Counted from the first letter of the stretch, positions 1-64,000 are shown. The stretch is 64,000 nt of DNA from Clostridia bacterium (GCA_017521125.1 JAFXDV010000006.1:1-64000), one strand, 5' to 3'. Made by a program: numbers and translations. Notes: generated from the letters alone by a model not told the origin.

Positions 1-87
1 GACAGTTTGAATATTTAATTTTGGCTGCTCAGATCAATGGATTTCTGACGCATATTTAGAATGATTCTCTCTCCTTTCTAAAATCGC

Positions 88-235
88 CGAAAAACCCTGT
101 TTTGACACCAATGCGTTCAATGGGGCAAACCAGCGAAAACCCTAGTGTTTATGCGGGTTTCAGGCGGTTTGCCCTATTATAACGCATTCCTCTATTCTTC
201 TCACAATTCCAGTTGCTTTCATATATAAATTCTCC
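88..235. repeat. Intergenic repeat, left copy
   Basis: A stretch of about 145 bp that recurs at 2882-3150. Conserved blocks include AAAACCCTGTTTTGACACC, GGGGCAAACCAG, AACCCTAGTGTTTATGCGG, CCTATTATA and TTGCTTTCATA. Read on the minus strand it contains a TATAAT box near 175-180, so it may carry a minus-strand promoter. The 87 bases to its left hold no gene I can support. No reading frame inside the repeat resembles a known protein. The two copies bracket the XRE and DUF262 genes. Confidence 0.8.
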
Positions 236-402
236 TTTAATTTCAAATCGTGATACTATTATTTGTTGTTTGTGGGAATTTATACTGACTTTAAAACTCA
301 ATTTTGAATTTATATTCTCTCAACTAACGAGAGGTGGAAATACAAATTATTTTTGCTATAATATAATCAGACCGGTCAAAAAACTTAAAAGGAGAAAAGT
401 TT

Positions 403-1461
403 ATGACATTTGGAAAAACTATAAAAGATTTGCGAATTAAAAATGATCTGACCCAAGAAAAACTTGCGGAGCTACTTAATATTTCACCACAAGCAGTCAG
501 CCGTTGGGAAACAAATTATGCTATGCCTGATATTTCGCTTTTACCGCCACTTGCTAATTTATTTAATGTAACAACCGACTTTTTACTTGGTATGGACACA
601 TATAAAAAAGACCTGCGAAAAGCGGAATTTGATGCAGCTTGTTTTGAATATTGGAAACACGATGATAAGGAAAAGAATTATCAAATTGCGGTAAAAGCCG
701 TTCAGGAATACCCCGGTAATATGGAATATACCGAATGGCTTGCCTCGGCAGAATATTATATGGCTTTTGAAAAGCGCGGAACGATAGACGAAAACAACGA
801 AGAAGAATTTAACCCTTTTCTTGATAGTGCGATTAAACATTACAAAATTGTTCTAGAAAACAATTCTTCGCAAAAATTTCACGATAGAGCACTTCACGGA
901 ATAGTTTTAGCCTATCACTGGAAAGGCGATTTAAAAACTGCTAAAAAATATGCTTTAACCGAAGAAGATGAAGACAAAAGAAATGAGTTGCTTGTTTGGT
1001 GTCTTGAGGGTATGGAAAAAAGAAAACATTGTCAAACACTTTCAGAACAAAAATTAATGCGTTTTATTTCTTCGCTTCAGCTTGGTTACAAAACATTAGA
1101 GGTTTGCAATGCTATTGAGCAAATTATATACATTCTTTTTCCCGATAAAAATTTTCAGTTCCACAACAACATATTAACCTATAATTTTATTGACAAAGCC
1201 TTTTTCCTATGCGGTGAAAAGAAATATGATGAAGTTATAAAAGAACTTGAAAAAGCCAGATACCACGCCGAACAGGATACAATATTTGTAAAACAAAACA
1301 GTTATCAATATACTGCGCCATTATTTAACTTGGTAAGCGGAGAAAAACCGATAAGTGACGCCACCGAAACACCGCTTGACGGCTTCAGAGCTGCACTCAC
1401 CAACAACCACTGCTTTAACCCAATTAGAGAACGAGAAGATTTTAAAGCGTTACTAAAATAA
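403..1461 (+). CDS. XRE-family helix-turn-helix regulator with helical C-terminal region
   Basis: A 352-residue protein. Residues 5-60 form a Cro/CI-type helix-turn-helix with the family hallmarks LTQEKLAELLNIS, QAVSRWE and MPDISLLPPLANLF. The remaining ~290 residues look alpha-helical and TPR-like, a layout common in Firmicute regulators whose C-terminal part senses a ligand or peptide; that role is inference. The ATG follows an AAAAGGAGAAAAG ribosome site, and TATAAT boxes lie at 357-367. A 16-bp hairpin follows the stop. Its partner is probably the DUF262 gene downstream on the same strand, whose promoter carries repeated GAATCT half-sites. A relic of a related HTH gene lies at 6193-6246. 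Confidence 0.88.
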   Translation: MTFGKTIKDLRIKNDLTQEKLAELLNISPQAVSRWETNYAMPDISLLPPLANLFNVTTDFLLGMDTYKKDLRKAEFDAACFEYWKHDDKEKNYQIAVKAVQEYPGNMEYTEWLASAEYYMAFEKRGTIDENNEEEFNPFLDSAIKHYKIVLENNSSQKFHDRALHGIVLAYHWKGDLKTAKKYALTEEDEDKRNELLVWCLEGMEKRKHCQTLSEQKLMRFISSLQLGYKTLEVCNAIEQIIYILFPDKNFQFHNNILTYNFIDKAFFLCGEKKYDEVIKELEKARYHAEQDTIFVKQNSYQYTAPLFNLVSGEKPISDATETPLDGFRAALTNNHCFNPIREREDFKALLK

Positions 1462-1470
1462 TATAAGAAC

Positions 1471-1506
1471 AACGCAAGCGGAGTGGAAATCCACTCCGCT
1501 TGCGTT
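1471..1506. terminator. 16-bp perfect hairpin after the XRE gene
   Basis: AACGCAAGCGGAGTGG pairs with CCACTCCGCTTGCGTT around an AAAT loop. The stem is very stable, but there is no clear T-tract, so it may be a terminator or an mRNA-stabilising structure. Confidence 0.65.
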
Positions 1507-1533
1507 ACATATGTGTTTGGTTTAATTTTTATC

Positions 1534-1611
1534 GAATCTTAAATATTTTATAGTCAACACTTAAGATTCTATTAGAATCTACTTGACTTTTTTGTTTTTT
1601 TGTGTTATAAT
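1534..1611 (+). promoter_or_regulatory. Promoter and likely operator of the DUF262 gene
   Basis: TTGACT at 1583-1588 and TATAAT at 1606-1611 are separated by an ideal 17 bp. Directly upstream the hexamer GAATCT/AGATTC occurs three times: GAATCTTAA at 1534-1542, TTAAGATTC at 1561-1569 and AGAATCT at 1574-1580. These form two overlapping palindromes, GAATCTTAA/TTAAGATTC and AGATTCTATTAGAATCT, that abut the -35 box. The layout suits a regulator site; the neighbouring XRE protein is the obvious candidate, which is inference. Confidence 0.7.
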
Positions 1612-1644
1612 ACAGATACAGATTAATAAAAAAGGAGCAATACT

Positions 1645-2826
1645 ATGTTAGAGCAAATGAGATTTTCCAACTCATCTATTCCTGTAACAACCGTACTTAA
1701 TGATATCAACACCGTGAACTTCGGTGGGCTTGACCTTCAGCCGTCTTATCAACGCGGATATGTTTGGAAAGATGATTTTAAGGACAAGTTAATCTATAGT
1801 GTTATTAAAAACTATCCTACGGGCAATATCAGTGTACGTGTTCTAAACACGCCAAACGCAAAAGGTGCTAGATCAGAAGTTGTTGATGGTCAGCAAAGAT
1901 TAACTACTATCCGTGATTTTGCGACCAACCAATACATAATTAAAAGTGAGTGGTCAAAGAAAATAATTGAAGTAATTAAAGATTATTATGAACAAGCCAA
2001 TGTTAAAGACGAAAGTGTTGATAAGCTTGTTAGAAAACTTTCGAATAAAGGCAACGTACGACTTAAATTTAGCGATTTGCCCACTATAATTCAAGGTAAT
2101 ATAGGTTCATATAATATTCCTATGACATACATCGCTGATGCTAGCGACCATCAAGTACGCGAATATTTCAGATTTCTGCAGAATCAAGAAAGGTTAAGAG
2201 CAGGCGAAATTATAAACTCTATGCCAGCAACAAATCTTGAGTATTTTCTCGAAAGTATTGCACACAAAAACCTTTTTCTCGATACAATCGGATTTGTAGA
2301 CAATCGTGCAGAATTTGACAAAATATTTTATAGCATTATAGGATTGTTTGACGGAAAAATTTCTTTCGGAACAACAGATAAATCGATTCAAGGTTATGCT
2401 GCTAAAGCTGACACACCTACATCGGGTTTAGATCGCACAAACACTATGGTTTCTCAAATTAACAGTATATTATCCATAGAAAAATCCGTATTAACTAATA
2501 CTAGAAAAAGGTTTCTTAAATACTTATTGCTGTTAGCTGGACTGAATTATGTTGATTTTAGCACAGATGCCGAAAACAAGCTAAAGCGCCTAAAAGAAAT
2601 TGATGATAAACTTTCGGTTTTCTTTTCTGCTAAAGCAAATGTTGTTGAAGAAGAATACGCTGGATATTCAAATGAAGTAATCGAAGAAATGCGGTTAATC
2701 GCCCTCTTAACCAAGGGGGGACATTCATTAGCCAGAGTTGAAAACAGAATGGAAATTCTAGCATATTATATAAACAACATCGCTACTAAGACCACACCCT
2801 CTGGGATTAGATTGATAGAAGAATAA
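1645..2826 (+). CDS. DUF262-domain protein (GmrSD N-terminal-like)
   Basis: A 393-residue protein with the DUF262 signature: a PSYQRGYVW motif near residues 33-41 and VDGQQRLTTI near 80-89. DUF262 has a ParB/sulfiredoxin-like fold. In GmrSD type IV restriction and several phage-defence proteins it acts as an NTP-dependent regulatory or nuclease module. The C-terminal DUF1524 HNH nuclease domain of GmrSD is not visible, so this is a DUF262-only protein. It has its own strong promoter and the ribosome site AAAGGAG. It sits with an XRE regulator between two copies of an intergenic repeat, as expected for a small accessory or defence cassette. Defence function is inference; the family call is firm. 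Confidence 0.85.
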   Translation: MLEQMRFSNSSIPVTTVLNDINTVNFGGLDLQPSYQRGYVWKDDFKDKLIYSVIKNYPTGNISVRVLNTPNAKGARSEVVDGQQRLTTIRDFATNQYIIKSEWSKKIIEVIKDYYEQANVKDESVDKLVRKLSNKGNVRLKFSDLPTIIQGNIGSYNIPMTYIADASDHQVREYFRFLQNQERLRAGEIINSMPATNLEYFLESIAHKNLFLDTIGFVDNRAEFDKIFYSIIGLFDGKISFGTTDKSIQGYAAKADTPTSGLDRTNTMVSQINSILSIEKSVLTNTRKRFLKYLLLLAGLNYVDFSTDAENKLKRLKEIDDKLSVFFSAKANVVEEEYAGYSNEVIEEMRLIALLTKGGHSLARVENRMEILAYYINNIATKTTPSGIRLIEE

Positions 2827-2841
2827 ACTAAAGCATTAAAC

Positions 2842-2877
2842 AAAAGCGAGGTGAATTTCACCTCGCTTTTGCTATGT
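2842..2877. terminator. Shared AGCGAGGTGAA terminator hairpin, copy 1
   Basis: AAAAGCGAGGTGAA pairs with TTCACCTCGCTTTT just after the DUF262 stop. Near-identical hairpins occur at 7575, 8629 and 13860. This copy and the one at 7575 also share the following GCTATGT. Confidence 0.85.
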
Positions 2878-2881
2878 ATAA

Positions 2882-3150
2882 AAACCGCCCAAAACCCTGT
2901 TTTGACACCAATGCGTCGGGTGGGGCAAACCAGTGAAAACCCTAGTGTTTATGCGGTTTTTTCGACTTTTGTCCTATTATACCACATTCCTCGATTCTTC
3001 TCACCTTTCCTCTTGCGGTGCCCGACTCTGCGCTCACTCCTATCGTGGCGCAATCGTCGACCGCGGCGCTTCCTTACGCTCGCTGCATCTCACACTGTGA
3101 GCGCTCGCGACGTCACCTGTTGCTTTCATAATATATAATAATCTCCTTGC
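2882..3150. repeat. Intergenic repeat, right copy, interrupted by an insertion
   Basis: Second copy of the element at 88-235. Conserved blocks appear in the same order (AAAACCCTGTTTTGACACC, GGGGCAAACCAG, AACCCTAGTGTTTATGCGG, CCTATTATA, TTGCTTTCATA), with a 107-bp GC-rich segment inserted near its right end. A 95-codon reading frame through it has no protein-like features and is not a gene. The remaining bases to 3250 are A+T-rich and featureless to me. Confidence 0.8.
3017..3123. repeat. GC-rich palindromic insertion, MITE- or REP-like
   Basis: Compared with the left repeat copy, 107 bp are extra here. The insertion is bounded by TTGC at 3013-3016 and 3120-3123, where the left copy has one TTGC, consistent with a 4-bp duplication. 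It contains the inverted pair GCGCTCAC (3030-3037) and GTGAGCGC (3097-3104), with GGTG and CACC near its ends. It is strikingly GC-rich against A+T-rich surroundings and encodes nothing. I infer a small non-autonomous repeat. Confidence 0.6.
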
Positions 3151-3250
3151 TTTACAAAGCCCAACTGTTAGCATCTGTAAAACAAGGAGAGTTATACTGT
3201 TTGCAATTTTGTTTTTTGTAATTTGAATATGTTTTCAAATTATATTATTT

Positions 3251-3768
3251 TTAGAATTCATCATAAAATACGACCTCATTCATAGGGCGAAACTGATGAT
3301 GCAAATCAAGTGGCTTTACATCATCTGAAGGATATCCCATCACAAGCAGTGCAACAGGCTCAACGTTTTCGGGAATATTAAAGCTTCCGCGCATGGCAGC
3401 AGGATCAAAATGCATTACCCAACAGGTCCGATACCTTCATTTTTACATGCTAACATCATATGGGTTGTTACAATGACAGCATCCACAGAAGAGGAAAGGG
3501 CTCCATCATATTTTCTTATCCAGCTTTCCTTCCTATTATGACATACAAGCATTGCCGTTGGTGCATTAAAGTGGCACTTGGTGCAATTTTTAAGCTTGGC
3601 AATCGACTCATCAGTATTAAGCACAAGAATCCTTTGTGGCTGATAATTGCAGCCTGTAGGCGCCTTGTGTCCTGCCTCAAGAATTTTATCGATCGCCTCT
3701 TGTGGCAGATGCTCAGGCTTAAATTTTCTTACTGAATATCGTTCGGTAATAAGTTTTTCAAAATCCAC
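3251..3768 (-). pseudogene. Nitroreductase-family gene with a frameshift
   Basis: From the GTG at 3768 the frame encodes a nitroreductase (FMN-dependent NAD(P)H oxidoreductase) N-terminus: ITERYSVRKF, then HKAPTGCNYQPQRI. It stops after GIGPVG at 3415. In the next frame the expected C-terminus follows at once: WVMHFDPAAMRGSFNIPEN, then VALLVMGYPSDD, ending at the TAA at 3251-3253. Restoring one base near 3425-3429 would give GIGTCWVMHF, matching the family. So one base has been lost, by mutation or sequencing error; the rest of the gene is intact. It lies downstream of ktrA on the same strand with its own GGGAGAG ribosome site. Confidence 0.88.
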
Positions 3769-3868
3769 TGCTATCTCTCCCTAGGTTTGCATTTAACAAT
3801 CACTTTTTGTGATATCAGTTACACAAGCTTATCCTTTTGACTATACGTTTCAACAGGGCACCTCTAAA

Positions 3869-4519
3869 TTATTTCAATTTTTTCAGTTTTAAAGTATTGG
3901 CAATAACAATAAGCTGCATTCCTTTTTCAAGCGGGAGCGCAGGATCAACCGTTGTGTTAATCTTATCATCGTTTCGTATTGCAACCACGTTAATAGAATA
4001 TTTTTTACGAAGGCTCAGTTCTATAAGCGTTTTACCAACCCATTCATCTCTTACGTCAATTTCCACCATAGACACTTCATCGGAAAGCTCTATCATTTCC
4101 GAAAAACCTGATGTAAGAAGGTTTTTAGCAAGTCTTGTTCCCGATTCTTTTTCGGGGAAAATCACTCTGTCGGCACCTACACGGCTTAAAATCTTTTGGT
4201 GCATTTCATTGCCGCATTTAACGATAACGATAGGCACACCCGCTTCCTTACAGAGTGTTACAGCCATAACGCTTGCTTCAAGATTACTTGCCATCGCAAC
4301 GATAACAACGTCAATATTGGATATACCAAGTCTTTTTATTGTCTCCGGCTCGGTAATATCGGCGCATTTGCATACGGGGATTGTTTCAATTGCGTTGTTA
4401 ACAGTGTTTTGGTTTATATCAATAGCCAAAACCTCTGCACCGTTATTTACAAGCTCTTTTGCAACAGCTTTTCCGTATCTGCCGAGACCTAATACGGCAT
4501 AGGTTTTATTGATGCTCAT
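3869..4519 (-). CDS. ktrA: Potassium uptake regulatory subunit KtrA/TrkA family
   Basis: A 216-residue cytoplasmic RCK protein. It begins with a Rossmann nucleotide-binding site (VLGLGRYGKAVAKEL), continues through the RCK_N fold with DVVIVAMASNLEAS, and ends in a TrkA_C domain from about residue 135 (VSMVEIDVRDEWVGKTLIEL). KtrA rings bind ATP/ADP, and c-di-AMP in Firmicutes, and gate the KtrB channel. It lies 15 bp downstream of the KtrB gene and is surely co-transcribed with it. Length is typical. Confidence 0.93.
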   Translation of the reverse strand: MSINKTYAVLGLGRYGKAVAKELVNNGAEVLAIDINQNTVNNAIETIPVCKCADITEPETIKRLGISNIDVVIVAMASNLEASVMAVTLCKEAGVPIVIVKCGNEMHQKILSRVGADRVIFPEKESGTRLAKNLLTSGFSEMIELSDEVSMVEIDVRDEWVGKTLIELSLRKKYSINVVAIRNDDKINTTVDPALPLEKGMQLIVIANTLKLKKLK

Positions 4520-4534
4520 AATAATTATCCCTTC

Positions 4535-5893
4535 TTATCCCACACTGATTTCTTCGATGGGGTTTCTTATGATATTCTGATTATCTTTGCTACGCTTAAA
4601 TGCAACGGCCAGCGATATAGGACCTACTCTGCCAAGGTACATTGTTGCGATGATTATAAGTTTACCTGCACTACCGAGAGATGCCGTAAGATTTCTTGTA
4701 AGACCTACAGTCGCAGTAGCACTAACCGTTTCATAAACAATATCCAGTGCATTTGCATCCGTTGTCGCAGAAAGCAGAACCGTTGAAGCAAACATAATAA
4801 TAAAGGACATACAGGTAACGGCAACCGCTTTGCTGACCGCCTGTTTTGTGAGTCTTCTGCCAAACACCTCGGTATCCTCTTTATTACGAATAGAGGCAAT
4901 CGCTGCCACAATAATAACAGCAAATGTAACCGTTTTGATGCCTCCGGCTGTGCCAACAGGTGAACCGCCGATAAACATCAAAAGCAAACATACAATAGCG
5001 CTTGCATTAGTGAGGCTTTCCTGTGGCACTGTTGCAAAGCCTGCGGTTCTCGTTGTAACCGACTGAAACAAGGAGACTTCCATTTTTTGAAGCAAGGTGT
5101 AATCCTTAATTGTTTGCGGATTGTTATATTCAAACGCAAAAATGAAGGCGGCACCCACAAAAATCAAAATTAAGGTTGCTGTGATAGCGATTTTACTGTG
5201 CAGGGTAAGATCTCTGAAAAATTTCACTTTCTTCGTTCGTGCATTTTTAAGTACCCTAAGTACATCCCACCAAACGATATAACCGATACCGCCCAAGATA
5301 ATTAAAGCACATGTAACAATATTGATAACAGGATTAAGTGCATAATCGCAAAGGCTGTTTTCGGCAATGATATCAATACCCGCATTGCAAAAAGCAGAAA
5401 CAGAAGTAAACGCCGATATCCATATTCCTTTTGCACCGAACTCAGGTATAAAAACCGTCATATAAAGCAGAGCGCCGATACCTTCAATAATGAGCGTTCC
5501 TGCCACAACTCTTTTTACGAACCGAACAAGTCCCGACAGCGAATTCAGATTTAATGCATCTTGCAAGAGCAGTCTGTCACCGATCCCCATTTTCTTGTGA
5601 AGAAGTATCGTCAGCCCTGACATAATGGTGATAACACCAAGACCACCGATCTGAATCAGTATCAATATCACCACTTGTCCGAAAACACTCCAAGAGGTAA
5701 CGGTCGGCGTTACTACCAAGCCAGTAACACAAGTGGAGGTCGTTGCGGTGAAAAGCGCATCTAGGAAAGGCTTTGCCTTTCCATCAGCTGAACTTATGGG
5801 AAGGGAAAGCAATACTGCGCCTATCAATATTGCTGTCAAAAAGCTCAACAATATGATATGTGTTGTAGATACCGGAGGCCGTTGTTTTTTCAT
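4535..5893 (-). CDS. ktrB: Potassium uptake membrane subunit KtrB/TrkH family
   Basis: A 452-residue membrane protein that moves K+ (with Na+) across the cytoplasmic membrane. The four pore-loop filters of the family are visible: TSTCVTGL, SAFCNAGI, TRTAGF and SATATVGLT, each followed by a hydrophobic helix. I start at the ATG at 5893 (MKKQRPPVSTTH). An upstream ATG at 6175 would add 94 residues rich in N, Q and Y with no family similarity, and a 17-bp-spaced TTGACT/TATAAT promoter lies inside that extension. The leader between this promoter and the ATG holds a strong hairpin. KtrA follows downstream. Confidence 0.93.
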   Translation of the reverse strand: MKKQRPPVSTTHIILLSFLTAILIGAVLLSLPISSADGKAKPFLDALFTATTSTCVTGLVVTPTVTSWSVFGQVVILILIQIGGLGVITIMSGLTILLHKKMGIGDRLLLQDALNLNSLSGLVRFVKRVVAGTLIIEGIGALLYMTVFIPEFGAKGIWISAFTSVSAFCNAGIDIIAENSLCDYALNPVINIVTCALIILGGIGYIVWWDVLRVLKNARTKKVKFFRDLTLHSKIAITATLILIFVGAAFIFAFEYNNPQTIKDYTLLQKMEVSLFQSVTTRTAGFATVPQESLTNASAIVCLLLMFIGGSPVGTAGGIKTVTFAVIIVAAIASIRNKEDTEVFGRRLTKQAVSKAVAVTCMSFIIMFASTVLLSATTDANALDIVYETVSATATVGLTRNLTASLGSAGKLIIIATMYLGRVGPISLAVAFKRSKDNQNIIRNPIEEISVG

Positions 5894-5928
5894 AAATTCA
5901 TCATACACCCTAAATTTACTGTTATAAA

Positions 5929-6018
5929 ACCAAAAGGAACCAACTTTCTCTGCAGATAACTGGTTCCTTTTACAATTATTGTTTAATTTATTATAACATA
6001 CTCCATTATTATAGTCAA
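5929..6018 (-). promoter_or_regulatory. ktrB promoter and leader hairpin
   Basis: On the minus strand, TTGACT (6013-6018) and TATAAT (5990-5995) are 17 bp apart. About 20 nt into the transcript an inverted repeat AAAGGAACCA ... TGGTTCCTTTT spans roughly 5932-5974, ending in a U-rich stretch. It has the form of an intrinsic terminator or attenuator ahead of ktrB. I could not match it to the c-di-AMP (ydaO) riboswitch consensus. Confidence 0.65.
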
Positions 6019-6192
6019 GTTTTTGTAGAATCTTATAAACATATCCGGCATCATAATATGTAGGATACTCTTCACTTTGTTGATTTGATAACACTGTTAT
6101 TATCGGTAAGCTTTGGAGATTTATACTGTTTGTATTTGGTTCTTTTTTCGTTTGTTGAAGAGGTATTGTTATCAATCGTGTCTTTTGTTCCT

Positions 6193-6246
6193 ATGCCTTC
6201 TATTTCACTTTTACCGCTATTTGCTAATTAAGTTAATGTAACGATA
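6193..6246 (+). pseudogene. Relic of an XRE-family regulator gene
   Basis: About 52 bases align without gaps, with roughly seven mismatches, to bases 523-576 inside the intact XRE gene, the part encoding MPDISLLPPLANLFNV. Here the frame reads MPSISLLPLFAN followed by a stop, so it is a dead fragment. Nothing recognisable of the rest remains on either side. The other bases between the ktrB promoter and the next gene hold only the promoter of that gene. Confidence 0.7.
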
Positions 6247-6251
6247 TAATG

Positions 6252-6280
6252 TTGATTTAAGAGGAAAAAAATGCTATAAT
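6252..6280 (+). promoter_or_regulatory. Promoter of the AspT-like gene
   Basis: TTGATT at 6252-6257 and TATAAT at 6275-6280 with 17 bp between them, about 36 bp before the start codon. Confidence 0.7.
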
Positions 6281-6316
6281 TTTTGAAAAATATTTGTAGC
6301 ACAAGGAGAATAGGAT

Positions 6317-7522
6317 ATGTTCACATTTACCGCATCTACCGGCGTTGCCTTTATGATGCTTTGCTTGTTTGCCGTGATTGCTTTGGGTTACCTTATCGGA
6401 CGTATCACCATTAAGGGCATCAATCTGGGTACTGCCGGCGTTTTCATCATTGCCCTGTTGTTCGGCTGCGTCTTCTACAAGGACTTGGCCTCTGCCCTCA
6501 CCGTGAAAGAACAGACCTTTGTCAGCGAAGCTCTGAAGATCGTCGAGAATCTGGGTCTTATGTTCTTCGTCACCGCCGTTGGCTTTATCGCAGGCCCCGG
6601 TTTTGTGTCCAACTTTAAAAAGAATTTCAAGTCCTATATACTTTTAGGACTAGTAATTATCGTATCCGGAGGCCTAACCTGCATGGGCTGCATCCTGGTG
6701 GGCAGAAACTTTACCGACCTCGCCAACGATGAGCTAACCGCCATGATGTCCGGCATATTCTCCGGCGCCCTCACCTCCACTCCTGCCTTCTCCGCCGCCA
6801 AGGGAACTGTGGCAGCAGAGCTTGTGGATCATGTTTCCACAGGCTACGGAATTGCATATCTGTTTGGTGTGGTTGGTGTCGTGTTGTTTGTGCAACTGCT
6901 GCCCAAACTGATGCGTGTGGATGTAGAAGAGGAGCGCCGCAAGATCATCGCTGCCGACACAGGTGCGAAAAAGATTTATGAAGGCAAACTCATTGATATG
7001 GACGATTTCGGTTTTATGCCCTTTGCTCTGGCTGTACTGCTCGGTATTGCCGTCGGAAGCCTAAAACTCGGCAACTTTTCTCTGACCACCACGGGAGGAT
7101 GCTTGCTCTCCGGACTGTTGTTTGGTCATTTCTCCCACATTGGTTCTGTGAATATTATGCCCAAGGTTACGGTCCTCAAGTCCTTGCGAGAGTTGGGGTT
7201 GGTATTCTTCCTTATGGGTGCGGGCTTTTCCGGTGGATCCCGCTTTATTGAGTTGTTCCAGCCTGTATACTTCCTGTATGGTATGATTATGACTCTTGCG
7301 CCTATGATCATCGGCTTTTTGATGGCAAAATTTTTACTGAAGCTACCCCTGTTTAACAACCTAGGCTCCATCACCGGAGGTATGACCTCTACACCCGCAC
7401 TGGGCACACTGATCCACGTAACCGGTACCGAGGCCGTCGCAACCGCCTATGCGGCCACTTATCCCATCGCCCTGATTTCTGTGGTACTGGTAAACCAACT
7501 GCTAATTATCTTTTTCTCCTAA
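6317..7522 (+). CDS. AspT/YidE-family (Asp-Al_Ex) membrane transporter
   Basis: A 401-residue integral membrane protein with the internal duplication of the aspartate:alanine exchanger family. Each half carries the signature loop: GALTSTPAFSAA near residue 157 and GGMTSTPALGTL near residue 355. Family members with two central RCK (TrkA_C) domains run to about 550 residues; here only a short hydrophilic linker (EEERRKIIAADTGAKKIYEG) separates the halves. The start is set by AAGGAG about ten bases upstream. The gene is visibly richer in G and C (CTG, GCC, TCC, ATC codons) than its neighbours and stands alone, which suggests acquisition. The substrate is unknown; small carboxylates are the family precedent. 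Confidence 0.85.
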   Translation: MFTFTASTGVAFMMLCLFAVIALGYLIGRITIKGINLGTAGVFIIALLFGCVFYKDLASALTVKEQTFVSEALKIVENLGLMFFVTAVGFIAGPGFVSNFKKNFKSYILLGLVIIVSGGLTCMGCILVGRNFTDLANDELTAMMSGIFSGALTSTPAFSAAKGTVAAELVDHVSTGYGIAYLFGVVGVVLFVQLLPKLMRVDVEEERRKIIAADTGAKKIYEGKLIDMDDFGFMPFALAVLLGIAVGSLKLGNFSLTTTGGCLLSGLLFGHFSHIGSVNIMPKVTVLKSLRELGLVFFLMGAGFSGGSRFIELFQPVYFLYGMIMTLAPMIIGFLMAKFLLKLPLFNNLGSITGGMTSTPALGTLIHVTGTEAVATAYAATYPIALISVVLVNQLLIIFFS

Positions 7523-7574
7523 TCGAAAGATAGGAGTATATATGGTCTATTCCATCAACTCTTAAATACCATAA

Positions 7575-7610
7575 AAAAGCGAGGCGAATTTCACCTCGCT
7601 TTTGCTATGT
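7575..7610. terminator. Shared AGCGAGG hairpin, copy 2
   Basis: Same hairpin as at 2842 with one base change (GAGGCGAA). It also shares the trailing GCTATGT with that copy. It follows the AspT-like gene. Confidence 0.85.
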
Positions 7611-7617
7611 TAAAGTA

Positions 7618-7646
7618 TTGCGTTTATCCTTTGATAGTGGTATAAT
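7618..7646 (+). promoter_or_regulatory. Promoter of the band-7 gene
   Basis: TTGCGT at 7618-7623 and TATAAT at 7641-7646, spacer 17 bp. Confidence 0.65.
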
Positions 7647-7679
7647 AAAATTGTAATTTATTCAAAAGGAGAATGAAAA

Positions 7680-8624
7680 ATGTTAGCAGTTATTATAGCG
7701 GTAATAATTTTAATTGTTCTTATTGCCAACATCAGAATAGTGCCGCAAGCACACGAGTTTGTTATTGAGCTTCTGGGTAAGTATAAGACAACTTGGTCTG
7801 CGGGTATCCACGTTAAAATTCCTGTTGTTGAACGAATTGCCAAAAGGGTAACCCTTAAAGAACAGGTGCTTGATTCTCCACCTCAGCCTGTTATTACAAA
7901 AGATAACGTAACAATGCAAATTGACACAGTTATCTATTATGCGGTTTATGACGCAAAGCTTTACGCCTATGGTGCAGTAAATCCTATTTCTGCCCTTTCA
8001 AATCTTGCGGCAACAACCCTTCGAAATATTGTTGGTGAACTTGAGCTTGACGGTACACTTACCTCACGTGATACCATAAATGCCAAAATGACCGAAATAC
8101 TTGACGAGGCAACAGACAAGTGGGGAATAAAAGTAAATCGTGTTGAACTTAAAAATATTATCCCACCTGCAGAAATTCAAAATGCTATGGAAAAGCAAAT
8201 GAAGGCAGAGCGTGACCGCCGTGAAACCTTGCTTCAGGCAGAGGGTCATAAAGCGGCAGCCATTACACGTGCCGAGGGAGATAAACAAGCAATGATTCTT
8301 GCTGCAGAGGGTGAACGTGATGCACGAATTGCCCGTGCCGAAGGTGAGGCAAAGGCAATTTATCTTTCTAAGAAGGCGGAGGCAGACGGTCTTCGTGAAC
8401 TAAAGAACGCACAGGTTGACGCTGCAGTTTTAGAAATGAAGAAATACGAGGCGCTTGTTGCATTATCAAACGGAAAAGCATCAAAAATTATTGTTCCAAG
8501 CGATGTGGTTGATATGACAAAAGCAAACGTTATTTTCTCTGAAACATCAGGTCTTGGCGACACAACACAGCCATCACCCGAAGCACCAAAACCCACAAAG
8601 AAAAAGGACCCATGTTGCGATTAA
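7680..8624 (+). CDS. SPFH/band-7 protein, paraslipin-like
   Basis: A 314-residue membrane-anchored scaffold of the stomatin/prohibitin/flotillin superfamily (QmcA/paraslipin branch). Residues 1-18 form one hydrophobic anchor. The SPFH domain follows (IRIVPQAHEFVIELLGKY; VTKDNVTMQIDTVIYYAV; ELELDGTLTSRDTIN). A long charged coiled coil rich in AEGE and RAEG repeats (about 175-245) drives oligomerisation. The C-terminus has a flexible P/T/K-rich tail ending in CCD. Such proteins organise membrane microdomains and can assist FtsH-type proteases. There is no NfeD partner next to it. The second of two close ATGs is used because it is eight bases from GGAG. Confidence 0.92.
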   Translation: MLAVIIAVIILIVLIANIRIVPQAHEFVIELLGKYKTTWSAGIHVKIPVVERIAKRVTLKEQVLDSPPQPVITKDNVTMQIDTVIYYAVYDAKLYAYGAVNPISALSNLAATTLRNIVGELELDGTLTSRDTINAKMTEILDEATDKWGIKVNRVELKNIIPPAEIQNAMEKQMKAERDRRETLLQAEGHKAAAITRAEGDKQAMILAAEGERDARIARAEGEAKAIYLSKKAEADGLRELKNAQVDAAVLEMKKYEALVALSNGKASKIIVPSDVVDMTKANVIFSETSGLGDTTQPSPEAPKPTKKKDPCCD

Positions 8625-8628
8625 TATA

Positions 8629-8657
8629 AAAAGCGAGGTGAATTTCACCTCGCTTTT
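8629..8657. terminator. Shared AGCGAGGTGAA hairpin, copy 3
   Basis: AAAAGCGAGGTGAA/TTCACCTCGCTTTT, lying between the convergent band-7 and hydrolase genes, so it can serve both strands. Confidence 0.88.
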
Positions 8658-8683
8658 ATTATTTACAAGTTAAATATAATGTT

Positions 8684-9820
8684 TTAATATGTAAGCTCAG
8701 GATTTTTATCAACCTCTTTAATGGGAATGTCGATTTTTTCTCCCAGAAGGTCGGCACGTATTGCACAGTAAATCCATGGGCGCAAGTGGCGGTTGGGTTG
8801 TTTGACCACGTGCTGCGAATGGTAGAAAGAGATGTTAAGCTCAGGGTCTACCGAAGCATAGGCACCTGCGGCACCGGCCCAACCAAATTCTTTATGGACG
8901 GCTTCTTTTCGAGGAGCACGCATTCCTAATCCGTAGCCGATGTTGGTGGTACCATAGGTGTACATTGAGCGTTGTTGGTCGGTGAGATAATCGGTTGCCA
9001 TCATGGCGATTGTTTCTTTCTTCAAAATCACGTCGCCGATACGCAAGGCTTCTAAAAACTTGATATAATCATCTACTGTAGAAACACAGCCACCGCCACC
9101 ACCGGCAAATTCTTTTCCAATGTGGCACCAGTAACGTAATATAGGAGAAAACTCACCGGTTTTATTATCGTATTGATAAAGCTTTGCAAAACCATCCCAA
9201 TCTTCCAAGGGGTGTAGGAAATCGGAATTAACCATTCCAAGTGGGTCAAAAATATGAGATTTCACATAGTTTTCAAACTTTTCTCCCGACAATACTTCAA
9301 CAAGTGCACCCAGTACGTCGTGGCTAAAGCTATATTTCCATCCCTCGCCGGGTTCGAACTCCAATGGGTTTTTGGCAAACATATTGACCGTCTCTACCGT
9401 GGGGCAGTTGTTGCCGGGGATGTTATAATACTCCTCAAGGAGAGGGGAGTGCATATCGTAACCCATACCCGAGGTCATCTGGAACAGTTGTATGATTTTA
9501 ATGGGGTTTTTCGCTTTTCGGATTCCGTCCTCCGTCTTTACGGTCATTTCCTTAAAAGCAGGTAAATAGTCGGACAAATTGTCATCTAATGAGAACATTC
9601 CCTTTTCCCAAAGTTGCATAGCTGCCGCACAGGTTAAGAGCTTTGAGCAAGAGAAAATGTGATGTTTTTCATTTCCCTTCATGGGAATCTTGTTTTCAAG
9701 ATCGGAATAACCGCCCATATGACGCAGGATGCATTCTCCATCCTTATAAACGACAAGGTCAAAACCGGGTATACCCAAATCCAAAAAATGTTGATATAAC
9801 GCCTTGGTTTGTTCAAACAT
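8684..9820 (-). CDS. Serine beta-lactamase-family hydrolase (class C-like)
   Basis: A 378-residue protein of the Beta-lactamase (PF00144) superfamily, which includes class C enzymes, D-aminopeptidases and esterases. The catalytic SxxK is in HHIFSCSKLLTCAA. A Y-S-F in GWKYSFSHDVLG occupies the YxN position, and GWAGAAG stands where KTG/HxG is expected. No signal peptide or membrane segment is seen, so it is probably a cytoplasmic esterase or peptidase rather than an antibiotic resistance enzyme. The start at 9820 has GGAGG seven bases upstream; the ATG at 9844 precedes that site. It lies 58 bp after the DeoR gene on the same strand, so they may be co-transcribed. Confidence 0.87.
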   Translation of the reverse strand: MFEQTKALYQHFLDLGIPGFDLVVYKDGECILRHMGGYSDLENKIPMKGNEKHHIFSCSKLLTCAAAMQLWEKGMFSLDDNLSDYLPAFKEMTVKTEDGIRKAKNPIKIIQLFQMTSGMGYDMHSPLLEEYYNIPGNNCPTVETVNMFAKNPLEFEPGEGWKYSFSHDVLGALVEVLSGEKFENYVKSHIFDPLGMVNSDFLHPLEDWDGFAKLYQYDNKTGEFSPILRYWCHIGKEFAGGGGGCVSTVDDYIKFLEALRIGDVILKKETIAMMATDYLTDQQRSMYTYGTTNIGYGLGMRAPRKEAVHKEFGWAGAAGAYASVDPELNISFYHSQHVVKQPNRHLRPWIYCAIRADLLGEKIDIPIKEVDKNPELTY

Positions 9821-9878
9821 AAATATTCCTCCAAATTTAATCATACGATTAGTTTATCATTAAAAACAAATCAACCTT

Positions 9879-10631
9879 TTACACAATAATAATTTTATTG
9901 CTGTCTTCTGATTGAAAATACTTATACACCTGTGTAGAGTTTGTGACAATATGGTCTAACTTTTGAATGGGAACTAAATTATAGGGCGTAGACAGCAAAA
10001 ATTTTGTTTCATCACAGATAAATACTGTTTTTTTAGATTGATTTATAGCAACCTTTCGAATTTGTGTTTCAGGTAATGATGGATCGGTAAGCATGCCCTT
10101 TTCATTGACTCCGTGACAGGAGAAAAAGAGGGTATCTATGTTAAACCTTTGTATAAAATCTTCCGCAAAGCTTCCGAAGTGAGCTAGTGAATTTTGGAAT
10201 ATTTCGCCACCGGTACAATAAGTTTTAATTCCTTTTTTAACCAACACCGTGGCGAGTGGAATTCCATTTGTGATTACAGTTATGTTCTTTTTTTCACTTA
10301 AAAACTCGGCCATTTGCAGCGTGGTTGTAGAAGAATCAATAAAAATGATATCATTATCATTTACCAACTTGGCGGCGGCACGGCAAAGAGCTCTTTTTTC
10401 GGTGGTGCGCACAGTCTTTCTGAAGTTGAGGGGCGCAACAATATGCTCTGATTGAATTTTTTTGGCTCCGCCATGACTTCTTGTAATCTGATTCCTGCGG
10501 TGGAGTTCTGCCAGATCTCGACGTATTGTAGGAAGACTTACATAAAGCATACGGCTTAGTTGTAATGCCGAAACATATTCCTCTTTTTCCAATATATCAA
10601 GTATTTTATCGTATCGTTCTTCTTTTAACAT
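9879..10631 (-). CDS. DeoR-family transcriptional regulator
   Basis: A 250-residue sugar-metabolism repressor. The N-terminal winged helix has the DeoR pattern (ERYDKILDILEKEEYVSALQ, VSLPTIRRDLAEL, RSHGGA). The C-terminal DeoRC sensor domain has the sugar-phosphate isomerase-like fold (DIIFIDSSTTTLQMAEFL, VITNGIPLA, CTGGEIF). I start at the ATG at 10631 because GGAGGTGA lies five bases upstream; the longer frame from 10784 runs across the divergent promoters. It is divergent from a HAD phosphatase and a glycerol-1-phosphate dehydrogenase-like gene, which it probably controls in response to a phosphorylated sugar or polyol. Confidence 0.92.
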   Translation of the reverse strand: MLKEERYDKILDILEKEEYVSALQLSRMLYVSLPTIRRDLAELHRRNQITRSHGGAKKIQSEHIVAPLNFRKTVRTTEKRALCRAAAKLVNDNDIIFIDSSTTTLQMAEFLSEKKNITVITNGIPLATVLVKKGIKTYCTGGEIFQNSLAHFGSFAEDFIQRFNIDTLFFSCHGVNEKGMLTDPSLPETQIRKVAINQSKKTVFICDETKFLLSTPYNLVPIQKLDHIVTNSTQVYKYFQSEDSNKIIIV

Positions 10632-10685
10632 AATTTCACCTCCAAATGAGCGTTTTTGATTGATTATCGACTTTTTAGCCACCCA

Positions 10686-10748
10686 TTGACAATCACTTTT
10701 GACCGTTTTATTATATAGTATGTGATTATATTTTGTCAATGATATAAT
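10686..10748. promoter_or_regulatory. Divergent promoter region between DeoR and HAD genes
   Basis: Plus strand: TTGACA (10686-10691), 17 bp, TATTAT (10709-10714). Minus strand: TTGACA (10734-10739) with a TATAAT about 18 bp downstream. The two promoters overlap face to face, and ATTATAT/ATATAAT arms near 10724-10748 form an imperfect palindrome that could be the DeoR operator. Confidence 0.55.
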
Positions 10749-10802
10749 TATTGAGGATGTGTTCAGCAGTTCAATAATTGCCATACGGAATAGAGGGTTA
10801 GA

Positions 10803-11594
10803 ATGAATTGTTTGGAAAAATTAAGATTATTCTTGCTTGATATGGATGGAACTATCTATTTAGACAATGAGTTGTTCAGCGGAGTAATCGAGTTTTTAGA
10901 GTATATCAAAAGTATCGGCGGCAGGTATATCTTTCTTACCAACAATTCATCAAACAGTGTTGATAAATATATAAAAAAGCTTGCCTCTTTGGGTATTACT
11001 GCCACGGCGGATGACTTTTTGACTTCTACTGATGCTACCATCCTTTATTTGAATAAAAAGGAATATAACAAGATATATGCGTTTGGTACAAATTCATTTA
11101 AGTCTCAACTAAATGATGCATCGTTGCCAATAATCGATAAGCTTGAAGATGGTATCGACTGTCTTTGTATGGGCTTTGATACAGAGCTTAGCTTTAAGAA
11201 GTTGGAAGATGCCTGTATTTTGTTGGGCAAGGGAATAGACTACATAGCGACAAATCCTGACTGGGTTTGTCCCACTTGGTACGGCTATGTGCCTGATTGT
11301 GGTTCTGTCAGCCAGATGCTATATAACGCAACAAAAAGAAAACCCATATTTATTGGAAAACCTGAACCTACAATGGTGCTTCTTGCAATGGAAAAAACAG
11401 GCTTTAATCGGGAAGAAACGGCATTGATAGGAGATAGATTATATACCGATATTGCCTGCGGTGTAAACGCAGGAATTAACAGTATCTTTGTGCTTTCGGG
11501 CGAAGGAACAATGGAAGACTTGGAAAAAAGTGATGTTAAGCCTGACTTTGTGTATGAGAACATAAAAGTGTTATATGAAGATATACGCAAATAA
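10803..11594 (+). CDS. HAD-IIA family phosphatase (NagD/AraL-like)
   Basis: A 263-residue cytoplasmic phosphohydrolase. The catalytic motif I LLDMDGTIYL is at residues 11-20 with nucleophile D13 and acid D15. Motif II lies in FLTNNSSN, and motifs III/IV in GKPEPTMVLLAM and IGDRLYTDIACG. The type-II cap between motifs II and III is that of NagD, AraL and phosphoglycolate/glycerol-phosphate phosphatases. Its neighbours point to a polyol or glycerol phosphate substrate: a DeoR regulator diverges from it and a glycerol-1-phosphate dehydrogenase-like gene follows 95 bp downstream. Specificity is inference. Confidence 0.9.
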   Translation: MNCLEKLRLFLLDMDGTIYLDNELFSGVIEFLEYIKSIGGRYIFLTNNSSNSVDKYIKKLASLGITATADDFLTSTDATILYLNKKEYNKIYAFGTNSFKSQLNDASLPIIDKLEDGIDCLCMGFDTELSFKKLEDACILLGKGIDYIATNPDWVCPTWYGYVPDCGSVSQMLYNATKRKPIFIGKPEPTMVLLAMEKTGFNREETALIGDRLYTDIACGVNAGINSIFVLSGEGTMEDLEKSDVKPDFVYENIKVLYEDIRK

Positions 11595-11629
11595 AAGAAA
11601 TGTTAAAATACCCGATTGTGTGGGATATG

Positions 11630-11657
11630 TTGACTGTTTTTTCGGATTTATTATAAT
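11630..11657 (+). promoter_or_regulatory. Promoter of the araM-like gene
   Basis: TTGACT at 11630-11635 and TATAAT at 11652-11657, 16 bp apart. The dehydrogenase can therefore be transcribed independently of the phosphatase. Confidence 0.7.
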
Positions 11658-11689
11658 AAATCGAAGAATATTTTAAAAGGGGTTGCAAA

Positions 11690-12955
11690 ATGGATATAAA
11701 TAATTTACTTAAGGGCGTTAGGTGCGAGTGCGGAAAGCATCACACTTGCGATATTGATTATGTATATATTGAAAGCGGTGCTATAAATCATCTGTCTGAA
11801 ATTTGCGAAAAGTATAATAATATTTTAATTGTTGCAGATGAAAACACCTTTGCGGCCGCAGGAGAAAAAACACTTTTGGCGCTTAAAAACAAAAAAACAG
11901 AAAGGGTTGTTTTTAGCGGCAAAGAAATTCTTGTGCCCAATGAAGCGGCAATAGAGACTGTAAGCGAAAACTTAAAAGACGCACAAATAATCGTGGGTAT
12001 CGGCTCGGGCGTTATTCAAGATTTATGTAAATATGTTTCTTTCTTCCATCAGATTCCTTATGTGATTGTTGCAACGGCACCTTCTATGGATGGCTATGCT
12101 TCAAACGGAGCTGCCATGATAACAGAGGGTATGAAGGTTACCTACCCTGCAGGACTTCCCGTAGCTATTATCGGAGATGTTGACGTTCTGAAAAACGCTC
12201 CGATTGAAATGATAAAAGCAGGCTATGGCGATATTATAGGAAAATTTTCGGCTCTTAACGATTGGAAATTAAGCCACCTTATAAACGACGAGTATTTTTG
12301 CGACTATATCTACAACTCAACCTACGAGCAGATTGAATCAACTCTTAATTTGGCAGAGGGTATTCTTGCACGTAATGAGGAAAGCATAAAAACCTTAATG
12401 GAAGGCTTAATCGTAATTGGAATTATGATGAGCTTTGCCGGTTCTTCACGTCCCGCTTCAGGCAGTGAGCATCATCTTTCTCACTATTTTGAAATAACCG
12501 GTATTATAAATGGCGAGGAGTATTTCCCCCACGGAATCGACGTTGCCTATTCAACCGTTATAACCTCTGAAATCCGAGAAAAGCTTTTGTCACAACCTTT
12601 TGGTGATAAAATTTATCGCCTCGGCAAAGAAGAGTACGAAAAGAAGATGCAAGAGGTTTATAAAGGGGTTGCAGGAGGTTGCATAGACCTTCAAAATAAA
12701 ATTGGAAACTATAAAGCAGACCGCCGAGATATTTACAAACAGAAAGAAACAGAGATAAAACAAATATTAGCAGAAGCTCCCACAGCCAAGGGAATCCAAG
12801 AAATGCTTTCTCTTGTGGGTCTTGATATTAAAGAGTTTTATGCTCTTTACAACAAGGAAAAAATCAATCAAGGAATTTTATATGCCAAAGACTTAAAAGA
12901 CCGATATACTGTTCTTTGGGTGAACTATGATTATTTTGGAGAAGAAAGAGAATAA
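11690..12955 (+). CDS. araM: sn-glycerol-1-phosphate dehydrogenase-like (AraM/EgsA family)
   Basis: A 421-residue metal-dependent dehydrogenase of the iron-alcohol dehydrogenase fold. It reduces dihydroxyacetone phosphate to sn-glycerol-1-phosphate with NAD(P)H. Landmarks: the nucleotide site VGIGSGVIQDLCKY, the substrate loop ATAPSMDGYAS, and metal ligands in GSEHHLSHYFE and FPHGIDVAYS. AraM makes G1P in Bacillus for heptaprenylglyceryl phosphate, but no PcrB homologue lies nearby. The C-terminus after residue 330 is a helical extension, and the length is within the family range. The start has AAAAGGGG upstream. A HAD phosphatase and a DeoR regulator upstream suggest a DHAP/G1P/glycerol module. 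Confidence 0.87.
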   Translation: MDINNLLKGVRCECGKHHTCDIDYVYIESGAINHLSEICEKYNNILIVADENTFAAAGEKTLLALKNKKTERVVFSGKEILVPNEAAIETVSENLKDAQIIVGIGSGVIQDLCKYVSFFHQIPYVIVATAPSMDGYASNGAAMITEGMKVTYPAGLPVAIIGDVDVLKNAPIEMIKAGYGDIIGKFSALNDWKLSHLINDEYFCDYIYNSTYEQIESTLNLAEGILARNEESIKTLMEGLIVIGIMMSFAGSSRPASGSEHHLSHYFEITGIINGEEYFPHGIDVAYSTVITSEIREKLLSQPFGDKIYRLGKEEYEKKMQEVYKGVAGGCIDLQNKIGNYKADRRDIYKQKETEIKQILAEAPTAKGIQEMLSLVGLDIKEFYALYNKEKINQGILYAKDLKDRYTVLWVNYDYFGEERE

Positions 12956-12988
12956 TTTGCTTTTATCCGTTCTTTTATGATTTTGTTG

Positions 12989-13059
12989 TATAATAAAACT
13001 GTCAAAACCTTAAAATCTTTAACCAAAAGTCTTGAAATTTATTTATTTAATGATAAAAT
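12989..13059 (+). promoter_or_regulatory. Promoter region of the creatininase-family gene
   Basis: TTGAAA (13032-13037) and TAAAAT (13054-13059) are 16 bp apart. An additional TATAAT stands at 12989-12994. Either could serve the gene starting at 13116. Confidence 0.5.
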
Positions 13060-13115
13060 AAATATGTAAGCAAAACTGAAAATTTTCAGACTTTAGATAA
13101 CAAGGAGACTTTTTT

Positions 13116-13853
13116 ATGCAAATGCTCGAAATGTTTTATGATGAAATTCAGGATGCCGTAGACCGCAACGTGCCTTTTATTATTCCCATTGGAACAATGG
13201 AATATCACGCACGTCACGCTTCCTGCGGAACAGACACACTAGTTGTTACAGGCTGCCTCAGAGAGCTTGAAAAGAGAAAAGAAATTGTTGTTTGCCCTCC
13301 AATCTGGTACGGTGTAGCTTCTTATGCAGTATGCGATGCTAAACCATCTCATTTCCACGTTGACGAGGACGTTTACGTAGATTATATTTATTGCGTTTTA
13401 AAATCAATGATTCAGGCAGGTCATAAAAATATTTATCTCGTTCCACATCATCAGACCGAGAATGCAGGACTAATGCCAATGACCATCGCTTGTCATAAAG
13501 CGGCTAAAAAGGTTACTATGGAATATATGGAAGAAAAGTTCGGCCGTGGTTGGTGGGGCAGTGACAATTATGCTTCCTACTATGAAGATTTAGGCAGCAA
13601 CGATGACCCATTCTCATACATTAAGGTTATTCCACTTATAGGTGCCGAGGCTCAGAAAAAATGTGGCGGTTTCGACCACGCAGGCAAATGGGAAACCTCT
13701 TTGCTTATGGGTACATATCCTGAGCTTGTTGACCTGTCACGTTGCGAGCGCAATACCGAATGGTTTGCCGAAAGTGCAAAAGAAGCAAGTGCCGAAATTG
13801 GTAAGCATATGGTTGAGTGCACTCTTGAATGGCTTTGCGAGGCTATAGTTTAA
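13116..13853 (+). CDS. Creatininase-family amidohydrolase
   Basis: A 245-residue member of the creatinine amidohydrolase superfamily (PF02633), whose members hydrolyse cyclic amides or lactams with a two-metal site. Metal ligands are visible in PIGTMEYHARHASCGTD (E29, H31, D40) and in the C-terminal DHAGKWETSL. The usual NGHGGN loop is replaced by VPHHQTENAG, so the active site is not standard and the substrate cannot be named. It has its own promoter, AAGGAG ribosome site and terminator, and stands alone between the araM-like gene and a membrane exporter. Confidence 0.82.
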   Translation: MQMLEMFYDEIQDAVDRNVPFIIPIGTMEYHARHASCGTDTLVVTGCLRELEKRKEIVVCPPIWYGVASYAVCDAKPSHFHVDEDVYVDYIYCVLKSMIQAGHKNIYLVPHHQTENAGLMPMTIACHKAAKKVTMEYMEEKFGRGWWGSDNYASYYEDLGSNDDPFSYIKVIPLIGAEAQKKCGGFDHAGKWETSLLMGTYPELVDLSRCERNTEWFAESAKEASAEIGKHMVECTLEWLCEAIV

Positions 13854-13859
13854 TAATGT

Positions 13860-13889
13860 AAAAGCGAGGTGAAATTCACCTCGCTTTTT
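13860..13889. terminator. Shared AGCGAGGTGAA hairpin, copy 4
   Basis: AAAAGCGAGGTGAA/TTCACCTCGCTTTTT after the creatininase-family gene; fourth member of the dispersed hairpin family. Confidence 0.9.
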
Positions 13890-13900
13890 CTTTATGGTAA

Positions 13901-13929
13901 TTTACTTTTTTTAATAGGTGTGATATAAT
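13901..13929 (+). promoter_or_regulatory. Promoter of the YeiH-family gene
   Basis: TTTACT at 13901-13906 and TATAAT at 13924-13929, spacer 17 bp. Confidence 0.7.
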
Positions 13930-13968
13930 AACTGTTGTATTTGGGTTAAATTTAAGGAGTCTTAAAAA

Positions 13969-14991
13969 ATGAAAACGCTAAAACTAATTCCGGGAATTAT
14001 ATTATCTCTTGCTATTGCCGTGCTGGCAACCTTTATAGAAAGCCTTTTACCAATTCACCTTATAGGCGGCGCAGTTATTGCAATGTTTTTAGGAATGATA
14101 CTTAATTATTTTCTAAAAGATACCGCAGTTTTCAAAACAGGCATCAAGTTTACAGCTAAAAAGATTCTTAAATTTGCCATTATTCTGCTAGGTCTTTCCC
14201 TTAACATTAACACTATTTTTAATGTAGGCAAAATGAGCCTTCTTGTTATGATTTTTACTCTTGCAACCTGTTTTGGCGGAGGCTATTTTATTGGGAAAGC
14301 ATTGGGGCTTAATTGGAAACTGTCAAACCTTATTTCTGCAGGTACAGGAATCTGTGGTGGATCTGCTATCGCGGCAATTTCTACCACTATAGATGCAGAC
14401 GACAACGATGTTGCTTATGCTATGTCAGCAACCTTCCTGTTTGATATGGCTATGATAATCCTTTTTCCCATTATGGGAAGAGCTATGGGTATGAGCGACA
14501 CTGCTTTTGGAATTTGGGCAGGAACTGCCGTTAACGATACCTCTTCGGTAGTTGCTACAGGATACGCCTTTTCCGATGCGGCGGGAGATTTTTCAACAAT
14601 GGTAAAACTCACTCGTACGCTGGCGATTATCCCCACGGTTTTAGTGTTTGCTTTAATTCAGTTGCGAATCAAGAAAAAGGAAGCCGTAACAGCCGAAAAC
14701 GGCGGCGCTGAGCTTAATTTTAGTATTAAAAAGATTTTCCCTTGGTTCATTTTAGGCTTTGTGGCAATGTCGGTGGTAGCAAGTGTATTGCCAATACCCA
14801 CTGCAGTAGTAGGTGTAACCAAAAAGGCAAGTAAATTCCTAATGGTAAGTGCCCTTGCGGCAATAGGACTTAATACATCATTTGCAGATATGAAAAAATC
14901 AGGCATTAAGCCAATGATTCACGGCTTTATAATATCGGCCTTGGTTGTAATTGTCGCACTTTTAGTAGAAATGGCAATGGGGCTTGTGTAA
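13969..14991 (+). CDS. YeiH/UPF0324-family putative sulfate exporter
   Basis: A 340-residue membrane protein with about ten hydrophobic helices, of the Cons_hypoth698 family (PF03601). Family hallmarks: AKKILKFAIILLGLSLNINT, the glycine-rich SAGTGICGGSAIAAI in the first half, and WAGTAVNDTSSVVATGYA in the second. Homologues are annotated as sulfate or sulfonate exporters and are often controlled by a LysR regulator; a LysR gene lies 580 bp downstream on the opposite strand. A GtrA-like gene follows on the same strand, 44 bp away. Confidence 0.88.
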   Translation: MKTLKLIPGIILSLAIAVLATFIESLLPIHLIGGAVIAMFLGMILNYFLKDTAVFKTGIKFTAKKILKFAIILLGLSLNINTIFNVGKMSLLVMIFTLATCFGGGYFIGKALGLNWKLSNLISAGTGICGGSAIAAISTTIDADDNDVAYAMSATFLFDMAMIILFPIMGRAMGMSDTAFGIWAGTAVNDTSSVVATGYAFSDAAGDFSTMVKLTRTLAIIPTVLVFALIQLRIKKKEAVTAENGGAELNFSIKKIFPWFILGFVAMSVVASVLPIPTAVVGVTKKASKFLMVSALAAIGLNTSFADMKKSGIKPMIHGFIISALVVIVALLVEMAMGLV

Positions 14992-15035
14992 AGGACAGCT
15001 GATTAGAGAGACTGTAAAATGATAGGAAGACAAAG

Positions 15036-15494
15036 ATGAATAGATTACTTGTATTAATCAAAAAAAATGAGGAGATAGTTTCTTATATCTTTTGGGGCAT
15101 TTTAACAACGGTTGTTAGTTGGTGCAGTTATTCTGCGTTAGTTTGGTTGTTTGATAGCTTGAAGCTTTCTGAAATGATTTCTGTTATTTCATCAAATATG
15201 TTTTCTTGGATAATGGCAATAGTATTTGCGTTTGTTACAAATAAAATGTTTGTTTTCAAAAGCAGAAGTTGGAAAAGAGAGGTATTAATACCCGAAACGG
15301 TAAAATTTATCTGGGCACGAGTTTTTACAGGTGTATTGGAGCTTGTCTTGGTTCCTTTTCTTGTTTTTGTAGGACTAAATCAGACAATATTTGGCATCCA
15401 AGGTATGCTATCAAAAGTTATTGTCACCATTCTTGTTATAATAGTTAATTATATCTTTTCAAAAAAATTTATTTTCAAAAAAGCTTCAAAATAA
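15036..15494 (+). CDS. GtrA-like small membrane protein
   Basis: A 152-residue protein with four hydrophobic helices and the GtrA pattern (SYIFWGILTTVVSWCSYSAL near the start, FAFVTNKMFVFKS in the middle, NYIFSKKFIFKK at the end). GtrA proteins are thought to move or present lipid-linked sugars used in cell-surface glycosylation. No glycosyltransferase is adjacent, so its partner is unknown. Confidence 0.87.
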   Translation: MNRLLVLIKKNEEIVSYIFWGILTTVVSWCSYSALVWLFDSLKLSEMISVISSNMFSWIMAIVFAFVTNKMFVFKSRSWKREVLIPETVKFIWARVFTGVLELVLVPFLVFVGLNQTIFGIQGMLSKVIVTILVIIVNYIFSKKFIFKKASK

Positions 15495-15543
15495 TGGGAT
15501 ATTGTATGTTTTTTTATAAGTGCCGTGAAGTTTATAAAACATA

Positions 15544-15578
15544 AAAAACAGAGAGGTTAAACCTCTCTGTTTTTTTAT
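15544..15578. terminator. Bidirectional terminator between gtrA and lysR
   Basis: AACAGAGAGGTT/AACCTCTCTGTT hairpin flanked by A- and T-tracts, between convergent genes. Confidence 0.88.
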
Positions 15579-16513
15579 TTTACAACTTCTTTTGTTACAC
15601 GGATAAACTCGGTCATTGCCTTTGAACAATATTTGTTGCGCAGATGAGAACAACATAAGGTTCTTGGTTGTTGACCCTCCAACCTGTATAACACAACGTT
15701 ATTTCCAAAACTTCCGTATTTAAAAAACGTATCGGTCACAAAGGAAACTCCCGCATTTGAGTCGGAGAGAGCGTAAGAGGCATTAAGTTGGTCCACCGAG
15801 AAAGCAAGGTTTGGCTTAATTCTGTATTTTTCAAAAAGCTCCATAGCTCTGTTATACATATCGTTTCCGGGCTTTAGGAGTATAAATTTCTCTTTTTCGA
15901 ATATTTTAAGAGAAATAGGCTTAACAGTTTCTATATTTTTTTTTCTGTCAGAAATCTGTTCAGGGGTTATCTGATATTCTCTTAATTCATTGTTTATAGG
16001 GTGCTCTTTTGGAACACAAAGTAAAACTTCTTCTTTAAGAAGTGGGAAATTTACATGTTTATCGGAAGGCTCGTTGTTGTCGATAACAATGTCTACCTGT
16101 TCTTTATCCATTAAATCTAAAAGGTCACAGGAATTGGCTTCTACAAGAGAAATTTTTATTTTAGGATGCAAAGCGGTAAATTTGTTTATAATTTTAGGGA
16201 AGACACAAGAAGAAATAAAACTTGAACCGCCTAAAATGATTTGTCCTGCATCCAGGCCTTGTATGTCGGTTACCTCTCGTTTAAATTGGTTTTCTGCACA
16301 AATGATTTTTTCTGCCGCAATAATATATGCCTTTCCTACTTCGGTCAGACGCACACCATTACCTTTTCTTTCAAAAAGAGGCGCACCAACATCCTTTTCA
16401 GTCTTCTTTATAGCCGTGCTTAAAGATGGTTGAGAGATGAATAACTTTGCCGCCGCCTTAGTAAAACTGCCTTCCTTGTATAATGTATGTACATATTTAA
16501 AATTACGAAACAT
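15575..16513 (-). CDS. LysR-family transcriptional regulator
   Basis: A 312-residue regulator. The winged helix-turn-helix is at residues 1-60 (KYVHTLYKEGSFTKAAAKLF, SQPSLSTAIKKTE, APLFERKGNGVRLTEVG). The periplasmic-binding-like effector domain follows (GQIILGGSSFISSCVFPKII; VDIVIDNNEPSD; VLLCVPKEHPI). The start is at 16513 because the LysR N-terminus normally begins about five residues before the first helix, and GGATGTGAG lies upstream; 16528 is a possible alternative. It probably governs the YeiH-family exporter nearby, by analogy with YeiE/CysL-type regulators. Confidence 0.9.
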   Translation of the reverse strand: MFRNFKYVHTLYKEGSFTKAAAKLFISQPSLSTAIKKTEKDVGAPLFERKGNGVRLTEVGKAYIIAAEKIICAENQFKREVTDIQGLDAGQIILGGSSFISSCVFPKIINKFTALHPKIKISLVEANSCDLLDLMDKEQVDIVIDNNEPSDKHVNFPLLKEEVLLCVPKEHPINNELREYQITPEQISDRKKNIETVKPISLKIFEKEKFILLKPGNDMYNRAMELFEKYRIKPNLAFSVDQLNASYALSDSNAGVSFVTDTFFKYGSFGNNVVLYRLEGQQPRTLCCSHLRNKYCSKAMTEFIRVTKEVVK

Positions 16514-16613
16514 AAGGCTCACATCCATATAGTTTATTTTAATAATATTTACATTTTTAAAGTATTTAACTATAGTATAACCTCTTGTTGCCATAATTTC
16601 AAGATTGTTTTTT

Positions 16614-16640
16614 GAGCGAGGTAAAAACCCCGCTTTTATT
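16614..16640 (-). terminator. Hairpin after alr, diverged AGCGAGG type
   Basis: AGCGAGG ... CCCCGCT with a T-rich flank just past the alr stop. It resembles the four-copy AGCGAGGTGAA hairpin family but has a shorter stem. Confidence 0.65.
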
Positions 16641-17748
16641 ATTTATATATTCTGGGTACTCTTTTAGAAATTCCACAGAGGATTTCATATCCTATTGTCT
16701 GGGCGTTGTCTGCGACCTCGTGTACCGAAAGGTCTTTGCCGAAAATGGTTACCACATCTCCCGCCTTGACGTTTTCTATATCTGTAACATCGATTAAAAA
16801 TTGGTCCATACAAATTCTTCCCACAATGTTTGCACGTTTTCCGCCAACCAAAACTGTGCCCTTGTTTGATAAAAGCCTTGGAACACCATCGCTATATCCG
16901 GCACTAACTGTGGCAATTTTTCTCTTGCTTTCGGTTTTGTAGGTTCTGCCGTAGCTAAGTTCACTGTCGGCTTCCACCTCTTTAACCATTGAGATCACCG
17001 AATAAAAGGACATGGCAGGGGTGAAATCTACAGGCAAAATTAAATCTTTTGACGGAGAAACACCGTAAAGAATGATGCCTCCTCTGACAGCATCCATTTT
17101 AGTTTTATTATTGGTAAGAATTGCGCCCGAGTTACTGCAGTGCTTCATTTTGAAAGAAAAGCCGTGGTTTTCTAAAACGTTAATTGCGTTGCAAAAACGG
17201 GCGTATTGCTCTTCGGTATAGTCCACATCACTTTTGGTTTGGCTGTCTGCACAGGAAAAATGCGTGAAAATGCCTTGATTTTCAAGATTGCTTAATTTAA
17301 GAACCATTTTTACATTGTCAAGCTCGGTCTTAAAGTTGAAGCCTATTCTTCCCATACCGGTATCAAGCTTAACGTGGGTTCTGATTTTCACATTTTCATG
17401 CTTTGCCGACTCATTAAGCTCGGTTGCATATTCGGCAGAATAAATGGTTTGGATAAGGTTATATTCTGCTAAATCTTTAGCACAGGAGGGAGGGGTGTAG
17501 CCGAGAATTAAGATGTCGGAAGTAATACCTGCAAGGCGCAGTTCTTCCGCTTCGTCTAAGGTGGATACGGCAAATAAACCCACAGACTTCCCCTTTAAAA
17601 TCTGTGCGACTTTTACAGCACCGTGGCCGTAAGCGTCGGCTTTAATAATAGGGATAACCTGTGTGTTTGTCATATTACAAACAGCATCATAATTTTTAGC
17701 AATAGCCTCTAGGTCGATTTCTGCCCAGGCTCTTCGCAAATAACTCAT
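16639..17748 (-). CDS. alr: Alanine racemase
   Basis: A 369-residue PLP enzyme that interconverts L- and D-alanine for peptidoglycan. The PLP lysine is K36 in IIKADAYGHGA. The second catalytic base region is in ELSYGRTYK and VSAGYSDGVPR, with GRICMDQFLIDVT in the C-terminal beta domain. The barrel N-domain and beta C-domain have normal lengths. I start at 17748 (MSYLRRAWAEIDL), the usual family beginning, with GAGG upstream; the longer frame to 17805 adds an unsupported hydrophobic stretch. It is a single gene with its own terminator. Confidence 0.95.
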   Translation of the reverse strand: MSYLRRAWAEIDLEAIAKNYDAVCNMTNTQVIPIIKADAYGHGAVKVAQILKGKSVGLFAVSTLDEAEELRLAGITSDILILGYTPPSCAKDLAEYNLIQTIYSAEYATELNESAKHENVKIRTHVKLDTGMGRIGFNFKTELDNVKMVLKLSNLENQGIFTHFSCADSQTKSDVDYTEEQYARFCNAINVLENHGFSFKMKHCSNSGAILTNNKTKMDAVRGGIILYGVSPSKDLILPVDFTPAMSFYSVISMVKEVEADSELSYGRTYKTESKRKIATVSAGYSDGVPRLLSNKGTVLVGGKRANIVGRICMDQFLIDVTDIENVKAGDVVTIFGKDLSVHEVADNAQTIGYEILCGISKRVPRIYK

Positions 17749-17927
17749 AAAAAACCTCAAAAAACAAATTTTTTTCATTATATCACTTATAAAAACCAAA
17801 ATCAACTAGATATAATATTTTATTGATTTTATCGCCTATATAATATATAATTATTATGATTTTACGATTTGTTTACAAATTAGTTGATAATGTGTGATAA
17901 ATTAGTAGAAGAAAAGGAGTTGTGATT

Positions 17928-18947
17928 ATGATAGAAGTATCTTCTCTCAGTAAAAAATACGGTAATCACCTTGCGGTAGACGATGTCAGTTTCACTATCA
18001 ATAAAGGCGAAATTGTAGGCTTTCTGGGACCTAACGGTGCAGGTAAAAGTACCATAATGAATATTATGACGGGGTACCTTTCAATGTCGGCAGGTTCTGT
18101 GTCTATCGACGGCTTTGATATAGTAGAGCAACCTGAGTTTGCAAAAAAGAGGGTAGGATATCTTCCTGAACTTCCACCTCTTTATACAGATATGACAGTA
18201 AGGGAATACCTGTATTTTATGTATGACCTTAAAAAAGTTAAATTCCCTAAAAAACCACATATTGAGGAAATTGCAAGACTTGTAAAAATTGAAAATGTAA
18301 TTGACCGACTTATTAAAAATCTTTCAAAGGGTTACCGTCAGAGAGTTGGTATTGCACAGGCGCTTATAGGAAACCCTGATTTACTTATTCTGGACGAGCC
18401 AACCGTAGGTCTTGACCCTAAGCAGATTATAGAAATCAGAAATCTTATTGCAAGACTTGGTAAGAACCATACGGTTATTGTCTCCTCTCATATTCTTTCG
18501 GAAATTCAAGAGGTTTGCAAGAGAATTATTATTGTAAACAAGGGCAAAATTATCGCTGATGATACTCCGGATAATCTCTCAAGAAGATTATCTTCCGACC
18601 ATTCTCTAAATGTTAGAGTGGCAGGAAATGAAGAAGATGTTCAAAAGATTTTAAGTTCAGTTGCAGGAGTTAAAAGGGTATCCTCTTTAGGCTCTAAGGA
18701 GGACGGCACCTGCGACTTTAGCGTTGAGCCAAAGGTAGGATGCGACATTAGACGTGGGGTTAGCGAACGTCTTGCTGAGCGTAAAAAGGTTCTTTTAAAT
18801 CTTCAGTCTAACGAGATGACCTTGGAGCAAATCTTCCTTCGCCTCACCGATGACGCCGATAACGGCAAGTTTTTGTTTGAAAAAGAAACAGAAAATTACG
18901 AAGACCACAACGAAGAAGCTTTAAAAGAAAAGGAGGAAAATGAATAA
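17928..18947 (+). CDS. ABC transporter ATPase, GldA-like
   Basis: A 339-residue ATPase of an ABC-2-type system. Walker A is GPNGAGKST, the signature motif is LSKGYRQRVGIAQAL, Walker B is LLILDEPTVGLDP, and the switch is SSHILSEIQEV. Beyond the ATPase core lies a C-terminal regulatory domain of about 100 residues and a charged E/K tail, as in GldA/NatA relatives. The ATG at 17928 is eight bases from AAAAGGAG; a GTG six bases earlier is closer than ideal. It begins a four-gene operon: its stop overlaps the start of the permease gene by one base. Confidence 0.93.
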   Translation: MIEVSSLSKKYGNHLAVDDVSFTINKGEIVGFLGPNGAGKSTIMNIMTGYLSMSAGSVSIDGFDIVEQPEFAKKRVGYLPELPPLYTDMTVREYLYFMYDLKKVKFPKKPHIEEIARLVKIENVIDRLIKNLSKGYRQRVGIAQALIGNPDLLILDEPTVGLDPKQIIEIRNLIARLGKNHTVIVSSHILSEIQEVCKRIIIVNKGKIIADDTPDNLSRRLSSDHSLNVRVAGNEEDVQKILSSVAGVKRVSSLGSKEDGTCDFSVEPKVGCDIRRGVSERLAERKKVLLNLQSNEMTLEQIFLRLTDDADNGKFLFEKETENYEDHNEEALKEKEENE

Positions 18948-19648
18948 TGTCTGCAATTTTTAAAAGAGAATTCAAGTCTTATTTTTGTTCCCCTTTAGGA
19001 TATGTGTTCCTAACAATATTCTTCTTTTTTGAGGGAATGTTCTTTACAACTATTTTTTCGGCAGGCTCGCCCGATATTTCTTATGTAATAGCGGCTATGA
19101 CTACAGTTATAATCTTTGTAACACCCGTTCTTACCATGCGACTTCTCTCTGAAGACCGCAAGCAAAAGGTGGATCAGGCTTTGCTTACCGCACCGGTTAC
19201 GGTTACGGGAATTATTATGGGCAAATTTTTTGCTGCATTTTCTGTTTTCGCTTTAGCTTTTTCTCCTACCCTTATTTTCCAGATAATCGTGGCCTCAAAG
19301 GTTTCGGTAAACTGGCTTGTTTATATTAACATTGTGGTAGGAATTATGCTTATAGGAGCGGCACTTATTGCAATGGGAATGTTTATTTCTTCCCTTACCG
19401 AAAGTCCGGTTATTTCCTGCATACTAACCTTGGTAGCTTTTCTTGTTATAATGATGATTTCATCCATTGCAGAAATGACAGGAATTAAATCTCTTACAGA
19501 AATTGCCGGCTACATCGGTTTTATGGACCGCTTCCAGAATTTCTATGAAAGCGTTTTTCCGGTATCTGATGTTATTTATCTGCTTTCAATAGCAGGAGTA
19601 TTCTGCTTTTTATCGGTTCGTGCCGTTGAGAAACGCAGATGGTCTTAA
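18947..19648 (+). CDS. ABC-2-type permease, GldF-like
   Basis: A 233-residue membrane protein with six hydrophobic helices. It starts with the typical amphipathic AIFKREFKSYFCSPLGYVF, followed by VTPVLTMRLLSEDRKQKVDQ and LLTAPVTVTGIIMGKF, the conserved core of ABC-2 permeases in GldF/NosY-type systems. It partners the ATPase upstream. The GldG-like and DUF4340 genes downstream complete a set whose transported substrate is unknown. Confidence 0.9.
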   Translation: MSAIFKREFKSYFCSPLGYVFLTIFFFFEGMFFTTIFSAGSPDISYVIAAMTTVIIFVTPVLTMRLLSEDRKQKVDQALLTAPVTVTGIIMGKFFAAFSVFALAFSPTLIFQIIVASKVSVNWLVYINIVVGIMLIGAALIAMGMFISSLTESPVISCILTLVAFLVIMMISSIAEMTGIKSLTEIAGYIGFMDRFQNFYESVFPVSDVIYLLSIAGVFCFLSVRAVEKRRWS

Positions 19649-19663
19649 TGGAGGTGCAGGAAA

Positions 19664-21313
19664 GTGAAGATTAAAGAGTTTTTCACCAAACTTTTAGATA
19701 AGTTTAAAAACGCAAAAGGGAAAAAGCTTAAAAATAAAAGTGCCTTAAAGCACGGCTCCTATGCTATAGTAATTACTGCTATCGTTATAGCCGTAGCAGT
19801 TGCTGTTAACGTTCTCTTGGCAATAGTTTCTAAAAGGGTAAACCTTGAAATCGACCTATCCACTTCTAAGGATAGCACCTTAAGTCAGGAAAACATTGAG
19901 TTTTTAAAGGGTATTGATAAAGATATAAATATTACCGTTTGCGCAGATAAGGATGACTATGTAAACGGATATCTTGACTATTATGTTGCCCAATCAGAGT
20001 TTGGCGCTTCGGATAGTTCAGGAGTGTATTATTCACAGACAATAAAGCTTTTAGAAAAATATGAGGTTGCTAACAATCGTATTAATGTTTCGTTTGTAAA
20101 TCCTCAGTCAACAGAATTCAGTTCTATTATCAGTGAGTATTCCAAATCGAATTTAAGATACGGAGATTTAATTGTAGAGGCAAACCAAATGGTTGAAGGT
20201 AAAGAGGTTAAGCGCAGCTCCATTGTTACCTTTGAGGACATTTATCGTATTACAGAGTCGCAATATGCTATGTACGGAGAGCAAAATACCGTTAGCGGAA
20301 ACTTCCTTGAAACTGCCCTTACTTCTGCAATTTATAAGGTAATTTCCACCGAAACAAAGAATGCTGCAATTATCAGCACACACTGCAACGTCTCTGATAC
20401 TGAATATTTTGCAGCAGTTTTAGGACTTAATAACTTTGATATAAGCTACATTTACGACGTTGTTATAGGCGAAATCAGTGATGAGACAGACCTTCTTGTA
20501 ATTGCCTCACCTACAGAAGATTTCACACCTGACGAACTTCAAAACATTGAAAAATGGCTTATGAATGACGGCAAACGAGGCAGAGGACTTATGTATTTTG
20601 CTTCCAACTATTCTCCCAAGCTTCCAAATCTTCAGGCTTATCTTGAAGAGTGGGGAATTTCCTTTGGCGAAGGTGTCGTTTATGAAACCGACGAATCAAA
20701 CTGTCTGCCAAGCGACCCTATGACTATGGGATTTGCTGCTGCACCGGTTGAAGATAAGAGCGAAAATGTGGACACTTATGATTTTATGAAGGCTGCCACC
20801 AACGATATAAGCCTTATTCTTTCGGGAAACAATGTTCCTATGTACACAACCTATGATTCATTAGATACAAGAGTAACAGGCAAGGTAGCTACTACTATGG
20901 GAGAAACCTCAGTCGTAGCACCGGTTGGTAGTTCAGCTCAATGGAAACCTGATGATTCTTATGAAAAGGCAGTGCACAACGGTATAATCATTACACGAGA
21001 TTTTGAATATATTAACAATATTCCTCATAGTAGCTATGTAGCCGCATTCTCATCTACCGATTACATTTCATCTGAATGGGCTTCTTACTCTGACCTTGAT
21101 AATATGGATTCTGCACTCAATGCGGCAAAGGTTGCTTGTGAGGCAGAGGAAAGCGATATTTCCTTTGCTACAAAAACAATTAAGTCCGAAAGCTATGCCG
21201 ATAAGGTGACAGAAGCTTCTGTTAATGCAACAAGAGCTATATTCCAATATGCAATTCCTGCACTTATTATAATTTGCGGAATATTCATCTTCGTAAGGAG
21301 GGCTCGTCGATGA
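19664..21313 (+). CDS. GldG-like ABC auxiliary protein
   Basis: A 549-residue protein of the GldG/ABC_transp_aux family. A basic cytoplasmic N-terminus (1-33) precedes one membrane helix (about 37-57), then a long extracytoplasmic domain (NLEIDLSTSKDSTLSQENIEFL; the characteristic DLLVIASPTEDFTPDE), and a C-terminal helix near 525-543 followed by RRARR. It starts at a GTG preceded by GGAGGTG. In Bacteroidetes GldG works with GldA and GldF in gliding and type IX secretion; Clostridia keep related sets without gliding, with no assigned role. The stop overlaps the next start (ATGA). Confidence 0.88.
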   Translation: MKIKEFFTKLLDKFKNAKGKKLKNKSALKHGSYAIVITAIVIAVAVAVNVLLAIVSKRVNLEIDLSTSKDSTLSQENIEFLKGIDKDINITVCADKDDYVNGYLDYYVAQSEFGASDSSGVYYSQTIKLLEKYEVANNRINVSFVNPQSTEFSSIISEYSKSNLRYGDLIVEANQMVEGKEVKRSSIVTFEDIYRITESQYAMYGEQNTVSGNFLETALTSAIYKVISTETKNAAIISTHCNVSDTEYFAAVLGLNNFDISYIYDVVIGEISDETDLLVIASPTEDFTPDELQNIEKWLMNDGKRGRGLMYFASNYSPKLPNLQAYLEEWGISFGEGVVYETDESNCLPSDPMTMGFAAAPVEDKSENVDTYDFMKAATNDISLILSGNNVPMYTTYDSLDTRVTGKVATTMGETSVVAPVGSSAQWKPDDSYEKAVHNGIIITRDFEYINNIPHSSYVAAFSSTDYISSEWASYSDLDNMDSALNAAKVACEAEESDISFATKTIKSESYADKVTEASVNATRAIFQYAIPALIIICGIFIFVRRARR

Positions 21314-22860
21314 GCAACAAGGGCGAAGAGAACAAGGATATATTTGTAAACGAGGAAGAGGAAAACTCCACGATTTTTCTTACCCCAAGCCACGAGAATG
21401 AGAAGGTTAAGAAAACAGGAATGCTAAAAAAAATCATTGCCTGCGTTCTTGCTTTAGTTGTTATTGCAGGCTCTGCTCTGGCAATTAAACTTATTATCCC
21501 TGAAAAAGAAACAGGCGAAGAGGGCGTTGAAGAAATAACCTTGACGGTAGGAAAGAGCAAAGATTTTCCTGAGGTTCAATTTATAAACGGCGACACCACC
21601 CTTGTCTTTAAGGCTGTAGAGGGTGAGGAGTATGACCAAATTAACGCAAGAGATTGGTATATCCAAGGGGTAGACCCTAAAAAAATAGATTATACCAAAA
21701 CCGCACAGGCTATTAACGCATTAGGTGGTCTCAAAGCCGCAAAAAAAGTCAGTGATACTGTTGATGATTCCCTTTATGGTTTTGATACGCCAAAATATGT
21801 CATTAACTTTATTGCTCCCGAAGATGCACAGGTTCCAAGCTATACTATAAAAATCGGAAATCTTTCTCCGGATAATGCGGGTAGATATGTAACCGCATCT
21901 AATCGAGAAGGCGTTTATTTAGTAAGAGCAAAGCATTTCGATTCTTTCGATATGAACGTATTAGATTTTGCTAACGTTTCTAATATGGGTCAGATTTCGA
22001 CTAATAGCGAAATTACTAACGATTATTATAGTGGCGGAGGCCTTATTAAATGCGATAAGTTGGAGTTTTATACCGAGAAAATCGGCAAAGCTTATACGAT
22101 TGTATCGGCAGAACACAGCGATCTTTACGGTTATGATTTCATATCTCCTGAAAAACGTCCCTGCGCCGATAGTACAGTTAAGGTTATAATAGACTTTTTT
22201 GCCAACGGTGTAACAGGGGACGGGGCTTATTCTTATGACGCAACACAGGCGGAGCTTTCAAGATTAGGCCTTAACAAGCCTGACCTTTGGGCAACCATAT
22301 ATGTTGAAAATGTGAAAAGAACCGTAAAAGCAAAATTGCAAGAGGATGGACATTACGCCGTTGTTGTTGATGATTCGGGAGTAATCGGCAAAGTATCTGC
22401 AGAGAGTTTAACCTTTAAGGATACCAAAATAACCGATTATTATAATGAACTTATGTTGTTCAAGAGCATCAATACCCTTAAGACTATGTCGGTACAAACA
22501 AATGGCGAAAAGTATGATTTTTCTTTTACTGCTAAATATGATGCTGAATCTCAAACCGACTCTTTGGAAGAGGTTTACTATAATGGTGAACAGCTCGAAG
22601 TTCAGAAGTTTCAGGATTATTATTTAGAGCTTATATCTCTTACCGCAGTTGAGCATAATTATGTAAATACAAGCGGTAAGACTCTAGAGGCAAAAATATA
22701 TATAACCTACAGTAATGATGATGAAGATACTGATATGAAGTTTTATAAAATATCGGATAGTCGTTATCAGGTGGAAATCAACTCTGCACCTATGGGTCTT
22801 ATAAGCGCAAGCTCTTATAAGAATTTCATAGATGCAACTATAGAGATTACTACAAAATAA
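21310..22860 (+). CDS. DUF4340-domain membrane-anchored protein
   Basis: A 516-residue protein with a charged cytoplasmic N-terminus (1-35), one membrane helix (about 38-58) and a large extracytoplasmic region. It has the DUF4340 pattern: TAQAINALGGLKAAKKVSD, YGFDTPKYVINF and the later SRLGLNKPDLWATIYV repeat of the same fold. DUF4340 proteins routinely follow GldG-like genes. The start at 21310 overlaps the preceding stop as ATGA and has AAGGAGGG upstream. A terminator follows, closing the four-gene operon. Confidence 0.88.
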   Translation: MSNKGEENKDIFVNEEEENSTIFLTPSHENEKVKKTGMLKKIIACVLALVVIAGSALAIKLIIPEKETGEEGVEEITLTVGKSKDFPEVQFINGDTTLVFKAVEGEEYDQINARDWYIQGVDPKKIDYTKTAQAINALGGLKAAKKVSDTVDDSLYGFDTPKYVINFIAPEDAQVPSYTIKIGNLSPDNAGRYVTASNREGVYLVRAKHFDSFDMNVLDFANVSNMGQISTNSEITNDYYSGGGLIKCDKLEFYTEKIGKAYTIVSAEHSDLYGYDFISPEKRPCADSTVKVIIDFFANGVTGDGAYSYDATQAELSRLGLNKPDLWATIYVENVKRTVKAKLQEDGHYAVVVDDSGVIGKVSAESLTFKDTKITDYYNELMLFKSINTLKTMSVQTNGEKYDFSFTAKYDAESQTDSLEEVYYNGEQLEVQKFQDYYLELISLTAVEHNYVNTSGKTLEAKIYITYSNDDEDTDMKFYKISDSRYQVEINSAPMGLISASSYKNFIDATIEITTK

Positions 22861-22863
22861 AGT

Positions 22864-22897
22864 AAAACTCACTTGGAACATTCCAAGTGAGTTTTTT
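22864..22897. terminator. Terminator between DUF4340 gene and convergent gene
   Basis: AAAACTCACTTGGAA/TTCCAAGTGAGTTTT with a CA loop and T-tract; usable from both sides. Confidence 0.9.
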
Positions 22898-22908
22898 AAT
22901 GATTATAG

Positions 22909-23337
22909 CTATAGAAAAGCTTTCATTTCTTCAATGCTTTCCTCAGTAAATTCTTTTAAACACTTTGCGAGCTGTAAAACACCGTCGTCGTCGCCGTTAT
23001 AATTATTGATATGATGGGTAATTTTTGTAACACCAACCGCCGAGCCTTTAATCATGCTTTCAGCAATTTTTCTTACCGGGTCTTCGTGATTAGTGTTGAT
23101 TATTCCTGCAATATGACTACTGATTTTTGCCAGTGCGTTAACGTCCTTGGGTATACCACCTTTAGAAAGAAGCAAGGTGTTAGCAGAATTGTAAATGCGG
23201 GTATACTCCTCTAATTGCTTTCTTAAAGCCTCTTCTAATCTGGTATCGTCAACCTTTTCAACAATACACTTAATTCCGTCAATGCCCATCTGGGTATTTT
23301 GTCTTATAAAATTAAGTATTTCAAAATCTTGTTCCAT
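22909..23337 (-). CDS. Small helical protein, ferritin-like fold suspected
   Basis: A 142-residue soluble protein, predicted almost entirely alpha-helical (EILNFIRQNTQMGIDGIKCI; TRLEEALRKQLEEYTRIYNS; VRKIAESMIKGSAVGVTKIT; LKEFTEESIEEMKAFL). Four amphipathic helices of this spacing suggest a ferritin-like or DUF2383-type bundle, but I see no clear metal-binding ExxH pattern. The start at 23337 has AGGGAG eight bases upstream; the longer frame to 23511 crosses the upstream promoter region. I do not recognise the function. It is conserved-looking and divergent from the glp cluster; the direct repeat at 23363-23390 lies just upstream. Confidence 0.7.
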   Translation of the reverse strand: MEQDFEILNFIRQNTQMGIDGIKCIVEKVDDTRLEEALRKQLEEYTRIYNSANTLLLSKGGIPKDVNALAKISSHIAGIINTNHEDPVRKIAESMIKGSAVGVTKITHHINNYNGDDDGVLQLAKCLKEFTEESIEEMKAFL

Positions 23338-23362
23338 AAACATTCTCCCTTCTTTTATATAA

Positions 23363-23390
23363 TTACCTCTACAGCAAGGTTTATTCATTG
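23363..23390. repeat. 28-bp direct repeat, left end of glp cluster
   Basis: Matches 28057-28084 at 26 of 28 positions; the shared core is AAGGTTTATTCATTG. The repeats bracket the five-gene glycerol-phosphate cluster. Confidence 0.85.
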
Positions 23391-23412
23391 CGATTGTAGA
23401 ATAAAATAGTTG

Positions 23413-23533
23413 TTGCATTATCCATTCATTTGTGGTAATATAAGTGTTAGAAAAAATATATATTATTACCAAGAGACATGAGCAAGGTAAATAGAGTGAT
23501 TGAGAAATCACTTTATTTTCTTGCTCTTTTTTG
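23413..23533 (+). promoter_or_regulatory. glp leader: promoter and antitermination hairpin
   Basis: A likely promoter is TTGCAT (23413-23418), 17 bp, TAATAT (23436-23441). About 35 nt into the transcript lies a large hairpin: GAGCAAG (23480-23486) pairs with CTTGCTC (23520-23526), with an inner stem AGTGATT/AATCACT, followed directly by a run of six T. This is an intrinsic terminator placed between promoter and first gene. The operon encodes GlpP, which in Bacillus binds such leaders with glycerol-3-phosphate and prevents termination, so autoregulated antitermination is the likely mechanism. Confidence 0.75.
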
Positions 23534-23568
23534 TTTTGAAATCTAGAGGAAAAAGGAGAGAAAAAGAA

Positions 23569-25020
23569 ATGTATGATGTAGCTATTATTGGTGCCGGTGT
23601 AATTGGCAGTGCCATTGCAAGAGAATTGTCAAGATACCAGGCAAACATCTGTGTCATTGAGAAGGAAGAGGATGTATGTAACGGTACATCCAAGGCAAAT
23701 AGTGCGATTATTCACGCAGGATTTGATGCAAAACCAGGTTCTTTAAAGGCGATTTTAAATGTGCGTGGAAACAAAATGATGGACGCGCTTTCAGAAGAAT
23801 TGGATATTCCTTTTATGAGAAACGGTTCTTTGGTTGTATGTACAAAAGACCAAGATAAAACAGGACTTCATGACTTATTACAAAAAGGAATTGAAAACGG
23901 TGTTCCGGGACTGAAAATAGTAGAACGTGAAGAATTACTTAAAATGGAGCCAAACATAAGTGATGACGTCACATGTGCACTTTATGCTCCGACTGGCGGA
24001 ATTGTATGTCCATTTCATATGACCATGGCTTTTGCTGAAAATGCATGCATGAATGATGTGTCCTTTTTCTTAAATACAAAAGTAAACAGCATTGATAAAA
24101 ATGAAGGCAATTATGTGCTCAAGGTGCAGCATGTTGATACCAATCAAGAAGAATTCATACAAGCCAAAGTAGTGATTAATGCAGCAGGTGTTTACGCTGA
24201 TGAATTCAATAATATGGTGAGTGAACATAAATTACATATTACAGCCAGAAAAGGTGAGTACTGTTTACTTGACAAAGATGCAGGTCATCATGTATCTCAC
24301 ACCATCTTCCAATTGCCATCTAAAATGGGAAAAGGAGTATTGGTAACACCTACTGTTCATGGCAATTTGTTGGTTGGACCAACTGCTGAAGATGTGGACA
24401 ATAAGGAATCCTTAAATACAACACAAGAGGGATTGGACTCTTTGGCAAGAACGTCGGCTCTTAGTGTAAAAAATGTACCTATGAGACAGGTAATTACTTC
24501 CTTTTCGGGATTACGTGCTCACGAGGACTGTAATGACTTTGTAATTGGGGAGCCAGATGATGCAAAGGGCTTCTTTAATGTAGCGGGGATTGAATCGCCT
24601 GGATTATCCTCTGCCCCGGCTATTGGTGAAATGGTTGCAAGCAGTGTAAGAGATTATCTTGGACTTTCCGAAAAAACTAACTTTATTGCTAAAAGAAAAG
24701 GAATTTTAAAGCCGGAAGAACTTTCGCTCAAAAAAAGAAACGAATTGATAAAAAGTTGTCCTGCATATGGTAACATCATTTGTCGATGCGAGATGATTTC
24801 TGAAGGAGAAATTCTTGACGCCATTCATCGTCCATTAGGCGCTCGTTCATTGGACGGAGTAAAAAGACGTACGCGTGCTGGTATGGGACGATGTCAATCT
24901 GGATTTTGTTCGCCACGCACCATGGAAATTCTGGAGCGTGAACTTCCACTTACCATGTATGACATCACAAAAAATGGTGGAAATAGTAAGCTCGTGGTTG
25001 GAATCAACAAGGAAATATAG
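23569..25020 (+). CDS. FAD-dependent glycerol-3-phosphate dehydrogenase-like oxidoreductase with BFD-type FeS domain
   Basis: A 483-residue flavoenzyme. The N-terminal FAD-binding Rossmann motif is VAIIGAGVIGSAIAREL. The DAO-fold catalytic domain (GTSKANSAIIHAGFDAKPGS) is that of GlpA and L-2-hydroxyglutarate oxidases. The C-terminus has a BFD-like [2Fe-2S] domain with IICRCEMISEGE and MGRCQSGFC cysteines. With the next two genes it forms the anaerobic glycerol-3-phosphate dehydrogenase-like trio common in Firmicutes, probably oxidising G3P to DHAP. The start at 23569 follows AAAAGGAGAG. The leader terminator and GlpP three genes downstream support this role. Confidence 0.92.
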   Translation: MYDVAIIGAGVIGSAIARELSRYQANICVIEKEEDVCNGTSKANSAIIHAGFDAKPGSLKAILNVRGNKMMDALSEELDIPFMRNGSLVVCTKDQDKTGLHDLLQKGIENGVPGLKIVEREELLKMEPNISDDVTCALYAPTGGIVCPFHMTMAFAENACMNDVSFFLNTKVNSIDKNEGNYVLKVQHVDTNQEEFIQAKVVINAAGVYADEFNNMVSEHKLHITARKGEYCLLDKDAGHHVSHTIFQLPSKMGKGVLVTPTVHGNLLVGPTAEDVDNKESLNTTQEGLDSLARTSALSVKNVPMRQVITSFSGLRAHEDCNDFVIGEPDDAKGFFNVAGIESPGLSSAPAIGEMVASSVRDYLGLSEKTNFIAKRKGILKPEELSLKKRNELIKSCPAYGNIICRCEMISEGEILDAIHRPLGARSLDGVKRRTRAGMGRCQSGFCSPRTMEILERELPLTMYDITKNGGNSKLVVGINKEI

Positions 25021-25028
25021 GAGATTGA

Positions 25029-26297
25029 ATGGTAATGAAACAATATGATTTGGTGATTGTAGGTGGAGGCCCTGCAGGCCTTGCTGCAGCTGTTGCAGCA
25101 AGAGATAAGGGAATTCAAGATATTTTAATTATAGAACGAGACAAAGAGCTTGGGGGAATCTTAAACCAATGTATTCACAATGGGTTTGGTCTGCATACAT
25201 TTAAACAAGAATTAACAGGTCCAGAATATGCATCACGTTTTATTGAACAGGTTCTGGAGCGTGGAATTGAATATAAATTAAACACAATGGTGATGGATAT
25301 CACTCCTGAAAAATATGTAACAGCCATGAATCGCGAAGACGGAATGTTTCAAATTTCTGCAAAGGCAATTATTTTAGCTATGGGATGTCGGGAACGTTCT
25401 AGAGGCGCATTAAATATTCCTGGTTATCGTCCAGCAGGAATTTTCTCTGCAGGAACAGCACAACGTCTCGTAAATATGGAAGGGTATATGCCGGGAAAAG
25501 AAGTTGTAATCCTAGGTTCCGGCGATATTGGTCTTATCATGGCAAGACGAATGACATTGGAAGGGGCAAAGGTGAAGGTAGTTGCTGAACTGATGCCATA
25601 TTCCGGTGGATTGAAGCGTAATATTGTTCAATGTCTTGATGACTTTGACATTCCTTTAAAATTGAGTCACACTGTTGTTGATATTGAGGGCAAGAATCGT
25701 GTGGAGGCGGTCACAATTGCCAAAGTTGGTCCAGACCGCAAACCTATTCCGGGAACAGAAGAACGTTACACTTGTGATACACTCCTTCTTTCTTGCGGCT
25801 TGATTCCGGAAAATGAATTAAGCAAAAGCGCAGGAATCGCCTTAAACCGAGTCACGTCCGGTCCTATTGTTGGCGACAATTTAGAAACCAACGTAGATGG
25901 AATTTTCGCATGCGGTAACGTTCTTCATGTTCACGATTTGGTAGACTATGTTTCGCAAGAAGCAGCTACTGCAGGAAAAAATGCAGCGCTATATATCTTA
26001 AATGGTTCTGCACCTAATGTGAAAACAGTCGAGATTGCTCCGGAAGGTGGCGTTCGCTATACAGTTCCAAAATATATTCGTCCTACTGAAATGGATGACA
26101 ACATAACTGTTCGTTTCCGTGTGGGAGACGTTTATAAAAACAAAGCAATTGTCACTTATTTTGATGACGAGTTAATTAGCAAACGTAAACGTCCTGTTAT
26201 GGCTCCAGGAGAGATGGAGCAAGTTGTTTTAAGTAAAAAGAAACTTGCGGAATATCCGAACCTAAACAAAATCACAATTTGCATCGAAGATGTGTAG
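25029..26297 (+). CDS. NAD(P)/FAD-dependent oxidoreductase of the glp trio
   Basis: A 422-residue pyridine nucleotide-disulfide-type flavoprotein. The FAD motif is DLVIVGGGPAGLAAAVAARD, the NAD motif is EVVILGSGDIGLIMARRM, and the second FAD contact is GIFACGNVLHVHDLVDYVS. It also has CNQCIHNGFG-like NQCIHNGFGLHTF after the first FAD segment. It is predicted to pass electrons from the GlpA-like subunit to NAD or another carrier. The stop overlaps the ribosome site of the DUF1667 gene, so the three proteins are translationally linked. The start at 25029 is five bases from GGAG. Confidence 0.92.
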   Translation: MVMKQYDLVIVGGGPAGLAAAVAARDKGIQDILIIERDKELGGILNQCIHNGFGLHTFKQELTGPEYASRFIEQVLERGIEYKLNTMVMDITPEKYVTAMNREDGMFQISAKAIILAMGCRERSRGALNIPGYRPAGIFSAGTAQRLVNMEGYMPGKEVVILGSGDIGLIMARRMTLEGAKVKVVAELMPYSGGLKRNIVQCLDDFDIPLKLSHTVVDIEGKNRVEAVTIAKVGPDRKPIPGTEERYTCDTLLLSCGLIPENELSKSAGIALNRVTSGPIVGDNLETNVDGIFACGNVLHVHDLVDYVSQEAATAGKNAALYILNGSAPNVKTVEIAPEGGVRYTVPKYIRPTEMDDNITVRFRVGDVYKNKAIVTYFDDELISKRKRPVMAPGEMEQVVLSKKKLAEYPNLNKITICIEDV

Positions 26298-26314
26298 GAA
26301 GATTGGAGAATACT

Positions 26315-26695
26315 ATGAATACTAGAGAATTAACCTGTATTGGATGCCCACTTGGCTGTTCATTAACTGTTTCATTAAACACAGACGCTGATGGAAGTGT
26401 GGAAGTTATCAGTGTAACCGGGAACACTTGCCCAAAAGGTGATATTTATGCCAGGAAAGAAGTGACAAACCCAACCCGTATCGTGACATCTACTGTCCGC
26501 GTAAATAACGGAACATCTCCAATGGTAAATGTAAAAACAGAAACAGACATTCCCAAGAATAAAATTTTTGCTTGCACGAATGCTTTGCGTGGAATAGAAA
26601 TTTCGGCACCTGTCAAAATCGGGGATATTGTACTGGAAAATGTTGCTGATACTGGTGTAAATGTGATTGCGGCAAGAAATATTATGGCAAAATAA
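26315..26695 (+). CDS. DUF1667 protein, third member of the glp oxidoreductase trio
   Basis: A 126-residue protein with the DUF1667 layout: ELTCIGCPLGCSLTV with a CxxCxxxC cluster at the N-terminus, then GNTCPKGDIYARKEVTNPTR, resembling the FeS start of molybdopterin oxidoreductases. DUF1667 almost always follows a GlpA-like/NAD-oxidoreductase pair and probably binds an FeS cluster for electron transfer. The start at 26315 is seven bases after GGAG; an in-frame ATG 36 bases earlier lies inside the previous gene. Confidence 0.9.
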   Translation: MNTRELTCIGCPLGCSLTVSLNTDADGSVEVISVTGNTCPKGDIYARKEVTNPTRIVTSTVRVNNGTSPMVNVKTETDIPKNKIFACTNALRGIEISAPVKIGDIVLENVADTGVNVIAARNIMAK

Positions 26696-26743
26696 TGCAA
26701 TATGTTATATAATACAATTTAGTATAGAAATAGGAGTACATCT

Positions 26744-27310
26744 ATGAGAAAAGAGTTTTTAGAAGCATTGGAAGGTTCCCCAATCATTGCAGCGATTAAG
26801 GATGATGATGGATTGAAAAAGTGTATTTCGTGTGACAGCCAGGTTGTCTTTGTTTTGTATGGGGATATCATAAGTATTCCTGATATTGTAATGAAGATTA
26901 AAGAAGCCGGAAAAATTGCAATGGTACATGCCGATTTGATTTCCGGTCTCGGTTCGAAGGAAATTGCCATCGATTTTCTAAAAAAGAACACCTTAGCAGA
27001 TGGTATTATCACAACGAAACCTAATTTAATCAAACGTGCAAAAGAGCTTCATCTTTACACGATTCTCCGTCTGTTTTTGATTGATTCTATGGCCTATGAG
27101 AATATTGAACGTCAGGTGAAGACTGCAAAACCGGATGTAATTGAGGTACTTCCGGCACTCATGCCAAAAATTGTTTCTAAAGTATGCAAACTTTCGCCAA
27201 CTCCTGTCATTGCCGGTGGGCTTATTTCTGAGAAAGAAGATATTATGAACTTACTTCAGGCGGGAGTAATCAGCGTTTCTTCTACAAATGATAAGATTTG
27301 GTTTATATAG
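26744..27310 (+). CDS. glpP: Glycerol-3-phosphate-responsive antiterminator GlpP
   Basis: A 188-residue TIM-barrel-like protein that binds glycerol-3-phosphate and glp leader RNA, preventing termination. Family motifs: SPIIAAIKDDDGL, AMVHADLISGLGSKEIAIDF, ADGIITTKPNLIKRAKEL, VIEVLPALMPKIV and VIAGGLISEKEDI. The length is normal. It sits in the middle of the operon it probably regulates; the terminator hairpin at 23480-23533 is the natural target. No glpK or glpF is present in this window. Confidence 0.94.
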   Translation: MRKEFLEALEGSPIIAAIKDDDGLKKCISCDSQVVFVLYGDIISIPDIVMKIKEAGKIAMVHADLISGLGSKEIAIDFLKKNTLADGIITTKPNLIKRAKELHLYTILRLFLIDSMAYENIERQVKTAKPDVIEVLPALMPKIVSKVCKLSPTPVIAGGLISEKEDIMNLLQAGVISVSSTNDKIWFI

Positions 27311-27322
27311 GAGGCGAAATAG

Positions 27323-28021
27323 ATGAATATGGTACAGGAAATACATACCGCTTTTATGTTAGAGGGCATCTTAGATGCATTTGTGAAAATGATACTTGCT
27401 TTAGTATGTGGGGGTGCAATTGGAATTGAACGAGGACGTAAGAAACGTCCTGCAGGATTCCGTACCTATATGCTGGTTTGCCTTGGCGCAACTTTGGTTA
27501 TGATGACCAATGATTTTATTTGTCAGGTATATGGAACCGGTGATGTGGCGCGTATGGGAGCTCAGGTTGTGAATGGGATAGGTTTCCTTGGTGCAGGTAC
27601 AATTATTACAACCGGTCATAATCGCGTGAAGGGTCTTACTACAGCAGCAGGCCTTTGGGCGTCTGCTTGTATTGGCCTTGCTATTGGAAGTGGCTATTTT
27701 GCAGGAGCCGTTATTGGAACCTTTATGATTGTTGTGGTGATGGTGTTTTTACATAGTTTTGACAGACGCATTATGGCAAATACAAAAGTGGTAATGCTTT
27801 ATATGGAATTTAAGAAAATGTTAGTAATTCGGAGGCTCAGTGCCTATGCAAAAGAAAACCAGATTCTAGTAGATGATGTGGAAATAGAGTCTCCGGACCC
27901 AACTAGAACATCAAAGATTGCGGCAGTGGTAACCCTTCGCTTGCCAACAAAATGTGTGCATACGGAACTGATAGAGAAGATTAGCGACATAGAAGGAATC
28001 ATTTATGTAGAGGAAATATAG
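27323..28021 (+). CDS. MgtC/SapB-family membrane protein
   Basis: A 232-residue membrane protein. The conserved MgtC core has five hydrophobic helices with GGAIGIERGRKKRPAGFRTY, GAQVVNGIGFLGAGTIITTG and VKGLTTAAGLWASACIGLAIG, then a C-terminal cytoplasmic ACT-like domain (about 150-232). MgtC proteins affect Mg2+ and phosphate homeostasis and F-type ATPase. It begins 12 bp after glpP with AGGAGGCG upstream, so it is the last gene of the glp operon; the link to glycerol phosphate is unexplained. Confidence 0.9.
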   Translation: MNMVQEIHTAFMLEGILDAFVKMILALVCGGAIGIERGRKKRPAGFRTYMLVCLGATLVMMTNDFICQVYGTGDVARMGAQVVNGIGFLGAGTIITTGHNRVKGLTTAAGLWASACIGLAIGSGYFAGAVIGTFMIVVVMVFLHSFDRRIMANTKVVMLYMEFKKMLVIRRLSAYAKENQILVDDVEIESPDPTRTSKIAAVVTLRLPTKCVHTELIEKISDIEGIIYVEEI

Positions 28022-28026
28022 AAAAG

Positions 28027-28055
28027 AATCTCAGCAAAGTTGGCTGAGATTTTTT
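28027..28055 (+). terminator. Terminator of the glp operon
   Basis: AATCTCAGC/GCTGAGATT hairpin followed by T-tract, a few bases after the MgtC-like stop. Confidence 0.85.
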
Positions 28056-28056
28056 G

Positions 28057-28112
28057 TTACCTATACAGAAAGGTTTATTCATTGACAAAAGGTGAATTTT
28101 ATGGCTTAATAT
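28057..28112 (+). promoter_or_regulatory. Right copy of 28-bp direct repeat and promoter of the ABC-F gene
   Basis: The repeat copy is 28057-28084. Its last bases run into TTGACA (28082-28087), the -35 box; TAATAT at 28107-28112 is the likely -10 with a wide 19-bp spacer. The left copy at 23363 continues as TTGCGA, so this promoter is formed only at the right junction. Confidence 0.65.
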
Positions 28113-28145
28113 TTATGTATTAATTTTTTTAGAGGAGAAAACACA

Positions 28146-30029
28146 GTGCTTTTAGAAGCGTCAAACATTTCAAAAAGTTTTGGAGAAAATCTGCTTTTTG
28201 AAAACGGCTCATTTAAAGTGGAAGCAGGTCAGCATATCGGTCTTATCGGTGCTAACGGATGCGGCAAAACCACACTTTTTAAAATTATTTCGGGGGAAGA
28301 AGCCGCAGATGGCGGTTTTGTTATTAAAGGTTCAGGCGTCACCGTTGGGGTATTGAAACAACATGCCTGTAAGGATAGTACGCTTTCTTGTTATGAGGAG
28401 GCTTTGTCTGTTTTTGGTGAACTCATTGACCTTGAAACGCAAATTGAGGATATAAATTTAGAGCTTGAAACAAAAAGCGATAACGACCTGATTTTAAAGG
28501 CGCAAACCTTAAGAGAAAAGTTTGAACTGCTGGGAGGACTTACCTATAAATCTCGCACAAAAGCGGTGCTTTTAGGCTTAGGCTTTGGCGAAAAAGAGCT
28601 AGAGCTTAGCGTGGCGAAGCTTTCGGGAGGACAAAAAAGCAAGGTGGAAATTTGCAAACTCCTTCTTTCTTCTCCGGATATAATGCTCCTTGACGAGCCC
28701 ACAAACCATTTGGATATACAGTCAATTCAGTGGCTTGATGGGTTCATTAAAGCCTCGAAAAGCGCCGTTATCGTCATTTCTCACGACCGATACTTTCTTG
28801 ATAAGATTGCCGACAAAATAATTTCCATAGAGCATGGCAAAATTAATTCTTACGACGGAAACTATACCAAATATTTAAAGGTAAAAGAGGAAAGAGAATT
28901 ATCAGTTCAAAGAGAATATGATAACAAAATGCGAGAGGTTCATCGCATCGAGGGGATAATTGAGCAACAGAAAAGGTGGAACAGGGAAAAGAATATTAAA
29001 ACTGCCGAAAGTAAGCAAAAACAGATAGACAGAATTTTAAAGGATCTGCAAATTCCCGAAAGCGAACTTCCTAATATGACCTTAAGCTTCGAGGCGGAGG
29101 GTATGTGCGGCAACGAGGCGTTAACCGCCTTAGGTCTTTCTTGTGCCTTTGAAAACAAAACACTTTACGAGAACGTAAATATTAAAATGCAACGAGGCGA
29201 CAGAGTTTTTATTATAGGCAAAAACGGGTGCGGAAAGTCTACCCTTTTAAAGCAACTTAAAAACAACCTTAAATTTTTTGGTACAGGGGTCACGGTGGGC
29301 TATTTTGACCAACACGGAGATAATCTTGACCTTGATAAAACCATTTTTTCTCAGCTTCGAGATGATTTTCCCCAGAAAACCGATACGCAACTTCGCTCTG
29401 CCCTTGCGCTTTTTTTATTTAAGGGCGAAGACGTCTTTCGAACCATAAGAACCCTAAGCGGAGGAGAAAGAGCAAGGGTTGCTCTTTGTTCGCTAATGCT
29501 AAAAAAAGACAATTTCCTAATTCTTGATGAGCCCACAAACCATCTTGATTTGGCTTCCCGTGAAATACTTGAAAATGCCCTTAGCGAATATGACGGCACC
29601 ATTCTTGCCGTTTCTCACGACCGATACTTCATTAACAAACTTTCTAAGGGAATTTTGTATTTCAGAAATAAAGAGCTTTTATATCTGAAAGGCGACTACG
29701 ATAAATACGTAGAGGAGTTGGAGGCGTCTGCCACTACCGTTAAGGAAAAGAAAACCATAGGTGCAGGAGGACTTAACTACAAACAGCAAAAGGAAGAACA
29801 AGCACGAGTTCGAAAACTAAAAACAAGTATTGCTAAATGCGAAGAGGAAATAGAAGTTTTAGAAAAGAAACAAACAGAAATAGAAGCTCAACTCAGCATT
29901 CCTGAAAATGCCGCAGATTATGAGAAAATCACCGCTTTAAGCCGAGAACTTGACGAAATTAAGACCCTTTTAAACGAAAAAATGGAAAATTGGGAAAATT
30001 TATCAGAACAAGTCGTAAATTTGCTTTGA
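28146..30029 (+). CDS. ABC-F family ATPase
   Basis: A 627-residue soluble protein with two ABC ATPase domains and no membrane segment. The first Walker A is GANGCGKTT (residues 35-43) with signature LSGGQKSKVEICKLL and Walker B LLDEPTNHLD. The second Walker A is GKNGCGKST with signature LSGGERARVALCSLM and LILDEPTNHLD. The linker between them is the charged arm that enters the ribosomal E site, and a coiled coil ends the protein (about 545-625). ABC-F proteins modulate translation, and some protect ribosomes from antibiotics; nothing here identifies a resistance type. It starts at GTG, eight bases after GGAG. Confidence 0.93.
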   Translation: MLLEASNISKSFGENLLFENGSFKVEAGQHIGLIGANGCGKTTLFKIISGEEAADGGFVIKGSGVTVGVLKQHACKDSTLSCYEEALSVFGELIDLETQIEDINLELETKSDNDLILKAQTLREKFELLGGLTYKSRTKAVLLGLGFGEKELELSVAKLSGGQKSKVEICKLLLSSPDIMLLDEPTNHLDIQSIQWLDGFIKASKSAVIVISHDRYFLDKIADKIISIEHGKINSYDGNYTKYLKVKEERELSVQREYDNKMREVHRIEGIIEQQKRWNREKNIKTAESKQKQIDRILKDLQIPESELPNMTLSFEAEGMCGNEALTALGLSCAFENKTLYENVNIKMQRGDRVFIIGKNGCGKSTLLKQLKNNLKFFGTGVTVGYFDQHGDNLDLDKTIFSQLRDDFPQKTDTQLRSALALFLFKGEDVFRTIRTLSGGERARVALCSLMLKKDNFLILDEPTNHLDLASREILENALSEYDGTILAVSHDRYFINKLSKGILYFRNKELLYLKGDYDKYVEELEASATTVKEKKTIGAGGLNYKQQKEEQARVRKLKTSIAKCEEEIEVLEKKQTEIEAQLSIPENAADYEKITALSRELDEIKTLLNEKMENWENLSEQVVNLL

Positions 30030-30054
30030 CAAATGTGAGGCTCTATGCTATATT
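30026..30054 (+). promoter_or_regulatory. Cold-shock gene promoter overlapping the ABC-F stop codon
   Basis: TTGACA (30026-30031) overlaps the TGA of the ABC-F gene; TATATT is at 30049-30054, spacer 17 bp. The transcript would have a 5' leader of about 60 nt, as expected for cold-shock mRNAs. Confidence 0.8.
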
Positions 30055-30120
30055 AAAAATGTATTCAAGGATAGGCACTTTTTTTCTCTGGGTACGAAAT
30101 TTTAAAGGAGGTACCCGGTT

Positions 30121-30336
30121 ATGAATAAAGGTACAGTAAAATGGTTTAATGCAACAAAGGGATTTGGATTTATTGCCAACGACGAGGGCGGAGAGGACAT
30201 TTTCGTTCATTTCTCGGCTATTAACGTAGAAGGCTTTAAAACTCTCGCAGAGGGACAGAAGGTTACCTTCGATATCGAGAAGGACCCTAAGAACGAAGAA
30301 AAACTTAGAGCAGCAAACGTAACACCTGCTGAATAA
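30121..30336 (+). CDS. csp: Cold-shock protein, CspA family
   Basis: A 71-residue single-domain OB-fold RNA chaperone. RNP1 (KGFGFIAND) and RNP2 (DIFVHFSAI) are intact, in the standard [15 protein letters not shown] context. It has a very strong AAAGGAGGT ribosome site, its own promoter and a 12-bp palindromic terminator, so it is monocistronic. Confidence 0.97.
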
Positions 30337-30348
30337 AAGAAAAAATGT

Positions 30349-30379
30349 AAGGCACTCAATATTGAGTGCCTTGTTTTTT
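30349..30379 (+). terminator. Terminator of the cold-shock gene
   Basis: AAGGCACTCAAT/ATTGAGTGCCTT, a perfect 24-base palindrome followed by T-tract. Confidence 0.92.
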
Positions 30380-30389
30380 AAAAAAAATA

Positions 30390-30418
30390 TTGTGACGAGA
30401 AAAAAATTGTGTTATTAT
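30390..30418 (+). promoter_or_regulatory. Promoter of the IPATGD surface protein gene
   Basis: TTGTGA (30390-30395), 17 bp, TATTAT (30413-30418), just before GAAGGAGATGG. Confidence 0.65.
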
Positions 30419-30444
30419 ATTAACAAGAAGGAGATGGTTTTAAT

Positions 30445-32187
30445 ATGAAAAGAAAAATACTGTCAGTAATTTTAGCAGTTACAATGCTCTTTTCGGCGTT
30501 AAATATTATAGCATTTGCCGAAGAGCCTGTGATATCAAGCCTGTCCGCAGAAAGATTTATGAATGGCGAGGTTTTTTGGAACGGCCCTTATAATCCTCGC
30601 TTGGTAAAAGCAGATGAAAATATTGAAATCGGCATAGGAAACATTTTGGCTAATGGACAATTTATATCAAGCCAAGAGGCAACATATATATGGTACAAAG
30701 ACAATGTTGAAATACCGGGTGCTACCGCAGAAACATACGAGTTTAAGTATGACGGCGCACAATATAGTTGTTTGATATCCTATATGGGTATCAGTTGCTT
30801 TTTTGAATTCTTTTTCAAGGAGGATACCCTGGAGGTAACAGTCGGAAGCGATGCGGAACTTGTCTTATCTGAAGATGAAATGTATACTTTTGTCGGCGGT
30901 GAGGTAGGCGACAAAACAGATATTTGGGTTAATGCTACATCAACTGCGCCAAACGCTAATATCACATACGTTTGGGAGCGTTGGGAAATGTATACTCTTC
31001 CGGGACAAATGACCGAGTTTGAGGTTTTGGATAATAACACCAATCGTTGCCAGGTTGTTCGTAGAGAGGGTACAGAGGGATATACCTGTACTGTAGATGA
31101 CGGAAATTGCAACAAAATAATATATTTCCAGGTTGACCCTGTAGACACTATGACTGATACAACCTATATTGATGGTATTGCTCCTGAGTCTTATGCAGGA
31201 ATGTATATTGCAGTTGCAAACCCCGGCGAAACAGTAACAATTAAAATTCCTGCCACATCTACAAAGGGGAATGTTACGTACAAATGGTATAAAACTACAA
31301 TGGACGACCAAACCGGTATGTGTTATGAGCTTTTGGATAACACTTCCGACACCCTAAGCGTAGAGAAAACTGCTCCTGAGGAAGATAATATTTATCAGGC
31401 TTATGGCGAACAAACTTACGAGTGTTACGTAGAAGACGGGAATGAGAGGACTCGTTATTGGTATATGCTTTTCTGTTTGCATCCCGAGCAGATAGAAAGT
31501 CAGAGCGAAATTATTGGAGAAGACACTCCTAAGGTTACACTTGACGATAACACCGAAAACTTAACTAATAACATTTTCCGAGAGGAAATGATGGAGATAA
31601 GCGCAGGTGAGACTGGAGAGGTTAAACTTACCGCCGAACTTAAAGGTGAAGTTTCTTCAAAAGAACAGGAAATTATCAATAACTCAATTGACGATAACAC
31701 AAAGATAGGTCTAAATTTAGACATCAACCTATATAAAACTATCTTTGACCAAACAACTCAGGTTACCGAGACAGCAAAAGAGGTTAATCTTTCGGTTGAA
31801 ATTTCCGAAGATTTGATCAATGAAAATGCAGATATTGTCAGAGAATACAAGGTGCTCCGCATTCATAACGATGAGGCAGAAATTTTAGACTGTGTCTTTG
31901 ATAAGGATAGCAAAAAGCTTTCCTTTGAAACCGATAAATTCTCCACATATACCGTTATTTACACCGATAAAAGTGTAGAAGACGAGGAGGAAAAGCAGGA
32001 AACTATCCCAGATGAAAATGACGGAAACGAAAACACTGATAAAGGTGTGGAGCCTGAGAAAAACGAAGGCCAAGAGGATGTAAAAATTCCTGCCACAGGA
32101 GACACCTCTAATGCAGCAGGTTGGTTCATACTGCTTTTAGCTTCGGCAGTTGCGTTATCTGCAATAACCCTTAAAATTAAAGATTAA
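30445..32187 (+). CDS. Secreted surface protein with Ig-like repeats and IPATGD sorting-like tail
   Basis: A 580-residue exported protein. A signal peptide ends at about AFA (residue 25). Three related beta-domains follow, each with a YIWYKD/YVWERW/YKWYKT tryptophan strand and a late YEC/YSC/YTC cysteine strand, typical of bacterial Ig-like domains. A region near 375-510 resembles a ZU5/fimbrial-type segment (VREYKVLRIHNDEAEILDC, FSTYTVIYTD). An acidic spacer leads to KIPATGDTSN, a 20-residue hydrophobic helix and KIKD. This is a sortase-like signal in which I replaces L of LPxTG. I see no sortase gene nearby. It is probably a cell-wall adhesin or matrix protein; the ligand is unknown. Confidence 0.82.
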   Translation: MKRKILSVILAVTMLFSALNIIAFAEEPVISSLSAERFMNGEVFWNGPYNPRLVKADENIEIGIGNILANGQFISSQEATYIWYKDNVEIPGATAETYEFKYDGAQYSCLISYMGISCFFEFFFKEDTLEVTVGSDAELVLSEDEMYTFVGGEVGDKTDIWVNATSTAPNANITYVWERWEMYTLPGQMTEFEVLDNNTNRCQVVRREGTEGYTCTVDDGNCNKIIYFQVDPVDTMTDTTYIDGIAPESYAGMYIAVANPGETVTIKIPATSTKGNVTYKWYKTTMDDQTGMCYELLDNTSDTLSVEKTAPEEDNIYQAYGEQTYECYVEDGNERTRYWYMLFCLHPEQIESQSEIIGEDTPKVTLDDNTENLTNNIFREEMMEISAGETGEVKLTAELKGEVSSKEQEIINNSIDDNTKIGLNLDINLYKTIFDQTTQVTETAKEVNLSVEISEDLINENADIVREYKVLRIHNDEAEILDCVFDKDSKKLSFETDKFSTYTVIYTDKSVEDEEEKQETIPDENDGNENTDKGVEPEKNEGQEDVKIPATGDTSNAAGWFILLLASAVALSAITLKIKD

Positions 32188-32189
32188 AT

Positions 32190-32227
32190 AAAAACTGACT
32201 TCTCTGTTTTGAGAAGTCAGTTTTTTG
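32190..32227 (+). terminator. Terminator of the surface protein gene
   Basis: AAAACTGACTTCTC/GAGAAGTCAGTTTT with T-tract. Confidence 0.9.
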
Positions 32228-32256
32228 CTCTCGGATACTATTTTCAGGGCATGTAA

Positions 32257-32296
32257 AAACCCCATTTATGGTAGTTTTCTATCATAAATGGGGTTT
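32257..32296 (-). terminator. Terminator of the CNNM gene pair
   Basis: AAACCCCATTTATG/CATAAATGGGGTTT arms around a 12-base loop; on the minus strand the hairpin is followed by a T-run. Confidence 0.88.
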
Positions 32297-32301
32297 ATTT
32301 G

Positions 32302-33567
32302 TTATAATTCTTCGGCCTCTTCCAAAACAGGAGCGACCTGAACATTAAGTTTTATTATACGGTGTTCTTCCACTTCTAGCACCGTAAATGTAATGTTTTC
32401 GTAGGTTGCGGTATCGCCTGCCTGGGCGTAACGACCAAGTAATTCAACAACAAAACCGCCTACGGTGGAGTTGTCATCATCGAAATTGCGGTCGTCGAAA
32501 TCTATCTCGTCGAAGAAATCTTCAATACGCATATCGCCGTCTATTTCAAAACAACCATCGCAAATTTCTACTATCTCAGGCTCGATTACATCACTCTCAT
32601 CCCATATGTCACCAACTAATTGCTCCATAACATCTTCCATGGTAAGCAGACCCATAACACCGCCATATTCATCGGTAACAACTACCATATGACTGTGTTC
32701 ACGGCGCATTGTGCTAAGAACATCATCAAGGGGCATAGTCTTATGTACATATACTGTAGGCATTAACAAAGAGGTCAGGTCAACGTTGGGGTTATCCACC
32801 AACTCTTTTAATGCAACGTTTACATGAAGCACACCTTCAATGTGGTCGGGGGTATCTCGATAAAACGGAATGCGGGAAAAATTAGAGTTTAATATAGCAT
32901 CTACTATTTCTTCGTGTGAACTTTCAATATCAATTGATAACATATCAACACGGGGAGTAATAATCTCATATGCCTGTACATCGCCGAAATCAAAGACGCT
33001 TTGTATAAGTTCGCATTTATCTTCGTCAATAACGCCTTCGTTTTCTACCGTATCAATGATAGTTTCCAACTCTTCTTCGGTTACGGTTGGAGTTTCCTCC
33101 ATCTTGCTTTTCCAAAGTATTGAAACTACCTTGAGGGCAGAATCTACCAAGAATACCAAAGGTTTGGTAATGATGGCTAATACTCTTAGGGGTATAGCAA
33201 ATAAAATAGCAAAGGTTTCGGGCATGGTCTTTGCAACAACCTTCGGAATTATTTCTCCGAAAATAAGCACCAAAACAGTCATAGCAATAGTTGCAACCCA
33301 TGCCATAGATTCGCCTAGTAATGAGATAACAATTACTGTTGCTACCGACTCAGATGCGATATTTACCAGGTTGTTTCCAATTAGAATGGTGGCCAAAGCC
33401 TTGTCATAATCTCCGTGGATTTTTAAAGCCAAGCGTGACGCTAAAGTCTTTTTTTCCTCTGCGGCACAACGAAGTCTTACTTCACCGGCCGAGGCATAGG
33501 AGATTTCAGAAGCGGAGAAAAACGCAGAACCGATTAGGCAAACAACGATAATGATGTAATTAATCAT
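32302..33567 (-). CDS. CNNM/HlyC-CorC family protein with CBS pair and CorC domain
   Basis: A 421-residue membrane protein. An N-terminal DUF21 (CNNM) domain has about four helices (FFSASEISYASAGEVRLR; LLIGNNLVNIASES; IFGEIIPKVVAKTMPE). A tandem CBS pair follows (ITPRVDMLSIDIES; VVVTDEYGGVMGLLTMEDVM), then a C-terminal CorC/HlyC domain (FEIDGDMRIEDFFDEI). Relatives bind ATP-Mg and export Mg2+ or affect its homeostasis. Its start overlaps the end of its shorter paralogue by eight bases, so the two are translationally coupled and may form a heteromer. Confidence 0.91.
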   Translation of the reverse strand: MINYIIIVVCLIGSAFFSASEISYASAGEVRLRCAAEEKKTLASRLALKIHGDYDKALATILIGNNLVNIASESVATVIVISLLGESMAWVATIAMTVLVLIFGEIIPKVVAKTMPETFAILFAIPLRVLAIITKPLVFLVDSALKVVSILWKSKMEETPTVTEEELETIIDTVENEGVIDEDKCELIQSVFDFGDVQAYEIITPRVDMLSIDIESSHEEIVDAILNSNFSRIPFYRDTPDHIEGVLHVNVALKELVDNPNVDLTSLLMPTVYVHKTMPLDDVLSTMRREHSHMVVVTDEYGGVMGLLTMEDVMEQLVGDIWDESDVIEPEIVEICDGCFEIDGDMRIEDFFDEIDFDDRNFDDDNSTVGGFVVELLGRYAQAGDTATYENITFTVLEVEEHRIIKLNVQVAPVLEEAEEL

Positions 33568-34588
33568 CTACCGCACCCCCTATCTGCTCTTCCTCATCAT
33601 AAATCTCGCCCACAAGCTCTTCTAAAATGTCCTCAATTGTTATGAGGCCCAGAACTGATTTTCTTCCACGAATATATGCAATGTGAGTGCGCTTCGCTGA
33701 TAATGTTGCAAGCAAATCATCAACTGGAGTGTTTGCATTAATATAAATGGGTGGGGCCATCACATCTCGTATTGAGATGTCAGGGTTTTTCAAGTATTTT
33801 TTCAGAAAAGAGCGCATACTGAGTGTGCCGATTGCAAGGTTTGCATCACTTATAATTGGAAAACGAGAATGAGTACAACTCTTGAAAATTTCTACCACCT
33901 GGTCGGCAGGGGTATTTTCATGTATTTTAATTACCTTATCCCATGGAGTCATAACATCTTTTACGGTGGACTCGGAAAACTCGATGGCATTTTGCACCAA
34001 TTCTTCGGTTTCTTCGTCAATGTCATTCTCTTCTACATAGGTTTCGATAATATCATACAACTCTTCTTCCGTTACGGTTGGCACATCTTCCGCTTTTTTC
34101 TTAAACGGACGGCTAACAAGGTCGGAGAACAGAGAAAACAGAAAGCTTAATGGGGCAAGGACCTTCATAAGAAAAACGAGAGGGCCACAGGCAAATACCG
34201 CAAAAGCTTCGTTGCAGGTCTTAGCAAAAGATTTCGGAACCATTTCTCCCACAAAGAAAACAACCAAGGTTGCTATAAGGGTAGAAATTGTTACCGCATA
34301 ATCAGGCATAGCCTCAATGCTGTCAAACAATGTGTATGTAAACAAGGTTGCCAAGGTAGCAATACCGGCATGAGTCACGTTATTACCAATAAGCAAGGTG
34401 GTTAACGCCTTGTCAAAATGGTCTAATACATACAACACACGTTTGGCGGCACGGTCTCCGTTTTCGGCACGAGTCGACATACGAATTCGATTAACCGAAG
34501 CCAACGCAATTTCGGTTCCGGCAAAATAACCGGCCAACACTAAAAGAATAAGGATATAAATTAAATATCCCGCAGGACTGTCGTCCAT
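33560..34588 (-). CDS. CNNM-family protein with CBS pair, short paralogue
   Basis: A 342-residue paralogue of the following gene with the same DUF21 helices (AGTEIALASVNRIRMSTRAE; LLIGNNVTHAGIATLA; FVGEMVPKSFAKTCNEAF) and CBS pair (MTPWDKVIKIHENTP; SVLGLITIEDILEELVGEIYDEEE). The C-terminal CorC domain is absent and the protein ends just after the second CBS motif. It is the first gene of the pair on the minus strand. The truncation looks natural because the reading frame is intact and the overlap with the next gene is tight. Confidence 0.9.
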   Translation of the reverse strand: MDDSPAGYLIYILILLVLAGYFAGTEIALASVNRIRMSTRAENGDRAAKRVLYVLDHFDKALTTLLIGNNVTHAGIATLATLFTYTLFDSIEAMPDYAVTISTLIATLVVFFVGEMVPKSFAKTCNEAFAVFACGPLVFLMKVLAPLSFLFSLFSDLVSRPFKKKAEDVPTVTEEELYDIIETYVEENDIDEETEELVQNAIEFSESTVKDVMTPWDKVIKIHENTPADQVVEIFKSCTHSRFPIISDANLAIGTLSMRSFLKKYLKNPDISIRDVMAPPIYINANTPVDDLLATLSAKRTHIAYIRGRKSVLGLITIEDILEELVGEIYDEEEQIGGAVDD

Positions 34589-34699
34589 TACAAAACCAAC
34601 TCCTTTAAATACATATACAATATACTTATATCACATTTCTTTATTTTTTGCAACATTTTGTAAAAAAGATGCTGAACAAGCCGATATATGAAATAAAAA

Positions 34700-34738
34700 A
34701 AGAGAGAAAAACTTAAGTTTTTCTCTCTTGCTGCTTTT
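34700..34738 (-). terminator. Terminator of the G5/3D protein gene
   Basis: AAGAGAGAAAAACTT/AAGTTTTTCTCTCTT, a perfect palindrome with a T-tract on the minus strand. Confidence 0.88.
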
Positions 34739-34741
34739 GTG

Positions 34742-35845
34742 TTAATCTAAGAAATAAACAGTTACGTTTCTTACACCAAAGCTTCGGCAACCTGCCTCAC
34801 TTGTAAAGAAAAGGTCTAAGTCAACGCTTCCGTTAATAAATCCGCCGGTATCTGCGGCAATAGCATAACCATAAACGTATTTACCATCGTTTGAAACGAT
34901 ATACATTTTTGTTCCGTAAGGAATTTCTTTTGGGTCAACTGCAATATAACCGGGTTGAGGAGAAACACCTGTTGAACATTTGCTTCCTGTGTAGGTGTAG
35001 GCAGTAGCCTTTAATGTCTTCTTTGAAGAATATTTCACAGGAACTCCCTTTGTGTCAAGCTGAAGACTGGAGGGGGGAGTAAGTGTTGAAATAGATTTAA
35101 CCGAAGAAGCAGAAACTGTGGAAGGAGCAGGAGCAGCTGCCATTTGAACCTTCTTTGTACCTACAACGGTAGTTTTATCAACGGCTTCTTCAACTACTGT
35201 TTCTTCTACAACGGTAGATTCAACAGCCTCACCATTAACGTATTTAACAGAACAGGTAACTATTTTAGAACCTTCTTTACCTTCTTTTAATACTTTTTTG
35301 GTGTTGGTATTATATTTATCAGAATAAACAACAGTAGACTGATAAGGAATTCGTTCGGTATGTGTTTCAGTTTTGTATGAAACGTCTACAATATCAACTG
35401 TAGTAGCTTCATTTATATAATCTGTAAGAGGGCGACTGATAATATCGTAATCATCGGTAACGATACCGATCTTTTCGAAAATCTCACTTAGAGTACCTGC
35501 CACTACATTATATATATTAGTGGTGTTACCCAAGGTAACTGTTAAAGGGAACAAATAAGAAATTTCGATATTTGTTGAGAAGAAACGATTTTGAATTTTG
35601 TTAACCTGATATTCGCCCTTTAAATCAACACGTTGCATAGCAAGATTTGTATCCTTGCTCATAGAACGAACAACATAGTTTTGGCTGCCGTCTGAAATTC
35701 TTACAGTGTGTACAGAGCTTAAAGTGAAAGCCAGCACAACACAAGATGCAACGGCTAAAACCAAGGCAGGAAAAGCTTTTTTACTAATCACAGTTTTTGC
35801 TTTAGCAATACCTGCCGTTAAAAAAGACTTTACTTTTGATATCAT
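34742..35845 (-). CDS. YabE-like G5 and 3D domain cell-wall protein
   Basis: A 367-residue exported or membrane-anchored protein. One hydrophobic helix (about 26-46) serves as signal or anchor. A DUF348/ubiquitin-like segment follows (LGNTTNIYNVVAGTLSEIFE), then a G5 domain (THTERIPYQSTVVYSDKYN), a V/T/E-rich linker, and a C-terminal 3D domain with the catalytic aspartates in IAADTGGF and SVDLDLFF. Relatives (YabE, YocH, Rpf-like) cleave peptidoglycan during growth or resuscitation. The start at 35845 follows AAGGAG; the frame extending to 35962 adds no signal-like sequence. No partner gene is adjacent. Confidence 0.9.
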   Translation of the reverse strand: MISKVKSFLTAGIAKAKTVISKKAFPALVLAVASCVVLAFTLSSVHTVRISDGSQNYVVRSMSKDTNLAMQRVDLKGEYQVNKIQNRFFSTNIEISYLFPLTVTLGNTTNIYNVVAGTLSEIFEKIGIVTDDYDIISRPLTDYINEATTVDIVDVSYKTETHTERIPYQSTVVYSDKYNTNTKKVLKEGKEGSKIVTCSVKYVNGEAVESTVVEETVVEEAVDKTTVVGTKKVQMAAAPAPSTVSASSVKSISTLTPPSSLQLDTKGVPVKYSSKKTLKATAYTYTGSKCSTGVSPQPGYIAVDPKEIPYGTKMYIVSNDGKYVYGYAIAADTGGFINGSVDLDLFFTSEAGCRSFGVRNVTVYFLD

Positions 35846-36160
35846 TAAAAAACTCCTTATAAATTGACAATTTCTACACGAAAACTCACGTGTATAGACT
35901 GGAAAAAACAAGTAATTTTTTTGCACGAATTGTATTATAGCGGTTATTTTTGTGAATGTCAAGTGAATTAGAGGTCTCTGATTTGTGCAATATGCACAAA
36001 AAATTACAAAAAATTAAAAAATGTTACAAGGTTGTAACCGTTTTTCAGGGGTAAAAACGCCATTTCTTTTGTGCAAACCTACAAAAAAGCAGATTTAGAG
36101 AAAAGGAGGGGCGGAAAAAGGGGAGTAAAAATAGAATATATTGCGTAATTTTTAAAAAAT
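35846..36160. other. Non-coding interval upstream of pyrR
   Basis: About 315 bases, very A+T-rich, between divergent genes. I see one perfect 16-base palindrome, GTTACAAGGTTGTAAC at 36023-36038, of unknown role. The 63-codon minus-strand frame at 36045-36236 has no protein-like features and overlaps the pyrR promoter. Confidence 0.5.
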
Positions 36161-36277
36161 ATTGTTTACAAAAACAATATAATGTGGTAATATTATGAAT
36201 AATAAAACTTTGTTTTTTATCTGCCGCAACATCCAAAAAGATGGGTTTTCTATAGTATTTACTTAGTTGCGGCTTTT
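36161..36277 (+). promoter_or_regulatory. pyrR promoter and hairpin leader
   Basis: TTTACA (36165-36170) and TAATAT (36188-36193) are 17 bp apart. ATTGTTT/AAACAAT (36161-36178) forms a palindrome over the -35 box. In the leader GCCGCAAC (36223-36230) pairs with GTTGCGGC (36266-36273), followed by TTTT, with a smaller CATC/GATG stem inside the loop. The hairpin ends only about nine bases before the ribosome site, so it can act as an attenuator or block translation. PyrR is the expected ligand-sensing protein, but the classic PyrR-binding consensus is not evident. Confidence 0.6.
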
Positions 36278-36294
36278 ATGTAGGAGGCGCATAA

Positions 36295-36828
36295 ATGCGA
36301 CTTAAGGCAGAAATAATGGATTCTGGTGCAGTAAGACGTGCTATGAAAAGAATAGCTCACGAAATATTAGAGAAAAACGGCGGCTGCAACGACATTTATT
36401 TTGCGGGAATAAAACGTGGTGGCATACCTCTTGCGCACATTCTTTCAGACAACATATATGAAATAGAGGGTGTGCGCATACCTGTTGGTATAATTGATAC
36501 GGTGCCTCACAGAGACGACAGAAGAAATATTCCTGTCCCTCAGATTAGCACCTCGGACATACCTTTTGATATAAGCGGAAAAAAGGTTATTATGGTGGAC
36601 GACGTTCTTTATACGGGAAGAACGGTAAGGGCGGCAATGGAGGCTTTAATCTCATTTGGCAGACCCTCCGGCGTACAGCTCGCAGTTTTAATTGACAGAG
36701 GTCATCGAGAACTTCCCATACGAGGAGATTACGTTGGCAAAAACATTCCTACATCAAGGAGTGAAACAATAAAGGTGGAAATACAGGCCGAAGAAGGTAA
36801 AATGTCGGTTGGCCTATATGAAGTATAA
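36295..36828 (+). CDS. pyrR: Bifunctional pyrimidine regulator/uracil phosphoribosyltransferase PyrR
   Basis: A 177-residue phosphoribosyltransferase-fold protein. The PRPP-binding motif is VIMVDDVLYTGRTVRAAMEAL, with IKRGGIPLA and AVLIDRGHRELPIRGDYVGKN as family hallmarks. In Firmicutes it binds pyr leader RNA in a UMP-dependent way to cause termination and has weak uracil phosphoribosyltransferase activity. It is followed 24 bp later by a uracil permease; biosynthetic pyr genes are not in the window. The leader hairpin directly upstream suggests self-control. Confidence 0.95.
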   Translation: MRLKAEIMDSGAVRRAMKRIAHEILEKNGGCNDIYFAGIKRGGIPLAHILSDNIYEIEGVRIPVGIIDTVPHRDDRRNIPVPQISTSDIPFDISGKKVIMVDDVLYTGRTVRAAMEALISFGRPSGVQLAVLIDRGHRELPIRGDYVGKNIPTSRSETIKVEIQAEEGKMSVGLYEV

Positions 36829-36852
36829 AAAACAAAATGGGGGTTATAAAAA

Positions 36853-38238
36853 ATGAGCGAAAAACAAAAAGTTACAGTAGGAGAGGAAGGCATTTACGAC
36901 GCAAAACAGCTGGGTATTCCTAAAATGCTTCTTCTCGGATTTCAGCACATGTTTGCTATGTTCGGCGCAACTGTATTAGTACCATTACTTACAGGCCTTG
37001 ATGTAGCAACAACCTTGCTTATGGCAGGACTCGGAACATTGTTCTTCCATTTAATTACAAAAGGTAAGGTTCCCGCATTCTTAGGTTCTTCCTTTGCTTT
37101 CCTTGGCGGATATGCAGCAGTTGCTCCTGTGGTAGACGGTGTTCCTAACAAAGAACTTCTTCCATATGCTTGTCTAGGCGTTGCAGCAGCAGGTCTTGTT
37201 TATTTAGTACTTGCTCTTCTTATCAAGATTGTAGGCGTTGCAAAGGTAATGCGTTTCTTCCCACCTGTAGTTACAGGACCTATCATTATTTCTATCGGTC
37301 TTGGACTTTCAGGCTCTGCAGTAAACAACTGTGCAACCAACTGGCCACTTGCACTTATCGCACTTGCAATTGTTATTGTTTTCAATATCTGGGGCAAGGG
37401 AATGTTAAAAATTGTTCCTATCCTTTTAGGTGTTGTAGGTTCATACCTCGTTGCTATTGTTGTTGGTAACATATGCGGCGTAGAGGCTTGGGCTATTGAC
37501 TTTACCGCAGTTAAAGAAGCTGCTTGGGTAGGTCTTCCAATTCACAAAGAGGCAACCATTCTCGGCGTAAACTGGGCAAAGGCTTCTCTTATCATCAGCT
37601 CTATAGTTGGCATCGTTCCTATCGCTCTTGCTACAATGATGGAGCATATCGGCGACATTTCTGCTATCGGCGCTACCGTTGGTAAGAATTTCATTAAAGA
37701 GCCTGGTCTCCACAGAACACTTATCGGTGACGGTGTTGCTACAACACTTGCATCTCTCTTCGGTGGTCCTGCTAATACAACCTATGGTGAAAATACAGGC
37801 GTTCTTGCTCTTTCAAGAGTTTATGACCCAAAGGTTATCAGAATTGCTGCAGTAATCGCTGCCGTTCTTTCCTTCTCACCAAAATTCTCTGCACTTATCA
37901 GTTCTATTCCTACAGCAGTTATCGGCGGAATTTCTTTCGTGCTTTACGGTATGATTTCTGCTATCGGTGTTAGAAATGTTGTTGAGTCTAAGGTTGATTT
38001 CACCAAGAGCCGTAACCTTATCGTTGCAGCTATTATCTTAGTTTGCGCTTTAGGCTTAGGCTCTGCTGCTACCTTCCAGATTGGTGGCGTCACAATTGCC
38101 CTTTCTGCTCTTGCAGTAGGCTCTATCGCAGGTATTGTTCTTAACGCTATTCTTCCCGGAAAAGATTACGTTTTCACCGAGGACGAGCCCAAGGATACAG
38201 GGGTTAATTTCGAAATCACAGGCGGAAATAAAGAATAA
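36853..38238 (+). CDS. uraA: Uracil/xanthine permease (NCS2 family)
   Basis: A 461-residue membrane protein with 12-14 helices that imports uracil with protons. NCS2 landmarks: LGFQHMFAMFGATVLVPLLTG in helix 1, the substrate and proton residues around MMEHIGDISAIGATVGKNF, and GGPANTTYGENTGVLALSRV. It forms an operon with pyrR, which fits pyrimidine-responsive control, and a terminator follows. Confidence 0.95.
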   Translation: MSEKQKVTVGEEGIYDAKQLGIPKMLLLGFQHMFAMFGATVLVPLLTGLDVATTLLMAGLGTLFFHLITKGKVPAFLGSSFAFLGGYAAVAPVVDGVPNKELLPYACLGVAAAGLVYLVLALLIKIVGVAKVMRFFPPVVTGPIIISIGLGLSGSAVNNCATNWPLALIALAIVIVFNIWGKGMLKIVPILLGVVGSYLVAIVVGNICGVEAWAIDFTAVKEAAWVGLPIHKEATILGVNWAKASLIISSIVGIVPIALATMMEHIGDISAIGATVGKNFIKEPGLHRTLIGDGVATTLASLFGGPANTTYGENTGVLALSRVYDPKVIRIAAVIAAVLSFSPKFSALISSIPTAVIGGISFVLYGMISAIGVRNVVESKVDFTKSRNLIVAAIILVCALGLGSAATFQIGGVTIALSALAVGSIAGIVLNAILPGKDYVFTEDEPKDTGVNFEITGGNKE

Positions 38239-38265
38239 GTTGAATTTTTAACAAAATTATGTTTT

Positions 38266-38302
38266 AATAAAACCATCGGATTTCCGATGGTTTTATTTTT
38301 TT
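38266..38302 (+). terminator. Terminator of pyrR-uraA
   Basis: AATAAAACCATCGGA/TCCGATGGTTTTATT followed by T-tract. Confidence 0.92.
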
Positions 38303-38319
38303 AAAAACGAGGTATAACT

Positions 38320-39363
38320 TTGAAAAAAGTATTGGTAGCTATGAGCGGAGGGGTAGATTCCTCGGTTGCGGCGGCGCTTTTAATTAAAGAGGGCTACGAG
38401 GTAAGCGGCGGCACCTTTATTCATTTTGGCGAGAACGGAAAAAACTCTGATGAAGCTCAAAATGCAAAAAAGGTTTGCGACTGTCTTGGCATAAAGCATT
38501 ATGTTTTTGACGTGAGAGCCCTTTTCAAAGAAAAGGTTATAGACAGTTTTGCCCTTGAATATGATAAAGGTCTTACGCCAAACCCCTGTATTGAATGTAA
38601 TAAATATATTAAGTTCGGCGCATTTTTAGATGAGGCGCTAAAACTCGGCTTTGATTTTATTGCGACGGGACATTATTCTTCTGTTAAAACCGAGTCTGAT
38701 GGTCAAAGGGTACTCCTTCGTCCATCAGACCTAAAAAAAGACCAGACATATGTACTGTGGCAACTAAGCCAAGAACAGCTTTCCCATATTTTAATGCCTC
38801 TTGGGGATTATGAAAAAGAAGCTGTGAGAAAAATTGCAGAAGATTTGAATCTGCCTTGCGCCGCATCTAAGGAAAGTCAGGATATTTGCTTTGTTCCTGA
38901 TAAAGACTATGGAGCATTCCTTGAAAAATATAATGGAAAGCCCTTTGAAAAAGGAATATATTTAGATTTAAACGGAAAATGTCTTTCAGAGAACAAAGGC
39001 CATCAACATTATACTATAGGACAACGAAAGGGACTGGGAATTGCACTTGGAAAGCCTCAGTTTGTAATCTCTAAAGACCCTCTGTCAAATAGCGTTGTTT
39101 TAGGTGATGAGGAGCATTTGTTTAAAACAAAAGTTATTATCAAAGACGTTAATATAATGTGGGGCAGAGATAAAACGCAGGAATTTAACTGTACCGCAAA
39201 GTTAAGATATAGTGCCAAAGACTCTGCGTGTAAATATTATCCTTTAGGAGAAAACAAAGCACTTTTAGAGTTCTCTGAGCCACAACGAGCCCCATCTCCG
39301 GGTCAGTCTGCGGTGCTTTATGAAGGAAACAAAGTTATCGGTGGAGGTAAAATAGAAATATGA
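38320..39363 (+). CDS. mnmA: tRNA 2-thiouridylase MnmA
   Basis: A 347-residue enzyme that thiolates U34 of tRNA-Lys, -Glu and -Gln. The PP-loop is AMSGGVDSSVAAALL. The catalytic C90 is in TPNPCIEC and the persulfide cysteine is in SQDICFVPD. The tRNA-binding GHQHYTIGQRKGLGIA and the C-terminal beta domain ending RAPSPGQSAVLYEG are intact. It starts at TTG, with GAGG upstream. The stop overlaps the start of the LUD gene (ATGA). No cysteine desulfurase is adjacent. Confidence 0.95.
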   Translation: MKKVLVAMSGGVDSSVAAALLIKEGYEVSGGTFIHFGENGKNSDEAQNAKKVCDCLGIKHYVFDVRALFKEKVIDSFALEYDKGLTPNPCIECNKYIKFGAFLDEALKLGFDFIATGHYSSVKTESDGQRVLLRPSDLKKDQTYVLWQLSQEQLSHILMPLGDYEKEAVRKIAEDLNLPCAASKESQDICFVPDKDYGAFLEKYNGKPFEKGIYLDLNGKCLSENKGHQHYTIGQRKGLGIALGKPQFVISKDPLSNSVVLGDEEHLFKTKVIIKDVNIMWGRDKTQEFNCTAKLRYSAKDSACKYYPLGENKALLEFSEPQRAPSPGQSAVLYEGNKVIGGGKIEI

Positions 39364-39983
39364 AAGAAATCATAGCAAAAACTAAAGCAAATTTAGAGAA
39401 GAATAATATTTCAGTGTTTACTGTAGAAAAAGCATCTCAAATTCCTGAAATAGTTAAAGGACTAATAAAAAAAGGAGAGGTGATTTCTTGCGGCGGCTCG
39501 GTAAGTCTTGCAGAGAGCGGCGTAATGGAGCTTCTTAAAAACGGAGATTATAAATTTATAGACCGCACGAAATACCAAGACGTAAGACAAGCATATTTAG
39601 AGAGCTTTGATGCCGACACCTATTTTTCTTCGGCAAATGCTTTAACCGAGGACGGAGAAATCATAAACGTAGATGGCAGATGCAATAGAGTTGCTGCGCT
39701 TCTTTATGGGCCAAAGCAGGTAATATACGTTGTTGGAGCTAATAAAATTGTACCCGATATAATGTCAGGCTTTAAAAGAATAAAAGAAATTGCAGCACCC
39801 AAAAATACAGTTCGACTTAACTGTGATACCCCTTGTGCAAAAACAGGGCGCTGTATTTCTGAGGATTTGGCAAAGGGCTGCCAAAGCAGTCAGCGCATTT
39901 GTTCAGGCTATGTTATCTCCTCTTATCAAAGAGAAAAAGACAGAGTAAAGGTTATCCTTTGCGATGAGGCTTTAGGTTATTAA
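39360..39983 (+). CDS. LUD-domain protein (DUF162/YkgG-like)
   Basis: A 207-residue protein with the LUD fold of LutC: ISCGGSVSLAESGVMELLKN, SANALTEDGEIINVDGRCNRVAA and GPKQVIYVVGANKIV. The C-terminus adds cysteines (CDTPCAKTGRCISEDLAKGC), typical of the stand-alone clostridial branch and possibly metal-binding. LutC helps lactate utilisation, but LutA and LutB are absent here. It is translationally coupled to mnmA; the reason for that pairing is unknown. Confidence 0.88.
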   Translation: MKEIIAKTKANLEKNNISVFTVEKASQIPEIVKGLIKKGEVISCGGSVSLAESGVMELLKNGDYKFIDRTKYQDVRQAYLESFDADTYFSSANALTEDGEIINVDGRCNRVAALLYGPKQVIYVVGANKIVPDIMSGFKRIKEIAAPKNTVRLNCDTPCAKTGRCISEDLAKGCQSSQRICSGYVISSYQREKDRVKVILCDEALGY

Positions 39984-39991
39984 AAAACTTT

Positions 39992-40026
39992 ACCCCACAT
40001 ACATTTAAAGTATGTGGGGTGTTTTT
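39992..40026 (+). terminator. Terminator just upstream of dacF
   Basis: ACCCCACATAC/GTATGTGGGGT with GTTTTT. The T-tract ends only a few bases before the dacF ATG. Confidence 0.88.
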
Positions 40027-40029
40027 ATT

Positions 40030-41241
40030 ATGAAGAAAATTATAGCCTTTTTTGTTGTAACAATAATGCTTTGTGTCCCGTTTTATGTAAATGCAGAAAA
40101 AAGGGTAAGCATGGAGTATAATGCTACCGACCTTGATATACCCTTAGGAGAAAATCTTCAGGCAAATGCGGCGGTAGGTGATATTTTAGAAATAAACGCT
40201 AAATCGGCAATACTAATGGAACCTTATACAAAGAAAATTTTATATGAGAGTAATGCCGATGAAAAATTAGCTCCTGCTTCAATTACAAAAATTATGTCAC
40301 TCCTTTTAATTATGGAGGCAATTGATTCAGGCAAATTGACCTTAGAAACGCAGATTCAGGCAAGTGAACACGCCTGTAGTATGGGCGGCTCACAGATTTG
40401 GTTAGAGCCAGGGGAGACAATGACGGTAGATGAACTGCTAAAAGCCACCGTTATAGCCTCTGCTAACGATGCCACGGTGGCGCTGGGAGAGGCAATTGCA
40501 GGAAGCGAAGAGGGTTTTGTTGCAATGATGAATGAAAAAGCAAAGAATCTGGGTATGAATAATACCACCTTTGTAAATGCAACGGGACTTGATGCCGAGG
40601 AACATTTAACCACCGCACACGACGTAGCAATTATGTCCTGTGAACTTGTAAAATACGACCTAATAAAGAACTATACAACCGTCTGGATGGACACTTTAAG
40701 AAACGGAGAATCAGAACTTGTAAACACCAATAAACTCGTGAGATTTTACAGTGGCGCAATAGGACTAAAAACAGGCACCACCTCAAAGGCAGGCTCCTGT
40801 CTTTCAGCGGCGGCAGAGCGAAATGGACTTACCCTTGTGGCAGTAGTGTTAGGCTCTCCCACGAGTAATGATAGATTTAATGGTGCAAGAAAGCTTTTAG
40901 ACTACGGTTTTGCAAATTATTCTTATAAGGAAGTTGGGATAGAAACTCCTCTTGAGCCTATTAAGGTTAAAAAAGGAGTGGTTTCTCAAATAGACATTTC
41001 CTGCGAAGATAAACTCTCGGTGCTCCTTAAAAGAGGAGAGGAAGAAAAACTCTCTCAAAGGGTAGAAATCCCTGAGCAAATCACTGCACCGGTAAAAAGT
41101 GGAGACACAGTAGGATACTTGCATATAAGTCTGGATAATGAGGAAATCGGGGTTGTTCCCATAAAGGCGGCACAGTCCTCGGAAAAGCTCACTGTTTTCG
41201 TGGCGTTTTATCACATTTTTAAAACTCTCTTCAGTTTGTAA
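40030..41241 (+). CDS. dacF: D-alanyl-D-alanine carboxypeptidase, S11 (DacF/PBP5-like)
   Basis: A 403-residue exported penicillin-binding protein that trims the terminal D-Ala of peptidoglycan stems. A signal peptide covers residues 1-23. Active-site motifs are SITK (S84-K87), SAN in VIASANDATVAL and KTG in IGLKTGTTSKAG. The C-terminal PBP5_C-like domain follows and a final hydrophobic/amphipathic segment (VFVAFYHIFKTLFSL) provides membrane attachment. I start at 40030 because MKKIIAFFVV is a normal signal start; the in-frame ATG at 40012 lies in the terminator hairpin. There is no clear ribosome site apart from GGGGTG inside that hairpin. Confidence 0.92.
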   Translation: MKKIIAFFVVTIMLCVPFYVNAEKRVSMEYNATDLDIPLGENLQANAAVGDILEINAKSAILMEPYTKKILYESNADEKLAPASITKIMSLLLIMEAIDSGKLTLETQIQASEHACSMGGSQIWLEPGETMTVDELLKATVIASANDATVALGEAIAGSEEGFVAMMNEKAKNLGMNNTTFVNATGLDAEEHLTTAHDVAIMSCELVKYDLIKNYTTVWMDTLRNGESELVNTNKLVRFYSGAIGLKTGTTSKAGSCLSAAAERNGLTLVAVVLGSPTSNDRFNGARKLLDYGFANYSYKEVGIETPLEPIKVKKGVVSQIDISCEDKLSVLLKRGEEEKLSQRVEIPEQITAPVKSGDTVGYLHISLDNEEIGVVPIKAAQSSEKLTVFVAFYHIFKTLFSL

Positions 41242-41258
41242 ATTTTCTAAATTTTCAG

Positions 41259-41287
41259 TTGAAAAAATTTCTTTTTTACTGTATAAT
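41259..41287 (+). promoter_or_regulatory. pgi promoter
   Basis: TTGAAA (41259-41264), 17 bp, TATAAT (41282-41287). Confidence 0.82.
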
Positions 41288-41324
41288 AAGAACATAAAAA
41301 CACAGCACTAGAGGAGTTTTAAAA

Positions 41325-42662
41325 ATGGCACTTAAATTCAGTTACAAATTTGCAGAGCAGTTCCTTCGCGAAAATGACCTTAAAGGTCTTGAGGGACAGG
41401 TGGCTTTAGCCCACGATATGCTTCACGATAAATCAGGTCTTGGCAATGACTTTTTAGGTTGGCTTGACCTTCCATTTAATTACGACAAAGAAGAGTTTGC
41501 AAGAATTAAGAAAGCGGCAGATAAAATCAAGAGCGATACAGACGTACTCGTTGTAATCGGTATCGGCGGTTCTTATCTTGGCGCACGTGCAGCTATTGAA
41601 TTCTTAAAATCTAACAATTATAACGTGCTTCCAAAGGACACACCTGACATTTATTTTGCAGGTAACACCATTAGCGGTAGCGCACTTAATGATATTCTCA
41701 AGATTTGCGAGGGCAAGAGAGTATCCATTAACATTATCTCAAAATCAGGCACCACTACCGAGCCTGCAGTTGCCTTCCGTGTTTTCCGTAAATACTTAGA
41801 GGAAAGATATGGCGAGGAGGAAGCAGCAAAGAGAATTTACTGCACCACCGACAAGGCAAGAGGAACCTTAAAGCAACTCGCTGATGCTAAGGGTTATGAG
41901 TGCTTCGTAATTCCTGATGACGTAGGCGGAAGATACTCGGTTCTTACTGCAGTAGGTCTTTTGCCAATAGCCGTTTGCGGAGCAGATATTGATGCGCTTA
42001 TGAAGGGCGCAGCCGATGCCGCTAAGGAATATGCTGTAAAAGATTTGGAAAAGAATCCTTGCTATACTTATGCGGCACTTAGAAATGCGTTTTATAATAG
42101 AGGCAAATCTATTGAAATGCTTGTTAGCTACGAGCCAAGATTTACAATGATGGCAGAGTGGTTCAAACAACTTTATGGCGAGAGCGAAGGCAAGGATAAT
42201 AAGGGCATTTTCCCTGCATCTGCAGTCTTTTCTACCGACCTTCATTCATTGGGTCAGTACGTTCAGGACGGACAGAGAATTATGTTTGAAACCGTTGTCA
42301 ACTTAGGCGAATGCGGAGAGGACGTTATCATCGAAAAGGAAGAGGATGACGGAGACGGACTCAACTTCCTTGCAGGAAAACCACTAAGCTTTGTTAACTC
42401 AAAGGCTTTTGAGGGCACCATTCTTGCTCATAACGACGGCGGAGTTCCAAACCTTGTAATTTCGCTTGATAAGGCAGACGAGGAACACCTTGGCAAACTT
42501 ATTTATTTCTTTGAAAAGGCTTGCGGAATTTCAGGCTATATGTTGGGAGTTAACCCCTTCGATCAACCCGGCGTTGAAAGCTACAAGAAGAATATGTTTG
42601 CTCTTCTTGGAAAACCTGGCTACGAAGCCGCTAAGGCAGAGCTTGAAGCTCGTCTTGGATAA
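41325..42662 (+). CDS. pgi: Glucose-6-phosphate isomerase
   Basis: A 445-residue glycolytic enzyme interconverting glucose-6-phosphate and fructose-6-phosphate, of the short Firmicute type. Motifs: [19 protein letters not shown], the phosphate site [27 protein letters not shown], and the C-terminal active-site segment [20 protein letters not shown]. The length is normal. It has its own promoter, and the next gene follows after 53 bp containing a short ACCGCA/TGCGGT hairpin. Confidence 0.96.
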
Positions 42663-42715
42663 AAACTAAAACAACCGCATCCTTGCGGTGAATATATAAC
42701 AAAGGAGCAGATAAA

Positions 42716-43129
42716 ATGATTAAACTTATTATCGGAAAAAAAGGTTCAGGCAAGACAAAGAGACTTATTGACTTAGTTAATGAGACTGCAAAGAACAGCC
42801 CTGGAAACGTTGTATGTATTGAAAAGGGAGATGCCCTTACATATAGCATTTCTCATGCGGTAAGACTTGTCGATACTGAAAATTACGGAATATCCGGTTA
42901 CGGAGAGCTATATTCACTTATCTGCGGTATAGCAGCAGGAAACCACGATGTTACCCATATCTTTGGAGACGCTACAATTAAACTCGGCGGTTCTATCGAG
43001 GGACTAACCGATTTCTTCCATAGAGTGTCTGCAGTAGCAGAGGATAGCAATATCAAATTTGTATTCACAGTATCCTGTGATGAAGCAGAAATTCCTCAGG
43101 GCGTATTTGAGGTTGCAGAAAAAATGTAG
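42716..43129 (+). CDS. Small P-loop protein of unknown function
   Basis: A 137-residue soluble protein that opens with a perfect Walker A (IIGKKGSGKTKRLIDLV), followed by an alternating beta/alpha pattern and a possible Walker B-like strand (VTHIFGDATIKLGG; NIKFVFTVSCDEAEIP). It is too short to hold an AAA+ lid or a membrane anchor. I do not recognise a named family, although homologues probably exist in related Clostridia. A ribosome site AAAGGAG precedes it. It lies between pgi and yceD-rpmF with its own terminator. A nucleotide-binding role is inferred only from the P-loop. Confidence 0.75.
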   Translation: MIKLIIGKKGSGKTKRLIDLVNETAKNSPGNVVCIEKGDALTYSISHAVRLVDTENYGISGYGELYSLICGIAAGNHDVTHIFGDATIKLGGSIEGLTDFFHRVSAVAEDSNIKFVFTVSCDEAEIPQGVFEVAEKM

Positions 43130-43137
43130 TGTACTTC

Positions 43138-43170
43138 TTGCGGAGCGGTAAAACGCTCCGCAAAGTTTTA
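43138..43170 (+). terminator. Terminator after the P-loop gene
   Basis: TTGCGGAGCG/CGCTCCGCAA followed by AGTTTTATTT. Confidence 0.9.
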
Positions 43171-43186
43171 TTTAGCCAAAAAACTC

Positions 43187-43215
43187 TTGACAAACTAAAA
43201 TGCTTTATATATAAT
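43187..43215 (+). promoter_or_regulatory. Promoter of yceD-rpmF
   Basis: TTGACA (43187-43192), 17 bp, TATAAT (43210-43215); a consensus promoter. Confidence 0.88.
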
Positions 43216-43242
43216 GGTCTTTGTGACGATTGAGGTGAAATT

Positions 43243-43740
43243 ATGCTTCTTGATTTAAAACCCCTGTTTGCAGGCAAAGAAGCTTCTTTACCGGTGGACT
43301 TTTCTATGGATTTGAGCGACCTTGATTTTTCAGGTATCAAACTCCTAAAAAGCCCCGTAAAGATAGTTGGAAATGTTATAAGTCATGCAGGAATTGTTGA
43401 GGCAGATTTTACCTGTCGAGTTGAAGTTACGGCTCCTTGTGACCGTTGCTTTAAGGAAACTGTGAAGAGCTATAGCTTTAAGATAAGCCGTACGTTAGTT
43501 ACAAATCTTGAAAATGAAGATACTGACGAAATGACGGTGGTTTCCGATATGAAACTCGACCTAAATGAGTTCTGTTATGACGATATTTTACTGTCCTTGC
43601 CGACAAAGTTTTTGTGCAGTGATGACTGCAAAGGACTTTGCCCTACCTGCGGACAAGACCTGAATAAGGCCATGTGTTCTTGCGAGGAAAAGGAAATAGA
43701 CCCGCGACTTGCGGCTTTAGCGGAGCTACTAAAAGATTAA
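43243..43740 (+). CDS. yceD: YceD/DUF177 family protein
   Basis: A 165-residue protein encoded directly before ribosomal protein L32, as in most bacteria. The DUF177 core is visible (VEADFTCRVEVTAPCDRCFKE; LDLNEFCYDDILLSLPTKFLC). The C-terminus has zinc-type cysteines (CSDDCKGLCPTCGQDLNKAMC). Homologues are implicated in 23S rRNA accumulation. It shares a promoter with rpmF, 30 bp downstream. Confidence 0.93.
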   Translation: MLLDLKPLFAGKEASLPVDFSMDLSDLDFSGIKLLKSPVKIVGNVISHAGIVEADFTCRVEVTAPCDRCFKETVKSYSFKISRTLVTNLENEDTDEMTVVSDMKLDLNEFCYDDILLSLPTKFLCSDDCKGLCPTCGQDLNKAMCSCEEKEIDPRLAALAELLKD

Positions 43741-43770
43741 CTAAATTATATCAATTAAGGAGGTGCCGAA

Positions 43771-43953
43771 ATGGCAGTACCCAAGAGAAGAACATCTAAA
43801 GCAAGAAGAGATAAAAGAAGAAATAATTTATGGAAGCTTACTGCTCCTACCCTTGTAAAGTGTGACCGTTGCGGCGAGTACAAAAGACCTCACAGACTTT
43901 GTGCAGCTTGCGGATATTACAACGGACGCGAAGTTGTAAAGGTAGAGGACTAA
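43771..43953 (+). CDS. rpmF: 50S ribosomal protein L32
   Basis: A 60-residue ribosomal protein with the universal start [16 protein letters not shown] and a four-cysteine zinc ribbon ([20 protein letters not shown]). A near-perfect AAGGAGGTG ribosome site precedes it. A terminator follows, so the usual plsX/fab genes of some Firmicutes are not linked here. Confidence 0.98.
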
Positions 43954-43975
43954 TTATCAATCTTCAAAAACAAGG

Positions 43976-44008
43976 TAGAGGGGGAGGAATTACCCCTCTA
44001 TTTTTTTT
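43976..44008 (+). terminator. Terminator of yceD-rpmF
   Basis: TAGAGGGG/CCCCTCTA with eight following T. Confidence 0.9.
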
Positions 44009-44028
44009 GGCTAAGGCGGTGAAAGATT

Positions 44029-45345
44029 ATGTCGGTAATTATAAATTCGGTTGAAAAGGGTTCCCCTGCTGCGAGGGCAGGAATAAAGGGCGGCGAAACG
44101 CTTATTGCAATTAACAATAACGAGATTATAGACGTTCTTGACTACCGCTTTTATCAGAATGAAACCAAGCTTTTGGTGGAGATTTTGCGTAAAAACGGAA
44201 AAACCAAGACCTTCAAAATTAAAAAGGACGAGTATAAAGAGTTAGGGCTTTGCTTTGACTCCTACCTTATGGACTCTCAACGCAGTTGTAAAAACAATTG
44301 TATTTTCTGTTTTATCGACCAGTTGCCAAAAGGAATGAGAGAAACCCTTTATTTTAAGGATGATGACTCACGCCTTTCCTTTTTGTTCGGCAATTATATT
44401 ACCCTGACCAACCTTACCGAGCACGAAATAAACCGCATTATAAATATGCACATTAGTCCTGTAAATATATCTGTTCACACCACCAACCCTGAGCTTAGGG
44501 TTAAAATGATGAAGAACCGCTTTGCAGGGGAGGTTCTCTCTATTATTGACAGACTGAATTCTGCAGGAATTGAAATGAACTGTCAATTGGTTTTAGTACC
44601 CGAGTATAATGACGGAGCAGAGCTTGAAAAAAGCATTACCGACCTTTTAAAATATGAGAACGTGTCTTGTGTTGCTGCCGTTCCCGTTGGACTTACCAAG
44701 TTCAGAGAGGGACTGACTCCCTTAAAACCCTTTGATGAAAAAACTGCGGCAGATGTTATTGATATAATCGACCGTAAGGGTAGGGAAAGTCTAGATAAAA
44801 CAGGAAACAGAAAGGTTTTTGCGGCAGATGAATTTTATCTTACGGCAAAAAGAGAAATTCCCGATGCCGATTATTACGAGGGCTTTCCTCAACTTGAAAA
44901 CGGCGTAGGAATGTGGGCGCTTTTTAAAGATGAAGCCCAAAATGCCTTGGATGAAGCACCAAGCGAAATAGCAGACTCAGATTTTACGGTGGTTTGCGGA
45001 ATGGCAAGCGCTCCGCTTATAAAGTCTACAGTTGACAAGGCTACAACAAAATGGCATAATTTAGTGTGTAGGGTATATCCCATCAGAAACGACTTTTTCG
45101 GTGAAAAAATTACCGTTTCAGGCCTTGTTACAGGCTCGGATATAATAAATCAGTTAAAGGGAAAAGAACTTGGCGAAAAACTACTAATTCCTGCTAATAT
45201 GCTTCGTTTCGAAAGAGATATGTTCCTTGATAACGTAACGGTTACAGAACTTGAAAAGGAACTAGACGTAGAAGTTGTAATAACCGAGGGCGACGGCGCC
45301 GATTTTATAGAGAAACTTACAGAAGGGAAAAGAGTGAATGGCTAA
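44029..45345 (+). CDS. DUF512 protein: PDZ-like plus radical-SAM-like FeS protein
   Basis: A 438-residue protein of the clostridial DUF512/TIGR03279 family. A PDZ-like domain occupies residues 1-60 (VEKGSPAARAGIKGGETLIA). A cysteine motif SCKNNCIFCFIDQLPKGMRE follows, reminiscent of radical SAM enzymes, with LFGNYITLTNL and ISVHTTNPELR barrel strands, then the DUF512 C-domain (VTGSDIINQLKG; LIPANMLRFERDMFLDNVTV). It is linked to Der in many Clostridia, as here (eight-base overlap), but its reaction is unknown. Confidence 0.91.
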   Translation: MSVIINSVEKGSPAARAGIKGGETLIAINNNEIIDVLDYRFYQNETKLLVEILRKNGKTKTFKIKKDEYKELGLCFDSYLMDSQRSCKNNCIFCFIDQLPKGMRETLYFKDDDSRLSFLFGNYITLTNLTEHEINRIINMHISPVNISVHTTNPELRVKMMKNRFAGEVLSIIDRLNSAGIEMNCQLVLVPEYNDGAELEKSITDLLKYENVSCVAAVPVGLTKFREGLTPLKPFDEKTAADVIDIIDRKGRESLDKTGNRKVFAADEFYLTAKREIPDADYYEGFPQLENGVGMWALFKDEAQNALDEAPSEIADSDFTVVCGMASAPLIKSTVDKATTKWHNLVCRVYPIRNDFFGEKITVSGLVTGSDIINQLKGKELGEKLLIPANMLRFERDMFLDNVTVTELEKELDVEVVITEGDGADFIEKLTEGKRVNG

Positions 45346-46660
45346 ACCTGTAATTGCAGTTGTTGGGCGACCAAACGTGGGTAAATCCACCTTGTTTAAC
45401 AAGTTAATAGGTAAAAGAGTGTCTATAGTTGACGATACTCCGGGCGTTACCCGTGACCGCATTTACGGGGATACCGAATGGGGCGGCAGAAAGATTATGC
45501 TTGTGGATACAGGCGGAATTGAGCACGGCACGGATGACGTGATTCTCTCAGGTATGCGTAGCCAGGCCCAACTTGCCATTAGTATGGCAAGTGCCGTTAT
45601 TTTTGTGGTAGACGTAAAAAGCGGAGTGACCGCTGCCGATAGTGAGGTTGCGGCAATGCTTCAAAAAAGCGGAAAGCCTGTGGTAGTTTGTGTTAACAAA
45701 TGCGACTCCATTGGAGATTTGCCCTTAGAATTTTACGAATTTTATAATTTAGGTCTTGGCGATCCTGTTGCAGTATCTTCGGTTCACGGTCATGGAACAG
45801 GAGATTTGCTTGATGAGGTGTTAAAATATCTTCCCAAAGAAGAGGAAACTGCAGAAGATGAGGAAGTTATAAACGTTGCGGTAATCGGCAAACCAAATGC
45901 AGGAAAATCTTCTTTAATAAACGCTATTTCAGGGGAAGAACGCTCAATAGTATCTGATATTGCAGGTACTACAAGAGATGCAATAGATACATTCATTGAA
46001 AATAAATTTGGAAAATTCAACTTTACCGATACAGCAGGACTCAGAAGAAAAAGCAAGGTTGAGGAAAAAATCGAAAAATATAGCGTGCTTCGTGCCCAGA
46101 TGGCAATAGAGCGAAGCGACGTTTGTGTTATTATGCTTGACGGAGTCGACGGTTTTACTGAGCAGGACTCCAAGGTAGCGGGACTTGCCTTAGAGCAAGG
46201 AAAAGCCTGTATTATTGCGGTAAACAAGTGGGATATAGTAGATAAAAATGCTACCACAATGGACTCTTATCGCAAAAAGCTGATGAAGGACTTTTCCTTT
46301 ATGCCTTTTGCGCCTATAATATTTATTTCTGCGAAAACAGGGCAGAGGATAGACAGACTTTTCGAGCTTATTAAGTTTGTAAATGAGCAAAACACTATGC
46401 GCATATCAACAGGTAAGCTCAACGATATTTTGGCAGATGCTACTGCAAGAGTTCAACCCCCATCGGATAAAGGAAAGCGACTTAAGATATACTATATGAC
46501 ACAGGCTTCTACAAAGCCTCCAACATTCGTTTGTTTCTGTAACCGTGCAGATTTGTTCCATTTTTCGTATCAGAGATATTTAGAAAACCAAATAAGGTCT
46601 ACCTTCGGTCTTGAAGGTACGCCTATACGCTTTGTAATCAGAGAGCGAGGAGAAAAATAG
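45338..46660 (+). CDS. der: Ribosome biogenesis GTPase Der (EngA)
   Basis: A 440-residue protein with two GTPase domains and a KH-like C-domain, needed for 50S assembly. Domain 1: GRPNVGKSTLFN, DTPGVTRDR, DTGGI, NKCD. Domain 2: GKPNAGKSSLINA, AGTTRDA, DTAGLRRKSKVEE, NKWD. The KH domain ends TPIRFVIRERGEK. The start overlaps the DUF512 gene by eight bases and plsY follows two bases after the stop, so the genes are co-translated. Confidence 0.97.
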   Translation: MAKPVIAVVGRPNVGKSTLFNKLIGKRVSIVDDTPGVTRDRIYGDTEWGGRKIMLVDTGGIEHGTDDVILSGMRSQAQLAISMASAVIFVVDVKSGVTAADSEVAAMLQKSGKPVVVCVNKCDSIGDLPLEFYEFYNLGLGDPVAVSSVHGHGTGDLLDEVLKYLPKEEETAEDEEVINVAVIGKPNAGKSSLINAISGEERSIVSDIAGTTRDAIDTFIENKFGKFNFTDTAGLRRKSKVEEKIEKYSVLRAQMAIERSDVCVIMLDGVDGFTEQDSKVAGLALEQGKACIIAVNKWDIVDKNATTMDSYRKKLMKDFSFMPFAPIIFISAKTGQRIDRLFELIKFVNEQNTMRISTGKLNDILADATARVQPPSDKGKRLKIYYMTQASTKPPTFVCFCNRADLFHFSYQRYLENQIRSTFGLEGTPIRFVIRERGEK

Positions 46661-46662
46661 CA

Positions 46663-47328
46663 ATGTCCCCTATAAATCTTTTATTGGTCGTAGCAGTTGT
46701 TTTAATTTCATATCTTATCGGCTCTATTAGTTTTGCTGTGGTATATTCCAAGCTTTTTTTAGGAAAGGATATAAGAAGCGAGGGAAGCGGTAACGCAGGA
46801 GCCACAAATATGCTTAGAACAGGCGGAACAGGACTTGGAATATTGACCTTTGTGTCAGATATTTTAAAGGCTATGCTTGCGGCATTTATTGGAAGACTTG
46901 TTTTTTCCTACCTTTTTGATACAACAGGCCTTGTTATGTTTAGCCCGCTTTTCGGCGGATATTTAGGTTGCGTTTTTGCAATGATAGGCCACGTTTTTCC
47001 AATTTTCTTTAAGTTCAAAGGCGGCAAGGCGGTTTCCTGTAGTGTGGGCGGACTTTTGATGTGTTGCCCAATACCACTTCTTATAGGTCTTGGTATTTTT
47101 GCGCTTTGTGTTTTGATAACCAAAATAGTATCACTAAGCTCTCTCGTGGCAACAGCCTCGGTGCTTGTGATTGCAATTATTATGGTAGACACCTCTTTAC
47201 CTGTTTTGCCACAGATAATCTTTATGATAATTGCCGCTTCAATAATTTATATTAAGCATGCAGAGAATATCAAAAGATTACTTAAAGGAACCGAGAAGAA
47301 AATTACCATTGGAAAGGGAGTAAAATAA
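46663..47328 (+). CDS. plsY: Glycerol-3-phosphate acyltransferase PlsY
   Basis: A 221-residue membrane acyltransferase that uses acyl-phosphate to make lysophosphatidate. PlsY motifs: SYLIGSISFAVVYSKLF, SEGSGNAGATNMLRTGG, GHVFPIFFKFKGGKAVSC. Hydrophobic helices span the length. The stop overlaps the gpsA start (TAATG), placing the supply of its substrate G3P in the same operon. Confidence 0.95.
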   Translation: MSPINLLLVVAVVLISYLIGSISFAVVYSKLFLGKDIRSEGSGNAGATNMLRTGGTGLGILTFVSDILKAMLAAFIGRLVFSYLFDTTGLVMFSPLFGGYLGCVFAMIGHVFPIFFKFKGGKAVSCSVGGLLMCCPIPLLIGLGIFALCVLITKIVSLSSLVATASVLVIAIIMVDTSLPVLPQIIFMIIAASIIYIKHAENIKRLLKGTEKKITIGKGVK

Positions 47329-48308
47329 TGGCTAAGGTTTCGGTTTTAGGAGCAGGCGGTTGGGGACTTGCGCTAGCTCTGACACTATACGCAAACCACA
47401 ATGAGGTTACTGTTTGGTCTCCTTTTGAAAACGAGGTAAAAGAGTTAACCGAGAGGCGAACTAACGAGAGGCTCTTAAAGGGAGTCGTTCTCCCTGACGA
47501 AATAAATATAACAAGCGACTTAAATTGTGTTAGCGGTAGCGCTATAACGGTTATTGCGACCCCATCCTTTGCCGTAAGAGAAACTGCACAAAAACTAAGA
47601 GAGATTAAAGATTTTGGTGTGGTTGTAAATGTCGCTAAAGGGCTTGAAAAGGGGAGTCTTAAAAGGCTTTCTCAGATAATATCAGAAGAATTGCCCGAGG
47701 CATCTGTAGTAGTCTTGTCAGGCCCGTCGCACGCCGAAGAGGTTGCAAGAAAAATACCTACAATGTTAACGGCGGCAAGCGATGATACGGAAAGTGCAGT
47801 AAAGGTTCAAAAACTTTTTTCCAACGAATTTCTAAGGGTTTATACCAACTCGGACATAATTGGAGTAGAGCTTGGCGGAGCCCTTAAAAACGTTATTGCG
47901 GTTGCTGCAGGTCTCTGTGATGGTATGGGACTTGGAGACAACTCTAAAGCGGCACTCATAACAAGAGGCCTTGCGGAAATGACAAGGCTTGGTGTGGCTA
48001 TGGGAGCTCAAGTTTCCACCTTTTCAGGACTAACAGGTCTTGGTGATTTAATTGTTACTTGCACCTCAAAGCATAGTCGCAACAATCGTTTTGGCAACCT
48101 GGTAGGCCAAGGAGTTTCGGTTGAAAAGGCTTTAGAAGAGGTGGGCACGGTAGAAGGCTACTATGCTGCCAAAATGGCTTATGAACTTTCACTAATGCTG
48201 GGTGTATATGCACCTATAATAACAACCTGTTATGAACTTCTTTATAACGGAATATCAACAACCGATATCGTAAGAGAACTTATGACCAGACCCTTCAAGG
48301 AGGAATAG
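47328..48308 (+). CDS. gpsA: NAD(P)-dependent glycerol-3-phosphate dehydrogenase GpsA
   Basis: A 326-residue soluble enzyme that reduces DHAP to sn-glycerol-3-phosphate for phospholipids. The nucleotide motif is VLGAGGWGLALALTL. Catalytic and substrate segments are VNVAKGLEKGSL, LSGPSHAEEVARKIPT, GGALKNVIAVAAGLCDGMGLGDNSKAAL and STFSGLTGLGDLIVTCTSKHSRNNRFG. It follows plsY directly. Confidence 0.96.
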   Translation: MAKVSVLGAGGWGLALALTLYANHNEVTVWSPFENEVKELTERRTNERLLKGVVLPDEINITSDLNCVSGSAITVIATPSFAVRETAQKLREIKDFGVVVNVAKGLEKGSLKRLSQIISEELPEASVVVLSGPSHAEEVARKIPTMLTAASDDTESAVKVQKLFSNEFLRVYTNSDIIGVELGGALKNVIAVAAGLCDGMGLGDNSKAALITRGLAEMTRLGVAMGAQVSTFSGLTGLGDLIVTCTSKHSRNNRFGNLVGQGVSVEKALEEVGTVEGYYAAKMAYELSLMLGVYAPIITTCYELLYNGISTTDIVRELMTRPFKEE

Positions 48309-48310
48309 CC

Positions 48311-49216
48311 GTGGTATATACGTTAACCTTTAATCCCGCTCTTGATTATGCGGTAGAGCTTGATGCTTTTAGCGAAGGTGGACTTAACCGTAGTAATAAT
48401 GAGTATATAAGCTATGGCGGTAAAGGTATAAATGTATCGGTTGTTTTAACAAACTTAAAAATAGAAAACACAGCGCTCGGCTTTTTAGCAGGTTTTACAG
48501 GAAGAGAACTTGATAAAAGTTTAAAAGAACAAGGTATAAAAACAGACTTTGTATACTTAAAGTCAGGTTTTACACGAATAAATGTAAAGATAAAGAGCCA
48601 AAGCGAGACCGAAATAAATGCCAATGGCCCGCAAATTGATAAAGCTTCTTTAGACAAACTTTTTAGGAAACTAAACAGTATAAAATCAGGAGATTACCTA
48701 ATTCTTTCGGGCAGTATACCTAAAAATCTTTCACAAAACATATACAAAGAAATTTTAGAAATGCTGGCTGACAGAGGCGTTGAGTTTGTCGTAGATGCTG
48801 AAAAGGGTTTACTTTTAGATACTTTAAGGTTTAAACCGTTTCTTGTTAAGCCGAATCTTTTTGAGCTTCAGCAGATTACAGGCAAAAGACTTGAAAATGA
48901 AACTGAAATAATTGATGCGGCAAAAGCACTTCAAAAACAGGGCAGTAAAAACGTCCTTGTAAGTTTAGGCGAAAAAGGAGCTCTGCTTATTTCAGAAAAA
49001 CAAGAAGTTTTCCGCCAAAAAGCGCCTGACGGTAGGCTTGTCAATTCGGTGGGTGCAGGCGATTCTATGATTTCAGGTTTTTTAAAAGGGTATTTTGAAA
49101 CCAAGGACTACGAGAAAGCCCTAAAATTTGGTGTGGCGGCAGGTAGTGCTACCGCTTTTTCGAGAAGTTTAGCAAAAAAAGAAGAAATATATGGAATATT
49201 AGAAAAATTAGACTAA
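48311..49216 (+). CDS. PfkB-family 1-phosphofructokinase-like kinase
   Basis: A 301-residue ribokinase-fold sugar kinase. The N-terminus VYTLTFNPALDYAVEL is characteristic of the 1-phosphofructokinase/tagatose-6-phosphate kinase branch. The sugar site is SYGGKGINVSVVLTNL and the catalytic base lies in VNSVGAGDSMISGFLKGY. It starts at GTG with GGAGG upstream, two bases after gpsA, and ends at a terminator. A fructose PTS or FruR-type regulator is absent, so fructose-1-phosphate or tagatose-6-phosphate cannot be decided. Confidence 0.9.
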   Translation: MVYTLTFNPALDYAVELDAFSEGGLNRSNNEYISYGGKGINVSVVLTNLKIENTALGFLAGFTGRELDKSLKEQGIKTDFVYLKSGFTRINVKIKSQSETEINANGPQIDKASLDKLFRKLNSIKSGDYLILSGSIPKNLSQNIYKEILEMLADRGVEFVVDAEKGLLLDTLRFKPFLVKPNLFELQQITGKRLENETEIIDAAKALQKQGSKNVLVSLGEKGALLISEKQEVFRQKAPDGRLVNSVGAGDSMISGFLKGYFETKDYEKALKFGVAAGSATAFSRSLAKKEEIYGILEKLD

Positions 49217-49250
49217 AAGGATTTGCAAAAAAGAAGCAAATCCTTTATTT
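49216..49250 (+). terminator. Terminator closing the der-plsY-gpsA run
   Basis: AAAGGATTTGC/GCAAATCCTTT with following T-tract. Confidence 0.9.
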
Positions 49251-49280
49251 TTTTGAAGTTTTTTCCATTTTTAACAAATA

Positions 49281-49374
49281 ATTTTACCAATTTTGTAAAA
49301 TGTTTCTTTTTTATTCAAAATATATATATTTTGGCAAAATTATTATTGACATTTTACACAAAACAAGGTAAAAT
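49281..49374 (+). promoter_or_regulatory. Promoter and operator-like palindromes of the ABC/NHL/DUF5696 operon
   Basis: TTGACA (49346-49351) and TAAAAT (49369-49374) are 17 bp apart. ATTTTAC (49351-49357) and GTAAAAT (49368-49374) are inverted arms that coincide with the -35 edge and the -10 box. A second ATTTTAC/GTAAAAT pair lies upstream at 49281-49301 with a 7-base spacer. The arrangement suits cooperative repression by a dimeric regulator such as a LacI or ROK protein; no candidate regulator is in the window. Confidence 0.7.
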
Positions 49375-49603
49375 GTTATGTACGGATATTAGCATATTGT
49401 CACTTAAATATAAAGAATTCTACTCTTCGTAGTGTAAATTCAACAATTTTGCAACGAACGTTAAAAACGATTGTGCAAAATAAACAAAACCTTAGTTTGC
49501 AAATATGCAAAATGCCCATTAAATCCCTTTAAAATCGCTTTTAGCGTAGGATATACGAATATTAATAAAACAGCGTTTTTAGATTTAGGAAAGGATGAAA
49601 TTC
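49375..49603 (+). other. Long leader of the ABC/NHL/DUF5696 operon
   Basis: About 220 nt between promoter and start codon. It holds the inverted pair ATTTTGCA (49446-49453) and TGCAAAAT (49474-49481), and further ATGCAAAATG and TTTGCAAAT motifs near 49495-49515. No terminator-like T-tract follows a strong stem. A short frame at 49471-49743 crosses the start of the real gene and is not supported as a protein. Confidence 0.5.
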
Positions 49604-52468
49604 ATGAAGAAAAATTTCTTGCGAGTTTTGGCAATAGCTCTAACTTTGGCAATGATGGTAACTTTAGTAGTTACTACGCCGGTGGTTGCATTTGCCGAGG
49701 AAGCACCCGCAACCGATGCGTCTCAAGCCGTATCGACCAGTGACCTCCCTACATATGTGGACTATTTAAATAATAGTGGAACAACAAATGCAGCAACACA
49801 ATCTGCTGTTGTTTCGCTTGACGGTTATCAGTCTACAGTTGATAAGGTAGAGATAGCTGACGGCATTCTTAATTGGTACGATGGTAACGGTTCTCTTACC
49901 TTCACCGTAAATGTGCCTGAAACAGCTCTTTATAATTTCAAGTTTGTGTGGAAACCAAAGGGTAGTGGTGTTGACCTTAATTTTGGCGTTAAGGTTGATG
50001 GAGAATACCTATTTGAAGGCACACATAGTGCGATTTTCACAAGACGTTGGAAGAACATTTCCGATGAGCCTCGTAGCGATGCTCAGGGAAATCAGTATTC
50101 TCAGGAGCAGGTTGAAACAGGCGAGTTTATAGAGGCTTATTTAAGCGATACAACCGGTCTTGTTTCCGAACCGTATAAATTTGCTTTAACTGCAGGAACT
50201 CATACTATTACTCTTGTAGAACCAACTCAGTCTATCCAGATTAAATCTATCAGCTTTGAAGCACCTGAGGTTGTTAAAAGTTATGCAGAGGTTTCTGCAT
50301 CATACGATTTAGTTGAAAATTCTGACCTTGGTATTATCACAATTCAGGGTGAGGACGCAGCAGTAAAATCTTCAGCATCTATCATTCCTAAAGCTAATAA
50401 TAGTGACGCATCTATGACTCCTCGTAATGCGTACGTAATGAAAATTAACCAAATCGGCGGCACATCATGGCAGATGCCCGGTGATGAGGTTGTATGGAAC
50501 TTTAATGTTGAAAAATCCGGATATTACAGTTTAACCCTTCGTTGCAAGCAGTCCGATCTTGTTAACGGAGAAAGCTTCAGATGGTTAAAAATTGATGGCA
50601 AAACCCCATTTGAAGAGGCTAAAAACTTAATCTATGCTTATGACACAGGTTGGAAATATGAGACCTTTAAAGCTCAGGATGAAACTCCTTTCTATTTCTA
50701 TCTTGAGGAAGGTACTCATACCCTTTCTATGACTGCAACAACCGGCAGACAAGCACAGTACATAGCACGTCTTTCAGATATAGTTGACGTTATCGCAGAT
50801 GAATATATCAAAATCATTATGATAACAAGCGAAAACCCTGATATTAACCGTGACTATGAACTTTTCAATCAGATTCCTAACTTTACCGAAACACTTACAA
50901 AGTGCCGTGATGACCTTACTACCCTTGCAAACGACATCAAAAAGGACACAGGTAAGCGTAGCAACCAGTATGTTGCCACAATGGAAAATATGGCTCGTGT
51001 ACTTGGACAGATGCTAAAGAGTCCATATAGCGCACAGCAGTATTTAAAGGACTTTTATACCAACTACACTTCACTTAGCTCATGGCTCTTTGATATGACC
51101 AAGGTGCCACTTGCTGTTGATGAAATTCAGCTTGTGCCTTATGGTCAGCAGTATGAAGACAAGACAGTTGGATTTTTCCAGAAGACAGGGTTTGGCATTA
51201 TCAGATTCTTCTCTTCCTTCACTCAGGACTATTCACTCACAGATAACGAGAATATAGAGAATAGCGAAAAAGAAAGAGTAAGAATGTGGGTTAACTGGGG
51301 TCAAGATCAGACTGCAGTTTTAAGCTCTATCATTCAAGATTCATTTACCGCAAAAACAGGCATTCCTGTTCAGCTTGAAATAGTTAATGCTTCTCTTATT
51401 TACGGTATATTAGCAAACAACTTCCCTGATATCAGCCTACATATGTCAAGAACCGAACCTGTAAACCTTGGTATTCGTGGTGCTCTTTATGATTTAACCA
51501 ACTTCTCTGATTATGAAGAGGTGCTAACTCGCTTCCAACCAGGTGCAGAGACACCATACAGATATGGCGACGCATTATATGCGTTACCCGATACACAAAC
51601 CTTCTTTATGATGTTCTATCGTAACGACATTCTTAACGATTTGGGACTTAAGGTTCCAAATACTTGGGATGAATTCCTTTATGACGCAACAATTATTCAA
51701 AGAAACAATATGAACGTGTATGTTCCTTACACACAAATTGCGTCAACCACAACCGTAAACGCAGGACTTGGAAGTCTTAACCTCTTCCCAACCCTTATGG
51801 CACAAAACGGACTTTCCTTCTACAATGAAGAGCAAAACGGTACTGCTCTCAATACTAAGGCCGCCATTGATGTATTTACAGAGTGGACCGACCTTTATAA
51901 AGATTATGACCTACTTTATGAAGCAGATTTCTACAACCGACTCCGTACAGGTGTTATGCCATTAGGTATTGCTCCTTACTCTACTTATATGACACTTTAT
52001 TCAGCGGCGCCTGAAATCAGAGGCCGTTGGTCAATGGCACCGGTTCCAGGCAACGAAAAAGGCGAAAGATTTGTTGCAGGCGGCGGTACAGGTTGTGTAA
52101 TTGTTAAAAAGTCTAAGCACAAAGAGGCAGCTTGGGAATTCCTCAAGTGGTGGACCTCTGCAGAAACACAGTCAAGATATTCAAGCAACGTTGAGTCTAT
52201 AATTGGCGTAATTTCACGTACTGCAACTGCAAACGTGGAAGGCCTTTCAAAGCTTGCTTGGGACTCAAAAGATTTCAGTATAATTAAGGAACAATGGTCA
52301 TACGTAAGAGAACTTCCTGAAGTTCCAGGAAGCTACTATCTCACCCGTTCAATCGACCAGGCTTTCTGGATGGTAAGTAACGGTGAGGCAACTCCGAAAG
52401 ATGCTATTGTAAAATGGAGCAAGCTTGCAGATGATGAGATTGCTCGTAAGATTAAAGAGTATAGCTGA
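49604..52468 (+). CDS. Giant secreted ABC solute-binding protein with N-terminal beta-sandwich domains
   Basis: A 954-residue exported protein. The signal peptide ends at about VVAFA-EE (residue 33); there is no lipobox cysteine. Residues ~35-225 and ~240-395 look like two CBM35-like beta-sandwiches, sharing a pattern (SLTFTVNVPETALYNFKFVW with TAGTHTITLVEP; EVVWNFNVEKSGYYSLTLRC with EEGTHTLSMTAT). A helical linker follows (about 400-540). From about residue 558 a MalE-type family 1 solute-binding domain begins (RVRMWVNWGQDQTAVLSSII; PNTWDEFLYDATIIQRNN; GGGTGCVIVKKSKHKEAAWE). The usual family is ~420 residues, so this is an unusual fusion. The start at 49604 is better spaced from AGGAAAGG than the ATG at 49595. 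It heads the operon. Confidence 0.85.
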   Translation: MKKNFLRVLAIALTLAMMVTLVVTTPVVAFAEEAPATDASQAVSTSDLPTYVDYLNNSGTTNAATQSAVVSLDGYQSTVDKVEIADGILNWYDGNGSLTFTVNVPETALYNFKFVWKPKGSGVDLNFGVKVDGEYLFEGTHSAIFTRRWKNISDEPRSDAQGNQYSQEQVETGEFIEAYLSDTTGLVSEPYKFALTAGTHTITLVEPTQSIQIKSISFEAPEVVKSYAEVSASYDLVENSDLGIITIQGEDAAVKSSASIIPKANNSDASMTPRNAYVMKINQIGGTSWQMPGDEVVWNFNVEKSGYYSLTLRCKQSDLVNGESFRWLKIDGKTPFEEAKNLIYAYDTGWKYETFKAQDETPFYFYLEEGTHTLSMTATTGRQAQYIARLSDIVDVIADEYIKIIMITSENPDINRDYELFNQIPNFTETLTKCRDDLTTLANDIKKDTGKRSNQYVATMENMARVLGQMLKSPYSAQQYLKDFYTNYTSLSSWLFDMTKVPLAVDEIQLVPYGQQYEDKTVGFFQKTGFGIIRFFSSFTQDYSLTDNENIENSEKERVRMWVNWGQDQTAVLSSIIQDSFTAKTGIPVQLEIVNASLIYGILANNFPDISLHMSRTEPVNLGIRGALYDLTNFSDYEEVLTRFQPGAETPYRYGDALYALPDTQTFFMMFYRNDILNDLGLKVPNTWDEFLYDATIIQRNNMNVYVPYTQIASTTTVNAGLGSLNLFPTLMAQNGLSFYNEEQNGTALNTKAAIDVFTEWTDLYKDYDLLYEADFYNRLRTGVMPLGIAPYSTYMTLYSAAPEIRGRWSMAPVPGNEKGERFVAGGGTGCVIVKKSKHKEAAWEFLKWWTSAETQSRYSSNVESIIGVISRTATANVEGLSKLAWDSKDFSIIKEQWSYVRELPEVPGSYYLTRSIDQAFWMVSNGEATPKDAIVKWSKLADDEIARKIKEYS

Positions 52469-52479
52469 GGTGATTAAGC

Positions 52480-53391
52480 ATGAAGAAAAATAAAACTAAA
52501 AGTTTAAAACAGGAGAGCTTTAGAGAAAGATTTCCTATGTACGTCATGTTTGCACCTTTCTTTATCTTCTTTGTTTTATTCACAATTTTACCAATTTTAA
52601 GTTCTATCGTTCTAAGCTTTACATCTTATGATATGATTAGCATACCTAAGTTTATAGGCTTTGATAACTACCGCAGAATGATAGTAAATGACCCTACCTT
52701 TTTGATAACTGTTAAAAACACCTTATTATTTGCAGTTATTGCAGGTCCTTTAGGTTTCTTACTTTCTTTCGTTCTTGCGTGGTTCGTAAACGAATTTTCT
52801 CCAAAGGTACGTACCCTGCTTTCTTTCATGTTCTATGCACCGGCTCTTGCAGGTAACGCATATTTCATCTGGCAGGTAGCATTCAGTGGAGACAGCTACG
52901 GTTATGTTAACAGTATGCTTCTTTCAATAGGTATCATTACCGAACCTATTGTTTGGTTTAAAAATGCTACATACCTTATGCCAATTCTTATTATCGTTCA
53001 GTTGTGGCAGAGTATGGGTATTTCCTTCCTTTCCAACATTTCAGGTCTACAAAACGTAAGCCGTGATATGTATGAGGCAGGAGCTATCGACGGTATCAAG
53101 AGCCGTTGGCAGGAACTTCGTTACATAACTCTTCCTTCAATGTCACACATGTTGATGTTCAGTGCGGTTATGCAGATTCAGAGCAGCTTCTCTGTAAGTG
53201 CTATCGCTGTGGCTTTGGCAGGATATCCTTCAAAGGGAAATGCAGTAGATACAATTGTTTCACTTATGAGCGACGTTGCTACTGTTCGATATGAGATGGG
53301 CTATGCTTCCTCAATGGCGGTTGTACTATTCTTAATGATGGTAACAACACGACTACTTGTTGGCAAGATAATGGCCGTAGTTCAGAAGTAA
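52480..53391 (+). CDS. Carbohydrate ABC permease, MalF/UgpA-type (pair 1)
   Basis: A 303-residue inner-membrane permease with six helices. The EAA loop that docks the ATPase is MYEAGAIDGIKSRWQELRYI. The N-terminal SFTSYDMISIPKFIGFDNYR is typical of CUT1 sugar permeases. It begins 11 bp after the solute-binding gene and is followed 13 bp later by its MalG-like partner. The ATPase is not in the operon; CUT1 systems often share an MsmX-like ATPase. Confidence 0.92.
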   Translation: MKKNKTKSLKQESFRERFPMYVMFAPFFIFFVLFTILPILSSIVLSFTSYDMISIPKFIGFDNYRRMIVNDPTFLITVKNTLLFAVIAGPLGFLLSFVLAWFVNEFSPKVRTLLSFMFYAPALAGNAYFIWQVAFSGDSYGYVNSMLLSIGIITEPIVWFKNATYLMPILIIVQLWQSMGISFLSNISGLQNVSRDMYEAGAIDGIKSRWQELRYITLPSMSHMLMFSAVMQIQSSFSVSAIAVALAGYPSKGNAVDTIVSLMSDVATVRYEMGYASSMAVVLFLMMVTTRLLVGKIMAVVQK

Positions 53392-53404
53392 GGGGGTAAG
53401 AGAT

Positions 53405-54340
53405 ATGGTTATCGTTGATAAAATAAATGCGCTTAAGCTTAAAATCTTTAAGCCAAATCCTAACAAACAATCTCTGGCTCCCGGTAGACTTCCATGCAGA
53501 CGCTACACAAGAACCAAGTTCGGAGACTTTGTAATGTTCGTAATGTTGGCAGCAGCAGGTCTTTTCACAATGCTTCCACTTATTTACGCAGTTGCAACAT
53601 CTTTCAAACCTTTGGATGAGCTTCTCATTTTCCCACCAAGATTCTTAGTTAGAAGACCTACTTTAAACAACTACTTAGTATTGCCGGACCTTATGGCAGC
53701 TCTTAAAGTTCCCCTTTCAAGATACATTTTCAACGGTGTATCTAACGCTATTGTTACTACCTCTGTTTACATTGTGGTATCTTCAATGGCAGCGTACGTT
53801 CTTTGCAAGGGTAACTTCAAGCATAAGGGCGCAATATTTATGATAGTACAGTTCTCACTTATGTTTAACAGTATTACCTTAGGTATTCCACGTTACCTCA
53901 TTTATTCGTATCTTGGTATGATTGATACCTATTGGGTATACATACTACCGCATATGGCGGCAACCTTGGGCGTATTCCTGATGAAACAGTATATCGAAGG
54001 ATATGTACCCGATGCATTTATTGAGGCGGCAAAAATCGATGGAGCCGGAACCTTTAGGATTTTCTGGACTATCGTAATGCCAATTGTTAAACCTGCGTGG
54101 TTAACTCTTACACTCTTCACATTCCGTGATGTTTGGTCAGAAATACCTTCCGGTACAATTTTTACCGAGCAGTTAAAAACACTTCCTCAGATTATGGGAC
54201 AAATCACCGCCGGTGGTGCAGCTCGTGCAGGTAGTGCCATGGCTACCACCGTTATCATGATGATTCCTCCAATTATAGTTTACCTGATCTCTCAAAGCAA
54301 CGTTATCGAGGCTATGAGTAGTGCAGGTATCAAAGAATAA
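53405..54340 (+). CDS. Carbohydrate ABC permease, MalG/UgpE-type (pair 1)
   Basis: A 311-residue permease with six helices. The EAA loop is FIEAAKIDGAGTFRIFWTIV. A basic N-terminal stretch of about 35 residues precedes the first helix, and TSFKPLDELLIFPPRFLVRR follows it, as in CUT1 partners. With the preceding gene it forms the first permease pair. Confidence 0.92.
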   Translation: MVIVDKINALKLKIFKPNPNKQSLAPGRLPCRRYTRTKFGDFVMFVMLAAAGLFTMLPLIYAVATSFKPLDELLIFPPRFLVRRPTLNNYLVLPDLMAALKVPLSRYIFNGVSNAIVTTSVYIVVSSMAAYVLCKGNFKHKGAIFMIVQFSLMFNSITLGIPRYLIYSYLGMIDTYWVYILPHMAATLGVFLMKQYIEGYVPDAFIEAAKIDGAGTFRIFWTIVMPIVKPAWLTLTLFTFRDVWSEIPSGTIFTEQLKTLPQIMGQITAGGAARAGSAMATTVIMMIPPIIVYLISQSNVIEAMSSAGIKE

Positions 54341-54369
54341 CTATTATGGCGCAAAGGAGATGGTAAAGT

Positions 54370-56472
54370 TTGAAAAAAATATTTTCTAGAATATTAGTTG
54401 TAGCACTTATATTATGTATGTTATTTACCATACAAGTGCCAGCATTTGCCCAAGAGCCATATGATAGTTATACATATTGGTCTAATGTTCAATCGGCTGA
54501 AGTAGAGGTTTTAAACCGACCTATGTATGAGCCTACTGGGGTAATTGATGCGGCAAAAATCGGAGTAGCACCGTTTTCCTCTATAAAGGGCATTGTGAGA
54601 GACCAATACGATAATGTTTATATACTTGACAATGCTTCTCGTATAGTTGTGACCGATAAAAACTTTAATCTTATTAAAGAGATCGGCCTTGTAAACGGAA
54701 CCGAGAGATATGACGAGGCAAACAGTGTATATGTTTACTCTGACGGCACAATTTATATCTGCGATATAAAGGGCGAAAGAATTCTTCATATCGATAGCGA
54801 CGGAAATCTTTTAGATACAATCGTTCTACCGGAATCTACTCTTATTCCTGACGATTTCAGATTCCTTCCTACAAAAATTGAAATAAATGCAAACGGATAT
54901 CTTTATGTATTGTGCGAAGGTTCTTATTACGGAGTTCTTCTATATTCTCCTGAAAGAGAATTTTTAGGATTCTTCGGTTCAAATACTGTTAAAGTTTCTA
55001 TCGGAAGCGTATTTAGCACTGTGATGAGCCGTGTTTTCCCTAACAACGTAAAGAGGAGCAATAGCGTACGTTCTCTACCATTTAGTATGGTTGACCTTTG
55101 CATTGACAAGAATGGCTTCATTTACACCTGTAACGGCTTCACAAAGGCATTTGACACAACCGGACAAATTAGAAAACTAAGTCCCGGTACAGGCGGAAAT
55201 GTATTTAGTGTTACAGATGCTAACTTTATAGATGTTGACGTCAACAAGACATTTGATAACGGTGTTTTAACAAAACAGAACCTAATGGACGTTGAGGTTG
55301 ACAGCAAAGGATATGTATATGCGCTTGAATCGGCATACGGAAAGATTTTCGTTTATGACGATGAGTGCCGTAAGCTTTCTGTATTCGGAAACGGTAAAGG
55401 AAGAGGTAATCAGGTAGGAACCTTTGAAATTGTTTCCGGTATGGAGCTTTTAGATGACGGAAACCGCATTATTGTTTCAGATGCCAATACCAACCGTATT
55501 ACAGTGTTTGGTATTACCGAGTTCGGTGCAAAAGCTAAAGAGGCTATAACCTGTACTCTTGAAGGTGACTATGAAGGCCTTGAAGCAAAATGGCAGGAAG
55601 TATTGAAACTCGATAGCAATTTCCAGCCTGCATATAGCGGAATGGCTCGTATAGCACTTAACGAAGGCAAATATGAGCAAGCTATGGAATATGCAAAAAT
55701 CGGTTATGATCGTAACATTTACAGCGTTGCCTTTGAGTTTGTTCGTACAGACCTTATTGATAAATATTTCGGTCTTATATTCCTTGCATTAGTTCTTGTT
55801 ATCGGCATACTTATAGCTTGGCTTATTATCAGTACCAAGAAAAAGGTACAGCTTGTTAAAAACCCACAGCTTAAGCTTATGTTTGCGACAATGATTCATC
55901 CGGGTGACACGTTTACAACCATTAAAGAAAAGAAACAGGGTTCAATTATCCTTTGTCTTATAACCTTGCTTGTTTTCTATATTGTAACAGTATTAAAAAC
56001 AATAGCTTCAGGTTTCCTTTTCTCAACATATAATCCAGAAACCTTTAACTCCCTTTGGGAATTTGTACGAAGCGTAGGATTCGTTATTTTATGGGTAATT
56101 TCCAACTGGATGATTTGTACGCTTATGCAGGGTAAAGGTAAGCTCAAGGAAATTCTTATTGTTACATGCTATAGCTTGTGGCCACTCATTATAGAGAAGG
56201 TTGTATATATCATATTCTCCAACGTACTTCTCGCTGCAGAAGGAAGCTTTTTAGGCATCTTCAGCATTATAGCTACCTTGTACTTTGTAATGCTTATGAT
56301 AATGGGACTTCTCAAAATTCACGACTTTAGCTTCTCACGTTTCTTGGGAACAACCTTGTTGACGTTTTTAGCCATGGCGGCAATCGTATTCTTAGGAATT
56401 ATGATTATAATTCTTATTCAACAGCTTTATGGCTTTGTAGTAACACTCGTTACTGAAATATTAACACTTTAG
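54370..56472 (+). CDS. NHL-propeller/TPR/Yip1 membrane protein
   Basis: A 700-residue protein in four parts. A signal peptide covers residues 1-28. An NHL-type beta-propeller (about 70-395) follows, with repeats such as IVRDQYDNVYILDNASRIVV, IYICDIKGERILHIDSDGNL and VDSKGYVYALESAYGKIFVY. A TPR-like pair (WQEVLKLDSNFQPAYSGMAR, ALNEGKYEQAMEYAKIGYDR) comes next, then a membrane helix near 465-488 and a C-terminal Yip1-type domain with five hydrophobic helices (IHPGDTFTTIKEKKQGSIIL). It starts at TTG with AAAGGAGATGG upstream. Its place between two permease pairs suggests an envelope sensor or scaffold for the transporter; the function is unknown. Confidence 0.83.
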   Translation: MKKIFSRILVVALILCMLFTIQVPAFAQEPYDSYTYWSNVQSAEVEVLNRPMYEPTGVIDAAKIGVAPFSSIKGIVRDQYDNVYILDNASRIVVTDKNFNLIKEIGLVNGTERYDEANSVYVYSDGTIYICDIKGERILHIDSDGNLLDTIVLPESTLIPDDFRFLPTKIEINANGYLYVLCEGSYYGVLLYSPEREFLGFFGSNTVKVSIGSVFSTVMSRVFPNNVKRSNSVRSLPFSMVDLCIDKNGFIYTCNGFTKAFDTTGQIRKLSPGTGGNVFSVTDANFIDVDVNKTFDNGVLTKQNLMDVEVDSKGYVYALESAYGKIFVYDDECRKLSVFGNGKGRGNQVGTFEIVSGMELLDDGNRIIVSDANTNRITVFGITEFGAKAKEAITCTLEGDYEGLEAKWQEVLKLDSNFQPAYSGMARIALNEGKYEQAMEYAKIGYDRNIYSVAFEFVRTDLIDKYFGLIFLALVLVIGILIAWLIISTKKKVQLVKNPQLKLMFATMIHPGDTFTTIKEKKQGSIILCLITLLVFYIVTVLKTIASGFLFSTYNPETFNSLWEFVRSVGFVILWVISNWMICTLMQGKGKLKEILIVTCYSLWPLIIEKVVYIIFSNVLLAAEGSFLGIFSIIATLYFVMLMIMGLLKIHDFSFSRFLGTTLLTFLAMAAIVFLGIMIIILIQQLYGFVVTLVTEILTL

Positions 56473-56483
56473 GAGGTGCCAAA

Positions 56484-58724
56484 TTGCGTAAAAAGATATT
56501 TTTAGTAGTATTATGTATTGTGCTTGCGTTATCTTTAGTTGGCTGCGCAGCAGATCCATCTCTGCTCAGTCTCGCATTTGATGAAAAAATTTCATCTGAG
56601 GCACCCTCTGATTCACTTATAGCACAAAACGAAAATTTCAAGCTTGAAATTGATACCGAAAAATATGGTGTTGTTTTAACCAACCTCAAAACAGGTAAGG
56701 TATGGAGCACAATACCAATGCAGGAAGGCGAACCACAGTATGATGCGTTAGGCCTTCCTATCGGAAATCACGTACAGGTAGATTCATTACTCTTAGTTTC
56801 CTACATTGACGGAAAAAGTAAGAATGAAACTGTTACCCAGTCATATACCTCTGCGGTAATAGGCGGAAGAGTACGTACTGTAAAGGGCGAAAATGGCGTT
56901 GTAATTGAGTATTATTTTGACGACGGACAGATAATGATTCCGGTTGAATTTATTTTACAAAACGACCATCTCCAACTTAAAATAGACCCTAAGAAAATTC
57001 AGGAAACAGAAAGTCGTGTAACGGCTATTTCTGTAGCACCATTCTTTTGCTCTGCTGCAAACGATAAAGAGGATACATACCTGTTCTTCCCATCCGGTTC
57101 CGGTGCGTTAGTAGGAACTTCATCCCTTTCTCCTCAGGGTTACAAGTACTCTGCAGAAGTTTATGGAAGAGATCTTACTAACGAGCAAACTACCATGATA
57201 ACCAAGGATAAAGATGTAAGGCTTCCTGTATTTGGTGCAAAAACCGATGCAACAACCGCTATTTGTGGAATTGTTGATGAGGGAGAGGAATCGGCAGTAA
57301 TTGAAACTGTTGCCGGATCTACATCCTTTGCTCGCTCCACAGTATATGCTACCTTCAACCTCAGATCCTTCATCAGTTTTAAGGGAAAGAACGGAAAGAG
57401 CACAGCGAAAAATGTGTATGCTTCATATAAACTCTCCTCTCCTCTTTCAGTTAGATACTATCCTTTGAGTGATGAAAAGGCTAACTATAGCGGAATGGCA
57501 GAGGTTTATAGAAACTACCTTACAGAGACAGGCAAGATGCCAACACTTACAGAAGATGTTAATCTTAATTTAACACTAATTGGCGGTGAGCTTGTTCCAA
57601 AGAGCTTCTTAGGTGTTCCATACAGTGATTTGTTCTCTGCAACAACACTTCAGGATGCTTATAACATCACTAATGAGATAACCTCAAACGTAAAAGCCAA
57701 GACATCAGTAAAACTAAAAGGCTTTACCGCTACAGGTGTTGATGTAGGTGGCGTTGGCGGTGGTTATGTAATTAACGAAAACCTCGGCAATTTAGAGGAT
57801 TTTAACAAACTTAACCAGTTATGTAATGATAAATCAGTAGGACTTTATTTTGATTTTGAGTTAGTTAAGTTTAAAGGTTCTTCTGATGGATTTAGCAATT
57901 TCAGAGATGCAGTTTATAACTCAGGTGAAATAAAAGCTGCTAATTATGACTATAATATTGCAACAAGCTTGTATGAGAAAAGCACCGCACATCAGCTTCT
58001 TACCCCAGGCAAGTTTGTAACTGCAGTTGAGAAACTCTTAGATAAAACTGCTAAATGGGATTTAAACGGCGTTTCACTTGAAACACTTTCTCAAGTTTCC
58101 TATTCAAACTATTCTAGCGAAGATTCGGCTGATTACTATGCCAAGAGCTATTTTGGCGACCGTGTTACCGAATCTATCAAGGTTTTAAAGGATAACGGCA
58201 AGAAGGTTATGTCAAGCGAGGCAAACCAAGCTGCTGCAATCGTTTCTGACGTTATTGTAGATGCTCCTCTTGAATCTGCTAAGGTTAACATTTTTGCACA
58301 GGATATACCATTCTACTCAATGGTGTTCAAAGGAAATGTAGGACTTGCAGGTGAGAGCATCAATCTTGCAACTAATACAAGAAAAGCACTTCTTCTTTCT
58401 GTTGAAGCAGGATGTGGATTAAATTATACCTTAATAAACAAATGGGAAAATTCACTTATCTCTTGCTATTCTCCTATTTTCTACAACAGTAGATACGCAG
58501 ATATTAAGGAAGACATTCTTGCAAATCATGCTGAGCTTTCAGATTATTATGAAAAGATTGCCGGAGCAAAGATTTCTGCTCACAACATTTTAGCATCAGG
58601 AGTTAGAGAGACCGTGTTTGATAACGGCGTACATGTTATTGTTAACTTTAATAATACTCCTGTGTCTACCGTTGCCGGAGAGGTTGCTGCTCAAGGTTTT
58701 GTTGTATGGGAGGCTGCAGTATGA
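56484..58724 (+). CDS. DUF5696-like surface lipoprotein with glycosidase-barrel look
   Basis: A 746-residue lipoprotein: LALSLVGCAADPS is a lipobox with C21. Residues ~45-345 are beta-rich (FKLEIDTEKYGVVLTNLKTG; HLQLKIDPKKIQE; YLFFPSGSGALV). Residues ~380-690 read like a TIM barrel of the clan that includes GH36/GH101-type glycosidases (VKLKGFTATGVDVGGVGGGY; VGLYFDFELVKF; KWDLNGVSLETL; KVMSSEANQAA). A short beta C-terminus ends the protein (NGVHVIVNFNNTPV). I place it in DUF5696 from memory of the family; enzyme activity is inference. It starts at TTG after AGGAGGTG. The stop overlaps the next permease start (ATGA). Confidence 0.78.
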   Translation: MRKKIFLVVLCIVLALSLVGCAADPSLLSLAFDEKISSEAPSDSLIAQNENFKLEIDTEKYGVVLTNLKTGKVWSTIPMQEGEPQYDALGLPIGNHVQVDSLLLVSYIDGKSKNETVTQSYTSAVIGGRVRTVKGENGVVIEYYFDDGQIMIPVEFILQNDHLQLKIDPKKIQETESRVTAISVAPFFCSAANDKEDTYLFFPSGSGALVGTSSLSPQGYKYSAEVYGRDLTNEQTTMITKDKDVRLPVFGAKTDATTAICGIVDEGEESAVIETVAGSTSFARSTVYATFNLRSFISFKGKNGKSTAKNVYASYKLSSPLSVRYYPLSDEKANYSGMAEVYRNYLTETGKMPTLTEDVNLNLTLIGGELVPKSFLGVPYSDLFSATTLQDAYNITNEITSNVKAKTSVKLKGFTATGVDVGGVGGGYVINENLGNLEDFNKLNQLCNDKSVGLYFDFELVKFKGSSDGFSNFRDAVYNSGEIKAANYDYNIATSLYEKSTAHQLLTPGKFVTAVEKLLDKTAKWDLNGVSLETLSQVSYSNYSSEDSADYYAKSYFGDRVTESIKVLKDNGKKVMSSEANQAAAIVSDVIVDAPLESAKVNIFAQDIPFYSMVFKGNVGLAGESINLATNTRKALLLSVEAGCGLNYTLINKWENSLISCYSPIFYNSRYADIKEDILANHAELSDYYEKIAGAKISAHNILASGVRETVFDNGVHVIVNFNNTPVSTVAGEVAAQGFVVWEAAV

Positions 58725-59623
58725 AAAAAGTAAAAAAGAATAGAGGAATAGAAGAACTTAAAAGCTCCTATGGTAGAATGTTTGTTTTACCTTGGTTTAT
58801 AGGCGTAATATTGTTTTTCCTTGTTCCATTTATTGAAACGGTTATATTCTCCTTTTCTTCCATAAAAATTAATGTTGGAGAAATCTCCACAACCTTTGTA
58901 GGTCTTGAGAATTATGATTATATTTTAAATCAGGACCCTAACTATACCAAATATCTTAGTGGAGCAATGACCACCTTCTTATATTCGCTTCCTATTATCA
59001 TTTTCTTAAGCCTGTTCTTAGCACTTTTACTTAACCAGAAGTTTGCTGGACGCTTACTTTTCCGTGCAATCTATTTTGCACCGGTAATTATAGCAACAGG
59101 TGAAGTTATTAAGTTGCTCTTCGGCCTCGATGCTAGTAGCGGAGCAACAATGGGTGTGTCTGAATCATTAACCTCTAATATGATTGATGCTAATGATATT
59201 ACATCCCTTTTAGGTCTTAGCGGTGAAATAGGTGAATTCTTTACAAGAACAATCGGAAGAATCTTCGACCTTGTGTGGAACTGCGGAATTCAGATTGTCC
59301 TCTTTATAGCAGGACTTCAGTCTGTTCCTCGTCATTTATATGAAGTTTCTAAGGTAGAAGGCGCAACCAAGTGGGAAGAATTCTGGTTCATCACCTTCCC
59401 AATGCTTGGACGTGTAACACTTCTCGTTTCTATGTTTACTATGATTGAATTAATCGTAGCTGAACGTGGTAATAAAATTGTAAGTAATGCTTTGACCTCG
59501 ATGAACTCAGGTATTTATGATAGAACATCTGCAGAGCTTTTCTTCTATTTTATGGTTTCTTGTTTATTCATTGGAGTATTTATTTTCTTATATAATCGCT
59601 TCTTATTGAAGCGTTGGGAATAG
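58721..59623 (+). CDS. Sugar ABC permease, MalF-like (pair 2)
   Basis: A 300-residue permease with six helices. The EAA loop is LYEVSKVEGATKWEEFWFIT. A long insertion (about 135-175, GASSGATMGVSESL onwards) between helices distinguishes it from pair 1. I start at 58721, where ATG overlaps the preceding TGA and GGGAGG lies upstream, rather than the in-frame ATG at 58706. Translational coupling to the DUF5696-like lipoprotein suggests they act together. Confidence 0.9.
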   Translation: MKKVKKNRGIEELKSSYGRMFVLPWFIGVILFFLVPFIETVIFSFSSIKINVGEISTTFVGLENYDYILNQDPNYTKYLSGAMTTFLYSLPIIIFLSLFLALLLNQKFAGRLLFRAIYFAPVIIATGEVIKLLFGLDASSGATMGVSESLTSNMIDANDITSLLGLSGEIGEFFTRTIGRIFDLVWNCGIQIVLFIAGLQSVPRHLYEVSKVEGATKWEEFWFITFPMLGRVTLLVSMFTMIELIVAERGNKIVSNALTSMNSGIYDRTSAELFFYFMVSCLFIGVFIFLYNRFLLKRWE

Positions 59624-59642
59624 AAGGGGGGCGCAAACTGTT

Positions 59643-60632
59643 ATGATTAATATTAAAGAAAAACTTACCGAGCAGAATTTGCTCAAATACAAATCATACG
59701 GTAAGAAGGGTGCAGACATATTATTCGCTCTCTTCAGATATATGATTCTCTTAACAGTTGGTTATATAGTTTTATATCCATTGCTCTCTATGATTGTAAC
59801 TTCTATTCAAAGCTTAGACTCAATGAGAGAGTCCATCAGAATGTGGATTCCTACAGAATTCGCAATTAAGGACAATTACACCTTAGCAATTGATGTTATG
59901 AAATACGGAAAATCTTTAGGTGTAACCCTTCTTTATATGATGGTGCCCGCTGTTCTTCAGATTGCAACCTGTGCTATTGCAGCTTATGGATTTGCTCGTT
60001 TCGATTTTAAAGGCAAGGGAATTCTTACTGCACTTTTATTTATAACAATCCTTGTTCCTGATATTATGATTGTTATTCCTCGTATGGTAAGTTACACACG
60101 TCTTGACTTTTTAGGAATTTTAGGACTTTTAGATAAGTTGACAGGTATTGATTTAAGACCAAACATAATCAATACTGTATGGGCAATGTATCTCCCTGCA
60201 TTATTTGGTGCAGGTGTTCGCTCCGGTATACTCATTTACATTTACATTCAGTTCTTCAAGGGCCTTCCAAAGGAACTCGAAGAGGCTGCTTGGGTAGACG
60301 GTGCAAATCCTTTAAGAGCATTTATTTCAATTGCAATTCCATCATCAGGCGTTGTAATCCTCACTGTAGCAGTGTTCTCACTTATCTGGCATTGGAACGA
60401 AATTGTAAACAGTTCTATGTTCCTTTCAGGTAAAATGCCGTTATCGGTTCAAATTAAATATTTCTCCAAAAATATGTCAGCAATATTGACCGATCATGGT
60501 AACAGAGACTACAACTCAGTAGCTATCAAAAACTCGGCCTGTATATTATTTATTGCACCAATGCTTGTATTCTATATGATTGTTCAGCGTTGGTTCATCG
60601 AAAGTATCGACCGTGTAGGTATTACAGGTTAA
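59643..60632 (+). CDS. Sugar ABC permease, MalG-like (pair 2)
   Basis: A 329-residue permease with six helices. The EAA loop is ELEEAAWVDGANPLRAFISI. VLYPLLSMIVTSIQSLDSM begins the permease core and AAYGFARFDFKGKGILTALL is the typical central segment. AGAAGGGGGGCG precedes the start. It is the last gene before the terminator at 60646, giving the operon two complete permease pairs but one solute-binding protein. Confidence 0.91.
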   Translation: MINIKEKLTEQNLLKYKSYGKKGADILFALFRYMILLTVGYIVLYPLLSMIVTSIQSLDSMRESIRMWIPTEFAIKDNYTLAIDVMKYGKSLGVTLLYMMVPAVLQIATCAIAAYGFARFDFKGKGILTALLFITILVPDIMIVIPRMVSYTRLDFLGILGLLDKLTGIDLRPNIINTVWAMYLPALFGAGVRSGILIYIYIQFFKGLPKELEEAAWVDGANPLRAFISIAIPSSGVVILTVAVFSLIWHWNEIVNSSMFLSGKMPLSVQIKYFSKNMSAILTDHGNRDYNSVAIKNSACILFIAPMLVFYMIVQRWFIESIDRVGITG

Positions 60633-60645
60633 TAACTAATAACTT

Positions 60646-60681
60646 AAAAAGCTTTCTGCAAAATCGCAGAAAGCTTTTTGT
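60646..60681 (+). terminator. Terminator of the ABC/NHL/DUF5696 operon
   Basis: AAAAAGCTTTCTGC/GCAGAAAGCTTTTT with AAAATC loop. Confidence 0.92.
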
Positions 60682-60709
60682 TATCTATTGCCATAAATTA
60701 CATAATTCC

Positions 60710-60739
60710 TTGACTATAACACAAGATATAGTGTATAAT
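60710..60739 (+). promoter_or_regulatory. Promoter of the gyrase/topoisomerase IV-like pair
   Basis: TTGACT (60710-60715) and TATAAT (60734-60739), 18 bp apart, about 30 bp before the start codon. Confidence 0.75.
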
Positions 60740-60769
60740 TAAATATATTGTATATTAAGGAGATTCCTA

Positions 60770-62752
60770 ATGGCAAAGACTTCTAAAGATTATGGAAACG
60801 ACAGTATTAAAAAGCTTGAAGGACCTGACCGAGTACGAAAAAGACCTGGAGTTATTTTCGGTTCGGACGGGCTGGATGGCTGCGAACATTCTGTCTTTGA
60901 AATTATATCCAACTCTATTGACGAAGCAAGAGAAGGCTATGGTAAAAAGATTATCATAACCAAGTTTAGTGACGGCTCCATCGAGGTTCAGGACTTTGGT
61001 CGAGGCGCCCCCGTTGATTTCAATAATAAAGAGCAGTGCTTCAACTGGGAACTTCTATATTGTGAGCTTTATGCAGGCGGTAAATATGACACCAACGACG
61101 GCGGAAACTATGAGTTTTCAGTTGGTCTTAATGGCCTTGGCCTGTGTTCAACCCAGTATTCTTCCGAATATATGGACGTAGAAATCAAACGTGACGGATA
61201 TAAATATAATCTTCATTTTGAAAAAGGTTATAACGTTGGCGGACTTAAAAAAGAGGTTTATACAGGCAAGGATACGGGAACAAAAACACGTTGGAAGCCT
61301 GATATTGACGTTTTTACCGACATCAACATTCCGTCAGAATATTTTATTGACGTTATTCGCCGTCAGGCAATAGTAAACGACGGACTTCTTTTTATATTCC
61401 GTGAGCAGGACGGAAACAAATTTATAGAAAAAGAATTCTCTTTTGAAAACGGAATAAAAGATTATGTCAGCGAGGTTGTAGGCGAGGAAGGCATTACTTC
61501 AATTCAAAGCTGGTCAACCGAGAGAAAGGGTAAGGACCGTGAGGACAAGCCTGAATACAGGGTGAAAATCAATGCCTGTCTCAGCTTTTCCAATAAAAGA
61601 CAATTAAAAGAATATTACCACAACTCTTCTTGGCTTGAATACGGCGGAGCTCCTGAAAAGGCAGTCAGAAGCGCCTTCGTTTCTCAGATAGATGCTTATA
61701 TAAAGCAACAAAATAAATACACTAAGAATGAAAGCAGAATAACCTTTACTGACGTAGAAGAATGTATGGTGTTGGTAATTTCTTCGTTTTCAACCCAGAC
61801 CTCTTATGAAAATCAGACCAAAAAGGCTATTACCAACAGATTTATTCAAGAAGCAATGACCGATTTTCTCCGTCGGCAACTCGAAATTTACTTTATAGAA
61901 AATAAGGCTGAGGCAGATAAGATTGTCGAGCAGGTACTTATAAACAAGCGTAGTCGTGAAAAGAGCGAAAGAGAAAGAATAAACATAAAGAAAACTCTCC
62001 AGTCCTCTAACGATATGGCTAACCGAGTACAGAAGTTTGTTGATTGCCGTAGCCGTGACGTCTCGGTCAGAGAACTCTTTATAGTAGAGGGTGACTCGGC
62101 ACTTGGCTCCTGTAAACTTGCACGTGATTCGGAGTTTCAGGCAATAATACCTGTAAGAGGTAAAATTCTTAACTGTCTGAAAGCGGAATACGATAGAGTA
62201 TTTAAAAGCGACATTATAACCGACCTTATTAAAGTTCTTGGTTGTGGTGTAGAGGTAAAATCTAAGGCAAGTAAAGACCTATCAACCTTTAGCCTTGATA
62301 ATCTCCGTTGGAATAAAGTAATTATCTGTACCGATGCCGACGTAGACGGATTTCAGATAAGAACACTTATTTTGACAATGCTTTATAGACTGATGCCTAC
62401 CCTTATAAATGAGGGCAAGGTTTATATTGCAGAAACTCCACTTTATGAGATTAACACTAAGGAAAAGCCTTATTTTGCCTATGATGAAAAAGAGAAGGCA
62501 GAAATTCTCGAGATGATAAAAGGGCAAAAATATACATTACAGCGTTCAAAGGGACTTGGCGAAAACCAACCTGATATGATGAACCTGACCACAATGAATC
62601 CTGAAACCAGAAGACTTGTAAGGGTGCTTCCTGAGGATGCCCAAAGAACAGCAGAAATGTTCGATTTGCTCCTTGGAGATAATCTTCAGGGCAGAAAAGA
62701 ATTTATTGCAGAAAACGGATACTTGTATCTTGATGACGTTGACGTAAGTTAG
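60770..62752 (+). CDS. Divergent type IIA topoisomerase subunit B (GyrB/ParE-like)
   Basis: A 660-residue ATP-dependent topoisomerase subunit. The GHKL ATPase begins RVRKRPGVIFGSDGLDGCEH with SNSIDEAREGYG and QDFGRGAPVDF. The transducer ends near 390. Toprim motifs are VEGDSALGS near residue 440 (EGDSAGGS in standard enzymes) and TDADVDGFQIRTLI near 522, with the C-terminal KYTLQRSKGLGENQPDMMNLT. Several substitutions (VIFGS for MYIGS, ALGS for AGGS) show it is not the canonical GyrB. It is probably the second, topo IV-like or accessory enzyme. The A subunit follows 15 bp downstream. Confidence 0.9.
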   Translation: MAKTSKDYGNDSIKKLEGPDRVRKRPGVIFGSDGLDGCEHSVFEIISNSIDEAREGYGKKIIITKFSDGSIEVQDFGRGAPVDFNNKEQCFNWELLYCELYAGGKYDTNDGGNYEFSVGLNGLGLCSTQYSSEYMDVEIKRDGYKYNLHFEKGYNVGGLKKEVYTGKDTGTKTRWKPDIDVFTDINIPSEYFIDVIRRQAIVNDGLLFIFREQDGNKFIEKEFSFENGIKDYVSEVVGEEGITSIQSWSTERKGKDREDKPEYRVKINACLSFSNKRQLKEYYHNSSWLEYGGAPEKAVRSAFVSQIDAYIKQQNKYTKNESRITFTDVEECMVLVISSFSTQTSYENQTKKAITNRFIQEAMTDFLRRQLEIYFIENKAEADKIVEQVLINKRSREKSERERINIKKTLQSSNDMANRVQKFVDCRSRDVSVRELFIVEGDSALGSCKLARDSEFQAIIPVRGKILNCLKAEYDRVFKSDIITDLIKVLGCGVEVKSKASKDLSTFSLDNLRWNKVIICTDADVDGFQIRTLILTMLYRLMPTLINEGKVYIAETPLYEINTKEKPYFAYDEKEKAEILEMIKGQKYTLQRSKGLGENQPDMMNLTTMNPETRRLVRVLPEDAQRTAEMFDLLLGDNLQGRKEFIAENGYLYLDDVDVS

Positions 62753-62767
62753 TGAGGATATTACTTT

Positions 62768-64000
62768 ATGGCTCCAAGAAAAAAGAAAACAGAAACGGTT
62801 AAAGAAACTCCAAAACCCAACGCATATATTGCAGGCGCAGGGGCGGTTGTTGAGCAACCTATTACCGAAACACTCCAAACGAACTATATGCCCTATGCCA
62901 TGAGCGTTATTGTTTCACGTGCCATTCCTGAAATTGACGGATTCAAGCCGTCGCACAGAAAACTCCTTTATACAATGTATAATATGGGGCTTTTAAATGG
63001 TGGTACGATTAAGTCGGCAAATATTGTGGGTAGAACTATGCAGCTAAACCCCCACGGCGATGCCGCTATCTATGAAACAATGGTGCGCCTGTCAGAAGGC
63101 TATGAAGCATTACTTCATCCATTTGTTGCATCAAAGGGAAGCTTTGGTAAGGCTTATTCAAGGGATATGGCATATGCCGCTTCCCGTTATACCGAGGCAA
63201 AACTTGCGCCAATCGCCGCAGAACTTTTTGCCGATATTGACAAGGACACTGTAGATTTTGTAGACAACTACGATGCTACAATGAAGGAACCTGTCCTTTT
63301 CCCTGTAACCTTCCCATCTGTACTTGTTAATGCAAATACGGGTATTGCGGTAGGTATGGCAAGTTCTATTTGTCCATTTAACTTAAAAGAGGTTTGCGAA
63401 ACTACCATCGCTTATATTAAGGATAACGATATAAACGTGGCAGATACACTCTTAGCACCTGATTTCCCCATTGGCGGCCAGCTGCTTTATAAGCGTGAGG
63501 AAATGGAGGAAATTTACAGAACCGGTAGAGGTAGCTTTAAGGTAAGAGGCACCTATTCTTACGATAAATCTGCAAACTGTATTGATATTAAGGAAATTCC
63601 GCCAACCACTACAAGTGAAGCGATTATAGAAAAGGTTATCGACCTTGTAAAGCAGAAGAAGATAACCGAAATAAATGACATTCGTGATGAAACCGACCTT
63701 AAAGGTCTTAAAATCACAATCGACCTAAAGAGGGGAACCGACCCTGATAAGCTAATGAAAAAGCTTTATAAAGCAACGCCTTTAGAAGATTCTTTTTCTT
63801 GTAACTTCAACGTGCTTATTGCAGGTTCACCTCAGGTTTTGGGCGTAAAAGAGCTTATCAGCGAGTGGGTAGCCTTTAGAAATGAATGTGTAAAACGTAG
63901 AGTTTATTATTCTCTTTCAAAGGCTAAAGATAGACTACATCTCTTAAAGGGGCTTTCAAAAATTCTCCTTGATATAGATAAGGCTATAAAGATTGTAAGA
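62768..64000 (+). CDS. Divergent type IIA topoisomerase subunit A (GyrA/ParC-like), partial
   Basis: The gene runs off the window; 411 codons are present without a stop. A K/P-rich start of about 30 residues precedes the DNA-cleavage domain: YAMSVIVSRAIPEIDGFKPS, HRKLLYTMYNMGLLNGGT, NPHGDAAIYETMVRLSE. The catalytic tyrosine is Y141 in AAASRYTEAKLAPIA. PVLFPVTFPSVLVNANTGIAVGMAS is the tower-preceding core. Standard family members read LPxRxPNLLVNG at that place, so this is diverged like its partner. GTGAGGATA lies upstream as ribosome site. Confidence 0.9.
   Translation, partial: MAPRKKKTETVKETPKPNAYIAGAGAVVEQPITETLQTNYMPYAMSVIVSRAIPEIDGFKPSHRKLLYTMYNMGLLNGGTIKSANIVGRTMQLNPHGDAAIYETMVRLSEGYEALLHPFVASKGSFGKAYSRDMAYAASRYTEAKLAPIAAELFADIDKDTVDFVDNYDATMKEPVLFPVTFPSVLVNANTGIAVGMASSICPFNLKEVCETTIAYIKDNDINVADTLLAPDFPIGGQLLYKREEMEEIYRTGRGSFKVRGTYSYDKSANCIDIKEIPPTTTSEAIIEKVIDLVKQKKITEINDIRDETDLKGLKITIDLKRGTDPDKLMKKLYKATPLEDSFSCNFNVLIAGSPQVLGVKELISEWVAFRNECVKRRVYYSLSKAKDRLHLLKGLSKILLDIDKAIKIVR

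Follow-up and report, generated by a model that had tools for sequence, protein, structure and literature searches.

A cassette of seven genes on one strand of the Clostridia DNA analysed here (the window, 64,000 nucleotides) was found, in strictly conserved order, across the Bacillota. We consider it probable that this cassette is the envelope part of a two-channel CUT1 importer for glycan-derived oligosaccharides, to which an obligatory surface module belongs. The first-pass annotation had seen a coherent but non-standard sugar-import system, and the seven conserved members with two CUT1 pairs bear this out. The cassette and its borders comprise the following features:

49216..49252, + strand: terminator-like hairpin and T-run 3' of pfkB (hairpin 49216-49246, -13.6 kcal/mol, z -3.1)
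49346..49374, + strand: promoter-like site TTGACA-17-TAAAAT (consensus match only, not enriched over shuffles)
49595..52468, + strand: giant solute-binding protein gene, 957 aa, likely start 49604
52480..53391, + strand: P1a, CUT1 permease with EAA loop (domain and EAA alignment)
53405..54340, + strand: P1b, CUT1 permease with EAA loop (domain and EAA alignment)
54370..56472, + strand: NHL propeller, TPR and Yip1 fusion, 700 aa (domains and model)
56484..58724, + strand: DUF5696 lipoprotein, 746 aa, GH129/GH101-like fold (domain and model)
58706..59623, + strand: P2a, CUT1 permease with EAA loop (overlaps the DUF5696 gene)
59643..60632, + strand: P2b, CUT1 permease with EAA loop (domain and EAA alignment)
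60645..60680, + strand: terminator-like hairpin with a 15-bp stem, at the cassette end

The seven + strand open reading frames were recovered at about the positions first proposed, and the Pfam/NCBIfam search returned the same domain content: a binding protein, two permease pairs, NHL-Yip1 and DUF5696. The first frame opens at 49595, while the ATG at 49604, the start chosen by the first-pass annotation, has a better-spaced AGGAAAGG ribosome site and is preferred. The short gaps and overlaps also described there correspond to intergenic distances of 11, 13, 29, 11, -19 and 19 nt. The upstream hairpin and T-run divide the cassette from the preceding genes, and the TTGACA-17-TAAAAT site lies about 220 nt 5' of the first cassette gene. 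Since, over the whole region, such sites are no commoner than in shuffled sequence (38 promoter-like sites against 40.1, and 10 terminator-like sites against 9.9), one promoter for the entire cassette is plausible and is an assumption. The neighbours of the cassette in the window are housekeeping genes. An Rfam search of the window gave no matches.

Conservation was surveyed by scanning one genome per species (84,980 species) with an alignment of P1a, chosen because that of NHL-TPR-Yip1 was too divergent for a collection scan. This gave 80 loci, the best of 581 permease relatives and thus a set favouring close members, from Clostridia MAGs, Paenibacillus, Bacillaceae and Lachnospiraceae. All components were present, in identical order and on one strand, in 71 of these best 80: the giant binding protein, permease pair 1, NHL-TPR and Yip1, DUF5696, and permease pair 2. 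The other nine of the best 80 were cut by contig ends (8) or lacked P2b (1, locus L062, where tblastn found no such gene). As this order recurs in 71 fetched loci across the Bacillota, the cassette is a real, conserved unit whose grouping is not chance, and its members do not vary freely among relatives, in agreement with the coherent unit claimed at first. In nearly every locus, adjacent cassette genes lie no more than 60 nt apart. The DUF5696 members of the cassettes are just 19-42% identical to that of the window, which implies that the gene order is old and presumably selected.

Within the window's own family (60 genomes), the complete set of seven occurs in 11 fetched loci, again in this order. 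Another locus of this family, L036, lacks P2b and has a hairpin and T-run directly 3' of P2a. Together with L062, it suggests that the second channel is dispensable in some lineages. A separate DUF5696 clade in the family is solitary, without the other cassette genes, and a profile search with it returned only PPR-repeat artefacts. In an independent search, the giant binding protein was compared with 299 genomes sampled from the phylum, and full-length relatives were found in 27, the window's own genome included. Of the loci reached in this way, L149, L150 and L151 are complete and L147 has the full set, its binding-protein gene being truncated where the contig begins; wherever the surroundings of a sampled full-length protein were read, the cassette was there. 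Family f69, which had strong binding-protein matches, was set aside, having only short relatives without the cassette. Viral contigs scanned with DUF5696 gave no matches.

Pfam/NCBIfam recognised four BPD_transp_1 permeases in the cassette, two of them under the curated cut-off. EAA loops, at which the ATPase docks, are retained in all four (71-81 sequences aligned for each), and each pair consists of two different EAA-loop permeases, as in a CUT1 importer. The same search found no ATPase gene in the seven-gene set. On this point the first-pass annotation was correct for the cluster itself, but the absence is not unusual: the genome has a single OB_MalK-type ATPase, encoded on contig C14 and falling in the UgpC subfamily (490 bits, cut-off 432), the MalK/UgpC type that a CUT1 importer uses. 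The one UgpC-type ATPase and the preserved EAA loops make this the familiar case of a shared ATPase, and we infer that the C14 protein powers the cassette permeases. It is unlinked to the cassette in the 17-contig draft assembly (93.65% complete). Since a further CUT1-like system lies on contig C6, the ATPase is probably shared with it and not exclusive to the cassette.

The giant protein is composed of a signal peptide, CBM35-like modules, a helical segment and then an SBP_bac_1/8 domain (577-864). The last of these was found by Pfam/NCBIfam in the C-terminal half, and a weak CBM_35 match, under the cut-off, in the N-terminal half. By profile, the closest solved relative of the C-terminal half is of the Lin1841 type (5ysb, E 1.5e-29), from which the giant protein differs by more than 500 N-terminal residues, CBM35-like and helical. 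The N-terminal half, separated from the other by the helical segment, resembles modules of cycloisomaltooligosaccharide glucanotransferase. In 39 fetched loci, the vicinity of the cassette also encodes an ordinary second binding protein of about 460 aa, in most cases immediately 5' of the giant-protein gene and elsewhere after P2b; its closest solved relative by profile is of the arabino-oligosaccharide type (6rjy, E 9.3e-41). Neither match fixes the ligand.

As this second binding protein is common in relatives and none lies beside the cassette in the window, a detached copy was searched for. Contig C7 carries one, an orphan of 482 aa that scored 169 bits against the profile of the cassette-linked type and is a relative of it; the binding protein of the C6 system had no match to the same profile at E 1e-3. 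Both the giant protein and the C7 orphan are thus of the SBP_bac_1/8 type found in CUT1 importers. No PF00528 permease match was found on C7, where the neighbours of the orphan are a repeat protein of 2,576 aa and a GH16 anchored in the membrane. Of the 60 genomes of the family, 13 carry the cassette, and 9 of these have the second binding protein; of the other 47, 5 have it (Fisher p 6.6e-5, with genomes counted as independent despite their kinship). The remaining 4 of the 13 carriers lack it at the threshold used, and three of these keep both P2 genes.

These data bear on a reading in which the operon holds two independent importers, P1 served by the giant binding protein and P2 by the second one, with NHL-TPR, Yip1 and DUF5696 assisting one of them or the upkeep of the envelope. 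Each pair has EAA loops of its own, the second binding protein is often beside the cassette, and L036 and L062 are without P2b but keep the remainder. However, the pairs are never found apart, and the complete loci have both, always with NHL-TPR, Yip1 and DUF5696 between them, so that we regard two independent importers as rather unlikely. In the single two-channel importer that we favour, the binding proteins would be paired with the permeases in the same manner.

The flanks of the cassette vary, and many of the flanking genes encode glycan enzymes. Among 88 adjacent genes scanned, we found GH26 (21), CBM35 (12), GH10 (4), GH30 (3) and GH113, GH35 and GH28 (2 each), besides GH36, GH2 and CBM65; GH16 is also among the enzymes flanking the cassette. 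Since these enzymes differ among loci, different copies of the cassette probably serve different glycans. LacI-type and response-regulator-like genes, named from their sequences, recur in the flanks of relatives. The larger GH26-CBM35 proteins upstream of the cassette have signal sequences, whereas several GH26 and both GH113 directly after P2b have no signal peptide, an arrangement compatible with cutting at the surface, import, and further cutting inside the cell. Capture and import of a glycan, part of what was first proposed, is the best reading of the cassette and, at the level of gene content, well supported.

The signal-less GH26 and GH113 after P2b, and a GH16 of the window's genome that has an intact ExDxxE motif and no signal peptide, would also fit a single coupled machine, made of the two permease pairs, the two binding proteins and the NHL-TPR-Yip1 base, that imports long glycan chains for digestion in the cytoplasm; we think this doubtful, and retain the import of oligosaccharides as our main interpretation.

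At the window locus, no glycan enzyme or regulator adjoins the cassette. We infer the substrate of the importer here from enzymes encoded elsewhere in the genome. Mannan was rejected, the genome having no GH26. Two GH16 proteins on contig C12 have no signal peptides; one has lost the ExDxxE motif and the other is the intact one mentioned above. With the membrane-anchored GH16 on C7, they lead us to guess at a beta-glucan- or galactan-like substrate. In a close relative, L052, a full-length homologue of the C7 GH16 (30%, E 2e-59) lies 30 nt upstream of the cassette. In L051, a 2,145-aa repeat protein whose C-terminal stretch resembles GH16 (20.6 bits, just under the cut-off) lies 69 nt upstream; the likeness between repeat proteins would by itself be weak evidence, as such repeats are common.

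The 746-aa lipoprotein of the cassette has a lipobox and a DUF5696 match of 418 bits (Pfam/NCBIfam). Its AlphaFold2 model (pLDDT 91) aligns along almost its full length with the GH129 alpha-N-acetylgalactosaminidase NagBb (5wzn, Z 29.2, rmsd 3.7 A, 567 residues), and with DagB/ZgGH129 at Z 28.1 (5opq); GH101 enzymes scored lower. The model thus has the GH129 fold and shares the whole three-part architecture with NagBb and DagB/ZgGH129, although identity is about 14%. A profile search agrees with this likeness (E 5e-10), as does a profile-profile comparison by hhalign with GH129-family proteins from genomes of the same class (probability 97%, E 2e-11), while the single sequence compared with solved structures gave nothing useful. 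At the position of NagBb D330, DUF5696 departs from GH129: it is variable, with K412 in the window and aspartate in 1 of 56 aligned members, and we do not assign DUF5696 to GH129. Of the two catalytic residues of NagBb, DagB keeps one, D435, as its D486 (PMC5698469). An aspartate at the end of beta4 in DUF5696 is probably the equivalent of D435, judged by position and by an hhalign alignment off by up to 2 residues. It is present in 38 of the 56 aligned cassette members and replaced by T534 in the window. The 18 members lacking it come from the window and from close relatives, besides a few more (e.g. L069, L015, L016, L018, L020). Another position, N542 in the window, is aspartate in 48 of the 56. 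As the beta4-end aspartate is kept in 38 members and lost in the window's clade, DUF5696 may act catalytically in many lineages, while here, where catalysis was presumably lost, a binding function is more likely. The processing role first ascribed to the cassette is therefore doubtful in the window, given T534 and N542.

The relatives of the DUF5696 fold include enzymes acting on host O-glycans rather than on plant polymers, and in the window the neighbours are of housekeeping type with no adjoining glycan enzyme, which would suit a role in self-made or envelope glycans (recycling, export or modification of cell wall or exopolysaccharide) instead of nutrition. The neighbours in relatives are, however, hemicellulose and pectin enzymes, and the permeases and binding proteins belong to importer-type CUT1 families; a role in the cell's own glycans is thus very improbable, and uptake of glycan-derived oligosaccharides remains our preferred reading.

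In the 700-aa protein, Pfam/NCBIfam found Yip1 and one NHL repeat. The Yip1 family match (PF04893, residues 506-674) scored 56.1 bits, above the curated cut-off of 28.6. The model (pLDDT 83) has a signal-peptide-like N-terminal helix, an NHL propeller, a helical TPR-like stretch and membrane helices. Structural matches of the propeller include the NHL domain of Thin (Z 26) and the extracellular domain of the kinase PknD. Both propellers and TPRs serve as binding modules; in this model they would face outward, and we hypothesise that the protein is a scaffold. That it is a single protein, as first annotated, holds for the window but not for most relatives, in which it corresponds to two: among the 80 best loci, NHL-TPR and Yip1 are separate adjacent genes in 57 and fused in 19, and these fusions support a joint function of the two parts. 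A device in which NHL-TPR-Yip1 and DUF5696 detect glycan bound at the surface and signal this to the cell interior, transport being secondary, could draw on the propeller and TPR that face outward from a membrane domain, the PknD match and the regulators flanking some relatives, but Pfam/NCBIfam found no kinase, regulator or other signalling domain in the cassette proteins and, beyond propeller and TPR, there are mostly predicted membrane helices, making it the least credible of the readings considered. The sensing role of the first-pass annotation is unsupported, with nothing sensor- or regulator-like in the cassette and regulators only in the flanks of some relatives.

For the two-channel importer, we propose the following sequence of steps. 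A surface enzyme, varying by locus, would cut the glycan, the candidate here being the membrane-anchored GH16 of C7. The giant binding protein would grip the glycan by its CBM35-like modules and hand an oligosaccharide from its binding domain to P1a/P1b, while the second lipoprotein binding protein (here the C7 orphan) could deliver a different product of that glycan to P2a/P2b. Both pairs would be driven by the single UgpC-type ATPase of C14. Held in the membrane by its Yip1 base, the NHL-TPR propeller might dock the binding proteins and the GH129-fold lipoprotein beside the channels. The DUF5696 lipoprotein would either trim or bind the glycan, probably as an enzyme in many lineages and more likely by binding here.

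A Gram-positive polysaccharide utilisation locus unites glycan enzyme, transporter and regulator in one cluster. The cassettes of many relatives resemble such loci in being accompanied by glycan enzymes and sometimes regulators, but the core differs in being a fixed envelope set whatever enzymes flank it, and in the window it stands alone and does not qualify as a locus of this kind. ManHIJ of Bacillus sp. N16-5 is a CUT1 ABC importer without an ATPase of its own (PMC4792470). With this type the cassette shares an SBP_bac_1-type binding protein, two EAA-loop permeases, a cluster lacking an ATPase and glycan enzymes nearby (for the cassette, in relatives). It differs in having two permease pairs, a 957-aa CBM35-like binding protein, and the invariable set of NHL-TPR, Yip1 and DUF5696 between the pairs. 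The mannan, xylan and pectin clusters of Bacillus sp. N16-5, a hemicellulose user, were considered as an earlier description of the cassette and rejected, since the transporters in them are presented as ordinary CUT1 systems accompanied by enzymes. Neither Yip1 nor any DUF comes up in a paper on how gut Bacillota use beta-mannan. The literature searched, which lies mostly outside subscription journals, contained no mention of DUF5696, nothing relevant on Yip1 with transporters or glycoside hydrolases, and no account of the system. The cassette, first flagged as a candidate for an undescribed system, is apparently an undescribed variant of Gram-positive glycan importer.

Besides the window's own, about 9% of the sampled Bacillota genomes (26/298) carry the full-length giant binding protein. 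If our interpretation is true, a glycan-uptake system widespread among gut and soil Bacillota has so far escaped description, and DUF5696 and the bacterial NHL-TPR with Yip1 would gain a role. The cassette, together with its flanking enzymes, could then help to predict which of these bacteria feed on mannan, xylan, pectin or beta-glucan.

Downstream of the seven-gene cassette, at window positions 60770-62752, lies a gene for a GyrB/ParE-like type II topoisomerase B subunit, which scores below the NCBIfam cut-off for gyrB and for parE alike. Elsewhere in the same genome, on contig C7 (L136:658-8388), an orphan copy of the second, ordinary type of binding protein is adjoined by a 2,576-aa repeat protein that has a signal peptide, a C-terminal membrane helix and List_Bact_rpt as its sole Pfam match. 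Similar repeats are found on contig C12 (L152:7025-11498) in a 736-aa surface protein, which adjoins two GH16-like proteins of 290 and 287 aa, both lacking a signal peptide, with the ExDxxE motif kept in the 287-aa protein only.

Among the loci fetched from other genomes, those of family f69 in the phylum sample (L142-L146) encode many short proteins (~430 aa) related to the binding domain of the giant protein, several at each locus, with neither permeases nor other cassette genes alongside. At L147:10525-15000, a tandem of four frames, all matching the second binding-protein type, follows 3' of the permease gene P2b. In the cassettes of L036 (8689-12800) and L062, P2b is lost and its partner P2a kept; in L036, a hairpin with a T-run lies immediately 3' of P2a.

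In genome G059, of 1.8 Mb, DUF5696 is matched nine times and the complete cassette occurs in several copies, the loci being L017, L018, L021 and L026 together with further contigs. A second DUF5696 clade is solitary, with no permeases or Yip1 alongside (L025, L027-L033, L035, L038). Its members still have every aspartate that is missing from the window's protein and are probably active enzymes.
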